64,000 nt of DNA from assembly GCA_902826095.1 (NCBI GenBank), contig CADEDN010000007.1, positions 62,001-126,000 of the forward strand. Direction: 5' to 3'. The translations under genes were made by a program, and so were the position numbers. The stretch is from an uncultured Alphaproteobacteria bacterium. Its GTDB lineage: Bacteria > Pseudomonadota > Alphaproteobacteria > Caulobacterales > Parvularculaceae. This document shows positions 1 to 64,000 of the stretch, in pieces. Position 1 is the first letter of the stretch. Every line of letters starts with the position of its first letter. The notes under the pieces were generated by a model. It was given only the letters and a program-made list of their open reading frames with translations. It ran no database searches and was not told the DNA's origin.

Positions 1-507
1 CTGGCGCTCGGCGACGTCGAGCCTTGAGACCGTCGCTTTCTGGGAATTGTCGAACTGGACAGCGATCTGGCCGACAGCGCGCTCAAGGGCGCGCAGCGCT
101 TCGATTCTCTGGCGGTCGGTCGCCTTTGCTTCGAGCGCCTCGACCCGGGACTGGAGGGCGTCATCGCCGCCCGCCGCGCGCGGTTCCGAGCGTTCCAGGC
201 GCTGCAGCCTTTCGACAGCGCCGCCGAGGCTGCGGGCCAGCGTTTCAACCGCTTCGGCGCCTTTTGATTCCGAGTGGGCGATGCGCCGGCTAAGGTGCTC
301 AATCGCCGCGGCGAGGTCGCGCGTCCGCAGCCCTTCGATCTCGCCTTCGGTCGGCGCGGCGTTCGGGTCGCCGGCGGTGTAGATGATCTGGTTCAGCCAT
401 TCCCCCACGGTCATTCCCTCGCGCTGCGCCGCCGCCTTGGCGGTCTCGCGCGCGTCCCTTTCAATGCCCTTAACGCTCCAGGGGGCGTTCGATTTCATGG
501 CGTCCAT
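1..507 (-). CDS. PodJ-like polar localization factor, N-terminal part (runs off left edge)
   Basis: An open frame reads leftward off the window with no stop, so only the first 169 codons are visible. The N-terminus carries the motif APWSVKGIERDARETAK followed by GMTVGEWLN, which is the opening signature of alphaproteobacterial PodJ/PodJL-type polarity proteins. After it comes an Ala/Glu/Arg-rich stretch with long charged helices (roughly residues 70-169), consistent with the coiled coil of that family. In Caulobacter PodJ is a membrane-anchored polar scaffold; that role here is inferred by family. Two ATGs lie nearby (507 and 498, in frame) and neither has a strong Shine-Dalgarno. A consensus CtrA site lies about 170 bp upstream. 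The C-terminal domains (Sel1, SPOR or peptidoglycan-binding) are outside the window. Confidence 0.8.
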   Translation of the reverse strand, partial: MDAMKSNAPWSVKGIERDARETAKAAAQREGMTVGEWLNQIIYTAGDPNAAPTEGEIEGLRTRDLAAAIEHLSRRIAHSESKGAEAVETLARSLGGAVERLQRLERSEPRAAGGDDALQSRVEALEAKATDRQRIEALRALERAVGQIAVQFDNSQKATVSRLDVAERQ

Positions 508-811
508 CACCAGAATGTCCCGGGGGCGTCCCCCCTTGATTGCGCGCGCGCCGCAGCCGGATCAGGGCCCTCGCAGGATTGCCGGCTCACGATAATCAAC
601 CTGCGGTAAGGTGCTTCGCGCGGAGCGCAAAGGGTTAAAAAGCGATTCCAAGGGGGTACAACATCGCCAACGTGGTTAAGGCCGCGTTAAAACTTTCCAC
701 AGCGCGGATGTGCGGGCGGCGCTTTACGGGCAAGGCCCCTGCCCACACATTGGGAAAGCCTGCGGCAGCCAATGCGGCTCGCGGGGCCGCGCCGGAAAAA
801 GAGGAACGCCG
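508..811. other. Divergent intergenic region between podJ-like gene and acyl-CoA dehydrogenase
   Basis: This 304-bp gene-free stretch separates two divergent genes. It holds a CtrA-type box at 675-690 and a GGGCA/TGCCC hairpin near 730-746. The ribosome-binding site of the downstream gene (GAGGAA at 801-806) lies at its right end. Open frames crossing it show no family resemblance. Confidence 0.6.
675..690 (-). promoter_or_regulatory. CtrA-box (TTAA-N7-TTAAC)
   Basis: Read on the minus strand the sequence is TTAA-CGCGGCC-TTAAC, an exact match to the CtrA full-site consensus TTAA-N7-TTAAC of alphaproteobacteria. It is oriented toward the podJ-like gene whose start is about 170 bp away, and it also lies about 120 bp upstream of the divergent acyl-CoA dehydrogenase. 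Cell-cycle control of podJ by CtrA, GcrA and DnaA is established in Caulobacter; control here is inferred. Confidence 0.55.
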
Positions 812-2602
812 ATGACCGTCTATAATGCGCCCCTTCGCGACATGCAGTTCGTCCTCCATGACGTTCTCGGGATCGCCCGATATTCAAATCTGCCGGGTTT
901 TGCCGACGCGACCCCCGATGTCGTCGACGCGATCCTTGAGGAAGGCGCCAAGCTCGCCGCGAATGTCCTTCACCCGCTCAACCAGTCGGGAGACCATGAG
1001 GGCTGCACCCGCCATGCCGACGGCTCGGTGACGACGCCCAAGGGGTTCAAGGAAGCCTACGCCCAATTCCGCGAAGGCGGCTGGCAGGGCCTCTCGTTCG
1101 ATCCGGCCTATGGCGGACAGGGCCTTCCCTACATTCTCGCGGTCGCCTTCAACGAAATGGTTTCGGCGGCGAACATGGCGTTCGGCATGTATCCGGGCCT
1201 CGCGCGCGGCGCCGCGGACGCCATCTACGAGCACGGGACTGACGAACAAAAGTCGACTTTTCTGCCGAAAATGATCTCCGGCGAATGGGGCGGCACGATG
1301 AATCTCACCGAGCCGCATTGCGGCACGGATCTTGGCATGTTGCGAAGCAAGGCGATCCCGAACGCCGACGGCTCCTACAAGATCAGCGGCCAGAAGATTT
1401 TCATCTCGGCCGGCGAGCACGACCTCACGAGCAACATCATCCACCTCGTCCTTGCGCGCATCGAAGGCGCGCCGGAAGGCGTCAAGGGCATTTCACTCTT
1501 TATCGTGCCGAAATTCCTCATCGACAAGGACGGCTCGCTCGGGAAACGCAACGGCGTTTCCTGCGGCAAGATCGAAGAGAAGATGGGCATTCACGCCAAC
1601 TCGACCTGCGTCATGAATTACGACGAGGCGCAAGGCTGGCTTCTCGGCGAGGAACACAAGGGCCTCAAGGCGATGTTCGTGATGATGAACGAAGCGCGAT
1701 TGGGCGTCGGCCTGCAGGGGCTCGCGATATCGGAGGTCGCCTATCAGAACGGCGCCGCCTATGCGAAAGACCGCATTCAGGGCCGCTCGCTGTCGGGCGC
1801 GAAAGCGCCGGACAAAGCCGCCGACCCGATCATCGTCCACCCCGACGTCCGGCGCATGCTGCTCGAACAGAAAGCGACGCTCGAAGGCGGCCGGGCGTGG
1901 ATGTACTGGTCGGCGCTGCATGCGGACCTTCTCCACAAGTCGCAGGACCCCGCCGAACGTCAGAAGGCGGATGATTATCTCGGCCTGATGACGCCAGTGC
2001 TCAAGGGCTATCTCACCGACAAGGGCTACGCGCACGCGACCAACGCGCAGCAGGTTCTCGGCGGCCATGGCTATATCGGCGAGTGGGGTATGGAGCAGTT
2101 CGTGCGCGACGCCAGGATCGCGATGATTTATGAAGGCGCGAACGGCATCCAGGCGCTCGATCTTGTGGGGCGCAAATTGCCGAAGGACGGCGGCCGCGCG
2201 CTGCAGACTTTTTTCGCCGAGATCGACCAGTTTATCGCCGACAATCAAAGCGAGCCGGCGATGAAACCGTTCCTCGACGGCCTCGCGGCGGCAAAGGCGG
2301 ATGTCGGCGACGCGACCGGGTGGCTGATGCAGAACGCATTCTCAAACCCCGACAACGCCGGCGCCGGATCGATGGACTATCTCCACATGTTCGGGCTCTT
2401 GTGCCTCGCCTTCGGCTGGGCGCAGCTCGCAAAGGCGGCGATCGCCAAACAAAAGACAGGCGACAAGGACCCGTTCTACGCCAACAAGCTCGCGACCGGG
2501 AAATTCTTCCTGGCGCGCATGCTCCCCGATACGAAATCGCATTTGGCGAAACTCAAGACGGGCGCCGAGCCAGTGATGGCGCTTGCGGCGGAGGCGTTTT
2601 GA
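812..2602 (+). CDS. Acyl-CoA dehydrogenase, long DmdC-type
   Basis: The 596-residue product is a flavin acyl-CoA dehydrogenase of the long subfamily that includes 3-methylmercaptopropionyl-CoA dehydrogenase DmdC and fatty acyl-CoA dehydrogenases with an extra C-terminal domain. The N-terminal domain is followed by NLTEPHCGTDLGM (FAD/substrate region), and MIYEGANGIQ near residue 441 supplies the expected catalytic glutamate. The start at 812 is chosen because GAGGAA lies 6 nt upstream; the open frame extends further up but lacks support there. The substrate cannot be fixed from sequence; generic beta-oxidation or DMSP demethylation are both possible. The last 28 codons are duplicated beyond the neighbouring fic gene (4072-4155), so the current 3' end may have been supplied by an insertion. 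Confidence 0.9.
   Translation: MTVYNAPLRDMQFVLHDVLGIARYSNLPGFADATPDVVDAILEEGAKLAANVLHPLNQSGDHEGCTRHADGSVTTPKGFKEAYAQFREGGWQGLSFDPAYGGQGLPYILAVAFNEMVSAANMAFGMYPGLARGAADAIYEHGTDEQKSTFLPKMISGEWGGTMNLTEPHCGTDLGMLRSKAIPNADGSYKISGQKIFISAGEHDLTSNIIHLVLARIEGAPEGVKGISLFIVPKFLIDKDGSLGKRNGVSCGKIEEKMGIHANSTCVMNYDEAQGWLLGEEHKGLKAMFVMMNEARLGVGLQGLAISEVAYQNGAAYAKDRIQGRSLSGAKAPDKAADPIIVHPDVRRMLLEQKATLEGGRAWMYWSALHADLLHKSQDPAERQKADDYLGLMTPVLKGYLTDKGYAHATNAQQVLGGHGYIGEWGMEQFVRDARIAMIYEGANGIQALDLVGRKLPKDGGRALQTFFAEIDQFIADNQSEPAMKPFLDGLAAAKADVGDATGWLMQNAFSNPDNAGAGSMDYLHMFGLLCLAFGWAQLAKAAIAKQKTGDKDPFYANKLATGKFFLARMLPDTKSHLAKLKTGAEPVMALAAEAF
2519..2602 (+). repeat. Direct repeat, copy 1 (tail of acyl-CoA dehydrogenase)
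   Basis: These 84 bp encode the last 27 residues and stop of the acyl-CoA dehydrogenase. They recur at 4072-4155 with about nine differences. Within them a 28-bp block around AAATCGCATTTGGCGAAAC is identical between copies. The two copies bracket the fic gene and its control region. Confidence 0.9.
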
Positions 2603-2844
2603 GGGGGCGGGCATTCGACATACGCGCAGGATGGAGACCATCTCGATTTGGCGCGGGACGATTGCTGGCAATCGGCCGGAAGATCGGCCAAATTGGATTA
2701 TTCTATTAGTAAAAACATACTATTAGAATAACAGTGATCGGCCATTGCGAGCTGGCCGCCAAGCGGCTATGATCGGCCAAGAGATCGGCCAACTAACCTC
2801 TTTTTTGGCCTCAACCTATTGAAAAACAGGATAAAATCTCAGCG
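2603..2844 (+). promoter_or_regulatory. fic upstream region with repeated GATCGGCCA operator-like motifs
   Basis: This region is visibly less GC-rich than its surroundings. It carries four exact GATCGGCCA copies (2682-2690, 2736-2744, 2771-2779, 2783-2791) plus AATCGGCCG at 2670-2678. A sixth variant, AATCGGCCA, overlaps codons 2-4 of fic (2849-2857). An AT-rich inverted repeat sits among them. Repeated half-sites around a start codon are typical of an autoregulated gene, and the Fic protein itself ends in a winged-helix-like domain. No other gene lies here. Confidence 0.5.
2700..2729. promoter_or_regulatory. 12-bp AT-rich inverted repeat in the fic upstream region
   Basis: The arms ATTCTATTAGTA (2700-2711) and TACTATTAGAAT (2718-2729) are inverted repeats with one mismatch and a 6-nt spacer. 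The composition is far more AT-rich than the rest of the window. It could be an operator or the core promoter of the fic islet. No T-run follows, so a terminator is unlikely. Confidence 0.45.
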
Positions 2845-4053
2845 ATGGAATCGGCCAAATGGCTCATCGAAGCGGCGACCCGGATTGAACCGGCCCGGCT
2901 CGCGGACGCGCCGGAGGCGATCGCCAACCTGATTGCGGAATTGTCCACCGCGAGCGCCAGGCTCGGGGCAAGGCTTCACCCGACGACCGCCGCCAATCTC
3001 GCCGGCGCGGTACGTCTTATGAATTGCTATTACAGCAATCTGATCGAAGGCCATAACACCCGTCCCCGCGACATCGAAAAAGCCATGGCGGGCGAATTCG
3101 ACGCCAGTGAAGATCGCCGTAATTTGCAGTTGGAGGCGCTCGCCCATATCCGGATACAAGAGTCGATCGATCTTATGGCTGCAGAAAATCGGCTGCCTGA
3201 GCCGGCCTCGGAGGACTTCATCCGGCGGCTGCACAGAGAATTCTACAAGGACGCGCCGCTCTCCCTGCGGACGATCTCCAGCGAGCACTCAACTTTCGTG
3301 ATGGAGCCTGGCGAATGGCGCTCGGCGCCAGGCCACGATGTTGCGGTCGGCCGGCACATTCCGCCGTCGAGCGAACGTGTCGGCGACTTCATGGCGCATT
3401 TTGCAAGCAGGTATCGTTTTGAGGGGCTGGGCGCCGGCGCAAGGATCATGACGATTGCGGCGGCGCATCATCGCTTCAACTATATTCATCCGTTCCCGGA
3501 TGGAAATGGCCGTGTCAGCCGCCTGATGAGCCACGCGATGGCGTTGAAGGCCGGGATCGGCGCGCACGGACTTTGGTCGGTGTCGCGCGGCCTGGCCCGC
3601 GGCCTTGACAGCCGCACGGACTACAAACGGATGATGGATCATGCGGATTCGCCGCGTCAGGGCGACCTTGACGGAAGGGGCAATCTGTCGGAGCGCGCGC
3701 TCAAGGAATTTACGGCGTGGTTTCTCGCTGTCTGCCTCGATCAGGTGAGATTCATGTCGGATCTCTTTGATCTCGAATCGCTTGGCGAGCGCCTTCGACG
3801 CTATGTCGACCGAGAAAGCGGATTGAAACCGGAAGCGGCGCGCCTGTTGACCGAAGCGTTGCTGCGCGGACAAATCGTGCGCGGCGACGCGTCGCGCGCC
3901 GCCGGCTTGCCCGAGCGCACGTCGCGCCGCCTACTTAATGACCTTGTCGCAAGGGGACTGCTCGCATCGGAGACGGCGAAGGGCCCGGTCTCGTTACGAT
4001 TCCCGATTGATGCGCTCGACCTTCTGTTTCCGCGGCTCTATTCGGAATCATGA
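2845..4053 (+). CDS. Fic-domain protein (AMPylase-type toxin) with C-terminal winged helix
   Basis: The 402-residue product has the canonical Fic catalytic motif HPFPDGNGR at residues 215-223, the signature of enzymes that transfer AMP or another nucleotide to protein hydroxyls. An inhibitory-helix motif [S/T]xxxE[G/N] is present as SNLIEG at 64-69, so this is the class II arrangement in which the same chain carries its own antitoxin helix. The C-terminal third (about 325-395) reads as a winged helix-turn-helix. The gene stands alone between duplicated tails of the neighbouring acyl-CoA dehydrogenase, downstream of repeated GATCGGCCA motifs, which suggests an acquired, self-regulating islet. 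The start at 2845 has only weak ribosome-binding support. Target protein unknown. Confidence 0.92.
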
Positions 4054-4071
4054 TCCGGCGGTCTCGCTCGG

Positions 4072-4155
4072 ATGCTCCCCAACCCGAAATCGCATTTGGC
4101 GAAACTCAAGACCGGCGCCGAGCCGGTGATGACGCTCGCGGCGGAGGCGTTTTAG
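4072..4155 (+). pseudogene. Displaced duplicate of the acyl-CoA dehydrogenase 3' end
   Basis: This fragment encodes a 27-residue peptide beginning MLPNPKSHLAKLK and ending AAEAF plus a TAG stop, matching the last 27 codons of the gene ending at 2602, whose stop is TGA. About nine of 84 bases differ, and most of the codon differences are silent. It lies 18 bp downstream of the fic stop and 51 bp upstream of a good rho-independent terminator. This suggests it is the original gene tail with its original terminator, cut off by insertion of the fic islet. It is not expected to be translated. Confidence 0.85.
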
Positions 4156-4206
4156 CGCGGCGAATCGCAATGGAGGGCCCTTTCAGGGGGGCGGATTTTT
4201 TGTGGG

Positions 4207-4232
4207 GGCGGCGCCAGCGCCGCCTCTTTTTT
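4207..4232 (+). terminator. Rho-independent terminator
   Basis: A perfect 8-bp stem GGCGGCGC/GCGCCGCC (4207-4214 with 4217-4224) is followed by TCTTTTTT. It lies just beyond the displaced acyl-CoA dehydrogenase tail and before the DUF885 lipoprotein gene. It would terminate fic transcription today and probably served the dehydrogenase before the insertion. Confidence 0.8.
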
Positions 4233-4326
4233 CGTCAGGCGGCCTCCTTCCCGCGCTGGCCCGGTTTGCGGCGGCGCGCGTTCCACACTAGCGTCTCGCG
4301 CCTTCACCTCAAAAAAGGGCCCATCC

Positions 4327-6195
4327 ATGCGCCGCCGAACCACCCGCCGCCTGACGCTAATTCTGCTCGCCTCCGTCTCGCTCGCCGCCTGCGGCAAGAA
4401 GGAGGCTGCGGCGCCCGCCGCCCCCGTCGCCGCCGCGCCGACGGCGGAAGAAATCGCCGCCGAGAGCGACCGCCTCAACAAATGGTTCGACGCCAAGTTC
4501 GAGGAGCAGCTCGACTTTTCGCCGATCCAGCGCACCTTTCTCGGCGAGAAGAAAGACTACGACAAGATCGACGATTTGTCGGAAGCCGCGCAGGACGCGC
4601 GGCTTGAATGGGCGCGCGCGAGCGTTGAGGAAATGAAGTCGACCTTTGATTACGCGACGCTGTCGCCGGAGGCGCGGACGTCATGGGATGTCTGGGTCGA
4701 CCAGTATGAGCGCGCCGCGCGCGCCAACGAATTCCGCCGCAACCAATATGTCTTCACGCAGATGCAAGGCGCGCAGGCGTTCCTGCCGCAATTCCTGATC
4801 GTCTTCCACAAGGTGGATGAGCCATCGGACATGGACGCCTATGTCGCCCGCATCGGCGGCGTCGCGCGCGCGATCGATCAGCTCCTCGATCAGGCGAAAG
4901 CCAACGCCGCCGCCGGGACGCGCCCGCCGCGCTTTGCTTATGACGGCGTCATCGCGCAATCGAAGAACGTCGTCGCCGGCGCGCCCTTCGCCGCCGGGCC
5001 CGACAGCCCGGTTCTCGCCGACGCCAAGACCGAAATCAAAAATCTCCGCGACGCCGGCAAGATCGACGCGGCGAAGGCCGCCGAATTTGAGGCCGCCGCG
5101 CGCAAGGCGATCGTCGAAAAACTCGGGCCTTCCTATCAGGCGCTGATCGCGTGGTTCGAATCGGACCGGGCGAACGCCGATGAAGTCGCGACCGGCGTCG
5201 GCAAGCTGGCGAATGGCAAGGCGTTCTACGAAGAGCGGCTTTCCGCGAACACGACGACGGAGATGACGGCGGAAGAAATTCACGCCTTCGGCCTTGCGGA
5301 AGTCGCGCGTCTTCACGGCGAAATGGAGAAGATCAAGGACGCGGTCGGCTTCAAGGGCTCGCTCCAGGACTTCTTCAAGCACGTCCGCGAAGGCGACCAG
5401 TTCTTTTATCCGAATACGGATGAGGGCCGCCAGGCCTATATCGACGCGGCGACCGGGCATCTCGGCTTCATCAAGGCGAAGCTGTCGGACTATTTCGGCA
5501 TTCTCCCGAAGGCCGATCTCGTCGTGAAGCGCGTCGAGCCGTTCCGCGAACAAAAGGGCGCCGCGCAACATTATTTCCCGGGAACGCCGGATGGCTCACG
5601 CGACGGCGTTTATTATGCGCACATGACCGATATGCGCGATCTGCCGATCCCTCAGCTTGAGGTGATCGCCTATCATGAGGGCAATCCCGGCCATCACATG
5701 CAGATTTCGATCGCGCAGGAAGCGACGGGCGTCCCGAAGTTTAGAACGCAGGCGGGATACACGGCGTATTCAGAGGGCTGGGGCCTTTATTCGGAATATC
5801 TCGCCAAGGAGATGGGCGCATATCAGGATCCCTATTCCGATTTCGGGCGCCTTTCGTCGGAGCTCTGGCGCGCGATCCGGCTCGTCGTCGACACCGGCCT
5901 TCACGCCAAGGGATGGACCGAGCAGCAGGCGTTCGACTATTTCGCGGCGAACTCGCCCAACGCGCCGGCGGCGATCAAATCCGAGGTGCAGCGCTACATT
6001 GTCGTTCCGGGGCAGGCGACCGCCTACAAGATCGGCATGCGCAAGATTCAGGATTTGCGCGCGAGGGCGCAGTCTGAACTTGGCGACAAGTTCGACATGC
6101 GCGGTTTCCATGACGCCGTGCTCGGCGGCGGCGCGCTTCCTTTGAGCGTCCTTGAGCGCCGCGTCGACGAATGGATCGCGTCGAAGAAGGCTTGA
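4327..6195 (+). CDS. DUF885 family lipoprotein (putative metallopeptidase)
   Basis: The 622-residue product starts with an arginine-rich signal and a lipobox ending at Cys22 (SLAAC), so it is a predicted lipoprotein exposed to the periplasm. The body matches DUF885, a family distantly related to zinc carboxypeptidases. Its hallmark YHEGNPGHHMQ motif is present, with the first His near residue 450. A long Ala/Pro linker follows the lipidated Cys. The stop overlaps the start of the HAD gene by one base (TGATG), which implies a two-gene operon. The peptidase activity and substrate are inferred from the family only. Confidence 0.85.
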   Translation: MRRRTTRRLTLILLASVSLAACGKKEAAAPAAPVAAAPTAEEIAAESDRLNKWFDAKFEEQLDFSPIQRTFLGEKKDYDKIDDLSEAAQDARLEWARASVEEMKSTFDYATLSPEARTSWDVWVDQYERAARANEFRRNQYVFTQMQGAQAFLPQFLIVFHKVDEPSDMDAYVARIGGVARAIDQLLDQAKANAAAGTRPPRFAYDGVIAQSKNVVAGAPFAAGPDSPVLADAKTEIKNLRDAGKIDAAKAAEFEAAARKAIVEKLGPSYQALIAWFESDRANADEVATGVGKLANGKAFYEERLSANTTTEMTAEEIHAFGLAEVARLHGEMEKIKDAVGFKGSLQDFFKHVREGDQFFYPNTDEGRQAYIDAATGHLGFIKAKLSDYFGILPKADLVVKRVEPFREQKGAAQHYFPGTPDGSRDGVYYAHMTDMRDLPIPQLEVIAYHEGNPGHHMQISIAQEATGVPKFRTQAGYTAYSEGWGLYSEYLAKEMGAYQDPYSDFGRLSSELWRAIRLVVDTGLHAKGWTEQQAFDYFAANSPNAPAAIKSEVQRYIVVPGQATAYKIGMRKIQDLRARAQSELGDKFDMRGFHDAVLGGGALPLSVLERRVDEWIASKKA

Positions 6196-6794
6196 TGGCC
6201 TCTTCCGAAGTCCTTCTCTTCGACCTTGGCGGCGTCGTCGTCGACTTTCGCGGCGGCGAAGGCGCGCACGCCGCCGCCAGGGGCGCCTATTCGCTCGATT
6301 ATTGGCGGGCGAACTGGTGGCGGCTTCCCGAGCTTGACCGCCTGGAGCGCGGCGAGATCGCGCCGCTCGACTTCGCGGACGCCTTCATCGCCAGATGGGG
6401 TCTCGACATTGAGCGAGCGGACTTCGTCGAAGCGTTCAAACACTGGGTCGTCGGCGTGTTCGACGGCGTCCCGGCTTTATTGAGCGCTTTGCGCCAGCGT
6501 CATCGCCTCGCCTGCCTCAGCAACGTCAACCCCGCGCATTGGGAGCGCTGTATCGAACTCGGCGTGCCGGCGCTGTTCGACAAGCGCTACCTCTCGCATG
6601 AGATGGGGCTGCGCAAGCCGGAGCCGGAAATCTATCGGGCCGTCGCCGCCGATCTTGGCGTTTCGCCCGCTTCCATCCATTTCTTCGACGATGTTCCCGC
6701 CAATGTCGAGGCGGCGATCGCCGCCGGCATGCGCGCCACGCTCGTCGGCGACGGCGAAATCAGATCCGCGCTTGCGGCGAACGGATTGATCTGA
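6195..6794 (+). CDS. HAD-superfamily hydrolase (subfamily IA)
   Basis: The 199-residue product contains the four HAD motifs: FDLGGVVVDF at the N-terminus (nucleophile Asp), LSNVNPAH, RKPEPEIY, and FFDDVPANVEAA. It resembles the YihX-type sugar-phosphate phosphatases by motif and length. The ATG overlaps the stop of the DUF885 gene, so translation is probably coupled. The substrate is unknown and the reaction is assumed to be phosphate-ester hydrolysis in the cytoplasm. Confidence 0.88.
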   Translation: MASSEVLLFDLGGVVVDFRGGEGAHAAARGAYSLDYWRANWWRLPELDRLERGEIAPLDFADAFIARWGLDIERADFVEAFKHWVVGVFDGVPALLSALRQRHRLACLSNVNPAHWERCIELGVPALFDKRYLSHEMGLRKPEPEIYRAVAADLGVSPASIHFFDDVPANVEAAIAAGMRATLVGDGEIRSALAANGLI

Positions 6795-6815
6795 TCGAAC
6801 CGTCCGGCCGAGGTC

Positions 6816-7133
6816 CTAAACGCGCAATTCGCGCCATTCAGGGTGCCGGGCGAAGATCAGGTCGACGTAAGGGCAGACCGGATCGATTTTTCGGCCGCGA
6901 ATTCGGGCGTCATCGATCGCGCGCTTGACGAGCGCGAGGGCGACGCCGCCGCCGCGCGCTTCCTTTGGAACAAAGGTCGAATTGATGATCATTGCGTCGC
7001 CGGCGCCCAGCGAATAGGTCAGCTCGGCTTCGCCGGCCTTCGTATTCATCGAGTACCGGCCGCGATTGTTTTTTTCAGCGTGATCGATCTTGATCGCATC
7101 GTTCTTGGTTGCAGCGAATGATTTCGGGGGCAA
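6816..7133 (-). CDS. Small GNAT-type N-acetyltransferase (YidJ-like)
   Basis: The 105-residue product has the compact GNAT fold of COG2388 proteins. The strand with GEAELTYS is followed by INSTFVPKEARGGGVALALV, an acetyl-CoA-binding P-loop, then a C-terminal PVCPYVDLIFARHPEW motif typical of the group. There is no ATG. A TTG at 7133 is preceded by AGGGAG at good spacing, which decides the start. The start lies inside the 3' end of vsr, an 88-bp overlap. It forms a co-directional group with vsr and the cytosine methyltransferase. Substrate unknown. Confidence 0.78.
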   Translation of the reverse strand: MPPKSFAATKNDAIKIDHAEKNNRGRYSMNTKAGEAELTYSLGAGDAMIINSTFVPKEARGGGVALALVKRAIDDARIRGRKIDPVCPYVDLIFARHPEWRELRV

Positions 7134-7582
7134 CGCATTCTCCCTTGGGCTCTACGCGACATTAGCCACCCCGCTATCTTGTTGGCCTCTCCGGGTGAAT
7201 TTTTCAAGTCACATTCCCATGAAATTTTAACGAACCATCCGTGACGCCGCAGCGCAGCAATCGTTTTGCGGTCGCGTTCGACATTGCGCGCAATCTTCGC
7301 GCGCCAGTATTCGGCGTTGGTTTTCGGCGTCCGCCTTCCGCGCGGGCAGTGATGGCCGTGCCAGAAACATCCGTGCACGAATACAATGGCGCGATATTTC
7401 GGAAAAACGAGGTCCGGCGCGCCGGGCAGGGTCTTGACGTTCAGCCGATAGCGAAACCCCATCTTGTGCAGCGCGCGGCGGAGCGCGATTTCGGGCCCGG
7501 TGTCCTTGCCTTTGACCGCGCGCATGATCTCGGAGCGCTTTTGCGGGCTGAAAATGTCCGCGCGCTTCTTGCGGCGCGTCAC
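7046..7582 (-). CDS. vsr: Very-short-patch repair endonuclease Vsr
   Basis: The 178-residue product matches Vsr endonucleases, which nick at T:G mismatches created by deamination of 5-methylcytosine. It shows the N-terminal KRSEIMRAVKGKDTGPE, the PDLVFPKYRAIVFVHGCFWHGH core with the catalytic Asp, and the C-terminal WECDL segment. The GTG start at 7582 overlaps the methyltransferase stop (GTGA), the usual coupled dcm-vsr layout. It is about 30 residues longer than typical because the frame runs on into the GNAT gene without a stop. Confidence 0.92.
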   Translation of the reverse strand: MTRRKKRADIFSPQKRSEIMRAVKGKDTGPEIALRRALHKMGFRYRLNVKTLPGAPDLVFPKYRAIVFVHGCFWHGHHCPRGRRTPKTNAEYWRAKIARNVERDRKTIAALRRHGWFVKISWECDLKNSPGEANKIAGWLMSRRAQGRMRCPRNHSLQPRTMRSRSITLKKTIAAGTR

Positions 7583-8715
7583 GCCGCGGCCCGCCGTGAA
7601 GCAAGCGCCGGTTCGAGCACGAAGCGCGCGAGCCATGAGACGACCGGCGGCGCGACCCCGTCGCCGATGAGTTTCAGCGCCGCGGTGGCGCCGGCGGGCA
7701 ATCGATAGTCTTCGCCAAGGCCCATCGCGCGCGCGGCTTCTCTCGGCGTCATCAGCCGGGAGCGCGCCTTGCCGGCGTCGATGTCGAAAATGATCTGCCG
7801 CGAAGAGCCGCCCGCCGGCGTCCGGAGGCAGCCGGCGACGCCGTCAAATCGCGCTTCGATGCGCGAAATCTTTTCGCCGTCCTCCACCCTGATGCGCCGG
7901 AAGGCGGCGCCGACATGGCGCGCGCCAGACGCGGCGAGACTCTCGACAACAAGACGCTGGCGCGGCGCCATTGCTTTGAGGCGGGCCTTTGTCGCGCGCG
8001 GCGGATCGAAGGGCGCCCCCTCGTCGATGATATCGATCAGCGCGGCGTTGCGCGCGGCGGACGGTCGAAGCGCGATCCGCCGCCAGGCCGCTTTCGCCGC
8101 CGGCGGCAATTGCGCGACGCTGTCGATCAGCGCTTGCGGCGTTGCTGCCGAGAGGGTCTGCGGCGTTCTTGTCCAATGATGGCCGGTCCCTCTTTCGGCG
8201 CCGACAATGAACAGGCGCGGTCGCGACTGCGGAACGAAGGCGTCGGCGTTGAGGACAAGCGCGCTTGCAAGATAGCCCTGCGCGGCCATCAAGGCGATGA
8301 CATGCGCGAAATCCGCCCCGCCATTTGACGTGAGGAGGCCCGTGACGTTTTCAATGACAATAAGGCGCGGCGCGCGGCCTGCTTCAGCGAGCCGCTCGAT
8401 GATGCGCCAGAAGCCGAAAAATGCGCCGCTTCGCCTGGCGGCGAGGCCGCCGCGGGCGCCGGCGAGCGAAACGTCCTGGCAGGGCGAGGACGCCCAGGCG
8501 AGATCCGCCCGCACCGAGGGGAGCTGTTCCAGCGTCAAAGAATGAATGTCGCTGAAACAAAAATGGTCGAGGCCGAAATTCGCCGCGTAGGCGTCGCGTT
8601 TTTGCGGGTCGAAATCATTCGCGAACAGGCATCGCCAGCCATGGCCGAGGCCGAGCCGGGCCATGCCGCCGCCGGCGAAAAACTCAAGAAACGTGAGCTG
8701 ATGCGCGCGCGCCAA
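7579..8715 (-). CDS. DNA (cytosine-5-)-methyltransferase
   Basis: The product (378 residues from a TTG start) has the C5-methyltransferase motifs in order: FLEFFAGGGMARLG (motif I), SSPCQDVSLAG (IV, catalytic Cys), VIENVTG (VI), QSRPRLF (VIII), and a C-terminal GDGVAPPVVSWLA (X). The TTG at 8715 is preceded by GGGAGG. The open frame continues upstream but would overlap the oppositely oriented neighbour and has no family match there. Motif IV has SSPCQ rather than the usual PPCQ. It is coupled to vsr, and no restriction endonuclease is visible nearby, so it may be a solitary methylase. Target site unknown. Confidence 0.92.
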   Translation of the reverse strand: MARAHQLTFLEFFAGGGMARLGLGHGWRCLFANDFDPQKRDAYAANFGLDHFCFSDIHSLTLEQLPSVRADLAWASSPCQDVSLAGARGGLAARRSGAFFGFWRIIERLAEAGRAPRLIVIENVTGLLTSNGGADFAHVIALMAAQGYLASALVLNADAFVPQSRPRLFIVGAERGTGHHWTRTPQTLSAATPQALIDSVAQLPPAAKAAWRRIALRPSAARNAALIDIIDEGAPFDPPRATKARLKAMAPRQRLVVESLAASGARHVGAAFRRIRVEDGEKISRIEARFDGVAGCLRTPAGGSSRQIIFDIDAGKARSRLMTPREAARAMGLGEDYRLPAGATAALKLIGDGVAPPVVSWLARFVLEPALASRRAAA

Positions 8716-8868
8716 AAGCCGGCCTCCCGCTCGCCCCGGAATGGACCGGCGAACCAGGACTTCATTCCCCGGTTCTTCAGACCTTTCAACGCCCCGGCGA
8801 TCGCGGCGCCGCCTCGTTGACCCGCCCCGCGAACACAGAGAGGGAATAGGGCGGTTGGGAGGGTTCCA

Positions 8869-9987
8869 ATGGCCCCCGCGCCGCCGCTTATGAAAACGGA
8901 CAACGCACGCATCGCTGCGGCGGCATCGGCCGCCATTATCATCGCCGCCGCCTTTGCGGCGATCGCGGCGGAGCCGGGCGGCGTCCTTGAAGACGTCCAG
9001 ATCGGCGAACGGGACCGGACCCTCAGGGTCGCCCTCATCTGCTCGGCGCGCTGTGCGATCGAGCCGGCTGAAGAGGGCGCGTTTCGCCTTGTCGGCGTCG
9101 CCGCCGACCTGGATGTCGACCTCGCCTCGCGGAGCGCGCTCGCAACCAGACTGACGATCAGGCGGTCTGGTCCTGCGAGCATCGTCAAGATCGCCGCCGA
9201 AAGGCCGCTCGCCGAAATTCGCCTGATTGAATGCGAGGCTGAAAGCGGGCCGGCGCCATGCATCGAATACGAGTTCGCCGACGATCGCGCCGCCGCTGCG
9301 CCAAACGGTTCGGCCCCGCTCGCCCCGGCGACAGCGCCGCAGCCGCCAAGCCTGCGCGACAACGCTAAAGGCGACGTCGAGGCGGCTGCGCCGACTGCAG
9401 AGGATATCCCGTTTGTCGGCGCGCTCATCGCGGCGCCGGCGCCCCATCCGGTGCTGCGCGATGAGCCGCAGGATGGGGTCGTCTATCTGCCGCAATTTGC
9501 GCCGCCTGAAAGACTGACGCCCGGGCAGGTCCCGCAAGGGTCGACCGCGAGGCTTCCGGTCAATGTCCCAGTCAATGTCGATGTCGGCCGCCCCGCGATG
9601 CTCGCCTCCGATCGCGCCGAAACGCTGGGGCAGGGCCCGGCGTTCGATTTTCGGGCGGAAGCGGTCGCCATCCTCGGCAAGTCCTTCGAGACCGGGGTTT
9701 GCGAAGGCGCCAAAGCGCGGCTTCAGGCCGACGCCTGGGCGCTCGATGCGATGACCGATGTCGCCTATTGCAAGGCGGCGGCCGGCGATTTTGAAGGCGC
9801 CGACGCCGATTTGTCGCGTCTCCTCGCCTATACGCCGGACAATTACGAAGCGCTGGTCGGGCGCGGCCTCATCGCCTTCTCGACGGGCGAGCGCCTCAAG
9901 GGCCAGGCGTTTTTTCAGGACGCGCTGAACGCCCTGCCGCCGATCAACGAATCCGACCGCATCGTCGATGCGATGGCGCGGAATTAG
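8869..9987 (+). CDS. Secreted hypothetical protein with TPR-like C-terminus
   Basis: The 372-residue product has a hydrophobic Ala/Ile-rich signal segment (about residues 15-34), a beta-rich N-terminal domain with two Cys pairs, and a long Pro/Ala linker. Its C-terminal region carries two TPR-like helix pairs (DAMTDVAYCKAAAGDFEGA and YEALVGRGLIAFSTGE). I do not recognise the family. The ATG at 8869 follows a strong GGGAGGG; an internal ATG at 8890 is possible. Its TAG stop forms the first bases of a telomere-like heptamer array, so the repeat begins at the end of the coding sequence. Confidence 0.7.
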   Translation: MAPAPPLMKTDNARIAAAASAAIIIAAAFAAIAAEPGGVLEDVQIGERDRTLRVALICSARCAIEPAEEGAFRLVGVAADLDVDLASRSALATRLTIRRSGPASIVKIAAERPLAEIRLIECEAESGPAPCIEYEFADDRAAAAPNGSAPLAPATAPQPPSLRDNAKGDVEAAAPTAEDIPFVGALIAAPAPHPVLRDEPQDGVVYLPQFAPPERLTPGQVPQGSTARLPVNVPVNVDVGRPAMLASDRAETLGQGPAFDFRAEAVAILGKSFETGVCEGAKARLQADAWALDAMTDVAYCKAAAGDFEGADADLSRLLAYTPDNYEALVGRGLIAFSTGERLKGQAFFQDALNALPPINESDRIVDAMARN

Positions 9988-10022
9988 GGGTTAGGGGTTA
10001 GGGATTAGGGGTTAGGGATTAG
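9984..10022 (+). repeat. Telomere-like heptamer array, left (TTAGGGR)n
   Basis: Five tandem heptamers TTAGGGG/TTAGGGA plus a partial unit begin within the stop codon of the gene ending at 9987. G-runs of 3-4 separated by TTA or ATTA are on the transcribed-sense strand, so the mRNA tail could fold a G-quadruplex. The array is matched by a longer inverted one 118 bp away. Confidence 0.92.
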
Positions 10023-10140
10023 TTGGCGTACGGACGCTTCCGTCGAGCGTCGCATGATTCCCTTTTCGAATTCTCCATTTCCCCGAACTCCCTAGAGGCT
10101 ATCAAAAAACGCACTTTCATCGTGCGCGGCCGTGATCCCT

Positions 10141-10224
10141 AATCCCCAATCCCCAATCCCCAATCCCCAATCCCCAATCCCTAATCCCCAGTCCCTAATC
10201 CCCAGTCCCTAATCCCCAGTCCCT
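10141..10224 (-). repeat. Telomere-like heptamer array, right (inverted, 12 units)
   Basis: Twelve contiguous heptamers (AATCCCC x5, then AATCCCT and alternating AATCCCC/AGTCCCT on the plus strand) end exactly at the kynureninase stop codon. On the minus strand, which is the sense of kynU, they read as G-runs. The array is inverted relative to 9984-10022, so the two could pair across a spacer of roughly 120 nt. Confidence 0.92.
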
Positions 10225-11426
10225 CACGTCACCTTCCCGCGACGATCGAATTCCGGCTTTCGCCATTCATTGCTCGACAGAACATCGCCGAGGATCGCCG
10301 CCGCGCGCCAGACGTCCGCATAAGAGAGAAAGAGCGGGGAGAAGCCGAACCGCATCAGGTTCGGCGCGCGGAAATCGCCGATCACCCCTTTCGCGATCAG
10401 CGCGCGCATGATGGCAAAGCCGTGCTCGCTTTGCAGGCACACATGCCCGCCGCGCCGCGCGGGCGATGCGGCCGCCTCAAGCCCGAACGCTTCAACCTGG
10501 CGCAAGAAAAGACTGCCAAGCGCGCGCGCCTTTTTTTCAACGAGCCTCAAGTCGACGCCGTCAAAGACATCGAGCGCCGCATCGAGGACGGATAAGGACA
10601 GGATCGGCGGCGTCCCCGCGGCGAAACGCGCGACGCCGGGCGCCGCCTGGAAGTCGCCGCGAAAGGCGAAGGGCGCGATATGGCCCATCCAGCCGGACAG
10701 GGGTTGTTCGAGCCCGTCGGCTTCGTTGCGCGCGACATAGATGAAGGCGGGCGAGCCGGGGCCGCCATTTAGATATTTGTAGCCGCAGCCGACCGCAAAT
10801 CTTGCTTTGGCTTTCTCGACATCGACGGCGACGAGGCCGGCCGCGTGACTCAAATCCCAGATGATGTCGTATCCTTGCGCGCGCGCCGCGACTTCTTCCG
10901 CCGGCATGTCCGCGATCTCCGCGGTCTTGTAGTGAACGAGGCTCTTGATGAGGACGCCGGTCTCAGCGGGCGGCCGCTCGCCGGGGGCGAGGCGGATCAG
11001 CGGCGCGCCGATCAGCCGGGCGAGCCCTTCGGCGATATATTGGTCGGTCGGAAACTCGTCGGCTTCGACCGCGAGCGCCTGTCCCTTGCGTTTCGAAGCA
11101 AGCGCGCCCGCGAGCTTGAACAGATTGACCGACACCGAATCGCAAACGAGGACTTCGTCGGGCAGCGCGCCGATCAGCCTTGCGATCTTCGCGCCGGCGC
11201 GCTGCGGCAGGTCGATCCAGCCGGCGTCGTTCCAGGACCGGATGAGCCCCTCGCGCCATTCGTCATCGACGCACCGGTGAATGCGGACAAGGGCGCGGCG
11301 CGGCGGCGGGCCGAGCGAGCAGCCGTCGAGGTACAAGACGCCGTCAGGCAGGTCGAATTCCGCGGCGAAATCGCGAAGCGGATCGCGCGCGTCCTGCGCT
11401 TCCGCCTCTTCAAGCGTCATGGTCAT
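10224..11426 (-). CDS. kynU: Kynureninase
   Basis: The 400-residue product matches kynureninase, the PLP enzyme that converts L-kynurenine to anthranilate and alanine in tryptophan breakdown. Visible hallmarks are YLDGCSLGPPP near the N-terminus, the WDLSHAAGLVAVD motif, the PLP-lysine region GCGYKYLNGGPGSPAF, and RFGFSPLFLSY near the end. The ATG at 11426 is well placed. No kynA, kynB or anthranilate pathway gene adjoins it. The stop abuts a G-rich heptamer array. The neighbouring 2OG-oxygenase lies upstream on the same strand, about 65 bp away. Confidence 0.93.
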   Translation of the reverse strand: MTMTLEEAEAQDARDPLRDFAAEFDLPDGVLYLDGCSLGPPPRRALVRIHRCVDDEWREGLIRSWNDAGWIDLPQRAGAKIARLIGALPDEVLVCDSVSVNLFKLAGALASKRKGQALAVEADEFPTDQYIAEGLARLIGAPLIRLAPGERPPAETGVLIKSLVHYKTAEIADMPAEEVAARAQGYDIIWDLSHAAGLVAVDVEKAKARFAVGCGYKYLNGGPGSPAFIYVARNEADGLEQPLSGWMGHIAPFAFRGDFQAAPGVARFAAGTPPILSLSVLDAALDVFDGVDLRLVEKKARALGSLFLRQVEAFGLEAAASPARRGGHVCLQSEHGFAIMRALIAKGVIGDFRAPNLMRFGFSPLFLSYADVWRAAAILGDVLSSNEWRKPEFDRRGKVT

Positions 11427-11491
11427 GCCCAGGCCCTCAAGCTCTCACCTGCTCTTAGGCCGCGCCGTTGCGGCCGTCGAGGTTTGGAAAC

Positions 11492-12625
11492 TCAAGGCTC
11501 CTTCAGGCCGGCCTGATACCGCCCGACGCCCTCGCCGAGGCGGGCGTTGTTCGCCTCGCGGAGCTGGGCGGCCGCATCGTCATAAAGGAAGGGCAGAAAA
11601 GCGTAGCGCTTGCCGCGCGTCACGGTCGTCACGGCATGAAGCAGGGAACAGGAAAAGACGACGGCGCCGCCGACCGGCGGCTTGTAACGGCGCTGACCAT
11701 ATTCCGGAAACCAAACCTCGCCGCCGTCAAAGTCGTCATTGAGATTGATCGAGACGGCGAAACGCCGATGCGCGGTGCCGCTCGTCGTGTTGTCGCGATG
11801 CGCGCGGAAATGCGCCTGCTCGGCCGCGTCGTAGCAGACGACGATATAGCGCTCCATGCGCGTGACCTTGAACTGGTGCACCTTCAAGATCTCCGGCGCG
11901 ACGCGGCGATTGACGAGCGCCTTTGTGCGATCGATGAGCGCTTGATCATCGATCGAATAGTCGCGGCGGCGCTTGTGCCCGTAATCGACGACGCCGACGG
12001 TTTTGCCGTCGATCTCGCGCATGAATCCGGAATCCTCGCCGCCATGTTGCTCGTAAAGGGCGGTGAGTTCCTTGCAAAAGTCGCGCTCAAAGACATTCGG
12101 CAGGACGAGGATCGGCGCCGACACCTCAAATCCCGGGAACGCATTGGGCGCTGGCAGGCGCTCGACAAGGTCGAGAACCTGCGCGATGTCGCCACGATCG
12201 GCGCCAAAAGGGATGACGTCCATGACGCGCAATGTCGGATCGAGGATGACCCAGCGTCGCGCGGGCGGCGGCCGCAGCTCGTCGCCCTCTTCGACGGGCA
12301 GCGCGCCATAGGCCTTTGCAACCCTGCCGTCGAAGTCCCAGAAATAACGCACGCCCGGAACGGCGTCGGCGACACGCATTTCGGTTTCGTCCGCCGCATC
12401 GTTGCTGACGCCGAAGAAGGAAGCCTTCGCGTCGTCGAAAAGCGCGCGCCGTTTCATTACCGCGTCGAGCGCCGCGCGCGAATGGGCGTCGCTCGCGGTC
12501 GCGAAAAAGCAAAGGACGATGTATCGCCCGGCGGCGGTGTCAAACACGAAGCGCGGATTGGCGCTCGTGCGCTGCTGGAACCACGGCGCCGGATCCCCTG
12601 ACGACAATCTGATATATTTCGCCAA
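11492..12625 (-). CDS. Thioredoxin-like / 2-oxoglutarate-Fe(II) oxygenase fusion
   Basis: The 377-residue product joins two domains. Residues about 1-170 look like an AhpC/TSA-type thioredoxin fold (LSSGDPAPWF at the N-terminus, YIVLCFFATASD at the active-site strand) but lack the usual peroxidatic Cys. Residues about 190-360 are a prolyl-4-hydroxylase-type double-stranded beta helix with iron ligands HRD in AHFRAHRDN, a distal His in SLLHAVTTV and the 2OG-binding Arg in RGKRYAFLPF. A TTG at 12625 is the only sensible start. The oxidised substrate is unknown. Confidence 0.82.
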   Translation of the reverse strand: MAKYIRLSSGDPAPWFQQRTSANPRFVFDTAAGRYIVLCFFATASDAHSRAALDAVMKRRALFDDAKASFFGVSNDAADETEMRVADAVPGVRYFWDFDGRVAKAYGALPVEEGDELRPPPARRWVILDPTLRVMDVIPFGADRGDIAQVLDLVERLPAPNAFPGFEVSAPILVLPNVFERDFCKELTALYEQHGGEDSGFMREIDGKTVGVVDYGHKRRRDYSIDDQALIDRTKALVNRRVAPEILKVHQFKVTRMERYIVVCYDAAEQAHFRAHRDNTTSGTAHRRFAVSINLNDDFDGGEVWFPEYGQRRYKPPVGGAVVFSCSLLHAVTTVTRGKRYAFLPFLYDDAAAQLREANNARLGEGVGRYQAGLKEP

Positions 12626-12880
12626 GCCGCTTCTTTTCGCTGCTGCGCTTCGTCTCCGCCAAGTCTAAATCTTCCGCGCCCTCGCGCAAGCCCGGTCAGA
12701 CGATTCCAAGCGGCCGCTTTCCCGTCATCAGCCGCAAGAACAGCCTGGCCAGCCGCTGCGCGAAGTCGAAGCACAAGACCGCGCGCGCGCCGGCGACCGG
12801 CATTCCGAGGGATTTGGTCGCCTTGAAATCGCCCGGCGAAAGTCGGACGCTGCGCGGCGCAATTGCGAGGGAGAAAGACC

Positions 12881-13471
12881 ATGTCCGAAGCCGACCGACT
12901 TGAAATGGAGATCATGGAAAAGGCGCTGACCCTCGCCGCCCTTCGCAGGGCGGAAACGCCGGCGGAAATCCGCGACTACGCTTTCGCGACGCTTGAGGGA
13001 GAGACGACGCTGTCGGCGCTCTTTGGCGGAAGGGACCGCCTGCTCGTCATTCACAATATGGGCCAGGGCTGCCGCTACTGCACTTTGTGGGCGGATGGAA
13101 TCAACGGGCTGCTCCCGCATCTTGAAGACGCGATGGCGGTCGCGCTCGTTTCGAAAGATCCGCCCGAATTGCAGCGCCGGCTCGCCCATGATCGCGGCTG
13201 GCGATTCCGGATGGCGAGCCATGGCGGCGGCGATTACATGAAGGAACAATCGATCAACGGCGCGAATTATCCGGGCGCGGTCGTTTATGAGCGGCAGGGC
13301 GCAAGGATCTTGCGCCGCGGCAGGGCGGACTTTGGTCCGGGCGACCTCTATAATCCCCTATGGCATTTGCTCGCGCTTGGCGGCGTCGGCGCCGACGACT
13401 GGACGCCGCAATTCCACTACTGGAAGCGCCCGCAGCAAATGGATGACGGCGGCCAGAATCTGATGGACTGA
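12881..13471 (+). CDS. DUF899 family thioredoxin-like protein
   Basis: The 196-residue product matches DUF899, a thioredoxin-fold family. It contains RLLVIHNMGQGCRYCTLWADG, where the CRYC pair corresponds to the thioredoxin CxxC position, and FSMA-like MASHGGGDYMKE downstream. The start at 12881 is favoured by GAGGGAGAAAG immediately upstream, although the frame is open six codons further. Function is not established for the family. The 255 bp upstream (12626-12880) hold no recognisable feature. Confidence 0.8.
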   Translation: MSEADRLEMEIMEKALTLAALRRAETPAEIRDYAFATLEGETTLSALFGGRDRLLVIHNMGQGCRYCTLWADGINGLLPHLEDAMAVALVSKDPPELQRRLAHDRGWRFRMASHGGGDYMKEQSINGANYPGAVVYERQGARILRRGRADFGPGDLYNPLWHLLALGGVGADDWTPQFHYWKRPQQMDDGGQNLMD

Positions 13472-13486
13472 CGCGGCGAGCGCGGC

Positions 13487-13527
13487 CATCCTTCGCGACG
13501 CGCGCGTTCCGCGCGCTCCTCAGGATG
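13487..13527. repeat. REP-like palindrome CATCCT...AGGATG
   Basis: A 41-bp imperfect palindrome with CATCCT/AGGATG ends and a GCGCGCG/CGCGCGC centre lies between convergent DUF899 and DUF924 genes. This palindrome type is common in alphaproteobacterial intergenic DNA. It could act as a bidirectional terminator or mRNA-end stabiliser. Confidence 0.6.
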
Positions 13528-13593
13528 AGGCCTCTTTTTCTCAATTGAAACAAACACCGTCTCACTGAGGAGCCGACGAAGCTAAAAAGCGCC

Positions 13594-14166
13594 TTACCCC
13601 CTGAAGCCGCCATGCTTCAGATACGCGATTTCTTCCGGTGTCGAGGGCCGCTTCAGCGTCTCATTGCGATGGGGAAATCGACCGAAGCGATCGATGATCG
13701 CCGCGTGCTCGATCGCGAATCGCAAATTGCTTGAGGACGCGAGCGTCGCCTTGAATAGCGCGACGGATCGGCGCTGGTCGTCGGCGCGCTCGGAATGCAT
13801 GAACGGCAAATAGAAGAACGGCCGCGCCTCAGGCGTCGCGATCTTGTCGAACCGGCGCGCGATCGCGCCCTCGGCGATCAGCCGACAATAGGCGTCGGCC
13901 GCGAACGCGCGCGCGTCGCCGCGAAAGAGGTTTCGCGAGAACTGGTCGAGGATCAAGATGAGCGCGAGCGCGCCGGTCGGCGTCGCGCGCCAGGGATCGA
14001 GCAATCCCGCAGCGGCGGCGGCGTGGTGACCCTGATATCGCGCCCGGATTTCAGCGTCGAAAACAGGGCCGCCGCGAAACCATTTCCGCCGGCCGGACTG
14101 AACGAACCAGAAATCAAGGATGTCGGCCGCCGCGCAAGTCGATCGCTTGATCTGCTCCGCGCCCAC
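13594..14166 (-). CDS. DUF924 family protein
   Basis: The 190-residue product is recognisable as DUF924, a helical TPR-like family of unknown function. Diagnostic stretches are DILDFWF near the start, LALILILDQFSRNLFRG, FFYLPFMHSER and FGRFPHRNETLKR. It starts at a GTG (14166) 6 nt beyond the atpF stop, so it is probably transcribed as the last gene of the F0 operon. A link to ATP synthase is not implied by family knowledge. Confidence 0.85.
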   Translation of the reverse strand: MGAEQIKRSTCAAADILDFWFVQSGRRKWFRGGPVFDAEIRARYQGHHAAAAAGLLDPWRATPTGALALILILDQFSRNLFRGDARAFAADAYCRLIAEGAIARRFDKIATPEARPFFYLPFMHSERADDQRRSVALFKATLASSSNLRFAIEHAAIIDRFGRFPHRNETLKRPSTPEEIAYLKHGGFRG

Positions 14167-14172
14167 GCCGCG

Positions 14173-14739
14173 TCAGTGCAGTTTGCTGCGCAACTCGTCA
14201 ATCGCGCGCTCGGCGAGCGCGGATTGCGCGCCCTGGTCCATGCGGGAGCGGATGATGTCGCGCGCCGCTTCGATCGCAATATCGACCGTCTGTCCGCGAA
14301 CTTCCGCGATCGCCTGGGCTTCGGCCCTCGCGATCTTGTCTTCGGCGGCTTTCGCCCGGCGTTCCAACTGCTCTTCTATTTTCGCTTTCGCCTCCGCCGC
14401 GATGCGCATGGCGTCTTTCTTCGCCTGCTCGATGATGCTCTCGGCCTCATCTTCCGCTTCGCGCTGGCGGCGCTGATATTTCGCGAGCAGCTCTTGCGCC
14501 TCATCGCGCAGCGCGCGCGCGCGGTCGAGTTCGTCGGCGATCCCTTGCGCGCGCTGGTCGAGGCCCGAGCCGATCATCTTGTGGACGCCGGCCCTCGCGA
14601 GGATCGCGACGACGATCAGGAACGCGAGCAAGACCCAAAGCGTCGGGTCCTGCAGCAGGCCGACATGCGTTTCAGCGGCCCCCGTTTCAGCGGCGCCGTG
14701 TGCGGCTTCTTTAACGATTAACGCGATCGATGCGATCAT
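14173..14739 (-). CDS. atpF: F0F1 ATP synthase subunit b
   Basis: The 188-residue product has one N-terminal membrane segment (about residues 32-50) followed by a long charged amphipathic helix rich in Ala, Glu, Arg and Lys. This is the peripheral-stalk b subunit that links F0 to F1. AGGAG precedes the ATG at good distance. It follows the b' gene by 9 bp in the atpI-B-E-F'-F order typical of alphaproteobacteria, where the F1 operon is elsewhere. Confidence 0.93.
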   Translation of the reverse strand: MIASIALIVKEAAHGAAETGAAETHVGLLQDPTLWVLLAFLIVVAILARAGVHKMIGSGLDQRAQGIADELDRARALRDEAQELLAKYQRRQREAEDEAESIIEQAKKDAMRIAAEAKAKIEEQLERRAKAAEDKIARAEAQAIAEVRGQTVDIAIEAARDIIRSRMDQGAQSALAERAIDELRSKLH

Positions 14740-14748
14740 GGCGATCTC

Positions 14749-15297
14749 CTAGACCTTGCCGGTCGCCTTGGCGACGGCGGCGCTGACGACGGCGTCGACC
14801 GGCGATTCCTTGATCAGCGCTTCAACGATCGCGCGCGTCGTGTCGGTCGCGGCGTCGCGCACTTTCGTCGCCGCCGACGCCCGCATGGCCGAGATTCGCG
14901 CTTCCGCCGCGTCCGACTTTTCAGCAAGGCGCGCCTCCGCTTCCTTTTGCAGGCCTGCGATTTCGGCGCCGACTTCATCGCGCGTTTCGGCGGCGATCAC
15001 ATTCGCCCGCGCCCGCGCCTCGCCGAGCGAGCGATTATAGGCCGCTTCGGTTTCTTCCGCCAAACGGCGGCCCTCGGCGGCCTTGTCGAGATCGTCGGCG
15101 ATCCGGTCGCGCCGCTCTTCAAGCGCGGCGCCGATGCGCGGCAGGAAGTAGGTCGACATCAGGAAGTAAAGAACGCCGAAAGTCAGCGCGAGCCAGAACA
15201 GCTGGCTCGGCCAGCTCGTCGCGTTGAGCTGCGGCAGGCCCGCCTTTTCGGCGGCTTCCGCAGTCTCCGCTGCAAAGAGCGCGATGGAAGTGAGCAT
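14749..15297 (-). CDS. F0F1 ATP synthase subunit b'
   Basis: The 182-residue product is the divergent second b-type stalk subunit of phototroph and alphaproteobacterial ATP synthases (AtpF', also called AtpG or AtpX). It has LPQLNATSWPSQLFWLALTF before a membrane segment at about 33-52 and then a coiled-coil stalk. GAGGCGGG lies upstream of the ATG. The gene is between the c- and b-subunit genes on the same strand. Confidence 0.93.
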   Translation of the reverse strand: MLTSIALFAAETAEAAEKAGLPQLNATSWPSQLFWLALTFGVLYFLMSTYFLPRIGAALEERRDRIADDLDKAAEGRRLAEETEAAYNRSLGEARARANVIAAETRDEVGAEIAGLQKEAEARLAEKSDAAEARISAMRASAATKVRDAATDTTRAIVEALIKESPVDAVVSAAVAKATGKV

Positions 15298-15328
15298 GAC
15301 GCCCGCCTCTTGGTTAGGTGAGCGGCGA

Positions 15329-15556
15329 CTAGAACGCGTAGAGAATGATCATCGCGATCACGAAGCCGAGGAGGCCCGTGAACTCCGTCAGCGCGAAGGC
15401 GAGCAGCATCGTCTGCTGGTTCGCGGCCGCGGCCGACGGATTGCGGAACGCGCCGGCGAGAAAATTGCCGAAGATGAGGCCGAGGCCGACGCCCGCGCCG
15501 GCGAGCGGAATGGCGGCGATGCCGGCGCCGATCAGTTTTGCTGCTTCAACTTCCAT
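15329..15556 (-). CDS. atpE: F0F1 ATP synthase subunit c
   Basis: The 75-residue product is the proteolipid ring subunit. Helix 1 has the Ala/Gly-rich LAGAGVGLGLIFGNFLAGAFRNP, ending in the conserved RNP loop. Helix 2 has LAFALTEFTGLLGF with the ion-binding Glu. No extra Na+-ligand pattern is obvious, so proton coupling is the default assumption. A clear AGGAG precedes the ATG. Confidence 0.96.
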   Translation of the reverse strand: MEVEAAKLIGAGIAAIPLAGAGVGLGLIFGNFLAGAFRNPSAAAANQQTMLLAFALTEFTGLLGFVIAMIILYAF

Positions 15557-15642
15557 GGGGTGAACTCCTTGAGGTCTTCTTTAGAGAGCCTGTTATCCCT
15601 TCGTCGCGGTTGGCCCGTTCGCCGCGAGGGAACGCAAATCGG

Positions 15643-16464
15643 TCAGTGATCGGCGGCGTGCGCCGCATCGGAGAGGTAAATGCAGGTGAGGATCGCGAAC
15701 ACATAAGCCTGCAGCGCCGCGACCAGCAATTCGAGGAAGAAGATCGCGACCGAGCCGAGGAACGGAAAGATGCTGAGCGCCTTGAACGCCGCCGGCGCGC
15801 CGAGCAGCATGATCACGAACATCGCGAAGAGCTTCAGGATGATGTGCCCTGCGAGCATGTTCGCGAACAATCGGACGCCGAGGCTGATCGGGCGCGACAG
15901 GAATGAAATGACCTCGATCGGAACCAGGATCGGCATCAGCCAGAGCGGCAGTCCCGACGGCGCGAACAGCCTCAGGAATTTGAGGCCGTTCTTGGCGAAC
16001 CCGTAAACGACGACGATCGCGATCGTCAGCAGGGCGAGCGCGAAGGTGACGATGATGTGGCTCGTGGTCGTGAAGACGTGGAACTGGTGCGCGGAGCCCG
16101 GAATAGACGGAATAAGGCCGATGTAATTGGCGACGAGAATGAAAATGAAAAGCGTGAAGACGTAGGGGAAGAACTTCTTGCCGTCATGCCCGATCGTGTC
16201 GCGCACGAGATTGGCGACGAATTCGTGGAGGATTTCCGCCGCCGATTGCAGCCGGCCTGGAATGAGCGCGCGCTTGCTTGTCGCCGCGAAGAAAAACGCG
16301 ATGATGAGGCCGACGCCGATCACCATCCAGAGCGACGAATTGGTGAAGGAAACGTCGATGTTCCCAAGGGTCAGCGGCACAATCGGCAGGACTTCGAACT
16401 GCTCCATCGGCCCGGCGGCGTAGGGGTTAAGCGCCCTGAAGCTGGCGATTGCCGCGTCGATCAT
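15643..16464 (-). CDS. atpB: F0F1 ATP synthase subunit a
   Basis: The product (273 residues from 16464) is the membrane channel subunit. FTNSSLWMVIGVGLIIAF near the N-terminus and the conserved RPISLGVRLFANMLAGH with the essential Arg are visible, along with five or six hydrophobic segments. The frame is also open from 16506, where an ATGA overlaps the atpI stop. The ATG at 16464 is preferred because AAGGGA lies upstream, but coupling at 16506 is possible. Confidence 0.94.
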   Translation of the reverse strand: MIDAAIASFRALNPYAAGPMEQFEVLPIVPLTLGNIDVSFTNSSLWMVIGVGLIIAFFFAATSKRALIPGRLQSAAEILHEFVANLVRDTIGHDGKKFFPYVFTLFIFILVANYIGLIPSIPGSAHQFHVFTTTSHIIVTFALALLTIAIVVVYGFAKNGLKFLRLFAPSGLPLWLMPILVPIEVISFLSRPISLGVRLFANMLAGHIILKLFAMFVIMLLGAPAAFKALSIFPFLGSVAIFFLELLVAALQAYVFAILTCIYLSDAAHAADH

Positions 16465-16502
16465 CTGGTCCCTTCCCTTCGCCGCGCCGGAGTAAGGGAG
16501 GA

Positions 16503-16841
16503 TCATCCCTGTCCGGACGGTTTGTCGCCGCCAGCCGCGGCGTCGGTCGTCGACGCCTTAAACGCGCGGCTGACATTCAAAACGCCCGCCGCGAACCCGA
16601 ACAGGATGCCGACCAGAAGCAGAAAGGGCTTCGTGTCGAACAGCGTATCCGCCCCCAAGCCGAGCAGCGCGCCGACGAAGAGGCCCGCGAGGAGTTCCGA
16701 CCCGACGCGAAACGCGCGTCCGAGCGCTACGCCCCTTGCCCGATTGGAGCCGCCCTCCGCCTCTTGGGCGCCGCGGGCGGCGTCAAGGCGTTTGGCGAAC
16801 TCATCGAGCGAGGGAGGTTCCTGCTTGGCGCCATCTGACAT
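16503..16841 (-). CDS. atpI: ATP synthase protein I
   Basis: The 112-residue product has a charged N-terminus (KQEPPSLDEFAKRLDAAR) and two membrane segments, as in alphaproteobacterial AtpI, which assists c-ring assembly and Mg2+ supply. The last codons overlap the upstream-most possible atpB start by 4 bp. The start at 16841 is chosen from family length; the ribosome-binding site is weak. It is the first gene of the F0 operon, divergent from the gene at 17044. Confidence 0.85.
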   Translation of the reverse strand: MSDGAKQEPPSLDEFAKRLDAARGAQEAEGGSNRARGVALGRAFRVGSELLAGLFVGALLGLGADTLFDTKPFLLLVGILFGFAAGVLNVSRAFKASTTDAAAGGDKPSGQG

Positions 16842-17043
16842 TGGCGTGCCCGAAGAGGGGCGCGGACGAACGCCGCACCCTTGAAAGACGGCGCGGAAAC
16901 TAGCCGCGCTGCAACGCAGCGTCAAGCTGCGGTTTTTTCACGTAATTCCTTGAATTTCCACCATTAACTGCGCCGCGGCGTCCTGCCGCGCTAAGCTTTG
17001 GCGGCGCAACTTGCTCTTAAGCTCGCCATTCTACCTTGACCGC

Positions 17044-17616
17044 ATGTCAAAGCTCGAATTCGCCCTCGTCAGACTGGCCGCGTTGCCCGCAAGCTTTCTC
17101 GCCGCGCCGCTTTTTGTCGGATCGCTTGGGCGAGAGCGGGTCGGCGGGGTTGAACAGCGGGCGAGCATTCGCATCAACGCGGCCCCCCATCACGTCCACA
17201 CGTTGATCGACCCTGCGGCCGAGTTCAACCGCTGGCGGATCAGGGGCGAAAGGATCGAGGCGATCGATGCGCGCGCTGGGTTTTTCCGCCTCTTCGTTCC
17301 CGGCATGGAAGACCGTCCTTTCGAACTGCAGGTGACGTCGTCGACGCCGGCCGCCCGGCTCGCGGCGACTGTTCATTGCGAAGATCGTCGCCCGTTCGGC
17401 GCGATTTTTTCATCGTCGGGCGTTTACGACATCTCCCCGACGAACAATGGCGGTTCAAGCGTCGTCCTGACCGAGACGACGCTGTTTCTCTCCGGCCTTC
17501 CGCCGTTCCATCTTGCGCGCCATGTGCTGATCATGAAGCTTTCAATGCGCATGGATCTGCTTCGCCTCAAATATGAAGCGGAGACCGGGCGCGACGCGGA
17601 TGCGTCTACTTCGTGA
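17044..17616 (+). CDS. SRPBCC/START-like hypothetical protein
   Basis: The 190-residue product begins with a short hydrophobic segment, then resembles the SRPBCC (polyketide-cyclase/START-like) fold. ASIRINAAPHHVHTLIDP corresponds to the first strand and helix, and VVLTETTLFLSGL to a late strand. The assignment is by pattern only. The start at 17044 (MSKLEF) is chosen over 17011 because the hydrophobic N-terminus then begins properly. It runs away from the F0 operon and converges with the M3 peptidase, overlapping it by 11 bp at the 3' ends. Confidence 0.65.
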   Translation: MSKLEFALVRLAALPASFLAAPLFVGSLGRERVGGVEQRASIRINAAPHHVHTLIDPAAEFNRWRIRGERIEAIDARAGFFRLFVPGMEDRPFELQVTSSTPAARLAATVHCEDRRPFGAIFSSSGVYDISPTNNGGSSVVLTETTLFLSGLPPFHLARHVLIMKLSMRMDLLRLKYEAETGRDADASTS

Positions 17617-19786
17617 CCGGAAATCCGCGATCGCGCATCAGCGCCTCGACGCCGGCGTCGCGTCCGCGAAAACGCCGATAGGCTTCCGCCGGATCGACGG
17701 CGTTCCTCGGCGCGAAGAGTTCGCTGACGAGCTTTGCAGCGAGCGCCCTGTCATAAAAGCCGCCCGGCGCTTCAGCAAACGCCTCCGCCGCATCGGCGGT
17801 CAGGACGTCGGCCCACATGTAGCCGTAATAGCCCGCCGAATAGCCCTCGCCGGAGAAAATATGCCCGAAATGCGGGCTTCGGTGCCGCATGACGATTTCG
17901 CTCGGCATGCCGAGGTCGGCGAGCGTCTCGCGTTCGAATTTGTCCGGATCGATGTTCGTCGGGTCCGCCGTATGAAACCGCATGTCGACAAGCGCCGAGG
18001 CGAGATATTCCGTCGTGTCAAATCCCTGATTGAAATTCTCCGCCGCCTTGATCTTGGCGACGAGGTCCTTCGGCATCGGCTCGCCGGTCTTGTAATGCGC
18101 CAGGAATTTTTCAATCACCGGATCGGTGATCAGCCAGCGTTCGAGAAGCTGCGATTGAAACTCGGTGTAGTCGCGGACGCCGCCGTTCAATGTCGGATAG
18201 TCAGCGTTCGACGACAGCGAATGCAGGGCATGGCCGAATTCATGGAAATAAGTCGTCGCATCGTCCCATGAAATCAGCACGGGCTCGCCGGGCGCGCCCT
18301 TGACGAAATTCGAATTGTTGGACGACAGCACCGTCCTTTTGCCGTTGAATGTTTCATGGCTTCGATAGCTCGTCGCCCAGGCGCCGGAGCGTTTGCCCTG
18401 CCGCGCGAAGGGATCAAGATACCATAGCCCGATATGATCGCCGCTCGTCCGGTCGGTCACTTCGAAGACTTTGACGTCTTGGTGAAAGACCGGGACCGCG
18501 CCTTCGGCGACCGGCGTGAACTTGAAGTTGAAGAGTTCGCCGGCGACGTAGAACATCGCTTCGCGCAATTTCCCGAGTTCGAGATATTGCTTCACTTCAT
18601 CGGAGTTGAGGTCGTATTTCGCCTTGCGGACCTTCTCCGCATAAAAGCGATAGTCCCAGGGCTCGATCTTGATCGCGGCGCCGTCCGCGTCGGCGATCTT
18701 TTGCATGTCGGCGACTTCTTCCTTGACGCGCGCGACGGCGGCCGGCCACACCGCCTCCATCAGCTCGATCGCGCGCTCCGGCGTCTTCGCCATGCGGTCT
18801 TCGAGCCGCCATTGGGCGTAGTTTTCGTAGCCGAGGAGGCCAACGCGCTCGTCGCGCAATTTGAGGATCTCGGCGATGATCGCGTTATTGTCATATTGAT
18901 CGCCATTGTCGCCGCGGTCGTAATAGGTGCGCCAGATTTTCTCGCGAAGCTTTCGCTCGGTCGAATAGGTGAGGAACGGATCCATCGAAGAGCGGGTGTT
19001 GGTGATCGCGTATTTGCCTTTTTCGCCGCGCTCTTGCGCCGCCGCGGCCGCCGCCTTGACGAGCGAGTCGGGCAGGCCGCCCAACTGCGCCTTCGTCAGA
19101 TAGGCGGCATAGGTTTCTTCGTCATGCAGCGTGTTGTTGCCGAACGTCGTGTAGAGTTCGGCGAGCCGCTTCTCGATCGCGGCGTAGCGCTCCTTCGCCG
19201 CGCCGGTCAGCGTCGCGCCGTCGCGCGCAAAGCCGTCATAGACGAGCCGCACCAGGCGTTGCTGGTCGGGGCGCATTTTCTTGACCGCCCTGCTTTCGTA
19301 CACCGCCTTGACGCGCGCGAAGAGTTTTTCGTTCTGGGTGATTTTCGAGGAGAACTCGGCGAGTTTGGGCGCCATCTCCTGCTGGATCGCGCGAAAGTCG
19401 GGCGTCGACATGTTGCTCGAGAGAATGCCGTAATAGGCGAAGACGTCGCTGAGCGCGCGTCCTGAATCTTCGAGCGCCAGAATCGTATTCTCGAAAGTCG
19501 GCGCATCGGGATTGCCGGCGATCGCGTCGACCTCCGCGAGATTCATCGCCATGCCCGCCTCGATCGCGGGCTTCAATTGCGCAAGGTCCATCCTGTCGAA
19601 AGCGGGAACGCCGCCATAAGGACCCGTCCACGGCGCGGTGAAGACATTTGAACTGACCTCGACGCCCGCCGACGCCGCCGCGGCCGCAAGATCCGCCTTC
19701 GGCCATGAAGGGCCTTCCGGCGCGGTGGCGCAGGCCGAAAGGGCGATAACGGCGACGCTCGCCGACAATGTCAGAATTTGGCGCAT
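17606..19786 (-). CDS. M3 family metallopeptidase lipoprotein (Dcp/oligopeptidase A type)
   Basis: The 726-residue product carries the thermolysin-like zinc motif HEFGHALH starting near residue 515. The surrounding M3 context is also present: SWDDATTYFHEFGH, the downstream glutamate in DYTEFQSQLLERW and a C-terminal YMWADVLTADAAEAF. A signal peptide with lipobox ending at Cys19 (ALSAC) predicts an envelope-anchored dipeptidyl carboxypeptidase or oligopeptidase. The start at 19786 is decided by the signal peptide; the frame extends 19 codons further. Peptide-scavenging function is inferred from the family. Confidence 0.92.
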   Translation of the reverse strand: MRQILTLSASVAVIALSACATAPEGPSWPKADLAAAAASAGVEVSSNVFTAPWTGPYGGVPAFDRMDLAQLKPAIEAGMAMNLAEVDAIAGNPDAPTFENTILALEDSGRALSDVFAYYGILSSNMSTPDFRAIQQEMAPKLAEFSSKITQNEKLFARVKAVYESRAVKKMRPDQQRLVRLVYDGFARDGATLTGAAKERYAAIEKRLAELYTTFGNNTLHDEETYAAYLTKAQLGGLPDSLVKAAAAAAQERGEKGKYAITNTRSSMDPFLTYSTERKLREKIWRTYYDRGDNGDQYDNNAIIAEILKLRDERVGLLGYENYAQWRLEDRMAKTPERAIELMEAVWPAAVARVKEEVADMQKIADADGAAIKIEPWDYRFYAEKVRKAKYDLNSDEVKQYLELGKLREAMFYVAGELFNFKFTPVAEGAVPVFHQDVKVFEVTDRTSGDHIGLWYLDPFARQGKRSGAWATSYRSHETFNGKRTVLSSNNSNFVKGAPGEPVLISWDDATTYFHEFGHALHSLSSNADYPTLNGGVRDYTEFQSQLLERWLITDPVIEKFLAHYKTGEPMPKDLVAKIKAAENFNQGFDTTEYLASALVDMRFHTADPTNIDPDKFERETLADLGMPSEIVMRHRSPHFGHIFSGEGYSAGYYGYMWADVLTADAAEAFAEAPGGFYDRALAAKLVSELFAPRNAVDPAEAYRRFRGRDAGVEALMRDRGFPVTK

Positions 19787-19975
19787 GATGTCCCCAGGAT
19801 TTGCCTGGCGCGGACAAGAGCAGGCCTCGCCGCGCGGCGCCATAAAAAATGCGGCGGAGCGTTGCCATGCAGCGGCGAGCCGCCCTGGCCAGGCGCCGGA
19901 TTGCCGATTGACAACCCGCCACCCGGCCGATTAGCTCCCGCATGTACTTTGAAAAGCAAAGTGAGGCGGGGTGCG

Positions 19976-20509
19976 ATGGATTGGAAAGCGGTTTACTCGT
20001 TCTGGGAATGGTCTGACGATCGCCTTGGCCTTTTTCATATGTATGCCGCGATGGCGGCGCTGTTGCTTGGCCCGCTCATTTTCATGCGCCGCAAAGGCGA
20101 CTTTCCGCACCGGCTAATCGGCCTTGGCTATGTTTTCGCGATGCTCATGACAAACGCGACCGCGTTGTTGATCTATGATTTCACCGGCGGGATTAATTTT
20201 TTTCATATAGCGGCGGCCGCCAGCCTTGCGACGTCGCTTGCGGGACTGGTCGCCATTCTCGTCTACGCCGGAAAACGCTCAAAAGGCGCCCTCGCAGTTC
20301 ATATTGAGATGATGGCTTGGTCCTATTTCGGACTGGTTCTGGCTGCCGGCGCCGAAGCTTGGACGCGCGGGTTCGGACCGCAGATTTCCGACTTGCAGAC
20401 ATTCTGGGCAGTCTTCGCGGTTTTCATGGTGATCGCCGGCGCCGTCGGAAATTTCCTGACCGTCAGGCTGATCCGAGGCGCAAAGAGCCGCTGGATCGCC
20501 AGCGATTGA
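19976..20509 (+). CDS. DUF2306 family membrane protein
   Basis: The 177-residue product has five predicted membrane helices and the DUF2306 pattern. That pattern includes FHMYAAMAALLLGPLIF, KGDFPHRLIGLGYVFAM, HIEMMAWSYFGLVLAAGAE and a final helix with VGNFLTVRLI. Conserved histidines in helices 1, 2 and 4 suggest haem or metal binding, but no function is established. The ATG at 19976 follows GAGGCGGGG. The frame upstream is open but overlaps the M3 gene. Confidence 0.8.
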   Translation: MDWKAVYSFWEWSDDRLGLFHMYAAMAALLLGPLIFMRRKGDFPHRLIGLGYVFAMLMTNATALLIYDFTGGINFFHIAAAASLATSLAGLVAILVYAGKRSKGALAVHIEMMAWSYFGLVLAAGAEAWTRGFGPQISDLQTFWAVFAVFMVIAGAVGNFLTVRLIRGAKSRWIASD

Positions 20510-20578
20510 CGATAATCGCCGCCATTCCCCTTCGAGAACAGGGCCGGGACCGACGCCGCGCGCGGAAATTTCGACTAG

Positions 20579-20684
20579 CTAGGACATCGGGCGCGATATG
20601 GGAATCGCGCCCGATGTCCTAGCCTATTGATTTGGCGCGCCTTTGCGCGCGAAACCGGTTTCCACTTTCGCGCCCGGCGCGCTA
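20579..20684. repeat. 106-bp two-hairpin repeat, copy 1
   Basis: A perfect 19-bp inverted repeat (CTAGGACATCGGGCGCGAT with its complement, 6-nt loop ATGGGA) is followed by a second nested structure with arms GCGCGCC/GGCGCGC and GCGCGAA/TTCGCGC around ACCGGTTTCCACT. An almost identical 106-bp copy lies at 49824-49929. The core AAACCGGTTTCCACTT recalls palindromes scattered in many alphaproteobacteria. It sits downstream of the DUF2306 gene, facing the displaced smc tail. Confidence 0.9.
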
Positions 20685-20753
20685 GGACGGCGATCAACGA
20701 ATGAACCGTCGCCCCTCATCGCCAAGGTAATGGACCTTCGTCGGGCCGCTGGC

Positions 20754-20870
20754 CTATTCCGCCGCCGCCAGCTGCTCCGCCTTGTTCAAATCGACCGACG
20801 CAAGCTGCGACACGCCGCGCTCGACCATCGTCACGCCGAAAAGCCGGCTCATGCGCGACATGGTGAGGGC
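20754..20870 (-). pseudogene. Displaced duplicate of the smc 3' end
   Basis: On the minus strand this encodes [19 protein letters not shown] and continues to a KAEQLAAAE end plus TAG, matching the last 38 codons of smc with two amino-acid differences. Fifty bases (20812-20861) are identical to 21907-21956, while the stop-proximal half has diverged, mostly silently. It has no start codon or upstream smc sequence. It lies 19 bp past the vapC stop, so VapBC is bracketed by two smc tails. The likely reading is that it is the old smc end cut off by an insertion. Confidence 0.88.
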
Positions 20871-20889
20871 CGGAAGGTGAGCTGACGCG

Positions 20890-21273
20890 TCAGGCGACCC
20901 GCTCGGCGCCGTCAATCTTGCTGAGTGCGCGGTCAAACGTGCCGAATGGCAGGTGACCTGCCTTGCGCGCTATCTCCACAATAAGACAATCCGAAAAACC
21001 TAGGGCGGGATGCGCGCGAAACAATTTCAGCGCTGCTTCCGCGGTCTCAGGCTGTTCAATCGCAATGGATTCATGGCGCAGCAGCATCTCGACGGCATCC
21101 GCGATTTCTCGCGCTCCGGAATAATAAATCGAATCGAGCGCCCAAGCGGTCTCCGCCAGCACGAGGAGCGAGACCCAAGCGCCGCTTTCGATGAATTTCT
21201 CGGCCGCTTTGACCTGTTTGGCGTTGTCTCGAACCAACAACCGAACAACGAGGTTAGTATCTGCCGCGCGCAT
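20890..21273 (-). CDS. vapC: VapC-type PIN-domain toxin
   Basis: The 127-residue product has the PIN ribonuclease acidic residues at Asp5 ([12 protein letters not shown]), Glu41 (LAETAWAL), Asp95 (GFSDCLIVE) and Asp114 (TFDRAL). VapC toxins cleave RNA, often initiator tRNA or rRNA loops; the target here is unknown. GGGAG precedes the ATG, which overlaps the end of vapB by 20 bp, the usual antitoxin-toxin coupling. The module sits in the islet between duplicated smc tails. Confidence 0.92.
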
Positions 21274-21517
21274 GGCGCTCCCGAATATATTCTCGAATCC
21301 CGTCCTTCAGGCCGCCATACTTGGCCTTGGGCGGACCATCCGGGAACACCGCCTTATGAATATCCTCGAACGTGTAGCGTCCAGCGCGCTGAATGACGAA
21401 TTTGCCGTCCTGCTGCTCCCACTCGAGAACCGAGCCAGGGCCGACGCCGAGCGCGCGGCGAACCTCGGCGGGAACGGAGATCTGCCCTTGGGCGGTTATT
21501 TTGGACTGTATGGTCAT
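21254..21517 (-). CDS. vapB: VapB-type AbrB-fold antitoxin
   Basis: The 87-residue product starts with a SpoVT/AbrB swapped-hairpin DNA-binding domain (SKITAQGQISVPAEVRRALG, then GSVLEWEQQDGKFVI) and ends in a positively charged tail likely to wrap VapC. It should neutralise the toxin and repress its own promoter. There is no Shine-Dalgarno. A promoter and palindrome directly abut the ATG, so the mRNA may be leaderless. Confidence 0.9.
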   Translation of the reverse strand: MTIQSKITAQGQISVPAEVRRALGVGPGSVLEWEQQDGKFVIQRAGRYTFEDIHKAVFPDGPPKAKYGGLKDGIREYIRERHARGRY

Positions 21518-21552
21518 AATCTACATTACCCCGGTAATGCATCGGATGTCAA
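21518..21552 (-). promoter_or_regulatory. vapBC promoter and palindromic operator
   Basis: On the minus strand TTGACA (21552-21547) is followed after 18 nt by TAATGT (21528-21523) and after 5 nt by the vapB ATG. The palindrome CATTACC-CC-GGTAATG (21524-21539) covers the -10 and spacer. This geometry fits autorepression by VapB-VapC and predicts transcription starting at or next to the start codon. Confidence 0.6.
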
Positions 21553-21848
21553 TCGGCCGTTCGCTTTCTTCGCCGGGCGGTCCAACGCCAAAAAGCGAAC
21601 CAGAAAAATGAATAGCTGAGCGCCGGCGCCCCGCCGAACACGAATGTGAAAACCTCATTGGAGCCGTCGGCGGCCGTCTCTTGCATGTCCTCAATCGTCG
21701 CGCGCGGATCGGCGAAAGTTCGCTCAACGCGCAAATCCCAATACTCAAGGACCTGGAGGTTCACCGGCGAAAGGCATAATCAGCGGCGCTGCGAAGAAGG
21801 TCGGCCAGACCCAGCCGATCTCGAAGAAAGAAACTTCCCCGACGCTGC
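21549..21848 (-). pseudogene. Probable decayed small membrane-protein gene between smc and vapB
   Basis: The 297 bp between the smc stop and vapB promoter hold no intact family member. In one minus-strand frame EVSFFEIGWVWPTFFAAPL reads like a membrane segment but soon stops. A shifted frame from a GTG at 21764 then gives 71 residues including NEVFTFVFGGAPALSYSFF and FWFAFWRW. Two hydrophobic pieces in different frames with no ribosome-binding site suggest a frameshifted remnant. A genuine 71-residue protein from the GTG cannot be excluded. Confidence 0.35.
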
Positions 21849-24800
21849 TCACTCCGCCGCGGCGAGCTGTTCGGCCTTATGGAGGTCGACCGACACCAGC
21901 TGCGAAACGCCGCGCTCGACCATCGTCACGCCGAAAAGCCGGCTCATGCGCGACATCGTCAACGCGGAGTGGGTGATGATGAGAAAACGCGTCGCGGTTT
22001 CCTTCGCCATCTCTTCAAGGAGACGGCAGAAGCGCTCGGTGTTGGCGTCATCAAGCGGGGCGTCGACTTCGTCGAGCACGCAGACCGGCGCGGGGTTCGC
22101 CATGAACACCGCAAAGATGAGGGCGGTCGCCGTCAGCGCCTGTTCGCCGCCGGACATCAGCGACATCGAGGCGAGTTTCTTGCCGGGGGGCGAAGCGTAG
22201 ATTTCAAGGCCCGCTTCAAGCACGTCCTCGCTGTCGATCAGGCGCAATTCCGCCTGGCCGCCATTGAAGAGCCTGGTGAAGAGCGACGAGAAATTGCGAT
22301 TCACTGTTTCAAACGCCGCGTTAAGGCGCTCGCGCGCTTCGCGATTGAGGTTGCCGATCGCGGCGCGCAACTTCCGGATCGCGCCGTCGCAGTCCTCGCG
22401 CTCCCTTGTCAGCTCTTCAAGCCGCTGCGAGACTTCCTGCATCTCCTCGTCGGCGCGCAAATTGACGCCGCCGAGATTTTCGCGCTCGCGCTTGTAGCGA
22501 TCGAGCCTGGCGTCGATTTCAGAACGGGGGGGAAGTTCGGCGCCGACCTTGAATTCCGCGATCGCCGGAAGCTCTTCCGGCGTCGCATTGCAGGTCTCGT
22601 GCGCGAGCGCCGCCGCCTCCTCGACGCGGGCGATCGCGGCTTCGGACTGGGCCTCAAGCCGCGCGCGCGCTTCGCGCGCCTCGGCCGCCGCATTGTCGGC
22701 GATCCTGGCGGCGCGGTCGGCTTCCTGCGCGCGCGTCAGCGCGACGGCGAGGGCGTCGCCGGCGGCGCTGCGCGCCTTCTCCGCTTCAGCGATGTGGTCG
22801 AGCAATAGCGCGCGCTTTTCCTCGATCATCGCCGGCGCCTTAAGGGCCGTCTCTTGCGCGGACGTCGCGATTTCGTGGCGGCCGGCGATTTCAGCAAGGC
22901 GCGAAGCGGCGGTCTCGCCGCGCGTCGCCCAGACGCTCCGCTCGCGAATAATCTCGTCGATCCGGCGCGCGCGCATTTCAGCTTCGCGGGCGAGATCATT
23001 ATGCGCGGCGCGCGCTTCGGTCGCTTCGGCGCGCGCTCTCGCGGCGGCTTCCCGCGCGGCGCCGACGCCCTCGGCGATCAAGGAAGCGTCAGGAAGGCGG
23101 GTTTTCTCCTCGCGCGCGGCGCAAAGGTCGGCATTCGTTTCATCGCGATCGGCGGAGGCGAGGCCGAGCGCTTCGGCGATCGACGCAAGGCGCGTCGTCG
23201 CCCGCTCATGGTCGCGTTCAAGGTCGGCCTGTCGGGTGCGGGCAGCGTCAAGCGCGCGGCGCGCTTCGGCGAACAGCGAGCGGGCGTCGCGTTCGATCGA
23301 CTGGCTGCGCTGCAATTCGGCCTGGGCGCCGTCATGCGTCTGCGCGGCGGCGGCGGCGCGCTCTTTCGCGACGCCGAGATCTTTCTCCAGCTGATGCAGA
23401 CGGTTGCGCTGCTCCAGCCGAATGGCGGCGGCGGTCTTTGCTTCCGCGCGCGCGACAAAGCCGTCCCATCGCCAAAGGTCGCCCTTGCGCGACACCAGCC
23501 GCTGGCCGGGCGAAAGCGCCGCCGCGAGCCGCGCGCCCTGTTCTTCATCGACGACGCCGACCATCGCAAGGCGAAGGGCGAGCGCCGCCGGCGCCGCGAC
23601 GAAGCGCGCAAGCGGCGCAACGCCCGACGGAAGATCCGATGCGGCGGCTTCTCCCTGCCGGCCGCTCCAATAAGCGGGCGCTGAATGATCAAGCGCCGCG
23701 AAGAGATCGTCGCCAAGCGCGGCGGCGAGCGCGTTCTCATAGCCTGGTTCAACGTCGACCGCCTGGATGAGCGAGGGCCAGTCGCCGTCAGTCTGGGAAC
23801 TCAATACGCGGCGCAGCGCGTCGCACTCGGCGCGAATTTCCGAAAGGCTCTGATCCGCCTTGTGGCGCGGCTGTCGAACCGCGGTTTCGTTGGCTTCCGC
23901 CGCCGCGCGTTCTTCCTCGGCGCGGTGGAAAGCCGCTTCCGCCGCACGCGCGGCTTCCTCGGAAGCGACAAACCGCGCCGTCGCCGCTTCGAGCGCGTCA
24001 GCCTGTTCGCGCGTCGGTTCGATCCGGCCGCGCTCTTCGGCGAGCTGCGCAATCTGCGAAAGCGCTTTTTGCAGCCGTCTTTCCGCCGCTTCGATCGCGC
24101 CGGCGATCGCGCGCCGCCGCGCATCGACATCGGCCGCTTCAGCGCTTTTCTCTTCAAAGACCGTCTCGGCGGCCCGCACCGCATCGTTTGCGGCGTCAAG
24201 GCGGGCCCTCGCCGCTTCAATGCGGCTCTTTTCCGCCGCTTCGCGCTCCTTGAGGCCTTCAGCCTCGCGGTTGAGCGTCGCGACGGCGTCATCGGCGTCG
24301 GCGCGCAGCGCCTTTTCGCGGTCGAGATCGTCGGACAGGCGGTCGATTTCGGCGGCAAGCCGCCTGATCTCCGCATCGGCGCGCGCCGCCTCTTCATCGA
24401 GATTTTCGCGCGCGACGGTGAGGCGATGGAGGCCGGCGGCCGCCTTCGCTTCTTCAAGTCTCAGCGGATCGAGGGCTTCGTGCGCCCCGGCCTGCGCGGT
24501 CGAGGCGTTGGCGGCGACGCGCGCGGTCTCCTCGATCAGCGCGGCGATTTCCTGAAGATGCGAGCCGGCGGCGTCGCGCGCGTCGACCGCTTCCTTCCAC
24601 CTCAAAAAGGCGGCGGCGGCTTCGGCGCGGCGAATGTCGCCGGAGAGGTTGCGATAGCGCGTCGCCTGCCGCGCCTGACGGGCGAGCGCCTGCTTCTGGT
24701 TTTCAAGTTCGCCGATGACATCGTCGAGGCGGGAGAGGTTTTGCTCGGCGGCGCGAAGGCGCAGTTCCGCCTCGTGCCGGCGCGAATGGAGGCCGGTGAT

Positions 24801-25316
24801 GCCGGCCGCTTCTTCAAGCAGGCGCCGGCGGTTTTGCGGCTTGGCGCTGATCAGTTCCGAAATCTGCCCCTGCCGGACCAGGGACGGCGAATTCGCGCCG
24901 GTCGAGGCGTCGGCGAACAAAAGCTGCACGTCCTTGGCGCGCACTTCCTTCGAATTGATGCGGTAGATCGACTGCGTTCCTTCATCCTTGTTGAGGATGC
25001 GGCGGGACACTTCGATGACGTCGCTGTCGTTGAATTCCGCCGGCGCCGAGCGGTCGGCATTGTCCAGCGTCAAAATGACTTCCGCCCAATTGCGGGCCGG
25101 GCGCATCGAGGTGCCGGCGAAAATGACGTCGCCCATGCCGTCGCCGCGCAAGGCTTTCGCGGATGTCGCGCCCATGACCCAGCGCAGGGCTTCGAGCAGG
25201 TTCGATTTCCCGCAGCCATTCGGGCCGACGACGCCGGTAAGGCCGTCGCGAATTTCAAGGTCGGTCGGTTCGACGAACGACTTGAAACCGACCAGACGAA
25301 GATTCGTAAATTTCAC
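21849..25316 (-). CDS. smc: Chromosome segregation protein SMC
   Basis: The 1155-residue product is a full-length SMC ATPase. It has Walker A GPNGCGKSN at 31-39, long Ala/Glu/Arg coiled coils, a hinge near the middle, the signature LMSGGEQ near residue 1052 and Walker B VCVLDEVDAPLDD near 1075. It would act with ScpAB in chromosome compaction and segregation. The start is taken at a GTG (25316) giving the family N-terminus VKFTNLRLVGFKSF. The frame is open further up but unrelated. Its last 38 codons are duplicated at 20754-20870, so the present C-terminus may be a recombined version. Confidence 0.95.
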   Translation of the reverse strand: MKFTNLRLVGFKSFVEPTDLEIRDGLTGVVGPNGCGKSNLLEALRWVMGATSAKALRGDGMGDVIFAGTSMRPARNWAEVILTLDNADRSAPAEFNDSDVIEVSRRILNKDEGTQSIYRINSKEVRAKDVQLLFADASTGANSPSLVRQGQISELISAKPQNRRRLLEEAAGITGLHSRRHEAELRLRAAEQNLSRLDDVIGELENQKQALARQARQATRYRNLSGDIRRAEAAAAFLRWKEAVDARDAAGSHLQEIAALIEETARVAANASTAQAGAHEALDPLRLEEAKAAAGLHRLTVARENLDEEAARADAEIRRLAAEIDRLSDDLDREKALRADADDAVATLNREAEGLKEREAAEKSRIEAARARLDAANDAVRAAETVFEEKSAEAADVDARRRAIAGAIEAAERRLQKALSQIAQLAEERGRIEPTREQADALEAATARFVASEEAARAAEAAFHRAEEERAAAEANETAVRQPRHKADQSLSEIRAECDALRRVLSSQTDGDWPSLIQAVDVEPGYENALAAALGDDLFAALDHSAPAYWSGRQGEAAASDLPSGVAPLARFVAAPAALALRLAMVGVVDEEQGARLAAALSPGQRLVSRKGDLWRWDGFVARAEAKTAAAIRLEQRNRLHQLEKDLGVAKERAAAAAQTHDGAQAELQRSQSIERDARSLFAEARRALDAARTRQADLERDHERATTRLASIAEALGLASADRDETNADLCAAREEKTRLPDASLIAEGVGAAREAAARARAEATEARAAHNDLAREAEMRARRIDEIIRERSVWATRGETAASRLAEIAGRHEIATSAQETALKAPAMIEEKRALLLDHIAEAEKARSAAGDALAVALTRAQEADRAARIADNAAAEAREARARLEAQSEAAIARVEEAAALAHETCNATPEELPAIAEFKVGAELPPRSEIDARLDRYKRERENLGGVNLRADEEMQEVSQRLEELTREREDCDGAIRKLRAAIGNLNREARERLNAAFETVNRNFSSLFTRLFNGGQAELRLIDSEDVLEAGLEIYASPPGKKLASMSLMSGGEQALTATALIFAVFMANPAPVCVLDEVDAPLDDANTERFCRLLEEMAKETATRFLIITHSALTMSRMSRLFGVTMVERGVSQLVSVDLHKAEQLAAAE

Positions 25317-25493
25317 GACAAGAATCTCACGACAAGGACCCCGACGACCGCGGAAACCGCCCGCCATTGCGCGCGGCGACCGCCCGAAGCAAGTCACCGA
25401 GCGCCGATTCTCCGGACGGAGCAATTTTGCGCGCGCCCCTGTGGAGAAATGACCAAAGGCGTATGAGCGAAATGTTACGCAACAAAATTCCTT

Positions 25494-26162
25494 TTAGGCG
25501 CCTGCTTTTTCCACAGCGTCCGCGACCAGCTTCTCGAATTCTTCCTTCGTCTTGTAGGTCATCTTTTCGCCGTTGAGGATGAATTGCGGCGTGCCGGTGA
25601 CGTCGTATTTCTCCATGCCTTCCTTGGCGTTCTTGTTGATGATGTCGACAAGTTCCTTGCGCTGCAGGCAGGCGTCGAGGGCCGCTTCGTCCATGCCGGC
25701 CTGCGCGACGATCTTCACCAGTTCCTCGCGCGGATTGTCCTTGATCCAGGTCTGCTGGCCGCGAAAGAGGGCGTCGGTGATCAGGAAATAGGCCTCGGGC
25801 CCGCCGGCCTTGTCGGCGGCGCAGCGCGCCAGCACGGAGCCGATCAGCGAATAATTGGCGGGGCTTGTCGGGAACTCGCGAAAGATCAGCTTCACCTTGC
25901 CGGTCGCGATGTATTTCTCCTTGATCCCGGGCATCACCTGTTCGTTGAAGGCGGCGCAATGCGGGCAGGTGACCGAGGCGTATTCGATCAGGGTGACTTT
26001 CGCCTTCGGGTCGCCAAGGACCATGTCGGTCGCCGCGATCTCGGCGCCTTTGGCTGACGTCGCCGCGGGTTTGGCGTCGCCGGCCTTCGCCGCTTCCGGC
26101 GAGGCGTTGCCGCAGGCGGCGAGGATGAACGGGGCGGCGGTCAACAGGGCGCGGAATTTCAT
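25494..26162 (-). CDS. DsbA-family thioredoxin-like lipoprotein
   Basis: The 222-residue product has a signal with lipobox ending at Cys17 (ILAAC), then a DsbA/DsbG-like fold with active site CPHC at 66-69 (YASVTCPHCAAF) and the cis-proline TGTPQF near residue 193. It resembles the alphaproteobacterial DsbA-like oxidoreductases annotated as thioredoxin-domain proteins encoded next to smc. It probably catalyses disulfide exchange in the periplasm. The start at 26162 is set by the signal peptide. Confidence 0.9.
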   Translation of the reverse strand: MKFRALLTAAPFILAACGNASPEAAKAGDAKPAATSAKGAEIAATDMVLGDPKAKVTLIEYASVTCPHCAAFNEQVMPGIKEKYIATGKVKLIFREFPTSPANYSLIGSVLARCAADKAGGPEAYFLITDALFRGQQTWIKDNPREELVKIVAQAGMDEAALDACLQRKELVDIINKNAKEGMEKYDVTGTPQFILNGEKMTYKTKEEFEKLVADAVEKAGA

Positions 26163-26303
26163 GTGAATACCTTTCGGGGTCGGCTGGAGATCCGGACATC
26201 CCGGTCCCGCCATTTTTCCCTAAATCGCAGAGGCCTCGCGCCCAATCAAGGTTGCTCTAAAGAATCGAGGTTTTGTGAAGCCGCCAGCGACAATGCGGTG
26301 GGA

Positions 26304-26735
26304 TCAGCCGGTCCTGAATCGGGAAAGACCGCCGCGCGCCGTCGGGGCGGCGGGGCCCTGGATGACGGCGATCCGCGCGATCGAGCCCGGCCCGAAATAG
26401 TCGTTCAGCCGGCGGCGCAGCATTTCCGAACTGAATTCGACCGTCGCCGCCGCCGCGCCATGGGGAACGATGACTTCGAGCGTCCGTCCCTCGCGCCCGC
26501 CGGTGAGGCGCCCGGGCCGGCAAAGCCGCGCAAGGTCAGGCCCGGCAAGGCTCGGCCAGCGGGCGATCAGCTCCGGATCGACGAACCGCGTCTTGCGGGC
26601 GAGGTCGGCGAGAATATCCGCCGAGAACCGGGAGAGCGCGGGCGCCGAGGCCCTCGCCGCGCGGGTCGGCGGGGGAAGGCCGTCGCGAAGGGGCGGGCGG
26701 TTGAGGAGCCGGTTGAGGAGACGGGGGGATTTCAT
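26304..26735 (-). CDS. DUF721 (DciA-like) protein
   Basis: The 143-residue product has the DUF721 layout. VDPELIARWPSLAGPDLARLCRP corresponds to the conserved W..(V/A)G..LA motif, followed by a beta-rich LEVIVPHGAAAATVEF. DciA proteins in other bacteria load or recruit the replicative helicase. The start at 26735 is an ATG at the edge of the divergent mutY promoter. Much of the longer open frame upstream is an antisense shadow of mutY. It stands before the DsbA-like and smc genes on the same strand, a common alphaproteobacterial order. Confidence 0.82.
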   Translation of the reverse strand: MKSPRLLNRLLNRPPLRDGLPPPTRAARASAPALSRFSADILADLARKTRFVDPELIARWPSLAGPDLARLCRPGRLTGGREGRTLEVIVPHGAAAATVEFSSEMLRRRLNDYFGPGSIARIAVIQGPAAPTARGGLSRFRTG

Positions 26736-26765
26736 CGCCGCCGAACCTAGCATAAGCGCGCGAGA

Positions 26766-27905
26766 ATGTCCGCGATCCCGAGAGCGCTTCTCAAATGGTA
26801 CGACGCCAACGCGCGCGATCTGCCTTGGCGGGTCGGGCCGCAGGCGCGGCAGGCCGGCGCGACGCCAGACGCCTATCGCGTCTGGCTTTCCGAGATCATG
26901 CTGCAGCAGACGACGGTCGCGACCGTCCGCACGCGGTTTGGCGCGTTCATCGAGCGCTGGCCGACGATCGGGGCGATGGCGGCGGCGCCGCTCGACGAGG
27001 TGCTGGGCGAATGGGCAGGGCTTGGCTATTACGCCCGCGCGCGCAATCTCCACAAATGCGCGATGACGGTCGCGGCGCAAGGCGGCTTTCCGGATAGCGA
27101 GAAAGGCCTTCTCCAGCTCCCCGGCGTCGGCGCCTATACGGCGGCGGCGATCGCGGCGATCGCGTTCGACCGAAGGGCTGTCGTCATCGACGGCAATATC
27201 GAGCGCGTCACCGCGCGGCTCTTCGCCGTCGAAACGCCGTTGCCTAAAGCGAAGGCGGAACTGAAGGCGGCGATCGGCGCGGTCTGGCCGAAGAAGCGCT
27301 CGGGCGATTTTGCGCAAGGCTTGATGGATTTGGGCGCCATGGTCTGCACGCCGCGCGCGCCGAAATGCCTTTTATGTCCGCTCACGGATCATTGCGCCGC
27401 GCGCGCCAGGGGAATCGCTGAAAGCCTGCCGGCGAAGGCGAAGAAGGCGGCAAAGCCGACGCGGCGCGGCGTCGCTTACGCGCTCGTCAACGCCAAAGGC
27501 GAGATGCTGTTTGAGCGCCGGCCGGACAGGGGCCTCCTCGGCGGGATGCTGGGATTGCCGGGGACGGCGTGGGTGGCGACCAACCCTCTCCTGCGTGCGG
27601 GGTCGGGCCATGCGTCCGACGGTGGCGCGAAGCGCCGGGTGAAGGGATCGCCTTTGGAAGACGCCCCCTCACCCCCAGCCCCTCTCCCGCAAGCGGGAGA
27701 GGGGAGCGTTTGGCGCCATGCTGGAACCGTCACCCACACATTCACGCATTTCCACCTCGAACTCGATGTGATGACGGCGAAGGCGCCGAGATCATTCAAG
27801 GCGACGGACGGCCGGCAATGGCTGAGGCCGGAGGCAGCGCGCTTGCCGACGGTTATGAAAAAGGCGACCGTCGTCGCCGTCGCAAATGGGAAGATGACGA
27901 CATGA
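26766..27905 (+). CDS. mutY: A/G-specific adenine DNA glycosylase with an inserted repeat
   Basis: The 379-residue product is MutY, which removes adenine opposite 8-oxoguanine. Visible are WLSEIMLQQTTV, the helix-hairpin-helix LQLPGVGAYTAAAI with the catalytic Asp in VVIDGNIERV, the four-Cys iron-sulfur loop (CTPRAPKCLLCPLTDHC), and the C-terminal NUDIX-like domain with GTVTHTFTHFHLEL. Between GLPGTAW and WRHAG about 42 residues (KRRVKGSPLEDAPSPPAPL among them) derive from a palindromic genomic repeat kept in frame. The stop overlaps the next ATG (ATGA). Confidence 0.94.
   Translation: MSAIPRALLKWYDANARDLPWRVGPQARQAGATPDAYRVWLSEIMLQQTTVATVRTRFGAFIERWPTIGAMAAAPLDEVLGEWAGLGYYARARNLHKCAMTVAAQGGFPDSEKGLLQLPGVGAYTAAAIAAIAFDRRAVVIDGNIERVTARLFAVETPLPKAKAELKAAIGAVWPKKRSGDFAQGLMDLGAMVCTPRAPKCLLCPLTDHCAARARGIAESLPAKAKKAAKPTRRGVAYALVNAKGEMLFERRPDRGLLGGMLGLPGTAWVATNPLLRAGSGHASDGGAKRRVKGSPLEDAPSPPAPLPQAGEGSVWRHAGTVTHTFTHFHLELDVMTAKAPRSFKATDGRQWLRPEAARLPTVMKKATVVAVANGKMTT
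27582..27706 (+). repeat. Palindromic repeat inserted in frame within mutY
   Basis: The segment contains a perfect 12-bp inverted repeat CCCCTCTCCCGC/GCGGGAGAGGGG (27679-27690 with 27693-27704) preceded by CCCCCTCACCCCCAG. The same sequence type appears between genes at about 31903-31936. No stop is introduced and the reading frame continues into the NUDIX-like domain. The left boundary is approximate. Confidence 0.75.
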
Positions 27906-28645
27906 ACAAGATGATGGCGATGATCGTCGCGGCGCTCACGCATTTCACCGCCGCGCATGCCGGAAACGAGGGAGACTACCTCTACCGGATCGAGACCATC
28001 CGCGCGGCGCCCGGAAAGCTGGAGGCGTTGCTGAACTGGGCGGCTTCCGCGCGCGACGCCGGCTATTTCGAGGCGGCCGGGTCGCCCTATCCGTTCGTCA
28101 TGCGGCACAGCCAGGGCGACCAGTGGGATCTCCTCGTCATCCTGCCGATGGAAAGCTGGGCCGCCTATTACTCGAAAGCGAGGGTGAAAAAGCGGGAAGC
28201 CGCTGCCAAGACGCATTCCGCCCTCATCGAGTCCCAGGTGGGTCTGATCGCATTTGAAGAGGATTTGTTCGCCTACGGACCGCCGCTGAATGAGCTTGAA
28301 AGCGCCCATGCGGCGAACGGTCTTTTCCATATCGAGATGTTTGCGGCGGCGCCGGGGAAAGAGAGCGAACTCTTCGAGCAGCGCCGCATGGAGAACGCCT
28401 ATCTCGCCGCGACCGGTCAAACGACCAACATGATTTTCCGGCGCGCCAACGGTTCCGACATCGACGTCTTCACCATCGGTTTTCACAAGAGCCTTGAGGC
28501 GTTCGCCGCGACCGCCCCTGCGAGCGACGACGAAAGGGAAGCGGCGGCGAAAGCCGTCGGCTTCAAGGATCGCGCCGATATTTCCTTCTACCTCCGCTCG
28601 CTGATTGCGAGCCATCACGACACGCTCGCGACAAAGGTCGAATAG
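27902..28645 (+). CDS. Secreted tandem dimeric-alpha/beta-barrel-like hypothetical protein
   Basis: The 247-residue product has a signal peptide (MMAMIVAALTHFTAAHAG) and two similar halves. Each opens with a strand of the type LYRIETIRAAPGKLE or LFHIEMFAAAPGKESE, which recalls the NIPSNAP/ABM dimeric alpha-beta barrel pattern. Function is unknown. The ATG overlaps the mutY stop (ATGA), so it is probably co-transcribed; no functional link to base-excision repair is evident. Confidence 0.65.
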   Translation: MNKMMAMIVAALTHFTAAHAGNEGDYLYRIETIRAAPGKLEALLNWAASARDAGYFEAAGSPYPFVMRHSQGDQWDLLVILPMESWAAYYSKARVKKREAAAKTHSALIESQVGLIAFEEDLFAYGPPLNELESAHAANGLFHIEMFAAAPGKESELFEQRRMENAYLAATGQTTNMIFRRANGSDIDVFTIGFHKSLEAFAATAPASDDEREAAAKAVGFKDRADISFYLRSLIASHHDTLATKVE

Positions 28646-28659
28646 AATTGGGGCATGCA

Positions 28660-29796
28660 ATGGCGCTCATGAAGCCGGACCGCCGGGCGTTGATCGCCGG
28701 CGTCGCCTGCCTCGCCGCATTGCCGGCGGCGCCCGCCTTCGCGAAGAAGCGGAAGCGCCGGCTCGTCATCAACGCGCTTGGCGGGCTCGGCGATCCGAAT
28801 GGCGGGGAATTCGGCGAAAAGGAAATCGCCGCGCATTTCCTGTTCGAGCGGTCGATCGAGGATGCGCGCGCGGCAGGCCTTGCGGCGACCAATCTGACGC
28901 TCGGCTATGTCTTCGGCGAGGGCGATCCCTTCGTCTCGACGATCGAGGACATCGCCTGGTGGAACGAGGCGATCCGCCTGCGGCCGGGCCAGCTCCTCAA
29001 GATCCTCACGGCGGAAGACATTCGCGCCGCGCACAAGAAGAACCTCGCTGGAGTGATCTACGGCTTTCAAAGCTCCGACATGTTCGCGGGCGAGGCCTCG
29101 CGCGCCAGCATCTTCGCCGATCTTGGCGTGCGCGTCTGTCAGCTCACCTACAATCTTCGCTCAGCCGCCGGCGACGGCGCGCTTGTCGCGGAGAACAAGG
29201 GCCTCACCGATTTCGGGCGCGACCTTGTCGCGGCGCTGAACGAGAAGCGCCTGCTCGTCGACCTCAGCCATGGCGGGGAAAAGACGACGATCGACGCGAT
29301 TGCGGCGTCAACGGCGCCGATCGCCATCACCCATACGGGCTGCGCGGCGCTCGCGCCGCATCCGAGAAATCGCGGCGACGCGGAACTGCGCGCGCTCGCC
29401 GACAAGGGCGGCGTCGCCGGGATTTATTTCATGCCGTATCTTTCGCCCGGCCGTCAGCATAGGGCGGCGGACGTCGTCGCCCACATCGAACATGCGGTGA
29501 AAATCATGGGCGAGGATCATGTCGGGATCGGCAATGACGGCTTCGTCACCCCAATCGACAACATGCCGGAATTTCTGAAAGCGCATCGCGCGGATGTCGA
29601 AAACCGGAAAAAGCTCGGCGTCGGCGCGCCCGGCGAGTCTGCGGACATCATCACCGTGCCGCCCGATCTGATGGGCAGGGCGCAGTTTGAAAAACTCGCC
29701 GGGCTCCTCGCCGCGCGCGGATTTCCGGAAGCGCGGATCGACAAGGTGCTCGGCGGGAATTTTCTGCGATTGTTCGGCGAGGTTTGGGGGAGTTAG
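28660..29796 (+). CDS. Membrane dipeptidase (M19)-like protein with altered metal site
   Basis: The 378-residue product has a twin-arginine-like signal (DRRALIAGVACLAALPA) and the M19 renal-dipeptidase fold. GVIYGFQSSDMF, LLVDLSHGGEKTTIDA and PIAITHTGCAAL supply the two conserved histidines, and HVGIGNDGFV matches the late GSDFDG region. The N-terminal DGHNDL metal motif is missing: the aligned segment reads VINALGGLGDPN. M19 relatives with this change exist but are poorly characterised, so peptidase activity is uncertain. An ATG at 28669 is an alternative start. Confidence 0.8.
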   Translation: MALMKPDRRALIAGVACLAALPAAPAFAKKRKRRLVINALGGLGDPNGGEFGEKEIAAHFLFERSIEDARAAGLAATNLTLGYVFGEGDPFVSTIEDIAWWNEAIRLRPGQLLKILTAEDIRAAHKKNLAGVIYGFQSSDMFAGEASRASIFADLGVRVCQLTYNLRSAAGDGALVAENKGLTDFGRDLVAALNEKRLLVDLSHGGEKTTIDAIAASTAPIAITHTGCAALAPHPRNRGDAELRALADKGGVAGIYFMPYLSPGRQHRAADVVAHIEHAVKIMGEDHVGIGNDGFVTPIDNMPEFLKAHRADVENRKKLGVGAPGESADIITVPPDLMGRAQFEKLAGLLAARGFPEARIDKVLGGNFLRLFGEVWGS

Positions 29797-29801
29797 CGCC
29801 C

Positions 29802-29950
29802 CGCCTTTCCTCCCCCGTTTACGGGGGAGGTGGTCGCGAAGCGACCGGAGGGGGTGAGTCACAGCGACTTGGCTCGCCGATCGAACGCCCCCCTCAGTCA
29901 CGCCGCTTCACGCCGCGACAGCTCCCCCGCTTCGCGGGGGAGCAAAGGCG
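29802..29950. repeat. Repeat family A, copy 1 (149 bp, CGCCTTT/AAAGGCG ends)
   Basis: The element begins 5 bp after the dipeptidase-like stop. It has 7-bp terminal inverted repeats CGCCTTT/AAAGGCG and two internal hairpins built on CTCCCCCG...CGGGGGAG, plus the phrase CCCCCTCAGTCACG. The rest of this 481-bp gene-free region (29797-30277) holds a 45-bp segment shared with 31987-32030 (GGCTGGTTATCCGA) and the 135-bp element at 30058. Confidence 0.85.
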
Positions 29951-30057
29951 GAGTATCGCTGGCTGGTTATCCGAGGGCGGATCGGTTCTGAGAAGAACTG
30001 ATACCAAGTTGCACTGAGTCCAACTCATTCGGCGAGGATCCCTTCTGCTTTTGAAAG

Positions 30058-30192
30058 TGTCATCCCGGGCGCGCTGCAACACGTAGTGTTGCGGCGCAGA
30101 CCCGGGACGGCGTGCAGCCGAGGGCCCGAAACTGCGCGGGATCCCGGGTCTGCGCAGCGGCATTGTCATGCCGCAGCGCGCCCGGGATGACA
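30058..30192. repeat. 135-bp MITE-like element, copy 1 (20-bp perfect terminal inverted repeats)
   Basis: The ends TGTCATCCCGGGCGCGCTGC and its exact reverse complement bracket 95 bp. Inside is a CAACAC...GTGTTG hairpin and CGCAGACCCGGGA / TCCCGGGTCTGCG arms. A second copy of the same 135-bp length lies at 34457-34591. It has no coding capacity. It lies between convergent genes. Confidence 0.9.
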
Positions 30193-30277
30193 CGGTTTTC
30201 TCCTTTGAAGAGGTCCCGGAAACAGGAACGTCATGAGTCTTCTTCAACGCAACTTTGTATGAGTCTGGAGCGGGCGG

Positions 30278-31792
30278 TCATGATAACGCCGCCATCCCCG
30301 CAAACTCGCAGAGCAACATGCGCGTATCCCTCGGGTCGATGATGTCCTCGATCAGAAACTGCTCCGCGGTGCGGAAGGGCGAAGTGACGGCGTGCAATCT
30401 CGCCTTGATTTTCGAAAGCTCCGCCGCCGGATCATCCGATTTTAAAAGCTCGGCCTTGTAGGCGACTTCGGCGCCGCCCTCCATCGGGAGAGAGCCCCAG
30501 TCGCCGGACGGCCAGGCGAAGCGGTATTGAAAGCGCGTGTGGTTCGACATCGCGGCGCCGGCGACGCCATAGGCCTTGCGGATGATGATTGTCGCCCAGG
30601 GGATTGTCGCCTTGTAGATCGCGTTCATCGCGTCGACGCCCCGGCGGATCGTTCCTGCTTTTTCCGCTTCCAATCCGATCATGAAGCCCGGATTGTCGAC
30701 AAGGTGGATGACGGGGAGGCGGAAGAGTTCGGCGAGCCCCACAAACCGCCGCGCCTTGTCCGAAGCGTCCGCCGTCCATGAGCCGCCGAGAAAGGTCGGA
30801 TCGCTCGCCAGCACTGCGACCGGCCAGCCGTCAAACCGCGCGAAGGCCGTGATGACCGAGCGTCCCCAGCGCGCGCCCATTTCAAAGACGCTTTCCCTGT
30901 CCGCGACCGCGTCAATGATCTTCCGCATCGAATAGACCTGTTTGGCGTCGTGCGGCACGATCGAGAGCAGGGCCTCCTCGCGGCGGTGGACCGGATCGTG
31001 ATTGATGGCGCGCGCCGCGCGTTCTTTTCTTGAGGAGGGGAGGTAGGAGAGGAATGCGCGCGCCCGCGCGAAGGCTTCCTTTTCGCTTTCCGCCTCGTCG
31101 TCGATGACGCCGTTCCTCGCATGGATGTCGGCGCCGCCGAGCGCCTCGTTCGACATCGCCGCCTCGCCGATGCCTTCGGCGACTTTCGGGCCGGCGGTGA
31201 AAACCTGCGCGATCCCCTTCACCATCACCGAATAATGGCTGGCGACAAGGCGCGCGGCGCCGAGCCCTGCGCAGGGCCCAAGCGCCAGCGCCACAACCGG
31301 AACCGTTTCGAGATTCCTGACGACATGCTCCCAGCCCGGAACGAAGGGCACATAGGTGAAGCCGAGTTGTTCAAGACTTCTGACCGAGCCGCCGCCGCCG
31401 GTGCCGTCGATCATGCGGATGAGCGGCAGGCCCATCTCATGCGCCATCTGCTCGGCCATCGCGAATTTGCGATGAATGGCGGCGTCCGCCGCGCCGCCCC
31501 TGACGGTGAAATCATCGGCGCTCGCGACGACATTGCGGCCGTTGATCCGCCCACGGCCGAAGATGAAATTCGACGCCGTGAAATCCTCAAGGCTTCCGTC
31601 GTCGGCGTATTTTCCTTTGCCGGCGATCTTGCCGATCTCGCGGAAGGAGCCGTGATCGAGGAGCGCGTCGAGCCGCTCGCGCGCATTGAGTTTTCCGCGG
31701 CTCTTCTGGCGGGCGAGCTTTTCCGCGCCGCCCATTTTCTCGGCGAGCGCCTGGCGGCGGCGAAGCTCTTCGAGTTCTTTCTCCCAGGACAT
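30278..31792 (-). CDS. Acyl-CoA carboxylase, carboxyltransferase (beta) subunit
   Basis: The 504-residue product is a biotin-dependent carboxyltransferase of the propionyl/methylcrotonyl/acetyl-CoA family. It shows KLNARERLDALLDHGSF, the crotonase-type oxyanion turns GGGGSVRSLEQ and GPCAGLGAARL, and a C-terminal half with HLVDNPGFMIGLEAE and KAYGVAGAAMSNH. It should transfer CO2 from carboxybiotin to an acyl-CoA. No biotin carboxylase or carrier gene adjoins it, so its substrate is open. The start at 31792 (MSWEKELEELRRR) is based on family length. Confidence 0.9.
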   Translation of the reverse strand: MSWEKELEELRRRQALAEKMGGAEKLARQKSRGKLNARERLDALLDHGSFREIGKIAGKGKYADDGSLEDFTASNFIFGRGRINGRNVVASADDFTVRGGAADAAIHRKFAMAEQMAHEMGLPLIRMIDGTGGGGSVRSLEQLGFTYVPFVPGWEHVVRNLETVPVVALALGPCAGLGAARLVASHYSVMVKGIAQVFTAGPKVAEGIGEAAMSNEALGGADIHARNGVIDDEAESEKEAFARARAFLSYLPSSRKERAARAINHDPVHRREEALLSIVPHDAKQVYSMRKIIDAVADRESVFEMGARWGRSVITAFARFDGWPVAVLASDPTFLGGSWTADASDKARRFVGLAELFRLPVIHLVDNPGFMIGLEAEKAGTIRRGVDAMNAIYKATIPWATIIIRKAYGVAGAAMSNHTRFQYRFAWPSGDWGSLPMEGGAEVAYKAELLKSDDPAAELSKIKARLHAVTSPFRTAEQFLIEDIIDPRDTRMLLCEFAGMAALS

Positions 31793-31835
31793 GGCGCGAT
31801 CATTCGCCCAGCGCCGGTTGGGGCGCAAGTGAGCC

Positions 31836-31986
31836 GTCCCCCTCAGTCACGCTTCGCGCGTCAGCTCCCCCGCCAGCGCAGGGCGATCGCAGATGGTGCG
31901 CCCCCCTCTCCCGCTTGCGGGAGAGGGCAGGGTGAGGGGGCGTGAGGCATGCGCTTTGCTCCCCGCTTCACGGAGGATCAAAGGCG
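31836..31986. repeat. Repeat family A-related cluster upstream of the carboxyltransferase
   Basis: The 266-bp gap 31793-32058 is mostly repeats. CCCCCTCAGTCACG plus a CTCCCCCG hairpin is followed by the CCCTCTCCCGCTTGCGGGAGA palindrome of the mutY-insert type. It ends in ATCAAAGGCG and then the GGCTGGTTATCCGA segment also found at 29957. It looks like a degenerate composite of family A. No gene is seen in the gap. Confidence 0.7.
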
Positions 31987-32058
31987 AACCGTCGCTGGCT
32001 GGTTATCCGAAGGCGGATCGGTCTTTCGAGGGCGTTGTCAGCGACGCAGACGGGGGGG

Positions 32059-32904
32059 TCAATCAATAAAATCCAGCCCCAGATCGAGGCTCGGCGCCGA
32101 ATGGGTGATCGCGCCCGAGGAGATGACGTCGACGCCGGTTTTGGCGATCGCGCCGACGCTGTCGAGGGTGACGCCGCCCGAGGCTTCAAGGATCGCGCGG
32201 CCCTTGTTGAGCGCGACGGCGAGGCGAAGATCGTCCAAGGACATGTTGTCGAGAAGGATGATGCGCGCGCCGTGTTCGAGCGCTTCTTCCATCTGTTCGA
32301 GGGTTTCAACTTCAATCTCGATCGCGGTCATGTGGCCGACGGCTTCTTTCGCGGCGCGCATCGCTTCGGCGACGCCGCCGGCGGCGACGATGTGGTTGTC
32401 TTTGATCATCACCGCGTCATAGAGGCCGAAACGGTGATTGACGCCGCCGCCGCAGCGGACCGCGTATTTTTCAAAGGCTCGAATGCCTGGCGTCGTCTTC
32501 CGCGTGCAGGCGATTTTCGCGCGCGTGCCGGCGACAGCTTCGACATAATGCGCGGTCAATGTCGCGACCCCTGAAAGCCGGCCGAGAAAATTCAGCGCCA
32601 CGCGCTCCGCGGTCAAGATGCCGCGCGCCGGCCCTTCGATCCGCATCAATGCGTCGCCGTCGTCGACGCGCGCGCCGTCGCCATTTTGGATTTTCACCTC
32701 GATGTCGCGATCGACAAGCCGGAAGGCGGCGAGCGCGAGATCAACGCCGGCGACGACGCCGGGGCGGCGGGAAGACAAGGTCGCGCGGCTCTCGGCGTTC
32801 GCCGGGATGCAGGCGGCGCTCGTTATGTCGCCGGCGTCGCCAAGGTCCTCGGCGAGCGCGCGTTTGACCGCGTCCTCGATCAAAAATGCCGGAAGCCGCG
32901 TCAT
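32059..32904 (-). CDS. nadC: Nicotinate-nucleotide pyrophosphorylase (carboxylating)
   Basis: The 281-residue product is quinolinate phosphoribosyltransferase, forming nicotinate mononucleotide from quinolinate and PRPP. It shows LAEDLGDAGDITSAACIP, ERVALNFLGRLSGVATLT, CTRKTTPGIRAFEKYAV and KDNHI, with a C-terminal LEASGGVTLDSVGA. Its ATG overlaps the nadB stop (ATGA), giving tight coupling. It completes the nadA-orf90-nadB-nadC set for de novo NAD synthesis from aspartate. Confidence 0.96.
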   Translation of the reverse strand: MTRLPAFLIEDAVKRALAEDLGDAGDITSAACIPANAESRATLSSRRPGVVAGVDLALAAFRLVDRDIEVKIQNGDGARVDDGDALMRIEGPARGILTAERVALNFLGRLSGVATLTAHYVEAVAGTRAKIACTRKTTPGIRAFEKYAVRCGGGVNHRFGLYDAVMIKDNHIVAAGGVAEAMRAAKEAVGHMTAIEIEVETLEQMEEALEHGARIILLDNMSLDDLRLAVALNKGRAILEASGGVTLDSVGAIAKTGVDVISSGAITHSAPSLDLGLDFID

Positions 32905-34442
32905 GTCAATTCTTCCTCCCATTCGAGGTCGGCGGTTTCAGCAAGGCAGATTTCGGTGTGCATCGGTTCGTCGTCGGCTTGCGGAAAGTCGGTGCGGGTG
33001 TGGCCGCCGCGGCTTTCTTCCCGCATCAAGGCGCCTTGCGCGATCAGCTCCGCCGAGGCGAGCGCGCTTTTTAGCCCGCTCGTCATCAGCGGACTTTGAT
33101 TGAGATCATCAATCGTCTCAATGACGGCGGTCAGCGATTTCTCCGAGCGCAAAAGCGCGGCGCCTTTCGACATCGCCTTGCGGAGTTTCATCATCAAGGT
33201 CGGCTCGGCGGGTTTTGGCGCGAGCGCGAAGCGGTCCTCGGGCGCGGCGGCGTTCTTGCGCGGCGCAAGCCGCGCGGCTCTCAGCCGCTCGCCGATCGCC
33301 GCGCCGAAGACGACCGCCTCAAGGAGGGAATTCGAGGCGAGGCGATTGGCGCCGTGAACGCCGGTCGAGGCGACTTCGCCGACGGCGGAAAGCCCGTCGA
33401 GCGAGGCGCGGCCTTGCATGTCGGTCATGACGCCGCCCATGAGGTAATGCGCGGCCGGCGCGACCGGCATCGGGCTTGTGCGCGGATCAACGCCGTTGCG
33501 CTGACAGGCGGCGAAGACGGTCGGAAACTTCGCCGGGAACGCAGGCCCGATATGGCGCGCGTCAAGAAAGGCGCCGCGCTTTGCTTTCCGCTCGGCTTCG
33601 ACCGCTCTTGCGACGACGTCGCGCGGGGCGAGATCGCGGTCCTGGTGGTATTTCTGCATGAAGGGCTTGCCGTCGGCGTTGACGAGAACCGCGCCGTCGC
33701 CGCGCAAGGCTTCCGTCGCCAGCGGCGCAGGGTCCTCGCCGAAATCAAGCGCGGTCGGATGGAACTGCACGAATTCAGGATCGCGGATGACGGCGCCCGC
33801 GCGCGCCGCGAAAGCAAGGCCGTGTCCCTGCGCGGGTTTCGGGTTCGTCGTCACCGCATAGAGCCCGCCGAGCCCGCCGGTCGCGAGCACGGTCTCGGAC
33901 GCCTCCATGAGGACGCGCTCGCCGCGGTCGACGATGAAAGCGAGAACGCCGGCGACAGCGCCCTCGTCGTCGATCAGCAAATCCTCGACAACGACGCGTT
34001 CGAGAATTTCAATATGCGGCGCTTTCCTCGCAGCGTCGATGAGGGCGCGCATGATCTCCGCGCCCGCCTGATCGCCGGTCGCGTGGACGATGCGATGGCG
34101 GCAATGCGCGGCCTCGCGGCCGAGGATGTAATGTCCGGTCTCGTCGCGGTCGAATTTGACGCCGATCCGCGCGAGATCCTCGACCGCTTCAGCGCCGCCG
34201 AAGGCGAGAACGCGCGCAGCTTCAGGATCGACGAGGCCGGCGCCCGCCTCCATCGTGTCGGCGAAGTGAAGGTTCGGCGAATCATTCTCCCCGATCGCCG
34301 CCGCCATCCCGCCTTGCGCCCATGCGCTCGAAGCGTCCGCGCCCAGCGGGCGCGCGGTGATGACAGTCACAGGCCGGGGCGCGAGCTTCAGCGCCGTGTA
34401 GAGGCCCGCGACGCCCGCGCCGATGATGAGGATCGTGGTCAT
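32901..34442 (-). CDS. nadB: L-aspartate oxidase
   Basis: The 513-residue product has the N-terminal FAD dinucleotide-binding motif ILIIGAGVAGLY, SAWAQGGMAAAIGE, HRIVHATGDQAG, the succinate-dehydrogenase-like active-site stretch and VASTGVHGANRLASNSLLEAVVFG. It oxidises aspartate to iminoaspartate for NadA. The start at 34442 matches family N-termini. Two short relict copies of this start lie upstream at 34744 and 34950, separated by repeat elements, and the latter is 13 bp past the orf90 stop. The gene therefore appears to have been displaced about 500 bp from its operon position. Confidence 0.95.
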   Translation of the reverse strand: MTTILIIGAGVAGLYTALKLAPRPVTVITARPLGADASSAWAQGGMAAAIGENDSPNLHFADTMEAGAGLVDPEAARVLAFGGAEAVEDLARIGVKFDRDETGHYILGREAAHCRHRIVHATGDQAGAEIMRALIDAARKAPHIEILERVVVEDLLIDDEGAVAGVLAFIVDRGERVLMEASETVLATGGLGGLYAVTTNPKPAQGHGLAFAARAGAVIRDPEFVQFHPTALDFGEDPAPLATEALRGDGAVLVNADGKPFMQKYHQDRDLAPRDVVARAVEAERKAKRGAFLDARHIGPAFPAKFPTVFAACQRNGVDPRTSPMPVAPAAHYLMGGVMTDMQGRASLDGLSAVGEVASTGVHGANRLASNSLLEAVVFGAAIGERLRAARLAPRKNAAAPEDRFALAPKPAEPTLMMKLRKAMSKGAALLRSEKSLTAVIETIDDLNQSPLMTSGLKSALASAELIAQGALMREESRGGHTRTDFPQADDEPMHTEICLAETADLEWEEELT

Positions 34443-34456
34443 GCGGCCGACACGCT

Positions 34457-34591
34457 TGTCATCCCGCGCGCGCCGCAACACGAAGTGTTGCTGCGCAGAC
34501 GCGGGATCCGTCGCAGCTGAAGAGTTCTTGCGGCACGGGATCCCGCGTCTGCGGCGCACCGCTGCGCGCTGCGCCGCGCGCGGGATGACAA
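34457..34591. repeat. 135-bp MITE-like element, copy 2
   Basis: Terminal inverted repeats of 17 perfect bases (TTGTCATCCCGCGCGCG and complement) delimit an element of the same length and internal plan as 30058-30192, including the CAACAC/GTGTTG hairpin and GGATCC blocks. It begins 14 bp upstream of the nadB start, within the nad operon leader. Transcripts through it would fold into a long hairpin next to the nadB initiation region. Confidence 0.88.
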
Positions 34592-34612
34592 GACAAGTTC
34601 GAGCGGGAAAAA

Positions 34613-34713
34613 CGCCCCCTCAGTCACGCTTCGCGTGACAGCTCCCCCCTGCGCGCATTGCGCGCAATACTGCAAATCGCGCCTTCGGCGCGGGGCGGGG
34701 GAGCAAAGTCGCG
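34613..34713. repeat. Repeat family A, partial copy in the nad operon
   Basis: CGCCCCCTCAGTCACGC is followed by a GCTCCCCC hairpin half and the GGGGGAGCAAAG end. It is interrupted by a GCGCGCATTGCGCGC palindrome. It directly adjoins the first relict nadB start (34721-34744). Confidence 0.7.
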
Positions 34714-34720
34714 TTTCAAA

Positions 34721-34744
34721 GATGATGAGGATCGAGGATGTCAT
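34721..34744 (-). pseudogene. Relict nadB start (MTSSILII)
   Basis: On the minus strand an ATG at 34744 reads M-T-S-S-I-L-I-I before running into a family A repeat. The real nadB begins M-T-T-I-L-I-I-G-A. The shared block ATCCTCATCATC is identical. The fragment is only 24 bp, so homology rests on its agreement with both the real start and the second relict at 34950. Confidence 0.6.
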
Positions 34745-34754
34745 GCGCGGCATT

Positions 34755-34892
34755 GCTTTCTTCCCCCGCGACAGCGGGGGAAGTGTCGGCGAAGCCGACG
34801 AAGGGGGCTCTCTCCGCGAGAGCGGCCCTTGCGGCGGGAGCGCGCCCCCTCAGTCACGCTGCGCGCGACAGCTCCCCCGCAAGCGGGGGAGC
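34755..34892. repeat. Repeat family A copy between two relict nadB starts
   Basis: The element runs from GCTTTCTTCCCCCG to CGGGGGAGCGG with CCCCCTCAGTCACG inside, in the same orientation as copies 29802 and 40041. It is bracketed by GATGATGAGGAT repeats (34721 and 34927) that are the complement of the nadB 5' coding sequence. The remaining bases of the 520-bp gene-free stretch 34443-34962 hold only linkers. Confidence 0.8.
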
Positions 34893-34920
34893 GGAGATGA
34901 TGCGCTCGCCCTGGCTCCGT

Positions 34921-34950
34921 TGCGCCGATGATGAGGATGGGGGAGGTCAT
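34921..34950 (-). pseudogene. Relict nadB start (MTSPILIIGA), probable ancestral position
   Basis: On the minus strand an ATG at 34950 encodes M-T-S-P-I-L-I-I-G-A, matching the opening of NadB, and then diverges into repeat sequence. It lies 12 bp after the orf90 stop, which is normal operon spacing. This suggests nadB once started here before repeats were inserted after codon 10 and a complete copy was regenerated downstream. Confidence 0.65.
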
Positions 34951-34962
34951 TTTCGGCTGCAG

Positions 34963-35235
34963 CTAGGAACGGTGACGTCGATGGCGACTGGAAATCAGGT
35001 CATGGAAACTTCGTATCGAGACATACAAGCCAGCGACTCCCAACGCCGGCAACACGAGGCCTTTCATCATCAACGGGAAATTCGCTTGAAAGAGTTTGCA
35101 GATTGCGCTGCCAGACGGCGGTGAGCCTGCGAGATCGCCGGAACAACCCATTACGAGCGGCGGCAACATAAGCGCAATCACCAGCACGAATAGTGCAACA
35201 GCAATCGCGTCTACTAATTTCAGAATTGACTTCAC
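34963..35235 (-). CDS. Small membrane protein coupled to nadA (orf90)
   Basis: The 90-residue product has two hydrophobic segments (about residues 8-28 and 55-74) flanking a hydrophilic loop with two Cys, and a basic C-terminus (SSRHRRHRS). I do not recognise the family. Its GTG start overlaps the nadA stop (GTGA), which strongly implies it is translated and part of the nad operon, between nadA and nadB. A role in NAD-precursor handling or membrane association of NadA/NadB is only a guess. Confidence 0.65.
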
Positions 35236-36344
35236 GCCCGCGCCTCGACCGCCAGCACCTGCGGCGCTTTCGCATGCGTGTACATCGACTGGCGCGTCAG
35301 GGGGAGCGCGATCATCCGCTCGATCGCCGCGCGGGCCCGCGTTGAAATTTCCGGATCAATGAGAATTTCATGCTGCATCGTCTGCAGCGAGCGCAAAATC
35401 TTCGTCAGGGTGATCCGCTTCATGTGCGGGCAGAGATTGCAGGGCCGGACGAAATTCACCTTCGGATTTTCGAGGCTGACATTGTCCGACATCGAGCATT
35501 CGGTGATGAGAACGACCTTGTCCGGCTGGTGGCGCTTGACGAAATTCGACATGCCGCTGGTCGAGCCGGCGAAATCGGCTTCGGCGAGAACGTCGGGCGG
35601 GCATTCGGGATGCGCGAGCACGATGATTCCGGGATTTCCATCGCGCAATTCGCGGATGTCGTCCACGGTGAAACGCTCATGGACTTCGCAAGCGCCCGCC
35701 CAGGTGACGATCTTCACATCCGTCATCGCCGCGACGTTCTTTGCAAGATACTGGTCGGGGATCAAGATGACGATATCCGAATTCCATTCCTTCGCCGCCC
35801 ATTCGACGATCTCGACCGCGTTCGACGAGGTGCAGCAGATGTCGGTCTCGGCTTTGACGTCGGCTGACGTATTCACATAGGTGACGACCGGCGCCCCCTT
35901 ATATTTCTGTTTCATGAGGCGCACGTCGGCGCCGGTGATCGACGAGGCGAGCGAGCAGCCGGCCGCCAGGTCGGGGATGAGGACGGTTTTTTCCGGGCAG
36001 AGAATTTTCGACGTCTCGGCCATGAAATGAACGCCCGCCTGGACGATCACTTTCGCGTCCGTCGCCGCCGCCTGCTTGGCGAGCTGCAAACTGTCGCCGG
36101 CGAAATCGCCGACGCCGAAATAGATTTCCGGCGTCATGTAATTGTGGGCGAGGATGACCGCGTTCTTCTCGCGCTTGAGGTCGTTGATCGCGGCGATCAA
36201 AGGCGCGTGGAGGCGCCATTCGGCCGGCGTGATCAGCTTCTCGACTTTTGCGTAGAGAGCGTCCGTCTTCGCCGCGACTTCGGCTGTGTAGGGGAGATCG
36301 CCCGCCTTCGCCGGTTTGCTGCGCGCAAATTCCAGTATGGTCAT
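35232..36344 (-). CDS. nadA: Quinolinate synthase
   Basis: The 370-residue product condenses iminoaspartate with dihydroxyacetone phosphate to quinolinate on a [4Fe-4S] cluster. It shows [49 protein letters not shown] (first cluster Cys), [19 protein letters not shown] and the late [15 protein letters not shown]. The ATG at 36344 follows GGGAGA. It is the first gene of the operon nadA-orf90-nadB-nadC, with a palindromic operator candidate immediately upstream. Confidence 0.96.
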
Positions 36345-36368
36345 GGTCGTCTCCCGATCCGCCCAATT

Positions 36369-36387
36369 TATGCTCAGATAGAGCATA
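36369..36387 (-). promoter_or_regulatory. Palindromic operator upstream of nadA (candidate NadQ site)
   Basis: A perfect inverted repeat TATGCTC-AGATA-GAGCATA lies 25 bp upstream of the nadA ATG in an AT-rich island. A NadQ-family regulator gene is present in the window (40243-41274), and that family is predicted by comparative genomics to repress nad genes in alphaproteobacteria. Binding here is inferred from position and symmetry. Confidence 0.6.
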
Positions 36388-36553
36388 TATGGGACGGAAA
36401 AAATCGCCCGCAATGGGGGCGACGGCTGAGCATCGCGCCGCGAGCGGCGGAGGTCAACCGCTTCCCGGCGATACGGCCTTGGCTTCCGGGCCGGCGCCCC
36501 CTAGCTAAGCCGGCCCCGAAGAGAGGAGACAGGACGGCGCGCCGTCCAACCCA

Positions 36554-37855
36554 ATGGAACTTGCTATTCTTCTGGCGCTTTTTCTGATCAACGGCCTGTT
36601 CGCCATGTCGGAAATGGCGCTTGTCTCGTCCAAGCAAGCGCGCCTCAAGGCGCGGGCGGACGCCGGGGACAAGGGCGCCGCGTCGGCGATCGCGCTTCTT
36701 GACGATCCCTCGCGGCTTTTGTCCGCCGTGCAGATCGGCATCACGCTTGTCGGGGTGTTCGCCGGCGCCTATGGCGCGGCGGCGTTTTCGGACGACCTTG
36801 CGCCGATCCTCGCCGAGGCGTTTCCGCGTTTCGCCGCGCGCGCCGACGAGGCCGCTTTCGCGATCGTCGTCGTCATCATCACCTATTTTTCGCTCGTCGT
36901 CGGCGAACTCGTGCCGAAGCGGATCGCGCTCGCCGCGCCCGAACTCATCGCCTCGTTCGCCGCGCGGCCGATGCGCGTTATCGCCTTCCTCGCGCATCCC
37001 GCCGTGTCGCTGCTTCGTCTTTCGACGGAAGGCGTCATCGCGGCGCTCGGCCTCTCGCGCGTGAAGCCAGAGCAAGTGTCGGAGGAAGAAATCCTTCACT
37101 TGGTCGCCGAAGGCGCGACCTCGGGCGCGATCGGCGCCGAAGAGCGCGAGATGATCGAGGGCGTCCTTGATCTTCCCGACCGCAATGTGCGCTCGATCAT
37201 GACGCCGCGCACCGAGGTCGTCTGGGTCGACGCCGCCTCGCCGCCGGCCGAGACCTTGAAGGAGATCGCGGCGAGCGGGCATTCGCGCTTTCCGGTGGTG
37301 CGCGTCGACGCCGACGAGGTGATCGGCATTGTTCAGACCAAGGATCTTCTATGCCGCCTCACCGCGACCGGCGCGATCGATCTCGACAAGGCGATGCGCA
37401 AGCCCGTCTTCGTGCCGGAGACATTGTCGGTCGCGACGCTCCTTGACGCGCTGGCGCATTCGGAAGTCAGGATGGCGATCGTGCTTGACGAGCACGGCGA
37501 TTTCGCCGGCATCGTCACCGCGGCGGACATGCTGGGCGCGATCGCCGGCGCCAAGGCGTTTTCGCCGGCCGACAGGCTCGGCCCCGCCGTCCGCCGCGAG
37601 GACGGCTCCTGGTTCATCGACGGCATGACGCCGGTCGAGGAATTCGAGCGCCTCGTCGGCGCCAAGGGATTTGTCGATCCGGAAAATTATTCGACGGTCG
37701 CGGGCCTCGTCGTCCACGCGCTGCAGCGCATCGCGCAGACTGGCGACATCATCGCGGTGAGAACCCTGAAATTCGAAGTCGCCGACATGGACGGAAGGCG
37801 CATCGACAAGGTGATCGTCACGGTCAGCGAAGCGGAAGACGAAACGGTGATTTGA
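36554..37855 (+). CDS. CNNM/CorC-type membrane protein with CBS pair
   Basis: The 433-residue product has an N-terminal CNNM (DUF21) transmembrane domain (LLALFLINGLFAMSEMALVSS and three more helices), then two CBS domains (IMTPRTEVVWVDA, VPETLSVATLLDAL) and a C-terminal CorC_HlyC transporter-associated domain (STVAGLVVHALQRI). Such proteins are annotated as hemolysin-family but are linked to Mg2+/Co2+ efflux or homeostasis. The conserved GELVPKRIAL is present. The stop touches the convergent metallo-hydrolase gene. Confidence 0.9.
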   Translation: MELAILLALFLINGLFAMSEMALVSSKQARLKARADAGDKGAASAIALLDDPSRLLSAVQIGITLVGVFAGAYGAAAFSDDLAPILAEAFPRFAARADEAAFAIVVVIITYFSLVVGELVPKRIALAAPELIASFAARPMRVIAFLAHPAVSLLRLSTEGVIAALGLSRVKPEQVSEEEILHLVAEGATSGAIGAEEREMIEGVLDLPDRNVRSIMTPRTEVVWVDAASPPAETLKEIAASGHSRFPVVRVDADEVIGIVQTKDLLCRLTATGAIDLDKAMRKPVFVPETLSVATLLDALAHSEVRMAIVLDEHGDFAGIVTAADMLGAIAGAKAFSPADRLGPAVRREDGSWFIDGMTPVEEFERLVGAKGFVDPENYSTVAGLVVHALQRIAQTGDIIAVRTLKFEVADMDGRRIDKVIVTVSEAEDETVI

Positions 37856-38665
37856 TCAATCAATCTCGCGCGTTTCGCCGGGATCGGTGAAGGCGTCGCC
37901 GCCGAGGTCGGCCCTTGTCGCATCGCCCTTGCCGGTCGCCGTCGCCGGCACGTGGACGCCGATTGATTGCGCGGCGCGGATGACATCCTTCAGGATCGTG
38001 CGCCCGCTCTCTTCCATGTGCCACCAATAAGGCGGGAAGGCGGCGTCATGCTTTTTGGCGGCGAAGTGCTCCTTGTGGCGCTCGAAATTCGCCATGACGG
38101 AGCCGGCGTCGCCGAAGTGAATGACGGTGGTCTTGTCGTCGAGCGTCACGCGCCAGGAATAGTTCTGGACGTCTTTCAGATCGCCAGCGTGCAAGACGGA
38201 AACGACGTCGATGTCGATCGCGCCGATTTTGAAACGCCGCGCCTTGTCCTCGGGCGCCATGTCGATCGCCCTGACGCGCTCAAGGATCGGATCGTCGTCG
38301 GCGACTCCGGCGGCGAGCATGGCGAGGCGCGCCTGCTCCGGCGCAAAAAGGACGACGCCGCCTTGCGCGCGCAAAAACGCAATCATCCGCTCAGGGAGGA
38401 AGTGATCGCCATGGATGTGACTGACGAAAACGGCGTCGATCCCGTCATAAGGCGCGACGCCCGCCATCATCGCGTCGCGCATCGCGGCCGGGACGCTCGC
38501 ATAGTCTCCATAATTGTCCTGATAGAAGGCGTCGAATAGGACCTTCGTCTCGCCGCGCGCGACCATCACGCCCGCATTGCCGAGATAGGTCGCGCGGGCT
38601 GGATCGTGGGCGTAGGCCGGCGCCGCCGCGGCAGCAAGAATCGCTGAAAAGAGGAGCGCGCGCAT
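37856..38665 (-). CDS. Secreted metallo-beta-lactamase-fold hydrolase
   Basis: The 269-residue product has a signal peptide (LLFSAILAAAAAPAYA) and an MBL fold with the metal motif SHIHGDHF, a later VLHAGDLKDV, and FGDAGSVMANF. The YLGNAGVMV opening resembles UlaG-like MBL proteins. It lacks features of a true beta-lactamase, so a phosphodiester or lactone substrate is as likely. GAGGAAACA precedes the ATG. Its stop directly adjoins the convergent CNNM gene. Confidence 0.85.
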   Translation of the reverse strand: MRALLFSAILAAAAAPAYAHDPARATYLGNAGVMVARGETKVLFDAFYQDNYGDYASVPAAMRDAMMAGVAPYDGIDAVFVSHIHGDHFLPERMIAFLRAQGGVVLFAPEQARLAMLAAGVADDDPILERVRAIDMAPEDKARRFKIGAIDIDVVSVLHAGDLKDVQNYSWRVTLDDKTTVIHFGDAGSVMANFERHKEHFAAKKHDAAFPPYWWHMEESGRTILKDVIRAAQSIGVHVPATATGKGDATRADLGGDAFTDPGETREID

Positions 38666-38742
38666 TGTTTCCTCGCTATTGACGATCGGCGCAGGATAGC
38701 GTGCCGCTTCAGTCGCGCAATCCGCGCGGCCCGGCGGGAGCT

Positions 38743-39177
38743 ATGGCGATGCTCAGCGGCGATCTTGCCCTTGCTCTTTCCGCCGCCTTCGCCGGCGCCG
38801 CGATCTACATCAACATCGCTGAGCATCCGGCGCGCATGGGACTCGACGATCGGGCGCTGCTCGCGCAGTGGAAGCCGAGCTATGCGCGCGGCTTCGCCAT
38901 GCAAGCGACGCTCGCGGTCGTCTCCGGACTATTGGCGCTCGCCGCCTATGTCGAAACGAAAGGCTGGCTCTGGCTCGCCGGCGCCGCTTTCATTCTCGCG
39001 AACTGGCCGTTCACCTTGCTGGTCATCATGCCGACCAATCACCGGCTGAAAGCGATCGAGCCGGACGCGGCCGGGCCGGAGAGCCGCCGGCTGTTGGTCA
39101 AATGGGGCGTGCTGCATGGCGTGCGCAGCGTCCTCGGGACGATCGCGACCTTGATCTTCGTCGCCGCGCCGTCCTGA
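38743..39177 (+). CDS. DUF1772 family membrane protein
   Basis: The 144-residue product has four predicted helices and the DUF1772 (anthrone-oxygenase-like) pattern: FAGAAIYINIAEHPARM, WKPSYARGFAMQATLAVV, NWPFTLLVIMPTNHRLKAIEP and WGVLHGVRSVLGTIATLIF. The start at 38743 follows GGGAG. It lies just upstream of an ArsR/AHSA1 pair on the same strand, a setting often seen for this family. Confidence 0.8.
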   Translation: MAMLSGDLALALSAAFAGAAIYINIAEHPARMGLDDRALLAQWKPSYARGFAMQATLAVVSGLLALAAYVETKGWLWLAGAAFILANWPFTLLVIMPTNHRLKAIEPDAAGPESRRLLVKWGVLHGVRSVLGTIATLIFVAAPS

Positions 39178-39231
39178 CCGGAATTCCCCAGAGACGGGAA
39201 CCGTACAACCTCGGCCCAAAAATTCTTGTCC

Positions 39232-39282
39232 GTAAGCCTTGACTTACCAAATGACCGTCCATATACGTAAGCCATGACTTAC
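39232..39282 (+). promoter_or_regulatory. arsR-type promoter with two GTAAG-N6-CTTAC operators; leaderless start
   Basis: TTGACT (39239-39244) and TATACG (39262-39267) are separated by 17 nt, and the expected transcription start is the A of the ATG at 39274. Two copies of GTAAGCC-WTGA-CTTAC (39232-39247 and 39267-39282) overlap the -35 and the start codon respectively, 35 bp apart. No Shine-Dalgarno is present. This is a compact autorepression design. Confidence 0.65.
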
Positions 39283-39579
39283 GGAACGATGATCGAAGCG
39301 CTGGGACCGCCGACCCGAAGGGCGATTTTTGAAAAGCTCGCCGCGGGACCGTCCTCGGTCGGCGCGCTCGCCAAAGGGATGCCGGTTTCGCGGCCGGCGG
39401 TGTCGCAGCATTTGAAGGCGCTGAAAGACGCCGGCCTCGTCGTCGAGGCGCGGCGCGGCGCGGCGCGCATTTACAGCGTCGATCCGAAATCCGTCGCCGC
39501 GCTTCGCGATTATTTCGACCGCTTCTGGGATGTCGCGCTCGACGCCTACAGACGATCGCTTGAGGGAGGTGACGCGTGA
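39274..39579 (+). CDS. ArsR-family transcriptional regulator
   Basis: The 101-residue product is a winged-helix regulator of the ArsR/SmtB superfamily: IEALGPPTRRAIFEKLA, SVGALAKGMPVSRPAVSQHLKAL as the recognition region, and a wing RRGAARIYSV. No metal-binding Cys cluster is present. It belongs to the subgroup paired with AHSA1/SRPBCC genes. The gene overlaps the next one by 4 bp (GTGA), and its start codon lies inside one of its own operator-like repeats. Confidence 0.9.
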   Translation: MTYGTMIEALGPPTRRAIFEKLAAGPSSVGALAKGMPVSRPAVSQHLKALKDAGLVVEARRGAARIYSVDPKSVAALRDYFDRFWDVALDAYRRSLEGGDA

Positions 39580-40031
39580 AGGAATATAGACCCGGCGCCG
39601 TCGCGCCCATCGTGAAGACGCTGTCCTTGAAGGCGTCGCCCGAACGCGCCTTCGCGCATTTCACCGACAAGATCGGCGTTTGGTGGCCGCTCGCCGAGCA
39701 TTCGCTGTCACACGATCAGGCGCGCGGTCTCGTCTTTGAAGCGCGAAGCGGCGGACGCATCTACGAAATCGAAGCCAGCGGTCGGATGCGCGAATGGGGC
39801 CGCGTCAAGGAATGCGATCCGCCGCGCCGGCTTGTCTTCTCATGGGTGCTCGAAAACCCGGCCGAGGCGACAGAGATCGAAGTGACTTTCGCGAATGACG
39901 GCCGAGGCGGAACGAATTTCACGCTTGTCCATCGCGGCTGGCTTGAAACAAAATCCGCCGCCGAACGCCGCGGGATGTGCGAGAATGGCTGGGCGCCGGT
40001 GCTCGACAATTATCGGCGGGGGCTTGCATGA
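39576..40031 (+). CDS. SRPBCC (AHSA1-type) domain protein
   Basis: The 151-residue product has the Activator-of-Hsp90-ATPase-homologue fold: VKTLSLKASPERAFAHFTDKIGVWWPL, GRIYEIEASGRMREWGRV and FTLVHRGWLE. It is coupled to the upstream regulator by a GTGA overlap. ArsR-AHSA1 pairs are widespread; the small-molecule ligand is unknown. A family A repeat begins 10 bp after the stop. Confidence 0.88.
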   Translation: MKEYRPGAVAPIVKTLSLKASPERAFAHFTDKIGVWWPLAEHSLSHDQARGLVFEARSGGRIYEIEASGRMREWGRVKECDPPRRLVFSWVLENPAEATEIEVTFANDGRGGTNFTLVHRGWLETKSAAERRGMCENGWAPVLDNYRRGLA

Positions 40032-40040
40032 GTTCCGCCG

Positions 40041-40176
40041 CGCCTTTCCTCCCCCGCTTGCGGGGGAGGTGGCCCGCAGGGCCGGAGGGGGGTCGTCACA
40101 AGCGATTGCGCTCGCCGAACGGGCCCCCTCAGTCCGCTTCGCGGACAGCTCCCCCGCAAGCGGGGGAGCAAAGGCG
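40041..40176. repeat. Repeat family A, copy 2 (136 bp)
   Basis: CGCCTTT and AAAGGCG ends match copy 1. Two CTCCCCCGCTTGCGGGGGAG hairpins and CCCCCTCAGTCCG are inside. It fills most of the 211-bp gap between the AHSA1 gene and the convergent nadQ stop and may act as a bidirectional terminator. Confidence 0.88.
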
Positions 40177-40242
40177 CACAAATGATGTCCTTTACGGGCG
40201 ACCCAATCAGGGTGCAGCGACCTTGAACCTGTCGGCGCAAAT

Positions 40243-41274
40243 TCAACCGATGATTTTCGAGCGCTCGCCTGCCGCCGGGCCCGCCTTCATCCGCGGGATC
40301 GCAAGGCCGGATGCGGCGCCGTCGGCGCGGATCGCCGGCGAGGCGCGAAAGAGCGCCGCCGGACGCCCGCTCGCCTGCTGGACCGTCGCGCCGGTCTTTT
40401 CGACAAGCCCGCCGTCGACGACGCTGCGGCGGAAATTCTGCTTGTGAAGGTCAAAGCCGACAATCGCTTCAATGGTTTTCTGCAACGAGAGCAGCGTGAA
40501 CTCGGCTGGCATCAGTTCGAAGATCACGGGGCGGTATTTCAGCTTGCCGCGGAGGCGGCCGATCGCGGTCGCGAGAATTCGTCTGTGGTCGGACGTCATC
40601 GGAGCGCCGGTCGCTCTGGCGACCGCGCGATCGGCGCGCGGCTCCTTGAGGCCGGCGGCGGCGCGGTCGCGCCAGGTCTCGGCGACAAGACCCGCCTCGT
40701 ACATCAATTCATAACGCTCAAGCGCGCGCTCTTCCTCCCAGCCCGCATCGCCAAGACCGAAGGCGAGCGCCGCGCGCGCGCGGCGATCCTTGCGATGCGC
40801 GTCGCTGTCGCCGGCGGCGATCCAGGACGCGAGCGCCGGCGCGACGAGATCGCTCAAGATCGCCGGCGCGCCGCCCCGCCAGTCCTCCCACGGGAAGAAC
40901 ACGTACCAGCTGCGCCAGAGCGCGTCCTTCGCCGCGACCTTCGCCGGTTCGGCCGACAAAGCGAGATACCCGACCGACACGACGCGCGCGGCGGCGTCGC
41001 CGCCGTCGACGACCGCGGCCGGCGCCTCGCGGCCCTTGTCGCCAAACGTATAGAGCTGCTCGACATAGCCGAGCGTCACTTTCGTCTGCTCGGCGACCCA
41101 TTGCCGGAGGCCGAGCTCGAAGGTGCGATGCTGCGCGGGATCGAACGGGCCGTAAGGAAGGCCGACCCCGTCGGCGCGACGGACGCACAGCGATTGCGGC
41201 TGGCCGTCCTCGACGACGGCGAGCACGGCGTTGAGGACGATTGCGATTGGCGGATGGGTTTCGGGTTTGGCCAC
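40243..41274 (-). CDS. nadQ: NadQ-family NAD-biosynthesis regulator (Nudix-like plus winged helix)
   Basis: The product (343 residues from a GTG at 41274) combines a Nudix-like N-terminal domain (IAIVLNAVLAVVEDG, LPYGPFDPAQHRTFELGL) lacking the classical Nudix box with a C-terminal winged-helix region (RLRGKLKYRPVIFELMPAEFTL to LVEKTGATVQQASGRPAALF). This is the layout of the COG4111 proteins annotated as the alphaproteobacterial NAD regulator. The frame is open to 41511 but the extension overlaps a repeat. It lies about 4 kb from nadA, which has a palindromic operator. The start is uncertain. Confidence 0.75.
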   Translation of the reverse strand: MAKPETHPPIAIVLNAVLAVVEDGQPQSLCVRRADGVGLPYGPFDPAQHRTFELGLRQWVAEQTKVTLGYVEQLYTFGDKGREAPAAVVDGGDAAARVVSVGYLALSAEPAKVAAKDALWRSWYVFFPWEDWRGGAPAILSDLVAPALASWIAAGDSDAHRKDRRARAALAFGLGDAGWEEERALERYELMYEAGLVAETWRDRAAAGLKEPRADRAVARATGAPMTSDHRRILATAIGRLRGKLKYRPVIFELMPAEFTLLSLQKTIEAIVGFDLHKQNFRRSVVDGGLVEKTGATVQQASGRPAALFRASPAIRADGAASGLAIPRMKAGPAAGERSKIIG

Positions 41275-41417
41275 AACCGGGCTCTTAGCGTGACTGCCGG
41301 AAAAAATGTAGGGCTCGCCGCGGCCATGCGCTCCGTGCACGAACGGCTGAATGTCGCGGCGGGTCGCGCGAGACCTCCTCAAGTCGAGAGTCCGACCCGC
41401 CATTGCGGCTTTGCACA

Positions 41418-41560
41418 GGCTTTGCTCCCCCGTTTTTTCAACGGGGGAGCTGTCGCGAAGCGACTGAGGGGGCTCTTCGATGTCCGCATTGGACGTGCGG
41501 CTTCCCCCCACCGGCCCTGCGGGCCACCTCCCCCGCTGTCGCGGGGGAGGAAAGAGACGG
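41418..41560. repeat. Repeat family A, copy 3 (opposite orientation)
   Basis: The element reads GCTTTGCTCCCCCG...ACGGGGGAGC, CGACTGAGGGGG, then CCACCTCCCCCG...CGGGGGAGG, the reverse of copies 1 and 2. It ends 5 bp from the stop codon of the phosphatase-like gene. Together with short flanks it fills the 291 bp between nadQ and that gene. Confidence 0.82.
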
Positions 41561-41565
41561 GCGCC

Positions 41566-42075
41566 CTAAGCCGCGAGCCTCACCATGGCGAGGGGCGCGG
41601 CCATGTCCGAACAGCAGGGCGGGGAGAGATCGTCGAGCGCGTCGGTCATGCGGCCGTCCCGCCCGAGCAGTTCGTCGGCGTAATTGACAAGCAGCGGGCA
41701 TGGGTCGGCGTGCGGCGCCGCGGTTCTGAGGCGTTTCATCAAGGCGGCCTCGGACACATTCGGCTCGCGCATGCAAAGGACGATGAAGGCGGCGGCGGTC
41801 GAACGCGACACCCCGCGATTGCAATGGACGAGCAGATCGCCCGCGCCGTCCCAGGCCCCGACGAAATCAATGATCTGGCCGGCGCGATCGCGCGCCGCCT
41901 TGTTGATCGTCTCCGCGCAGCTTTCGCGGTCGACATAAAGAAGGAGGTGACGCGCCGGATCGAGCCCTCGAAAGGCAGGCGCGGCTTCTTCCTCCGAGAG
42001 GAGCGAAATCACGCGCGCCGGCCGATGTTTTTCAAAAGCCTCGCCGGCGCCGGCGAGTGAGGAGACAATCAACAT
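41566..42075 (-). CDS. Dual-specificity/tyrosine-phosphatase-like protein
   Basis: The 169-residue product has the Cys-based phosphatase P-loop HCNRGVSRS within LLVHCNRGVSRSTAAAF, preceded by the expected hydrophobic strand and an upstream Asp-containing loop. It resembles small cytoplasmic alphaproteobacterial protein-tyrosine-phosphatase-like enzymes. The start at 42075 (MLIVSSLAGAGE) is chosen over an open extension. Substrate unknown. Confidence 0.82.
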   Translation of the reverse strand: MLIVSSLAGAGEAFEKHRPARVISLLSEEEAAPAFRGLDPARHLLLYVDRESCAETINKAARDRAGQIIDFVGAWDGAGDLLVHCNRGVSRSTAAAFIVLCMREPNVSEAALMKRLRTAAPHADPCPLLVNYADELLGRDGRMTDALDDLSPPCCSDMAAPLAMVRLAA

Positions 42076-42149
42076 GGACTGGAGTGTGGTCCTTGATCCT
42101 TGCCAATAAAAGAACGCCCCGATCACAGGCGGTTGAGGTCGCAGCGAGT

Positions 42150-42782
42150 TTACCGCCCGCGGCCCCGGTCAAGATCAGCCATCAATGCGCTGAACCGGTC
42201 AAGATAGCGTTTTTGCACGGTCGACGTCGGTTCGATCCGGATGATTGTCGGCGGAACGCCTTTTGGCGCGCCGAACAAGCTGTTGGCCTCGATCGGGTCG
42301 AAACCGGCGAGTTGCGTCGCCTCGAAGAAGGCGCTCGCCCGGTCGGCGCGCTTGATCGCTTTTTCGATGGTCTCGGGGAGGTCGGCCGGAAGTCCGAACC
42401 GCAAATGGATCGCCCGCTGCAGCCGCTTTTCGATCGTGCGGTACTGGTCGCCAAGCGCCGATTTGAACGGGCTGATCATGTCGCCGATGACAAATTCCGG
42501 GCCGTCATGGAGCAGCGCGGCAAGCCGCCATTTCGCCGGCCAGTCCGGGCGGAGCGCGCCGCAAAAGACTTCGACCAGCAGCGAATGCTGCGCCACCGAG
42601 AAGGGAAGCGGGCCCTTCGTCTGGCCGTTCCAGCGGGCGACGCGGGCGAGCCCGTGCGCGATATCCTCGATCTCGATATCGACGGGGGAGGGATCAAGAA
42701 GGTCGAGCCGGCGCCCGGACAGCATGCGCTGCCAGGCGCGGGGCGGCGGCGCCGTGGGGGATTTCCGTCTAACGGTTGTCAT
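42150..42782 (-). CDS. HD-domain hydrolase (YfbR-like)
   Basis: The 210-residue product has a metal-dependent HD phosphohydrolase core: FSVAQHSLLVEVFCG, AALLHDGPEFVIGDMISPFK and a later IKRADRASAFFEATQLAG. Family members related to YfbR remove 5'-phosphates from deoxynucleotides. The start at 42782 (MTTVRRKSP) excludes an unrelated upstream extension. It is divergent from the haloalkane dehalogenase gene. Confidence 0.85.
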   Translation of the reverse strand: MTTVRRKSPTAPPPRAWQRMLSGRRLDLLDPSPVDIEIEDIAHGLARVARWNGQTKGPLPFSVAQHSLLVEVFCGALRPDWPAKWRLAALLHDGPEFVIGDMISPFKSALGDQYRTIEKRLQRAIHLRFGLPADLPETIEKAIKRADRASAFFEATQLAGFDPIEANSLFGAPKGVPPTIIRIEPTSTVQKRYLDRFSALMADLDRGRGR

Positions 42783-42868
42783 AGGCTGCGATTTGGGTTC
42801 GGCGGGCCAGCCGCCGTAACAGCGCAAGGCCGGACCGGCAAGCATGGCGGATATCAGGAGAGCAGGAC

Positions 42869-43825
42869 ATGAACTCGACGCGACGCACAGTTCTCGCCGC
42901 GATGGGCGCCATCTGGCCGGCGACGGCGGCTGCCGGCGACGCCGGACGCCGCAGCCGCGCCGCTCGCAAAAAACGCGCACGGACGATCGACGGGCTTTCG
43001 CTCGCCTATGTCGAAGCGGGCGACGGCGATCCGATCGTCTTCCTGCACGGCAACCCGACGTCGTCGCATCTCTGGCGCAATGTCATTCCCTATGCTGCGC
43101 CGTATGGTCGCTGCATCGCGCCGGACCTTCTCGGCATGGGCGATTCCGACAAGGTTCCGGACGCCGTCGAGAGCGATTACCGCGTTCAACGACACATTGC
43201 GCATCTCGACGCCTTCATGGAGCGCGTCAGGGCGGACAGGAACGTCACCCTCGTTGTGCATGATTGGGGCGGACCGCTCGGCTTCGACTGGGCGCGCCGC
43301 AACGAAACGAAGCTGCGCGCGCTGGTCTTCATGGAGACTTTTGTCTGGCGCATGCCGACGACGGCGCCGAAAGAAGTGCTCGGCTTTTTTCAGTTCTATC
43401 GCTCGCAAGCAGGCGCCAAAGCCGTTCTCGATGAGAACCAGTTTGTCGAGACGGTGCTGCTGAGGCAGATGAAGGACCGCCTCTCCGACCAGGACTTCGA
43501 TGAATACCGCCGGCCGTTCGCGACGCCCGGCGCGTCGCGCCTGCCGACGCTCGCATTTCCGCGCCAGGCGCCGATCGGCGAAGACCCGGCTGATGTGGCC
43601 GCGCTTTTCGACCACTATCTCGCCTTTATGGCGAGGACGAAGGTTCCAAAGCTCTGGATCAACGTCCAGCCGGGCGCCCTCATTCCGGAGCCGCTCAAAT
43701 CGACGCCGCGAAGCTGGCCAAACCTAACGGAGGTCGAAGTTGAGGGAACGCACTTCGTTCAGGAAGACGTTCCGCACGCGATCGGGCGGTCCATCCGGGA
43801 TTTCTTGAAGGCGCCGCCGGAATGA
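42869..43825 (+). CDS. Haloalkane dehalogenase (HLD-II type) with Tat-like signal
   Basis: The 318-residue alpha/beta hydrolase has FLHGNPTSSHLWR with the halide-binding Asn62, the nucleophile Asp132 followed by Trp133 in VVHDWGGPLGFDWA, Glu156 in FMETFVW and the catalytic His295 in EGTHFVQED. This residue set is the HLD-II pattern for hydrolytic cleavage of carbon-halogen bonds. Unlike most relatives it begins with STRRTVLAAMGAIWPATAAA, a twin-arginine export signal, so the enzyme should be periplasmic. AGGAGA precedes the ATG. Substrate range unknown. Confidence 0.88.
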   Translation: MNSTRRTVLAAMGAIWPATAAAGDAGRRSRAARKKRARTIDGLSLAYVEAGDGDPIVFLHGNPTSSHLWRNVIPYAAPYGRCIAPDLLGMGDSDKVPDAVESDYRVQRHIAHLDAFMERVRADRNVTLVVHDWGGPLGFDWARRNETKLRALVFMETFVWRMPTTAPKEVLGFFQFYRSQAGAKAVLDENQFVETVLLRQMKDRLSDQDFDEYRRPFATPGASRLPTLAFPRQAPIGEDPADVAALFDHYLAFMARTKVPKLWINVQPGALIPEPLKSTPRSWPNLTEVEVEGTHFVQEDVPHAIGRSIRDFLKAPPE

Positions 43826-43839
43826 CGGAGCAATGCGGG

Positions 43840-44322
43840 TCATCGCGTCTCTCCATGCGCCGGCAGCGCGATCGACGCCTGGCCGAAGGCGTATCGCCAC
43901 CCTTCCGGCGTCCTCACATAGGTGTCGCTGAACCACAGGCGCTTGTCGAATTTCTGTCCTTTGCTTTCGCCTTTGAGCCAGAGCCGCGCGGTGACGATCG
44001 CCGTATCATCGCCGTAGAGCCGCACGGTCTGCGTCCCCGCGTCTTCGACCTGGCGCTCATAGACAATTTCCTTGACGCGCGCAGACCGCAAGAGATCTTC
44101 GCCCGTGTAAACAGCGCCGGCGCCGACGACGAGGATCATGTCCTCGTGGAGGATCGCCGCCATCGCATCCGCGTCATTGCGCTCGACCGCCGCCTGGTAA
44201 GCGACATCGAGCGCGGCGATTGTCGCGCGGTCGTCTTCAGCATTGGCGACGCCGCCGGCGACACTTCCGGCGATGCTGGCCGCGATCGCGGCGGCGATCG
44301 GCGCAATTTTTCTGGGCGGCAT
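43840..44322 (-). CDS. Secreted NTF2-like (SgcJ/EcaC, DUF4440-type) protein
   Basis: The 160-residue product has an Ala/Ile-rich signal peptide and an NTF2/SnoaL-like fold: IAALDVAYQAAVERNDADAMAAILHEDMILV, a DTAIVTARLWLKG strand and FSDTYVRTPEGWRYAFGQAS. Enzymatic activity is not predictable. It converges with the dehalogenase gene 15 bp away. Confidence 0.82.
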   Translation of the reverse strand: MPPRKIAPIAAAIAASIAGSVAGGVANAEDDRATIAALDVAYQAAVERNDADAMAAILHEDMILVVGAGAVYTGEDLLRSARVKEIVYERQVEDAGTQTVRLYGDDTAIVTARLWLKGESKGQKFDKRLWFSDTYVRTPEGWRYAFGQASIALPAHGETR

Positions 44323-44403
44323 AATTCAGGCTCCTCAGTTCCGTCAGGACCAGGGGAGCCTATCGTTCCGGCGGTGTCTGCCGCTTGCGCTTTTTTGCGA
44401 ATT

Positions 44404-45201
44404 TCAGGCGGCGAGGCGCGACGGCGGCGCGCCGAAGCGGCGCGCGAAGCTGCGGGTGAAATGGCTGAGATTGTTGAAGCCGCAGGCAAAGCAGGTCTCG
44501 GTGACGCCGCGTCCTTCAAGGATCATGGTTCGCGCCGCCTCAAGCCGCGTTCGAAGAAGGAACTGATGCGGCGGCGCGCCGGTCATTTCCGAAAAGACGC
44601 GCGTGAAATGGAACATGCTCATCCCGGCGGCGCGCGCGAGATCGGACGCCGTCAACGGCTCGGCATATTCCTTCGTCAGCCGTTCGCGCGCATGGTCGAT
44701 GCGTTCCGCGTACCAGGCGAACTTTCGATCGCTAAAGAGCGGCGCCGGCGGGCCGTCGGGAATTTCGCGAAATATCTCCGTCGCGCAGAATTCGGCCGTC
44801 ATCGGCTGGTCGTCGGCGATCGCGGCCTGAAGCGCGCGTCGCAAATATCGCGTGCGGTTGCTGGCGTTGACGACCGTCCGATTGGTTTTCGACCAGCTTT
44901 GCCTGAAATCGAAACGGTCTTCCGCCGCGCTGAGATAGGTGAGGGAAAGGCAGACGTCGCTGAAGCCGCGCCCCTCATAGCTCGCGCGAAACCGCATGCC
45001 GGGGCGGCTCAGCATCACGTCGCCCGCGCCGACGCGCCAGACGGCGCCGTCGACTTGAAGATCGAACGCGCCGGTCTCGACAAAGCTCGCCCGATAGGCG
45101 CCGGCGATCTCCTCATAGGGCCGGTCCTCATGTTCGGCCGGGTGGTCGAAACGGTGAAGGCTGATTTCCGGGGAGCGCCAGAGCGGGACGATGCGGGCCA
45201 T
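44404..45201 (-). CDS. AraC-family transcriptional regulator
   Basis: The 265-residue product has a cupin-like N-terminal half (FETGAFDLQVDGAVWRVGAGDVMLSRPG) and a C-terminal double helix-turn-helix: LTASDLARAAGMSMFHFTRVFSEMTGAPPHQFLLRTRLE and CGFNNLSHFTRSFARRFGAPPSRL. Its effector and targets are unknown. The adjacent secreted NTF2-like gene on the same strand is 81 bp downstream and may be co-transcribed. Confidence 0.92.
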   Translation of the reverse strand: MARIVPLWRSPEISLHRFDHPAEHEDRPYEEIAGAYRASFVETGAFDLQVDGAVWRVGAGDVMLSRPGMRFRASYEGRGFSDVCLSLTYLSAAEDRFDFRQSWSKTNRTVVNASNRTRYLRRALQAAIADDQPMTAEFCATEIFREIPDGPPAPLFSDRKFAWYAERIDHARERLTKEYAEPLTASDLARAAGMSMFHFTRVFSEMTGAPPHQFLLRTRLEAARTMILEGRGVTETCFACGFNNLSHFTRSFARRFGAPPSRLAA

Positions 45202-45424
45202 GGCGCGATCCTACCACAGCGGCTTTGCGCCGGCTCCGCGCTCCCGGAAATTTGTTCCGTCAGCGCCCCGGCCGCTGCGACCGGCGGGGCGAGGTTTGCG
45301 ACAGGCCGACTTGCGGGCGGGGCCGGCCTGCGCGATCTAGAAGGGGACATTGGAGCGCGTAAATGACTCCATGCGACAGCCAGAACGAACGCAACAAACC
45401 CAAACAAGCAAAAGGGGCGATCAC

Positions 45425-45811
45425 ATGACAAATCTCGACACGACCTATGACGGCGGCGCCCGCCGCGGCGGCATGATGTGGCTCTATATGCCCGTCCTGC
45501 TCATCTTGTTCCTTGGCGGCGCGCTTTCCGTCGCCGCCTATAATTTCTCCGAAACCGACCTTTCGGTCGCCGAGTCGATCGCGGCGGGCTTTGGCGGTCT
45601 TGCCGGCATCATCCTTGGCCTTTTCGGCGCCGCGATCGGCATCGTCGTCGGGCTCATCGGCGCGCTCGTCGGCCTTGTCGCCGCCGGCGGCGCCGTCGCC
45701 ATGACGCTGTTCATCGTCGGCTCGCCGATCATCGCGATCATTCTCTTCGCGCTGCTGCTTCGTCGGCCGAAGGCGGCGTGCCCGGACCCCGGCGCTCACC
45801 CGGCGGCGTGA
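45425..45811 (+). CDS. Gly/Ala-rich small membrane protein
   Basis: The 128-residue product has one membrane helix near residues 18-38 and a long glycine-zipper-like hydrophobic region with repeated GxxxG spacing (AGFGGLAGIILGLFGAAIG, then LIGALVGLVAAGGAV). AAGGGG lies upstream of the ATG at 45425. The pattern recalls proteins predicted to sense or fold in the envelope, but I cannot name a family. A real gene is supported by start context and coherent topology. Confidence 0.6.
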   Translation: MTNLDTTYDGGARRGGMMWLYMPVLLILFLGGALSVAAYNFSETDLSVAESIAAGFGGLAGIILGLFGAAIGIVVGLIGALVGLVAAGGAVAMTLFIVGSPIIAIILFALLLRRPKAACPDPGAHPAA

Positions 45812-45865
45812 TCTATCGCTATGATCGGATTTTACGAAGGCGTCGGCGCAAGCCGGCGCCTTCAT

Positions 45866-48061
45866 TCACATTCTGAACGTATGCCCGAGCCGGAGCGCAA
45901 GGCTTGTCCCCTGCGCGCGGAAGGATTGCGGAAAGCGATCTTCCTCGATCAGCGCGGTGTGGCCGAACGAAATGAATATCTCGCGCTCCGGCATCGGCTC
46001 CCAGCTGAAGCGGGAGAGGAAAGTGAAATTCTCCGAAATGCTGTCATACTGAACATCGGTCTGGATGAACATGCGCGGATTGATCGCGATCGTCGAACCG
46101 ATGACGCCGACATGAATGTCGAGATCGCCGCTTGGCAGCATGAACTGGACAAGGTCGTATTCGCCGCGAATGTTGAAATGCCGGTTCGGCCGCCAGAACA
46201 AGCTCGCGCCGGCGTTGCGGAAATCGCCGCCATAAACGCCGCCCCAGCGATATTTGCCGCCGACCGCGATCTTGCGGCCCTCGGTCATTTCCGCGAACAG
46301 ATTGTACCGCGTGAAATGATATTCCCCGACCGGCACCGGCAATCGCCCGGCGATGTCGAAGGCCTCGCGGATGTCGAGAAAGCCGCGGAAGATTTCGAAT
46401 TCGGCGCTGTCGCCCGCCCGCCCTTCGACGCGCGTGAACGCGCCAAGCTCGCGATCGAGAAGCTCATCATCAAGGTCGGTCACAGCAAGGCCGAAGACGC
46501 CGGCCATGAACAGGCGGACCGGTCCGCTTTCGGGGCGGAAAAGCCGAAATCCGTTCGCGTGGTACTGGCGGATGCCGGCGCGGTTCGCAAAGCCGAGGCG
46601 CGGGCGGTAATTCTCGCCGATATTGTAGATCTCCGCGTTCCACTCCCATTTGAGGCCGCGATAGGCGCCGGCGATCGAAGCGAAATGATCGTTCGCCGAA
46701 TCGACGCCGTCGCTGTCGAAGGATCGCAGATAAGTGATATCGCTATAAAGCGTTCCGGCGAAACGGGTCGAATTCTTGTATTGAAAGTCGGCGCCGGCGA
46801 CGGTGTTTGTAAATTGCCCGGTCGGATCGCCATGCGTGAAGATGAGGCCGGCCTTCGATTCGTTCAGCACTTCGAAGGAAGCGCGCGCGGCGCCGAGATA
46901 TTGCCCGCCATAGACGGAATCGTCGCCGGTTCTGACCGCGAGAACGCCGAGATTGGCGGGCCCGAGCTTGCCGCTCACTTTCGCGCCGGCGATGAGATCG
47001 ACCGGGCGGCCTTCGACGATGCCGATATTGCGCGAGAAGAACGGAAGGCCGTTGACATTCGCCTGGAAGACGCGCCCGCCGAATTCGAACGACTGCACGT
47101 CCTGCAGAAAAAAGTCGCGGGTTTCCGGAAAGAAAAGATCGAACCGGCCGGTGTTCACCTGGCGCTCGTCGAGCGGCGCGTCGGCGAAGCTCGTGTTGAC
47201 CGTCAGCGAGCCGGTGAGACTCGGCGTGATCTTGTAGAAAATGTTGGCGCTCGGATCGAAAGTGAAATCCGTGTCGCCCGTCTCCCAATCATAGGACGTC
47301 GCGCCGGTCGCGAAGAGCTGCGCTTCAACGCCGCGGCCGGAACTGACGCCCTCGACGCCCGACAGCCGCCCGGTGTTTGTGAGGTCGATGCGGTCCCTCG
47401 TCCGGTCGATATTCGACCAGCGCACCTCTTCATTCGTCCGCCGAATGGTGCGCAGCAATTGAAGGCCCCAGACGTCGTTCGCGGGATCGATCGAAATCGA
47501 CTGGAACGGTATCGCGAATTCGGCGATCCAGCCTTCCTCATCGATGCGCGCATCGACGTCCCAGAGCGCGTTCCATTCAAGTTTGATCGACGAATTGTTT
47601 TCAAGAAGCGCGTCGACCTTCGCGCCGTTGGCGTTGGTCGCGAAGAAATAGCCGTCGCGCCGCGTGTCATAAGGGTCGAGCATGACGCGGATCGCATCCT
47701 CATCGCGGAGCTGCCCGTCGCGCGCGAGCACGGCGCGCCGGATCTTTTCCGGCTCAGTGTCGTAGAGGCGGAATCCAACGTAAAGCGTCCGCTCGTCATA
47801 CATGAGATAGGCGCGCGTCCTTTGCGTCGGCGCGCCGCCTTCAACAGGTTCGACCTGATAGAATTGCTCGACGACCGCGGCTTTCGACCAGGCGGCGTCC
47901 GAAAGATCGCCGTCGATTTTCGGCGCCTCGTCACGGCTGATCTTCACCGCCGCAAGGCGCGGCGCGTAGGTCGCGAAATCAACATCTTGCGCCGTCGCCG
48001 GCGCGGCGAGACACAAGAAGGCGGCGAGCGCGGCGGCGATCGGTTTCATCGTCGGATGCAT
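45866..48061 (-). CDS. DUF5916 family outer-membrane beta-barrel with CBM9-like domain
   Basis: The 731-residue product has a signal peptide (AAALAAFLCLAAPATAQ) and an N-terminal CBM9-like sugar-binding domain at about 40-230 (KIDGDLSDAAWSKAAVVEQF, TLYVGFRLYD, WIAEFAIPFQSI). The DUF5916 region that follows has alternating beta strands and ends FRAQGTSLALRLGHTFRM, as in outer-membrane barrels. It may bind or import carbohydrate, by family inference. An ATG at 48049 is an alternative start. The gene is monocistronic as far as visible. Confidence 0.85.
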   Translation of the reverse strand: MHPTMKPIAAALAAFLCLAAPATAQDVDFATYAPRLAAVKISRDEAPKIDGDLSDAAWSKAAVVEQFYQVEPVEGGAPTQRTRAYLMYDERTLYVGFRLYDTEPEKIRRAVLARDGQLRDEDAIRVMLDPYDTRRDGYFFATNANGAKVDALLENNSSIKLEWNALWDVDARIDEEGWIAEFAIPFQSISIDPANDVWGLQLLRTIRRTNEEVRWSNIDRTRDRIDLTNTGRLSGVEGVSSGRGVEAQLFATGATSYDWETGDTDFTFDPSANIFYKITPSLTGSLTVNTSFADAPLDERQVNTGRFDLFFPETRDFFLQDVQSFEFGGRVFQANVNGLPFFSRNIGIVEGRPVDLIAGAKVSGKLGPANLGVLAVRTGDDSVYGGQYLGAARASFEVLNESKAGLIFTHGDPTGQFTNTVAGADFQYKNSTRFAGTLYSDITYLRSFDSDGVDSANDHFASIAGAYRGLKWEWNAEIYNIGENYRPRLGFANRAGIRQYHANGFRLFRPESGPVRLFMAGVFGLAVTDLDDELLDRELGAFTRVEGRAGDSAEFEIFRGFLDIREAFDIAGRLPVPVGEYHFTRYNLFAEMTEGRKIAVGGKYRWGGVYGGDFRNAGASLFWRPNRHFNIRGEYDLVQFMLPSGDLDIHVGVIGSTIAINPRMFIQTDVQYDSISENFTFLSRFSWEPMPEREIFISFGHTALIEEDRFPQSFRAQGTSLALRLGHTFRM

Positions 48062-48236
48062 TAGGCGAAAATTGTTACGGAATCGGTCGGGCGGCGCGCC
48101 GGAGCGCCGATGACATTGAGCCGCATATTGAAGTCCCCGCTTTTCGCTTCAGCCTAGCGGTTCGGCGCGGTTCCTGCTGTCGCTTCGGCGCGACAGTCAA
48201 ACGCTTTATCGACTGTTAACCCTGACTTGAAGGAGC

Positions 48237-48983
48237 CTATCCCGCGAGCCGCTCCATTTCGGCGGCGGCGATATCGTAATTGGCGTAGACGTTCTGGACA
48301 TCGTCGCAATCGTCGAGCGCTGAAAGGAGCCTCATCAGCGTCGCGGCGGCGTCGCCGGAGACTTCAATGAGGTTCTGGGGCTTCCAGACGAGCTTGGTCG
48401 AGGCGGCGTCGCCGAACTTCTTTTCGAGGGCGGTTGCGACCGCGGCGAGTTCGTCATTCGCGGTGTAAACGAGATGACCGTCGGCATTCGATTCAACATC
48501 GTTTGCGCCGGCGTCGATCGCCGCTTCGAGCATCGCATCGGCGTCGGCGACGCCGGCGGGATATTCAATCGCTCCGACGCGATCGAACATGAAGGCGACG
48601 GAGCCGGATTCGCCTAGATTGCCGCCGTTCTTGGCGAAGGCGGTCCGAACCTCGCCCGCCGCGCGATTGCGGTTGTCGGTCAGGACCTCGACGATGACGC
48701 CGATGCCGCCCGGACCAAATCCCTCATAACGGATGTCCTCATAGCCGGCGCCGTCGCCGCCGGTCGCCTTCTTGATGGCGCGTTCGATATTGTCCTTCGG
48801 CACGGACTGGGCTTTCGCCGCCTGGATCGCGAGACGAAGGCGCGGATTGAAGGCGGGGTCGGGCGCGCCGAGTTTGGCGGCGACAGTGATTTCCTTTGAA
48901 AGCTTTGAAAACATCTTGGCCCGCTTGGCGTCCTGTTTGCCCTTGCGGTGCATGATGTTCGCGTATTGCGAATGGCCGGCCAT
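48237..48983 (-). CDS. YebC/PmpR family protein
   Basis: The 248-residue product begins [20 protein letters not shown] and contains [19 protein letters not shown] and [14 protein letters not shown], the hallmarks of YebC/PmpR/TACO1. Members have been described as transcription regulators, and more recently as translation factors that help ribosomes through polyproline. Typical MAGHSKF is MAGHSQY here. GAGGCG precedes the ATG at 48983. It is divergent from the SDR gene. Confidence 0.93.
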
Positions 48984-49067
48984 CAACGCCTCGTTCAAAT
49001 CTCTTGATGCGGAGAAGGCGGGGCCATACCAAGGCCGCAAGGCTGATATCAAGGGGGCGACGGGCTC

Positions 49068-49820
49068 ATGGCGGATCTAAAGGGGAAAACAGTGCTGGTG
49101 ACGGGCGCGTCGCGCGGCATCGGCGCGGCGATCGCGCGCGAGGCGGCCGTTCAGGGGGCGAGCCTCATTCTTCACGCGACCGCGGCCGGCGATGCGATCG
49201 ACGCCGTCGCGACGGACCTTAAAATCCCCGCCTCGCGCGTGCTGTTTGAGGATTTGTCGGCGCCCGGCGCCGGCTTCCGCCTTGTCGAAAGGGCGCTCGC
49301 CGTCGCGCCGCGCCTCGACGCGGTCGTCAACAACGCTGGGATTTATGTCGATTCAGCGCTGACGTCGCCGCAGGGCGAGTGGCGCGACGCCTGGGCGAAG
49401 ACGCTCGCCGTCAATGTTCAGGCGCCGGCCGATATCTCCCGCGCCGCGATCGCGCATTTCAGAAAGTCCGGCGGCGGCATTATCGTCAATATCGCCTCGC
49501 GCGCCGGCCATCGCGGCGATGCGATCGACGGCGCCGCCTATGCCGCGTCGAAGGGCGCGATCCTCGCGATGACGAAAACGTTCGCCCGCGCGCTCGCGGC
49601 CGAGAATATTCTTTTTTACGCGGTCGCGCCCGGCTGGGTCGAAACGCGCATGGCGCCGACCGATGTCGAAGCCCGCCGCAAGGCGCTCGTCGACATTCCG
49701 CTCGGCCGTGTCGCGACGCCGGAGGAAGTCGCCGCCATGACGGTGTTTCTATTGACCGGCGCCTGCGCCTCGGCGACCGGCGCGACCTTCGACATCAACG
49801 GCGCGAGCTATGTGCGCTGA
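49068..49820 (+). CDS. SDR-family NAD(P)-dependent oxidoreductase
   Basis: The 250-residue product is a classical short-chain dehydrogenase: cofactor motif [19 protein letters not shown], the catalytic [12 protein letters not shown] (Ser) and [13 protein letters not shown] (Tyr-x-x-x-Lys), and a C-terminal [20 protein letters not shown]. It resembles FabG-like 3-oxoacyl reductases, but the substrate is not determined. The stop is followed 4 bp later by a 106-bp two-hairpin repeat. Confidence 0.92.
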
Positions 49821-49823
49821 AGG

Positions 49824-49929
49824 CTAGAACATCGGGCGCGATATGGGAATCGCGCCCGATGTTCCAGCCTATTGATTTGGCGCGCCTTTGCGCGCGAAAC
49901 CGGTTTCCACTTTCGCGCCCGGCGCGCTA
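49824..49929. repeat. 106-bp two-hairpin repeat, copy 2
   Basis: This copy is nearly identical to 20579-20684 and the same length. In the first stem the G-C pair of copy 1 (CTAGGAC/GTCCTAG) is an A-T pair (CTAGAAC/GTTCCAG), a compensatory change, with one further mismatch. It exactly fills the space between two convergent genes: it begins 4 bp after the SDR stop, and its last three bases are the stop codon of the opposing gene. Confidence 0.92.
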
Positions 49930-51300
49930 ATCCGCTCGCGCATAGAAGATCCGGAATGTCTCGGACCAGGTCTTGCCGCGATCGGTCGATTCTTCGCCGA
50001 ACTGCTCGACCCGACCGCCATCGAGCGGACGGATCGTCATGCGCGTTCGTTTCGAAGGATCTGGCTCCTTCACGGGCGCGTAAATGAGGCCGTCGCCATC
50101 GGCGCGCCCTTTGAACTCAAGCGTGCCGGCATTGTCGTCGATCCACGCGTGACGCCAGACTTCGCCGTCGATCCAGTGAACGCCGCGCGCAAAATGTCGC
50201 TTCATGTCCGAAGCGAGGATGCCGTCCCAGTGCTCGAGGATTGCGCATCCGCCGGCGGCGCGTTCAATACGGTTGCGGCCGACTTCCGTGCCATTGGCAA
50301 TCGTCGCGACCCATTCGCCTGTCCAAAATCCAAGATGATGGGCGGCGCGGCCGGCGCAGGCGCCGCTCACCGCATTCGTGTCGCGGATAAGATCGCGCGC
50401 GCGGGTCAGGCGTTCGTACTCGCCATAGTCGAAGAAATCCGCGTGCGACGCGATCTTTCCCTCGGCGACGCGCAGGAACGTCATGAACCGCATCGGCGCC
50501 TGGAATCCGTCGGCGACGCCAAAACCTGTTCCCTCGATGACGGCGCCGTCCGCGCTGGCGATGATCGTTTGCGGCATGAAACGCACATATTGATAATGCT
50601 CGAACGCGCTCCTGGCGTAAGCGTCGATCGCCGCGCGCCCCCTCATGAATATGCGAAAGGTCGGGTCCTCGAAAATCGCATCCTCGGAATAAAGCCGTCC
50701 AACCGCGTCAGCCTCGATGCGATCGAGCGCGCCGAGATAGTCGCTCGCAACGCGCAACGCTTCATTTCTCTTCGCCTTCTTGCCTGTCGCCTTGCCCGCG
50801 ACGTCGTCCAGCGCGCGCCCGTCCCATAATGTCTTGCTGGCCGCGCCGCCGAGCGCTGCGAAGGGCGGGCGATTGTCGATGTAATCGATATGGCGGACGA
50901 TCTTGCCGTCTTTCATTGTCATCATCGTCGCAAAGCGCGTCGCGAAGGGCGCGCCATTCGCCTCGCCGGTGACGCTCGCCTGACCGGCGATCACATCGCC
51001 GTCGCGCACGATCTGATGAAATCGCCAATGCAGCTTGCGATAAGCGTCAAGGCTGTTCATCGCTTCGCGCAATTGCGGGACGCCGCGGGCGAATAAGTCG
51101 CTGGTCGGATCCTCGAAAACCGCGTCCTCGGCGTAGAACGACGCCATTTTGTCGTAGTCGTTCTCAGCGTAGGCTGAGTAATAGTCGCGAAAGAGCGCCG
51201 CCGCCTTTGCGTCCGTCGTCGCGGGCATTTCCGGCGGGGCCGCGTCGGCGGCCGCCGAAATGAATAAGGAAAACAGGGCGGCGTGAATGGTTCGGCGCAT
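49927..51300 (-). CDS. Secreted protein with two NTF2-like domains and a lipocalin-like C-terminus
   Basis: The 457-residue product has a signal peptide (LFSLFISAAADA) and two SnoaL/NTF2-like domains (FRDYYSAYAENDYDKMASFY with FEDPTS, then YLGALDRIEADAVGRLYSED with FEDPTF). A DUF1579-like beta domain follows (HHLGFWTGEWVAT, GGCAILEHWDG, RMTIRPLDGGRVEQ). Each NTF2 repeat shares the EDxxFEDPT motif, so an internal duplication is likely. Function unknown. The stop codon lies within a repeat element. Confidence 0.75.
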   Translation of the reverse strand: MRRTIHAALFSLFISAAADAAPPEMPATTDAKAAALFRDYYSAYAENDYDKMASFYAEDAVFEDPTSDLFARGVPQLREAMNSLDAYRKLHWRFHQIVRDGDVIAGQASVTGEANGAPFATRFATMMTMKDGKIVRHIDYIDNRPPFAALGGAASKTLWDGRALDDVAGKATGKKAKRNEALRVASDYLGALDRIEADAVGRLYSEDAIFEDPTFRIFMRGRAAIDAYARSAFEHYQYVRFMPQTIIASADGAVIEGTGFGVADGFQAPMRFMTFLRVAEGKIASHADFFDYGEYERLTRARDLIRDTNAVSGACAGRAAHHLGFWTGEWVATIANGTEVGRNRIERAAGGCAILEHWDGILASDMKRHFARGVHWIDGEVWRHAWIDDNAGTLEFKGRADGDGLIYAPVKEPDPSKRTRMTIRPLDGGRVEQFGEESTDRGKTWSETFRIFYARAD

Positions 51301-51395
51301 CGGCGACCCACCCGGCTAAGATGCGAAGTCGAATTAGGCTATAGCGGCGGCGCGCCGTCAACGCGGCTCCTTTACACGTCGCCGTGAAGGGAGCG

Positions 51396-52208
51396 CTACG
51401 CGGACGGAGCGAATTGTTTAAGACACCCGCCAAGCCGCAATGGCTCAATCGACATCGCGCGGCCGGCGGCGTTCGTCTCGATGATGGCGCCGCACAAGGT
51501 CGCCTCGCCCGCCGCCGGCTGGAATCGTTGCGACGACATTTTCGTCAGGAAGCGGTTCAGGGGTTCGGATTTCTCCATGCCGATCACGCTGTCATAATCG
51601 CCGCACATGCCGAGATCGCTCATATAGGCGCTCCCTCCCGCGAGGATGCGATCATCGGCGGTCGGCGTGTGCGTATGCGTGCCGACGATCGCGGAAACCC
51701 GGCCGTCGAGATAATGGCCCATCGCCTGCTTTTCGCTGGTCGCTTCCGCATGGAAATCGACGATGATCGCGTCGATATCACGGCCGAGCGTCGCCGGCCC
51801 CATCGCCGCATCGATCGCCGCGAAGGGATCGTCGCAAGGATGCATCTCGATTTGTCCTTGCGCATGGAGAACCATGACGCTGCGGCCGTCCGCCGTCTGA
51901 TAGACGCCGGCGCCGCGGCCGGGATTCGATTTCGGGAAATTCAGCGGGCGGAGCAGCCTTTGCTCGGTCCTGTAAACATCAACTTCCTCGCGCTGGTCGA
52001 AGGCGTGATTGCCGGTGGTGAGGACGTCGGCGCCGGCGGCGAGGACCGCTTCGACGATTTCGGCGGTGACGCCGAAGCCGGCCGCCGCGTTCTCGATATT
52101 CACGATGACGAAATCGAGCCGGTATCGGCGCCGGAGGCCCGGCAGGCGCTCGATGATCGCCTTGCGCCCGGATCGCCCGACAATGTCGCCGAAAACCGCG
52201 ATTCTCAT
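51396..52208 (-). CDS. YmdB-family metallophosphoesterase
   Basis: The 270-residue product matches the TIGR00282/YmdB family of metal-dependent phosphodiesterases active on cyclic nucleotides. It shows RIAVFGDIVGRSGRKAI (first metal Asp), IVNIENAAAGFG, DVLTTGNHAFDQRE, AIIVDFHAEATSEKQAM and IVGTHTHTPTADDRIL. It is 50 bp downstream of, and co-directional with, the 5-FCL gene, a neighbour pairing common in alphaproteobacteria. Confidence 0.93.
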   Translation of the reverse strand: MRIAVFGDIVGRSGRKAIIERLPGLRRRYRLDFVIVNIENAAAGFGVTAEIVEAVLAAGADVLTTGNHAFDQREEVDVYRTEQRLLRPLNFPKSNPGRGAGVYQTADGRSVMVLHAQGQIEMHPCDDPFAAIDAAMGPATLGRDIDAIIVDFHAEATSEKQAMGHYLDGRVSAIVGTHTHTPTADDRILAGGSAYMSDLGMCGDYDSVIGMEKSEPLNRFLTKMSSQRFQPAAGEATLCGAIIETNAAGRAMSIEPLRLGGCLKQFAPSA

Positions 52209-52258
52209 GATCAGGACTTCCTCACTCTCGGCATGCGCATTTCAAGCGAAGCGCCGTT

Positions 52259-52882
52259 TCACGCTCGTCCGGAAATGCGCAGGCCCCGCGCGTCGATCGC
52301 CTCGCGTTCGGTGACGATCCAGTCGAGGCGTTCATCGCGTTTCGACATTGGAACAATCTCAACTTCCTGCGCGGCGTAGGCGAAGCCGACCGCGAGGACG
52401 TCGCCCTCGGCGCGCAGCGCCGCCAGCGTCCGGTCGTAATAACCCCCGCCATAGCCGAGCCGCGCGCCCGTTCGCGTGAAGGCGAGCAGCGGCGTCACGA
52501 TCAGCACCGGGCGGACCTCCGGCGCCTTTTCCGACGGCGTCATGATGCCGTAGCGGTCGGGGTGAAGCGGATCGCCGTCGCGAAACGCACGAAAGGTGAG
52601 CCGGCCGCGCCGCTTCGGCGTCACTGGCAGCGCGATCGTGAATCCCTTCGCAAGGAGCGCCTCCGCGAGCGGCTTGGTGTCAAGCTCGTCCTTCATCGGA
52701 TGATAGAGCGAGACGATCGCGCCTTCAGGCAGCGGCGCATGCTCCATGAACACGCGCGCCGCGTGTTTTCCCGCGTCCGGCCTTGCGCGCGCCGCCTCCT
52801 TCCGCGCGGCGGCCATCCGAAGGCGGAGGATCTCCTTCGAGGCGAAACCGGGCGTCAGCGGCGGCAGCGGCGGGAGTATCAA
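52259..52882 (-). CDS. 5-formyltetrahydrofolate cyclo-ligase
   Basis: The 207-residue product converts 5-formyl-THF to 5,10-methenyl-THF. It has VSLYHPMKDELDTKPLAE, PDRYGIMTPSE, the family signature TGARLGYGGGYYDRTLA and AVGFAYAAQEV. A TTG start at 52882 is needed to include the N-terminal KEILRLR segment; an internal ATG at 52816 would cut it. The 6S RNA gene lies just upstream on the same strand, the ssrS-ygfA arrangement known in proteobacteria, so transcripts may be shared. Confidence 0.9.
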   Translation of the reverse strand: MILPPLPPLTPGFASKEILRLRMAAARKEAARARPDAGKHAARVFMEHAPLPEGAIVSLYHPMKDELDTKPLAEALLAKGFTIALPVTPKRRGRLTFRAFRDGDPLHPDRYGIMTPSEKAPEVRPVLIVTPLLAFTRTGARLGYGGGYYDRTLAALRAEGDVLAVGFAYAAQEVEIVPMSKRDERLDWIVTEREAIDARGLRISGRA

Positions 52883-52914
52883 GGCTCACTCTCTTTTCGA
52901 GTCAAAGCGCCTCA

Positions 52915-53075
52915 AGAAACAGGCGCCGCCCTGGCCGTCGGACTTCGATTTCGCCCTGGACCCTAAGGTTCAGGTGGGCGCCGCATGACGAGGACCACGG
53001 TCCCCGCCAGAGGCAGCTCCCGTTCTGTGAGATACGGCCCCGGGGAATGTCGTCCTGACGCGCCGGGCAGCCCCT
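52915..53075 (-). ncRNA. ssrS: 6S RNA
   Basis: On the minus strand the sequence starts GGGGCTGCCCGGCGCGTCA and contains CCCCGGGGCCGT, GGGGACCGTGGTCCTCG and CACCTGAACCTTAGGGTCC, near the alphaproteobacterial 6S pattern. The 5' GCCCGGCGCGTCAGGAC pairs with the 3' GTCCGACGGCCAGGGC to close a long stem around an open central bulge, as required to mimic an open promoter for RNA polymerase. Its position directly upstream of the 5-FCL gene is canonical. The ends are estimated to within about 10 nt. Confidence 0.82.
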
Positions 53076-53123
53076 TTGAATTAGGCGCGAGGGAGGGGGG
53101 CGTAAAGGGGGCGGCGCGAAGGG

Positions 53124-54422
53124 TTAACGCCGCACCGCTCCATAAGCGATCGCCTTGACGAGGTTCCGTGCGCGTGAGGGCGGCGTCGAGGCGCCCGGCT
53201 GCGTCTGGGAGAGGAGAACGACCGCGACGCCGTCTTCTGGGTTGACCACGAACCATGTGTCCCAATAGCCGGCCCAGCTCCATTCGCCGGGCGCCGCGAT
53301 GGTCCCTGTTCTGCCGGGCGAGGTCACGACCGAGCCGCCAAGCCCGAACGTCGCGCTATTGCTTTCCCAAAGCCGCGCGGCGGCGCCCGGCTGGAGATTG
53401 TCCGACATCATCTGCCGCACGGCCGCTGGCGAGAGAATGCGCGCGCCGTCGAGTTCGCCGCCGTTCAGCATCATACGGCAAAAGCGCAGATAATCATTGA
53501 CGGAAGAGATGAGCCCGGCGCCGCCCGACAAGACGCCAAAGCCGTCATCATTGAGGCCGCTCGCCAGCGCATTCTCTCCCGCGCGAAACAGCTTTCCATT
53601 ATTATCGAACTCATAGACGACGGCGAGGCGCTCGAAATCAGTCTTGTCGACAAAGAACGCGGTATCCGTCATTTTGAGCGGATCGAAGAAATTCTTTCTG
53701 AGCCAGGATTCGAGCGGCTCCCCCGTCGCCTTCTCGATCAAATAGGCGGCGACATCGATGGAGTAGGAGTAGCGAAACTCCTTGCCGGGATCGCTGTAGA
53801 GGGGCAATCGCGCGATCTTGTCGATCCGCTCGCCGAGCGTTCCCTCGGTCAAGAGAAGGTTCGCCTCGACGTAGCGCCGGTCAAGCGTCGTCGCGCGATC
53901 GAAGACATAACCGAGGCCGGCGGTATGGGTGAGAAGGTCGTGGATGGTGATCGGCCGCGACGGCGCGCGGGTCGCAAATGCGCCGTTCTTGCCGGGCTCC
54001 ATCGAGGTTGCGACGCGCGCATCCGCAAAAGAGGGGATGTAAAGCGAGACCGGGTCGTTGAGCGCGACGATCCCGCGGTCAACGAGCTGCATCATCGCGG
54101 CGGTGACGATCGGTTTCGTCATCGACGCGATCCGGAAGCGCGTCGCCGCCGTCATCGCAATGGCGTTCTCGCGGTCCGCCATGCCGGCTGCAGCCGTGAA
54201 AACGACGCCGTCTCGCGTCGCAACGCCGGCGACAAAGCCGGCGCGGGCGCCTTTCTCGACTTCAAGGTCGAGAATGGGCTTGATCGCCTCAAGCCGCGCC
54301 GCGTCGACGATTTCGCCGGACGCGCGTTTGAGCGGCGATTTGGCGAGGGAGGGGCCTGCGACGGAAAAGCAAAGAGCAATGACAAGCGCGCCCCAAACGG
54401 CGCGCCGCGCGATTTTCTTCAC
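53124..54422 (-). CDS. Exported serine hydrolase of the class C beta-lactamase fold
   Basis: The 432-residue product has a signal peptide (AVWGALVIALCFSVAGPSLA) and a penicillin-binding-like serine hydrolase domain with SxxK as IASMTKPI and the Tyr motif FRYSYSIDVAAYL. WSWAGYWDTWFVVNPEDGVA is near the C-terminal KTG-equivalent strand. It resembles esterase EstB-type proteins more than resistance enzymes, so antibiotic hydrolysis is not implied. The start is a GTG at 54422 preceded by GGAGGAG. Confidence 0.87.
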   Translation of the reverse strand: MKKIARRAVWGALVIALCFSVAGPSLAKSPLKRASGEIVDAARLEAIKPILDLEVEKGARAGFVAGVATRDGVVFTAAAGMADRENAIAMTAATRFRIASMTKPIVTAAMMQLVDRGIVALNDPVSLYIPSFADARVATSMEPGKNGAFATRAPSRPITIHDLLTHTAGLGYVFDRATTLDRRYVEANLLLTEGTLGERIDKIARLPLYSDPGKEFRYSYSIDVAAYLIEKATGEPLESWLRKNFFDPLKMTDTAFFVDKTDFERLAVVYEFDNNGKLFRAGENALASGLNDDGFGVLSGGAGLISSVNDYLRFCRMMLNGGELDGARILSPAAVRQMMSDNLQPGAAARLWESNSATFGLGGSVVTSPGRTGTIAAPGEWSWAGYWDTWFVVNPEDGVAVVLLSQTQPGASTPPSRARNLVKAIAYGAVRR

Positions 54423-54444
54423 GTCGCTCCTCCATGAAAGCAGG

Positions 54445-56112
54445 TCAGGACAATCCGTCGATATCGCCGGCGGCGTTGACGGTGATCTTCTCCGCTGATG
54501 GAATTTTCGGCAAACCCGGCATCGTCATGATCTCGCCGCAGATCGCGACGACAAAGCCGGCGCCGGCGGAAAGCCGCGCTTCCCTTACATGAAGCGTGTG
54601 GCCCTCCGGCGCGCCGAGCAGCGCCGGGTCGTCGGAGAAACTGTATTGCGTTTTCGCCATGCAGACGGGGAGCGCGGCGAATCCCTGTTTTTCAAAACGC
54701 GCTAGGGATTTTTCCGCGCCCGGATCGTAAGTTACGGCGCCGGCGCGATAAATCTTCCCGGCGATGGTCTCCATTTTTTCCTTCAGCGACAGGTCATCGA
54801 CGTAAAGCGGCCGAAAATTCGCGCCGCCATTTTCGGCGAGGTCGACGACGGCGCGCGCCAATTCCTCCGCCCCGGCCGACCCTTGCGCCCAGTGCCGGCA
54901 GAGAATCGCGTGCGCGCCGGCCCGGTCGGCGGCGGCCTCGACGGCCGCGAATTCGGCGGGGGTGTCGGCGTTGAACGCGTTTATGGCGACGACGACAGGA
55001 ACGCCGAACAAGCGCACATTCTCGATGTGGCGCGCAAGATTGGCCGCGCCGCGTCTGACGGCGTCGACATTTTCGCGGTCAAGATCGCCTTTTGCGACGC
55101 CGCCGTTCATTTTGAGCGCGCGCACGGTCGCGACGATGACCGCGGCCTTCGGCTTCAATCCCGCCTTGCGGCATTTGATATCGAAGAATTTTTCAGCGCC
55201 GAGATCGGCGCCGAAACCGGCTTCGGTGACGACATAATCGGCGAGAGCAAGACCCGTCCGTGTCGCGATCACCGAATTGCAGCCATGCGCGATATTCGCG
55301 AAAGGCCCGCCATGCAGGATCGCCGGATTGTTTTCGAGCGTCTGCACCAGGTTCGGATTGATCGCATCCTTAAGAAGCGCCGTCATCGCGCCGTCGGCCT
55401 TCAGATCGCGCGCGGTGACGGCGGCGCCGTCGCGGTTGCGGCCGATGATGATGTCGCCGAGCCGCCGCCTCAAATCCCCGAGATCTTCGGAAAGACAGAG
55501 TATCGCCATCACTTCCGAGGCGACGGTGATGTCAAATCCCGTCTGCCGCTGCGCGCCGTTTCCCTCGCCAAGGCCGATGACGATGTCGCGCAATGCGCGA
55601 TCATTCATGTCCATGACGCGCCGCCAGACGATCTTGCGCGCGTCGAGGTCGAGCCCGTTTCCCCAATTCAGCTGATTGTCGATCAGCGCGGCGAGGAGGT
55701 TGTGCGCCGACGTGATCGCGTGAAAATCGCCGGTGAAATGCAGGTTGATGTCGTCCATCGGCGCGACCTGGGAGAGGCCGCCGCCGGTCGCGCCGCCCTT
55801 GACGCCGAAACAGGGACCGAGCGAGGGCTCTCGCAGAACGATCGCCGCCTTCTTCCCGATGCGGCAGAGCGCGTCGCCAAGGCCGATTGTCGTCGTCGTC
55901 TTGCCTTCGCCGGCGGGCGTCGGATTGATCGCGGTGACAAGGATCAACGCGCCTTTTTCGCGAGCCTTGAGATCGCCGAGCGAGGCGAGATCGATTTTCG
56001 CCTTGTTGCGGCCGTAGGGAATAAGCGCGTCCGCCGAAAGGCCGAGTTTCGATCCGACCGAAGGAAGCGACGCAAGCCGCGCTTCTCGGGCAATCTCAAT
56101 ATCGCTCTTCAT
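54445..56112 (-). CDS. fhs: Formate-tetrahydrofolate ligase
   Basis: The 555-residue product forms 10-formyl-THF from formate, THF and ATP. Key motifs are the P-loop [59 protein letters not shown] and [14 protein letters not shown]. With the 5-FCL gene 1.6 kb downstream on the same strand it forms a small folate one-carbon neighbourhood. The ATG at 56112 fits family N-termini ([13 protein letters not shown]). Confidence 0.96.
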
Positions 56113-56169
56113 CGGAACTCCGAAAATCGGTTTTGGCGGCGCAACCCTATCGGCGGCCGCGGGCGAGGA

Positions 56170-56733
56170 TCAAGCAGTGGCGCGGTACAATCCGATTTGT
56201 GCGGCGCCATATTCGCGCCGGTCGATTTCAGCAAAGCCGTCGACGGCGACGGGCGCTTCGTCCTTGCCCTGTTCGACGACGACAAGCGCTCCCTTCGCCA
56301 GCCAACCGCCGGACTTCAGCGTCTCCATCGCCGACCGCGCGAGATCTTTCGCATAAGGAGGATCAAGAAAGGCCAGGGTGAAGGACGGTCCGACACCCGC
56401 CGGCTTCGGGCCGAGCATTGTAGCCGAACGGCGGTGGACGCGGGTTTCGCCGAACAGGCCGAGCGCCTCGACATTGTCGCGGATCGCGCCGCGCGCCGCG
56501 GCGTCGGTCTCGACGAAGAGACAGAATGCCGCGCCGCGCGAGAGCGCTTCAAACCCGAGCGCGCCCGAGCCCGCGAACAGATCGATGACGCGCGCGCCTT
56601 CAAATGAAAAATCGTCGCGATGGGCGAGAATATTGAACAGCGATTCGCGCGCGCGGTCGCCGGTCGGCCGCGTTTCCCGTCCCTTCGGCGCGATGAGCGC
56701 GCGCCCGGAAAATCGCCCGCCGATGACGCGCAT
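56170..56733 (-). CDS. rsmD: 16S rRNA (guanine(966)-N2)-methyltransferase
   Basis: The 187-residue product has the RsmD motifs MRVIGGRFSGRALIAPKG, TRPTGDRARESLFNIL, VIDLFAGSGALGFEALSRGA (SAM binding) and FLDPPYAK (DPPY-type catalytic motif). The ATG at 56733 overlaps the stop of the small DUF4169 gene by one base (TGATG). A TTG three codons earlier is possible. It is the last gene of an rRNA-modification operon with rluB. Confidence 0.95.
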   Translation of the reverse strand: MRVIGGRFSGRALIAPKGRETRPTGDRARESLFNILAHRDDFSFEGARVIDLFAGSGALGFEALSRGAAFCLFVETDAAARGAIRDNVEALGLFGETRVHRRSATMLGPKPAGVGPSFTLAFLDPPYAKDLARSAMETLKSGGWLAKGALVVVEQGKDEAPVAVDGFAEIDRREYGAAQIGLYRATA

Positions 56734-56915
56734 CAATCGCAATCGTCCAGTTTGCTATCGTCGAGCGAGCGGTCGAGTATCTCCCGCGTAGCTTTCTCCT
56801 TGGACTTTTCCGTCTTCGTCCGGCCGAATTTCGCGCGGTTGTGCGCTGCGGTCCTGTCTCTGTCGGCGGCGCGCTTTTTCTTTCGTACACGGTTCAGATT
56901 GACGATGTCGGCCAT
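56733..56915 (-). CDS. DUF4169 family small protein
   Basis: The 60-residue product begins MADIVNLNRVRKKKRAADRD and has NRAKFGRTKTEKSKEKATRE, matching the short basic DUF4169 family found in alphaproteobacteria. It has no known function. It starts 1 bp after the rluB stop and overlaps rsmD by 1 bp, so the three genes form one tight operon. The high positive charge suggests nucleic-acid or ribosome association, which is inference. Confidence 0.85.
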   Translation of the reverse strand: MADIVNLNRVRKKKRAADRDRTAAHNRAKFGRTKTEKSKEKATREILDRSLDDSKLDDCD

Positions 56916-56916
56916 C

Positions 56917-57681
56917 TCAGAGTCCAAGAGTTTCGCTCGCCCTCGCGCCGAGCTGTTCTTTTAATTGTTTCGCCGGGATCTCCTCGATGCCGTCTTCCTC
57001 AAGCCCGCCGAGCTGGAAGGGGCCGAAAGCGGTTCGGATCAGTCTGTTCACCGTAAGCCCGAGATGCTCCATGACTTTCCGGATTTCGCGGTTCTTGCCT
57101 TCGGTGATCGACGCCGTGATCCAGACATTGCCGCCTTTCACCTGGTCGAGCTTGGCCTTGATCGGCTTATAGGCGACGCCCTCAATCGTCACGCCCTTGG
57201 CGAGGTCGTCGAGCGCCGCCTGGTCGGTCTTGCCATAGGCCCTGATCCGATAGCGCCTGACCCAGGCGTTGGCGGGAAGCTCCAATTGACGCGCGAGCGC
57301 GCCGTCATTGGTCAGCAGCAGCAACCCTTCCGTCGTTAGATCAAGCCGGCCGACGGAGATGACGCGCGGCAGCCTCCCTCCGACGGCGTCGAAAACGGTC
57401 GGCCTGCCTTGCGGGTCCTTGTGCGTCGTCACAAGGCCGGAGGGCTTGTGATAGCGCCACACGCGCGGCGGCTCTTTTGACCGGACGCGCGCGCCGTCGA
57501 CGCGGATGTCCATCCCGTCCTTCACCTTGAACGCCGGCGTCGTCAGCACCTTGCCGTCGACCGTGACAATGCCCTGCTCGATCAGTTTTTCAGCTTCCCG
57601 GCGCGAGGCGATGCCGGCGCGCGCGAGATACTTCGCGATGCGTTCGCCGTCAGGATCTAATTCTGCGTCCGCGGCGGCCAT
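56917..57681 (-). CDS. 23S rRNA pseudouridine synthase (RluB-type)
   Basis: The 254-residue product has an N-terminal S4 RNA-binding domain (RIAKYLARAGIASRREAEKLI) and the RsuA/RluB catalytic core with the conserved Asp in VISVGRLDLTTEGLLLLTNDG, then EGKNREIRKVMEHLGL. The family isomerises uridine in rRNA; RluB (U2605) is the likeliest assignment, RluE/F less so. It leads an operon with DUF4169 and rsmD. Confidence 0.92.
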   Translation of the reverse strand: MAAADAELDPDGERIAKYLARAGIASRREAEKLIEQGIVTVDGKVLTTPAFKVKDGMDIRVDGARVRSKEPPRVWRYHKPSGLVTTHKDPQGRPTVFDAVGGRLPRVISVGRLDLTTEGLLLLTNDGALARQLELPANAWVRRYRIRAYGKTDQAALDDLAKGVTIEGVAYKPIKAKLDQVKGGNVWITASITEGKNREIRKVMEHLGLTVNRLIRTAFGPFQLGGLEEDGIEEIPAKQLKEQLGARASETLGL

Positions 57682-57748
57682 GGTTAAGCGGTCCTTAAGA
57701 ACGGGACGCTCATATGCTCGCCTCTGTCGTCATTTGTCGAGGGCGGGC

Positions 57749-58492
57749 ATGGATCTCAAGGAAGAACAGGCGATCGGCGGCGATCCCGCGTCGCATTGGT
57801 ACTATATCTCCAAAGGGCGCGCGATCCGGTCGCTGATCGGCGAGGGCCCCTATGAGGCTGTTCTCGACGTCGGCGCCGGGTCGGGCGTGTTCTCCCGGAT
57901 GATCACGGAAGGCGGCGTCGCCGCGCGCTCGGTCTGTGTCGATCCGAATTACACCGATGACTGGCTGCGGGCGCATCAGGACGGCGCCGTGCGCTATGTC
58001 CGGTCGGTCGCGGAAAACGAGGCGCCGCTGGTGATGATGATCGACGTCATCGAGCATGTCGATGACGACGTCGCGCTGATCGCCGATTATGCGCGGATGT
58101 CGAAGCCGGGAACGCGTTTCCTGATTTCGGCGCCGGCGTTCAATTTCCTCTGGTCGTCGCATGACGATTTCCTTGAGCATCGCCGGCGCTACACGCTCGA
58201 AACGCTGGAGGCGTGCGTCCTGAAGGCGGGATTGCAACCTACAAAACTGCGCTATTTCTTCGGGATGCTGTTCCCGGCGGTTGCGGCGATGCGAATCGCG
58301 GACAGCGCCTTCAAGGGCGACAAGGAAGCGACCGAAAGCGCGATGAAGCCCGCCGCGCCGTGGCTCGCCAAGACGCTCGTCGCCGTTCATGACATCGAAC
58401 GCGCGACGCTATTCCCTTTCAATCGCCTGGCCGGGGTCACCGCGTTTTGCCTTGCTGAAAAGCCGAGCGTCGCGGCGCGCCGGGTTGCCTGA
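57749..58492 (+). CDS. Class I SAM-dependent methyltransferase
   Basis: The 247-residue product has the SAM-binding motif VLDVGAGSGVFSRM, acidic VCVDPNY and MMIDVIEHVDDD, and FLISAPAFNFLWSSHDDFLEHRRRYTLE typical of Methyltransf_11/23 enzymes. The start at 57749 follows GAGGGCGG; the open frame extends back into the divergent rluB gene. Substrate unknown. A hydrophobic stretch near residue 170 (FFGMLFPAVAAM) hints at membrane association. Confidence 0.87.
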   Translation: MDLKEEQAIGGDPASHWYYISKGRAIRSLIGEGPYEAVLDVGAGSGVFSRMITEGGVAARSVCVDPNYTDDWLRAHQDGAVRYVRSVAENEAPLVMMIDVIEHVDDDVALIADYARMSKPGTRFLISAPAFNFLWSSHDDFLEHRRRYTLETLEACVLKAGLQPTKLRYFFGMLFPAVAAMRIADSAFKGDKEATESAMKPAAPWLAKTLVAVHDIERATLFPFNRLAGVTAFCLAEKPSVAARRVA

Positions 58493-58542
58493 TCAGGCGA
58501 ACAGGGCGAATCTTCGCCGGAGGCAATTTCGCGGACTCCGGC

Positions 58543-59451
58543 ATGCTTGGCTTCCAGTTTATCAAATCGCGGGCGACGGATTTCGTCTTTCTCTACTCAA
58601 GCGGCAGGCTCGCCCACAAGGGCGCCGGTCTTTCCGGCGTGCTCTTTGCGCCATTCGCGACGGGAGCGGTGGTTCCGACCGATGCGCGCGACGACGTATT
58701 CGCGGTCGAAGGCGTTTCCGCCGATTTCCAGACCGTGACGATACAGGGATTGATTTCGCACCGGATCAGCGATCCCGTCGCCGCTGTGAAACGGCAGGAT
58801 TTTTCCGTCAACCTCGCGAACATGCACCATCGCGGCGAGCCGATGAAGCAGATCGCCGAACGGCTGAAGGCGATCGCCCAGACCGCCGCGCGCGAGACCT
58901 TGGCGGAAGCCACGCTCGATGACGCGCTGACGAAGTCGAATGAACTCTCCGCGGCCATCATGGCGGCGATTCGCGCTGACGACGGCGTGTCGACGGCAGG
59001 CGTCGCGGTCGAGCGCGTGCTCGTGCTCTCGATCCGACCCGCGCCGGAAATCAGGAAAGCGCTTGAAGCGGGCGTTCGCGAGCAATTGCTGCGCAAAGCC
59101 GATTCGGCGGCGTTTGAACGCCGCCGCTCCGCCGCCAATGACGAGCACGATCTCAAAATGCGCAACGAGGAAAACGCCGTCCAATTGGCGCAGGTCGAGC
59201 TGGCGCATGCGAAATCTCTGGAAAGCGAAAAACTGTCGCTCGCCGAAGCGCGCGCACAGACCGTCAGGGCGGAAGCGGCGAGCGCGGCGGCCGCGGAACG
59301 CATGCGCCTTGAACCATGGACGGAGCTGTCGCCGGGGGTCATCGCCGCGCTCGGCCTCAAGGATTGGGCGAGCGTCAACTCGTCGCTCACGTCGTTGACC
59401 CTCTCGGGAGATGGGCTCGAGAAAATCGCCGCCGCGCTTGATCGCAAATGA
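58543..59451 (+). CDS. SPFH (band 7/prohibitin-like) domain protein
   Basis: The 302-residue product lacks a membrane segment but has an SPFH domain (residues about 10-175: FVFLYSSGRLAHKGAG, FQTVTIQGLISHRISDP) and a heptad-rich coiled coil at about 185-265 (EHDLKMRNEENAVQLAQVE). SPFH proteins form large oligomeric rings that organise membranes or proteases. Its stop lies inside the next gene, which encodes a NAD-kinase-like protein, so they are likely co-translated. Confidence 0.85.
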   Translation: MLGFQFIKSRATDFVFLYSSGRLAHKGAGLSGVLFAPFATGAVVPTDARDDVFAVEGVSADFQTVTIQGLISHRISDPVAAVKRQDFSVNLANMHHRGEPMKQIAERLKAIAQTAARETLAEATLDDALTKSNELSAAIMAAIRADDGVSTAGVAVERVLVLSIRPAPEIRKALEAGVREQLLRKADSAAFERRRSAANDEHDLKMRNEENAVQLAQVELAHAKSLESEKLSLAEARAQTVRAEAASAAAAERMRLEPWTELSPGVIAALGLKDWASVNSSLTSLTLSGDGLEKIAAALDRK

Positions 59452-60334
59452 AGTGCGCGAACGGGTCGTCATCCTGACGCGACTTTCGGAGAAGGTCGCG
59501 CTTGAGCGCCGCTACGGCACCGTCGCGCAGGCCGCCTTCATGATGACGCGCGCGCGCGAGGGCGACGCCGACTTCAAGCGCGCGGTGAAATCTGACGATG
59601 CGCAGTCCTCCGCCCTTGAACGCATCCGCAAAGCGTTGCCGCGCGACATCCAAACCGTTGAAATCGACAGAAATCTCGTCGCGCAATTCGTATTTGATCC
59701 GGGCGATCTCGTCGTCGCGCTCGGCCAGGACGGCCTTGTCGCCAATGTCGGCAAATATCTCGACGGGCAGCCGCTTGCGGGCGTCAATCCCGATCCGAAT
59801 GCCTTTGAGGGCGCGCTCTTGCCGTTCACGGTCGACAGTTTCATCCGCGCGCTGCCGGACGCGATCGCCGGGCGGCGCGACACAAGAAGCGCGGTGCTTG
59901 CGGAAGCCTCGACCGATGACGGCCAGATCCTGCGCGGCTTCAATGAAATTTTCGTCGGCGCGCCGACGCATCAATCCGCGCGCTACCGCCTAAGCCACGG
60001 CGCCGCGTCGGAGCTGCAATCCTCATCCGGCGTCATCGCCGCCACCGGGTCCGGTTCAAGCGGATGGCTGCGCTCCCTGATCGGCGAAGCGGCCGCATTC
60101 GACCCCGCCGAAGAGAAGCTGAAATTCTGCGTGCGCGAAGCATGGCCAGGGCGCGGGTTCTCGACCGGCGTCATTACGGGCGAGGCGACAGCCCAAAATC
60201 CCCTGATTGTAGAATCGCATATGGCGCGCGGCGTCGTCTTTGCGGACGGGATCGAAGATGATGCGATCGCCTTCGACGCCGGCGTTACGATCAGGATTGC
60301 GCCGTCGGGCCGGCGCGTCAATCTTCTCGCGTAG
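59411..60334 (+). CDS. NAD kinase-like (ATP-NAD kinase/diacylglycerol kinase fold) protein
   Basis: The 307-residue product has a NAD-kinase-like core. FDPGDLVVALGQDGLVANVGKYL stands where NadK has GGDGT, followed by LAGVNPDP, and a late VIAATGSGSSGWLRSL resembles the NadK substrate region. GQDG in place of GGDG suggests altered phosphoryl-transfer chemistry. The start is uncertain: ATG 59411 overlaps the SPFH gene by 41 bp, and TTG 59438 and GTG 59453 are alternatives. SPFH and NAD-kinase-like genes recur as a pair, so they probably act together. Function unknown. Confidence 0.78.
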   Translation: MGSRKSPPRLIANEVRERVVILTRLSEKVALERRYGTVAQAAFMMTRAREGDADFKRAVKSDDAQSSALERIRKALPRDIQTVEIDRNLVAQFVFDPGDLVVALGQDGLVANVGKYLDGQPLAGVNPDPNAFEGALLPFTVDSFIRALPDAIAGRRDTRSAVLAEASTDDGQILRGFNEIFVGAPTHQSARYRLSHGAASELQSSSGVIAATGSGSSGWLRSLIGEAAAFDPAEEKLKFCVREAWPGRGFSTGVITGEATAQNPLIVESHMARGVVFADGIEDDAIAFDAGVTIRIAPSGRRVNLLA

Positions 60335-60374
60335 CCGGCTGGCGAAGGCCGCCAGCGTCTCCTAGAAGCACGTC

Positions 60375-60836
60375 ATGGACGTCGCCGAGACCGACAACCA
60401 GATGATGCTACGGGCGCTTGAAGAAGCGCGGCGGGCGGCGCTTGCGGGCGAGGCGCCGGTCGGCGCCGTTCTGGCCAATCCGGCGGGCGACATCCTCGCC
60501 GCCGCGGGCAATGCGCCAATCGGCATGCATGATCCGACGGCGCATGCTGAAATCCGCGTCATGCGAGAGGCCGCGCTCCGTCTTGGCAATTACCGGCTGA
60601 GCGGCGCGACGCTGTATGTGACGCTTGAGCCTTGCGCGATGTGCGCGGGCGCGATCAGCCATGCGCGCATCGCCCGCCTTGTCATCGCGGCGAAAGACGC
60701 AAAGGGCGGCGCGGTCTTTCATGGGCCCCGCTTTTTCGATCAGGCGACCTGCCACTGGCGGCCGACGGTCGAGCGCGGCCCGTATTCGGAAGAATCCGCC
60801 GCGCTCCTGCGCGAGTTCTTCAAGGCAAGGCGCTGA
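60375..60836 (+). CDS. Nucleoside/tRNA adenosine deaminase (TadA-like)
   Basis: The 153-residue product is a zinc cytidine-deaminase-fold enzyme with PTAHAEIRVMREAA (catalytic Glu and first Zn ligand) and LEPCAMCAGAISHARI. The closing FF segment (YSEESAALLREFFKARR) fits TadA, which makes inosine at tRNA position 34, but guanine deaminase relatives cannot be excluded. It ends 1 bp before the flippase gene, implying co-transcription. Confidence 0.9.
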   Translation: MDVAETDNQMMLRALEEARRAALAGEAPVGAVLANPAGDILAAAGNAPIGMHDPTAHAEIRVMREAALRLGNYRLSGATLYVTLEPCAMCAGAISHARIARLVIAAKDAKGGAVFHGPRFFDQATCHWRPTVERGPYSEESAALLREFFKARR

Positions 60837-60837
60837 G

Positions 60838-62133
60838 ATGACGGCGGAGCCGGGCGCGCCGCAAGAAAGCGCGGTCAAGCGCATCTTCAAGAACGCCGGC
60901 GCGCTTGTCAGCGGCAAGGGAGCGGCGGGCGTTCTCAGCCTCGCCTATCTCGCCATCGCGGCGCGAACGCTTGGACCTCACGATATGGGCGTCCTCGTCC
61001 TCGCGCACGCCTATGCGATGACGGTCGCCGGCATTGCGCGGTTTCAGTCCTGGCAAGCCGTCATCCGCTTCGGGACGCCGATGATTTCCAGCGGCAAGGA
61101 CGAGGCGTTCCGGCATCTCGTTCGCTACACAGCGCGCATTGACGCGCTGAGCGCGATCGTCGGCGTCGCGCTCGCGATTGCGGCCGCGCCCTTCGCAGCA
61201 AGGTGGTTTAAGTGGGACGGTGAGGTTCTTGGCCTCGTCTACGTTTATGCGATCGCCGTTCCTTTCTTGATGGGCGCGACGCCGACCGGCGTTTTGCGGC
61301 TGTTTGGAAAATTCAAGACGCTCGGCGCGCAGATGACGATCATGCCGGCGGCGCGGTTTTTCGGATCGATCGCCGCCGCGCTGGCGGGCGGCGGCGTTGA
61401 GGCGTTCATCATCGTCTGGATCGCCAGCGCCTTCGCCAATGGGATAAGCCTTTGGGCGCTTGGATGGCGCGAATTGCACGCCCGCCAACTCGCGCCGGCG
61501 CTGATCGGCAGGACCGCCGCGACCAGCGACCCCGCCTGGCTGCCGTTCATGTTGAAAACGAACGGCGTGTCGACGCTCGACCTCGTCAATGAGTCCGCGC
61601 CCGTGCTTCTTGTCGGCGGCCTTGCCGGCAGCGCCGCCGCCGGATTCTTTCAGCTCGCCCAAAACATCACCAATCTCCTCGCGCATCCGACCAACATGCT
61701 CAATCATGCGACCTATCCCGAGCTCGCGCGCGTCGAGGCCGAAGAAGGGCGCGAGAAAATGGCGCGCGTTGCGCTGAAATCGGCCGGGGTCGCGACGGCG
61801 ATCGCCGCGCCGCTGATCCTTCTATTCGTGCTGTTCCGGAGCGAAATCGCCGCGGCGGTCGGCGGCGAGGAATTCCGAGCCGCCGGCGTCGTCGTCGCCG
61901 GCATGGCGCTCTACCAGCTCGTCCGCATCACGACGGTCGTTTTTGAATCGGCGGCGGTGGCGCGCGGCAAGGCGGGCGCCGCCCTTCTCGCGCAATCGCT
62001 GGGTGCGGTCGGGCTCATCGCGGCGATGGTCCTGCTGCTGCCGCCATTGGGCGTCGTCGCTGCGGCGCTTGCGCTCGCGGTCGGCCGGCTGTTGATGCTC
62101 GCGGTCCTAGGCTTCGCCGTCGTCCGCGCCTGA
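60838..62133 (+). CDS. Polysaccharide/lipid flippase (MATE/Wzx-like)
   Basis: The 431-residue product has about 12 hydrophobic segments and an N-terminal VSGKGAAGVLSLAYLAIAARTLGPHDMGVLVLA, as in RfbX/Wzx-type exporters that flip undecaprenyl-linked glycans. It starts 1 bp after the deaminase stop at an ATG. The gene is convergent with a nucleotidyltransferase, which it overlaps by about 27 bp at the 3' ends. No glycosyltransferase cluster is visible. Confidence 0.87.
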   Translation: MTAEPGAPQESAVKRIFKNAGALVSGKGAAGVLSLAYLAIAARTLGPHDMGVLVLAHAYAMTVAGIARFQSWQAVIRFGTPMISSGKDEAFRHLVRYTARIDALSAIVGVALAIAAAPFAARWFKWDGEVLGLVYVYAIAVPFLMGATPTGVLRLFGKFKTLGAQMTIMPAARFFGSIAAALAGGGVEAFIIVWIASAFANGISLWALGWRELHARQLAPALIGRTAATSDPAWLPFMLKTNGVSTLDLVNESAPVLLVGGLAGSAAAGFFQLAQNITNLLAHPTNMLNHATYPELARVEAEEGREKMARVALKSAGVATAIAAPLILLFVLFRSEIAAAVGGEEFRAAGVVVAGMALYQLVRITTVVFESAAVARGKAGAALLAQSLGAVGLIAAMVLLLPPLGVVAAALALAVGRLLMLAVLGFAVVRA

Positions 62134-62937
62134 AATCTCCAGGGACAAGATGGTGCGGACGAGCGCCAGATCTTCCGGCTTGTCGACATCGATCGCCGCT
62201 TCCGCATTCCGCAAAGGTACGAGCCGGGCGTCGACCTTGGTCTTTCTCAGGATCGTCTTTTCGAGCCCGGCTTTGGTCATCTGGCCGCTCACGTAGGAAA
62301 GCGCAGCAAATACGCCGATCTCGCGCGCCATCGCCGCAGGATTTTTGCGCTTGGCTTCAAGCTTGCGCCAGAAATCGGCGAGACCCTTGGCGCGCGCGCC
62401 GGCGAACCAGAAGAGATTGGCGCCGGAAAAGCTGAGATCCTTGAGACGAATAAAGGTGCGGCGGGAATCCGGGAACCGCGCCGCATAGACCGTTCGATCG
62501 ACGCACGCCGCCGCCGCGCCAGCCGCCTGCGCGTCTTTCAGGAAAGAGCGGATCATCTCGCTCGTCAGCAGCGCGTGATCACAGGTCGTCACCAGCAGGC
62601 CTTTCTCGCCGAGCGCGTCGATCGCCCCCATCGCCGTTGACGCCGGCGAGCCCGCCGTATCCGCGAAGGACCAATCCTCGACGCCGCCGAGCGCCTTTGC
62701 GAGCGCATCGCGAACATCCGCCGGCGCCGCGATCCGGATATGCGAAACGCGGTCTGACGCCCTTAACGCGTCGACGACGCGACGGATAAGCGGTTTGCCG
62801 CCCGCGAGTAAAAGCGCCTTGTGCGGAACATTGTCGATTGAGGTGAGCGGGTCGATCTCGCCTTCGCGCCGACCCGCGAGGACGAGCGCGTCGACAGGGG
62901 CGTCCGCAGCCGAAAGGGAAGGCTCAATGCGGGTCAT
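62107..62937 (-). CDS. NTP-transferase (MobA-like) protein
   Basis: The 276-residue product has the nucleotidyltransferase opening HKALLLAGGKPLIRRVVDALR after a short extension, LLVTTCDHALLTSEMI and a C-terminal AAIDVDKPEDLALV typical of MobA-like/CofC-like enzymes. It may form an activated sugar or cofactor nucleotide. The ATG overlaps the stop of the upstream phosphoesterase gene (ATGA), giving a two-gene operon. Possible link to the lipid-flippase neighbour is inference. Confidence 0.82.
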   Translation of the reverse strand: MTRIEPSLSAADAPVDALVLAGRREGEIDPLTSIDNVPHKALLLAGGKPLIRRVVDALRASDRVSHIRIAAPADVRDALAKALGGVEDWSFADTAGSPASTAMGAIDALGEKGLLVTTCDHALLTSEMIRSFLKDAQAAGAAAACVDRTVYAARFPDSRRTFIRLKDLSFSGANLFWFAGARAKGLADFWRKLEAKRKNPAAMAREIGVFAALSYVSGQMTKAGLEKTILRKTKVDARLVPLRNAEAAIDVDKPEDLALVRTILSLEISGADDGEA

Positions 62938-63860
62938 GGCGGCGATGGCAGGAGGCGGCGGCGTTCAGCGGTTTTCACGGCGGCCGACGCCGGGTCAAGC
63001 TCGCGCACATCGACATCGATGCGCCAGCCTGACGGCGCGTCGCCTTCAATGGTGAAGAGGTTGTAGCGCGCCGGCCGGTAGCGTCCGTGCGCCGTGGGAT
63101 GTGACGCGGACGCGCCGCCCGCCACAGGCCTCGCGCCGGCGCTTGTTTCGATATCCGAAAATATCGAGCGATGGGTGTGTCCATGGAGAATGAGCTCGAC
63201 GCCGGTCTCGTAGAGAACGGCCCGTAGCGCCGCCGCATCATCCAGCGCCTTGCGGCGCGGCGTCGCGCCATCGGTCACCGGATGGTGCAGCACAAGGATC
63301 CGACATTGCCCCGCTTCGCCGAGGCGTGTGAGTTCTGATCGGATACGCGCCAGCTGGCCGTCGCCCAGCCTCCCGGTCGCAAGCCCCGGCGCGGTCGGCG
63401 GAGAAGAGTTCGCAAAGATGAGACTGACGGCGCCAATCGTCCGGACAAACGGAAAATCGGTCTCGTCGCGCGGCGAGCGCGCCGCTTCTCCTTGCCGTTC
63501 GCCGCCCATATAGGCGCCAAGCCGCCCGGCGCCGGCGTCCCAGTCCAGAGGGATATAGGCGTCATGGTTGCCGGGCGTCATGGCTGTAATGCGGCGATCG
63601 AAATTTTCTTCAAGCCATTGAATTCCAGTCGAGAATTCGCTGGCGAGCGAAATGTTAACAAGATCCCCGGAAATCGCGGTGAAATCCGGCTTTTCGCGCT
63701 GGCAATCCGCGACAATCAGCGCCAGCGCCTCTTTCTGATGGCGATGGCGGCGATTTCGGGTCCAGGACAAATAGCCGAGCGCCCGCTTGTTCATTAATTC
63801 GGCAAGCTTGGGCCGCGCCGGAATGGGCAAATGCAGGTCGGTCAGATGGGCGAGGCGCAT
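62934..63860 (-). CDS. Calcineurin-like metallophosphoesterase
   Basis: The 308-residue product shows the full metallophosphoesterase ligand set: LTDLHLPIPARPK, AISGDLVNISL, MTPGNHDAYI and ILHGHTHRSIF. It resembles cytoplasmic 3',5'-cyclic-nucleotide phosphodiesterase-like proteins (CpdA) or UDP-diacylglucosamine pyrophosphatase relatives. It is coupled to the NTP-transferase gene. The start at 63860 is an ATG at the N-terminal metal motif. Confidence 0.88.
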   Translation of the reverse strand: MRLAHLTDLHLPIPARPKLAELMNKRALGYLSWTRNRRHRHQKEALALIVADCQREKPDFTAISGDLVNISLASEFSTGIQWLEENFDRRITAMTPGNHDAYIPLDWDAGAGRLGAYMGGERQGEAARSPRDETDFPFVRTIGAVSLIFANSSPPTAPGLATGRLGDGQLARIRSELTRLGEAGQCRILVLHHPVTDGATPRRKALDDAAALRAVLYETGVELILHGHTHRSIFSDIETSAGARPVAGGASASHPTAHGRYRPARYNLFTIEGDAPSGWRIDVDVRELDPASAAVKTAERRRLLPSPP

Positions 63861-64000
63861 GGCCCCCGCGCTTTGTCACAAATTCGGGGGTGTCCGCAAG
63901 AATTCGGTCTTTGCCGCGCGCCGCCTAGTGCATTTTGTGACGCTATTATGTAAGTTCGACGCCGTTTTTATGAAGGAGCCGAGCCGGATCGCCTCCCTCG
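63861..64000 (+). other. Right-edge region with possible start of a next gene
   Basis: The final 140 bp lie upstream of the phosphoesterase gene and contain CACAAA/TTTGTG-type symmetric segments. An ATG at 63970 opens M-K-E-P-S-R-I-A-S-L to the window edge, ten codons only. It may begin a rightward gene but nothing identifies it. Confidence 0.25.

Follow-up and report, generated by a model that had tools for sequence, protein, structure and literature searches.

The nadB gene of the Parvularculaceae bacterium studied here is preceded by two relict copies of its own start. Three ATGs on the minus strand (34950, 34744 and 34442) open MTSPILIIGA, MTSSILIIFE and MTTILIIGAGVAG (working-start protein MTTILIIGA), respectively, and, judged by their sequences, relicts 1 and 2 are true nadB starts, that is, 5′ ends duplicated beyond what chance would give. 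The window, meaning the whole 64-kb stretch of DNA that was analysed, belongs to a 58-contig draft assembly of a 3.79-Mb genome. The order of genes on the minus strand is nadA, nadB, nadC, the last being identified by position and inspection only. In most relatives nadA and nadB are neighbours separated by spacers of usually 30–300 nt. The spacer in the window genome is 790 nt long, and the features of the junction are as follows.

35232–36344, minus strand: nadA (quinolinate synthase), operon partner upstream; Pfam NadA, E = 4e-109; adjacent to nadB in most relatives
34963–35235, minus strand: orf90, a membrane-like orphan ORF of 90 aa that overlaps the nadA stop
34921–34950, minus strand: relict nadB start 1, MTSPILIIGA, 12 nt after orf90; exact pattern match, 26/30 identical to the nadB start of relative G001
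34761–34892, minus strand: repeat A1, full-length family A element of 132 bp with hairpins; reciprocal best match to the A element upstream of G001 nadB (86%); fold z = −5.0
34721–34744, minus strand: relict nadB start 2, MTSSILII, at the position orthologous to the G001 nadB start; exact pattern match, with G001 homology running from A1 to the relict-2 ATG
about 34613–34708, minus strand: repeat A2, a family A element reduced to its left half (no right half on inspection), the first hairpin being enlarged; a 36-bp stretch agrees with A1 at 94%
34455–34592, minus strand: repeat B, a 138-bp palindrome TGTCATCCCG...CGGGATGACA; 55-nt arms 85% complementary, dispersed copies, RNA fold z = −11.1
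32901–34442, minus strand: nadB (L-aspartate oxidase), the working gene, start MTTILIIGAGVAG; Pfam FAD_binding_2, 2.5e-78; 81–82% identity to G001 and G004 over the whole length

The three nadB starts

The third ATG (34442) is the working start of nadB, since the protein alignments with most of 60 relatives start at residues 1–5. The three starts make up a family of direct repeats (D1; 22 nt, 77–91% to the reference copy), and copies 1 and 2 match at 75% over 40 nt (D3). The nadB start reads MTSPI[L/I]IVGA in G001, G004 (where the codon is TTG) and G008, and is mostly of the ..SDILIIGA form in other genera. Relict 1 has the Ser-Pro that was lost from the working nadB and keeps the form of G001, G004 and G008 better than the working gene does; by this comparison it is the least changed of the starts. 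The sequence CGATCCTCATCATC is common to relict 2 and the working start and is absent from relict 1, G001, G004 and G008. The relicts are taken as real nadB starts because the starts of relatives match them, because relict 1 possesses the Ser-Pro, and because CGATCCTCATCATC is shared.

One might suspect that the similarity is accidental, or that coding composition produces it in a GC-rich spacer, since ILII is often spelled ATCCTCATCATC in the nadB family. However, the relict pattern ATGACNTCNNNNATCCTCATCATC has two exact matches in the whole genome, both of them the relicts and both within 510 bp of the true nadB start, all other matches carrying 3 mismatches. Besides, the window locus is the only one among 96 nadB loci scanned with a start-like block in the nadB spacer (z = 7.1; next 3.4), a comparable start copy being absent from the 95 other alphaproteobacterial loci. 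This refutes chance, whose remaining probability is practically negligible, and demonstrates both the homology of the three starts and their restriction to the window genome. The sequence-only reading had recognised the three homologous starts, the 12 bp between the end of orf90 (34963) and the first ATG, and the filling of the intervals by repeats (mapped here as A1, A2 and the 138-bp B) with the working start downstream, and on all these points it is borne out. It had also held that relatives with a long spacer lacking the blocks would make the matches coincidental. Such spacers do occur in G001 and G008, but they make the matches specific to the window genome rather than coincidental.

Relative G004 presents a superficially similar picture. 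Its assembly breaks inside the nadB 5′ end (at the ends of L039 and L040), leaving two differing starts. The second nadB 5′ fragment was considered as a natural duplication, a reading that was dismissed because each piece is at the end of a contig and the fragment is similar to G008 nadB. The pair of starts in G004 is likely the result of strain mixing. An assembly artefact in which alleles of different strains were joined is conceivable for the window genome as well, given the exact place of the break in G004 and the draft state of the window assembly. Nevertheless, the relicts are embedded in one 141-kb contig, between orf90 and nadB, and the reported contamination is 0.07%, which makes this explanation very improbable.

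Translational coupling through ATGA overlaps that would chain ORF1, ORF2 and nadB was considered and set aside as weak; other frames of the spacer are also long open by composition. The product of orf90 has no Pfam match, and no convincing relative of it was found in 398 genomes of the order or in plasmids. A weak match in G062 was dropped, as it contains a stop and its 3.2-kb neighbourhood has neither nadA nor nadB. The Rfam search of the spacer gave no match at the gathering score.

Repeat families and the shared position of A1

The repeats fall into two separate families, A and B, both short, hairpin-forming and dispersed, and both lacking an Rfam match. The form of family A is CTTTGCTCCCCCG...GGGGGAG-CTGTC...GACTGAGGGGG...CCCCCG...GGGGGA[AG]GAAAG, with a length of 94–134 bp in clean cases. 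B palindromes at 30058–30192 and in L076, L080 and L083 are nested in a longer inverted repeat (GGGACCTCTTCAAAGGAGAAAACCG ... CTTTCAAAAGCAGAAGGGATCCTCG), forming a composite element. A 62-bp repeat (29925–29986 and 31961–32022; 87%) starts in the end of family A and continues into GGCTGGTTATCCGA.GGCGGATCGGT, a dispersed motif linked to family A.

Among 31 candidates in G001, the best match of A1 is the A element located directly upstream of G001 nadB, and the match is reciprocal (86.4%, next 84.8%). The alignment spans exactly the region from the left edge of A1 to the relict-2 ATG, which establishes that the position of A1 is shared. The core pattern of family A, absent from five other relatives, is matched 10 times in the window genome and 11 times in G001; an independent insertion at the shared site is therefore unlikely. 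Since the match is reciprocal and the alignment ends at the relict-2 ATG, A1 was probably in place before the window genome and G001 split, with nadB then starting at the present relict 2. G001 is the only sequenced relative carrying A1.

No homology to G001 was found further left: orf90 and relict 1 are unique to the window genome, and the upstream side of A1 in G001 consists of other repeats and an ORF fragment. As the homology stops exactly at the left edge of A1, relict 1 and orf90 were apparently added later, unless the segment was lost in G001. The sequence-only reading, according to which repeats entered the nadB 5′ end and a working start was re-formed downstream, thus stands in part: the relicts are real and the start now lies downstream, but A1 was not obviously inserted at relict 1. 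Its expectation of relatives with nadB starting at the position of 34950 found no counterpart, no relative having orf90 and G001 nadB starting at the relict-2 position. Upstream of nadB in G001 (L010), a truncated ORF start, MADLNLMLTKNDVEQIIRPLL, passes straight into a copy of family A, which gives the impression that A interrupted the start of another gene.

For 21 A records, A1 among them and corresponding to about 18 distinct elements, and for 11 B elements, the flanks were compared with mismatched pairs, a comparison that is blind to duplications under about 10 bp. Within this range, long flanking duplications at the other A elements and at 10 other B elements did not exceed the control pairs. 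The two flanks of A1 reach 16.5 when scored against one another, with a maximum of 12 among 420 mismatched pairs, a result that also speaks against a chance likeness of the starts. A1 at nadB is the only element compared that is bordered by clear direct repeats. These repeats therefore do not habitually produce long target duplications, and the idea that both families duplicate their target sites in general was rejected.

This bears on a serial insertion of A1 and then A2/B into the nadB start, each duplicating 24–40 bp and leaving the working start downstream. Such a course, which is the sequence-only reading carried furthest, would suit the alternating order of starts and repeats and the graded starts MTSP, MTSS and MTT, and palindromic repeats with variable duplications of 3–26 bp do exist (YPAL/RU-2, PMC2229807). 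Apart from the control-level flanks elsewhere, it is at odds with the start copies not abutting the ends of A1 (29 and about 11 nt lie between them) and with the presence of A1 at the same place in G001 without relict 1. We consider serial insertion rather unlikely. The broader proposal of a palindromic family that copies about 35–40 bp, start codon included, when it enters a gene start, and in this way renews the 5′ end again and again and leaves dead starts as layers, appears doubtful.

A proposed two-step history of the junction

The history tentatively favoured here, to which we would give not quite an even chance, is that relict 1 came with an orf90 cassette and relict 2 was displaced by A2/B with a short local duplication. 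The ancestor common with G001 would have had nadA, then A1, then nadB starting at the present relict 2. In the first step, a segment with orf90 and the opening codons of a second nadB allele would have been joined between nadA and A1, giving rise to relict 1; the likeliest route would be homologous recombination on the nadA side and illegitimate recombination on the other (HFIR). Relict 1 and orf90 are read as one later arrival because nothing left of A1 is common to G001 and because orf90 is an orphan; the normal operon spacing of 12 nt between them also speaks for this history. In the second step, A2 and B would have come in just within the resident nadB, and about 35–40 bp around the start codon would have been duplicated locally; relict 2 would thereby have been severed from the gene, which kept a working start further downstream. 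The derived CGATCCTCATCATC is common to relict 2 and the working start, which are identical at 19/21 positions, compared with 18/24 for relict 2 and G001, and a local duplication is favoured for the second step on this account.

Several observations tell against the two-step history. The import has no independent trace: no mosaic pattern was seen in nadA, which is closest to G001 in most 120-nt windows. G001 could have lost relict 1, in which case the whole junction may stem from serial insertion. Relict 1 is nearer to the working start (24/27) than any relative is (best 23/27), which would permit a purely local origin of all copies. The last point belongs to another explanation, in which replication slippage or a template switch at the hairpin repeats would have duplicated the nadB 5′ end locally and in tandem, with neither a foreign allele nor transposition. 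The mutual closeness of the three copies, about equal to or above their closeness to relatives, fits it, as do the strongly folding repeats between the copies; it leaves unexplained, however, both the operon spacing of orf90 to relict 1 and the stop of G001 homology at the left edge of A1. On balance, such an origin seems unlikely. In the two-step history, the import, the duplication at the start codon and the succession of the two are inferred from these comparisons; the start blocks, at 24–30 nt, are too short for a codon-position test.

Gene-end duplications and known systems

Two further duplications of gene ends occur in the same window. The 91 nt that end an acyl-CoA dehydrogenase gene are repeated after fic (2510–2600 and 4063–4153; 89%), and the last 107 nt of smc are repeated after the PIN-toxin gene of a vapBC-like pair (21853–21959 and 20758–20864; 88%). 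Third codon positions account for 12 of 16 differences between the smc copies and 8 of 12 in the other pair, together 20 of 28 (p = 4e-5 against one third). In G001 the dehydrogenase gene is followed, without fic, by the gene that follows the relict in the window, which corresponds to an empty site. The excess at third positions indicates that the copies of both pairs diverged as working genes in different lineages, and points to the import of each cassette with a foreign gene end. The likeness of the nadB junction to these loci, drawn in the sequence-only reading, thus holds as far as the existence of the 3′-end duplications goes, but they were not regenerated in place. Since the fic and vapBC cassettes are bordered by gene-end copies, import with flanking gene ends occurs near nadB, a point in favour of the two-step history. 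Arrays of telomere-like heptamers (TTAGGGG and the near-complement ATCCCCA) were also observed in the window, at 9983–10022 and 10135–10224; they are in opposite orientation, about 110 bp apart, and adjoin a gene end.

HFIR (homology-facilitated illegitimate recombination), in which recombination is homologous on one side and ends in an illegitimate junction on the other, is known from S. pneumoniae, A. baylyi and P. stutzeri and, rarely, from E. coli; one-sided homology can add a cassette beside a conserved gene and leave partial gene copies (PMC3240628), as it would have done here. At nadA-nadB the route is putative: orf90 is an orphan, but the nadA side has no mosaic signature. HFIR has also been proposed for the arrays of displaced gene remnants in V. 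cholerae, the T6SS/Rhs orphan arrays, where successive insertions shift older gene ends along the chromosome (PMC5361080). The resemblance to the nadB junction lies in this displacement into an array. In V. cholerae, however, what is preserved are 3′ ends or entire immunity genes, with a possible use, whereas at nadB 24–30 nt of a 5′ end are kept in a biosynthetic operon, with no evident use. Families A and B, being short, hairpin-forming and dispersed, resemble small palindromic mobile repeats (MITE-like; YPAL/RU-2, RPE, CIR; PMC2229807), but differ from YPAL/RU-2, which shows variable target duplications, in that they have no general target duplication. HFIR or the insertion of palindromic repeats could each have made parts of the locus, and no new kind of system is needed for the nadA-nadB junction.

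For annotation, the junction is a warning: what look like hypothetical ORFs from 34950 and from 34744 are start codons that have been displaced and now read into repeats. It is also a readable record of a conserved biosynthetic gene that works on while its start moves 0.5 kb downstream. Considered alongside the fic and vapBC duplications of the 64-kb window, the junction suggests frequent gain of cassettes at gene ends in this lineage, with gene-end relicts left behind that can be counted and tested.
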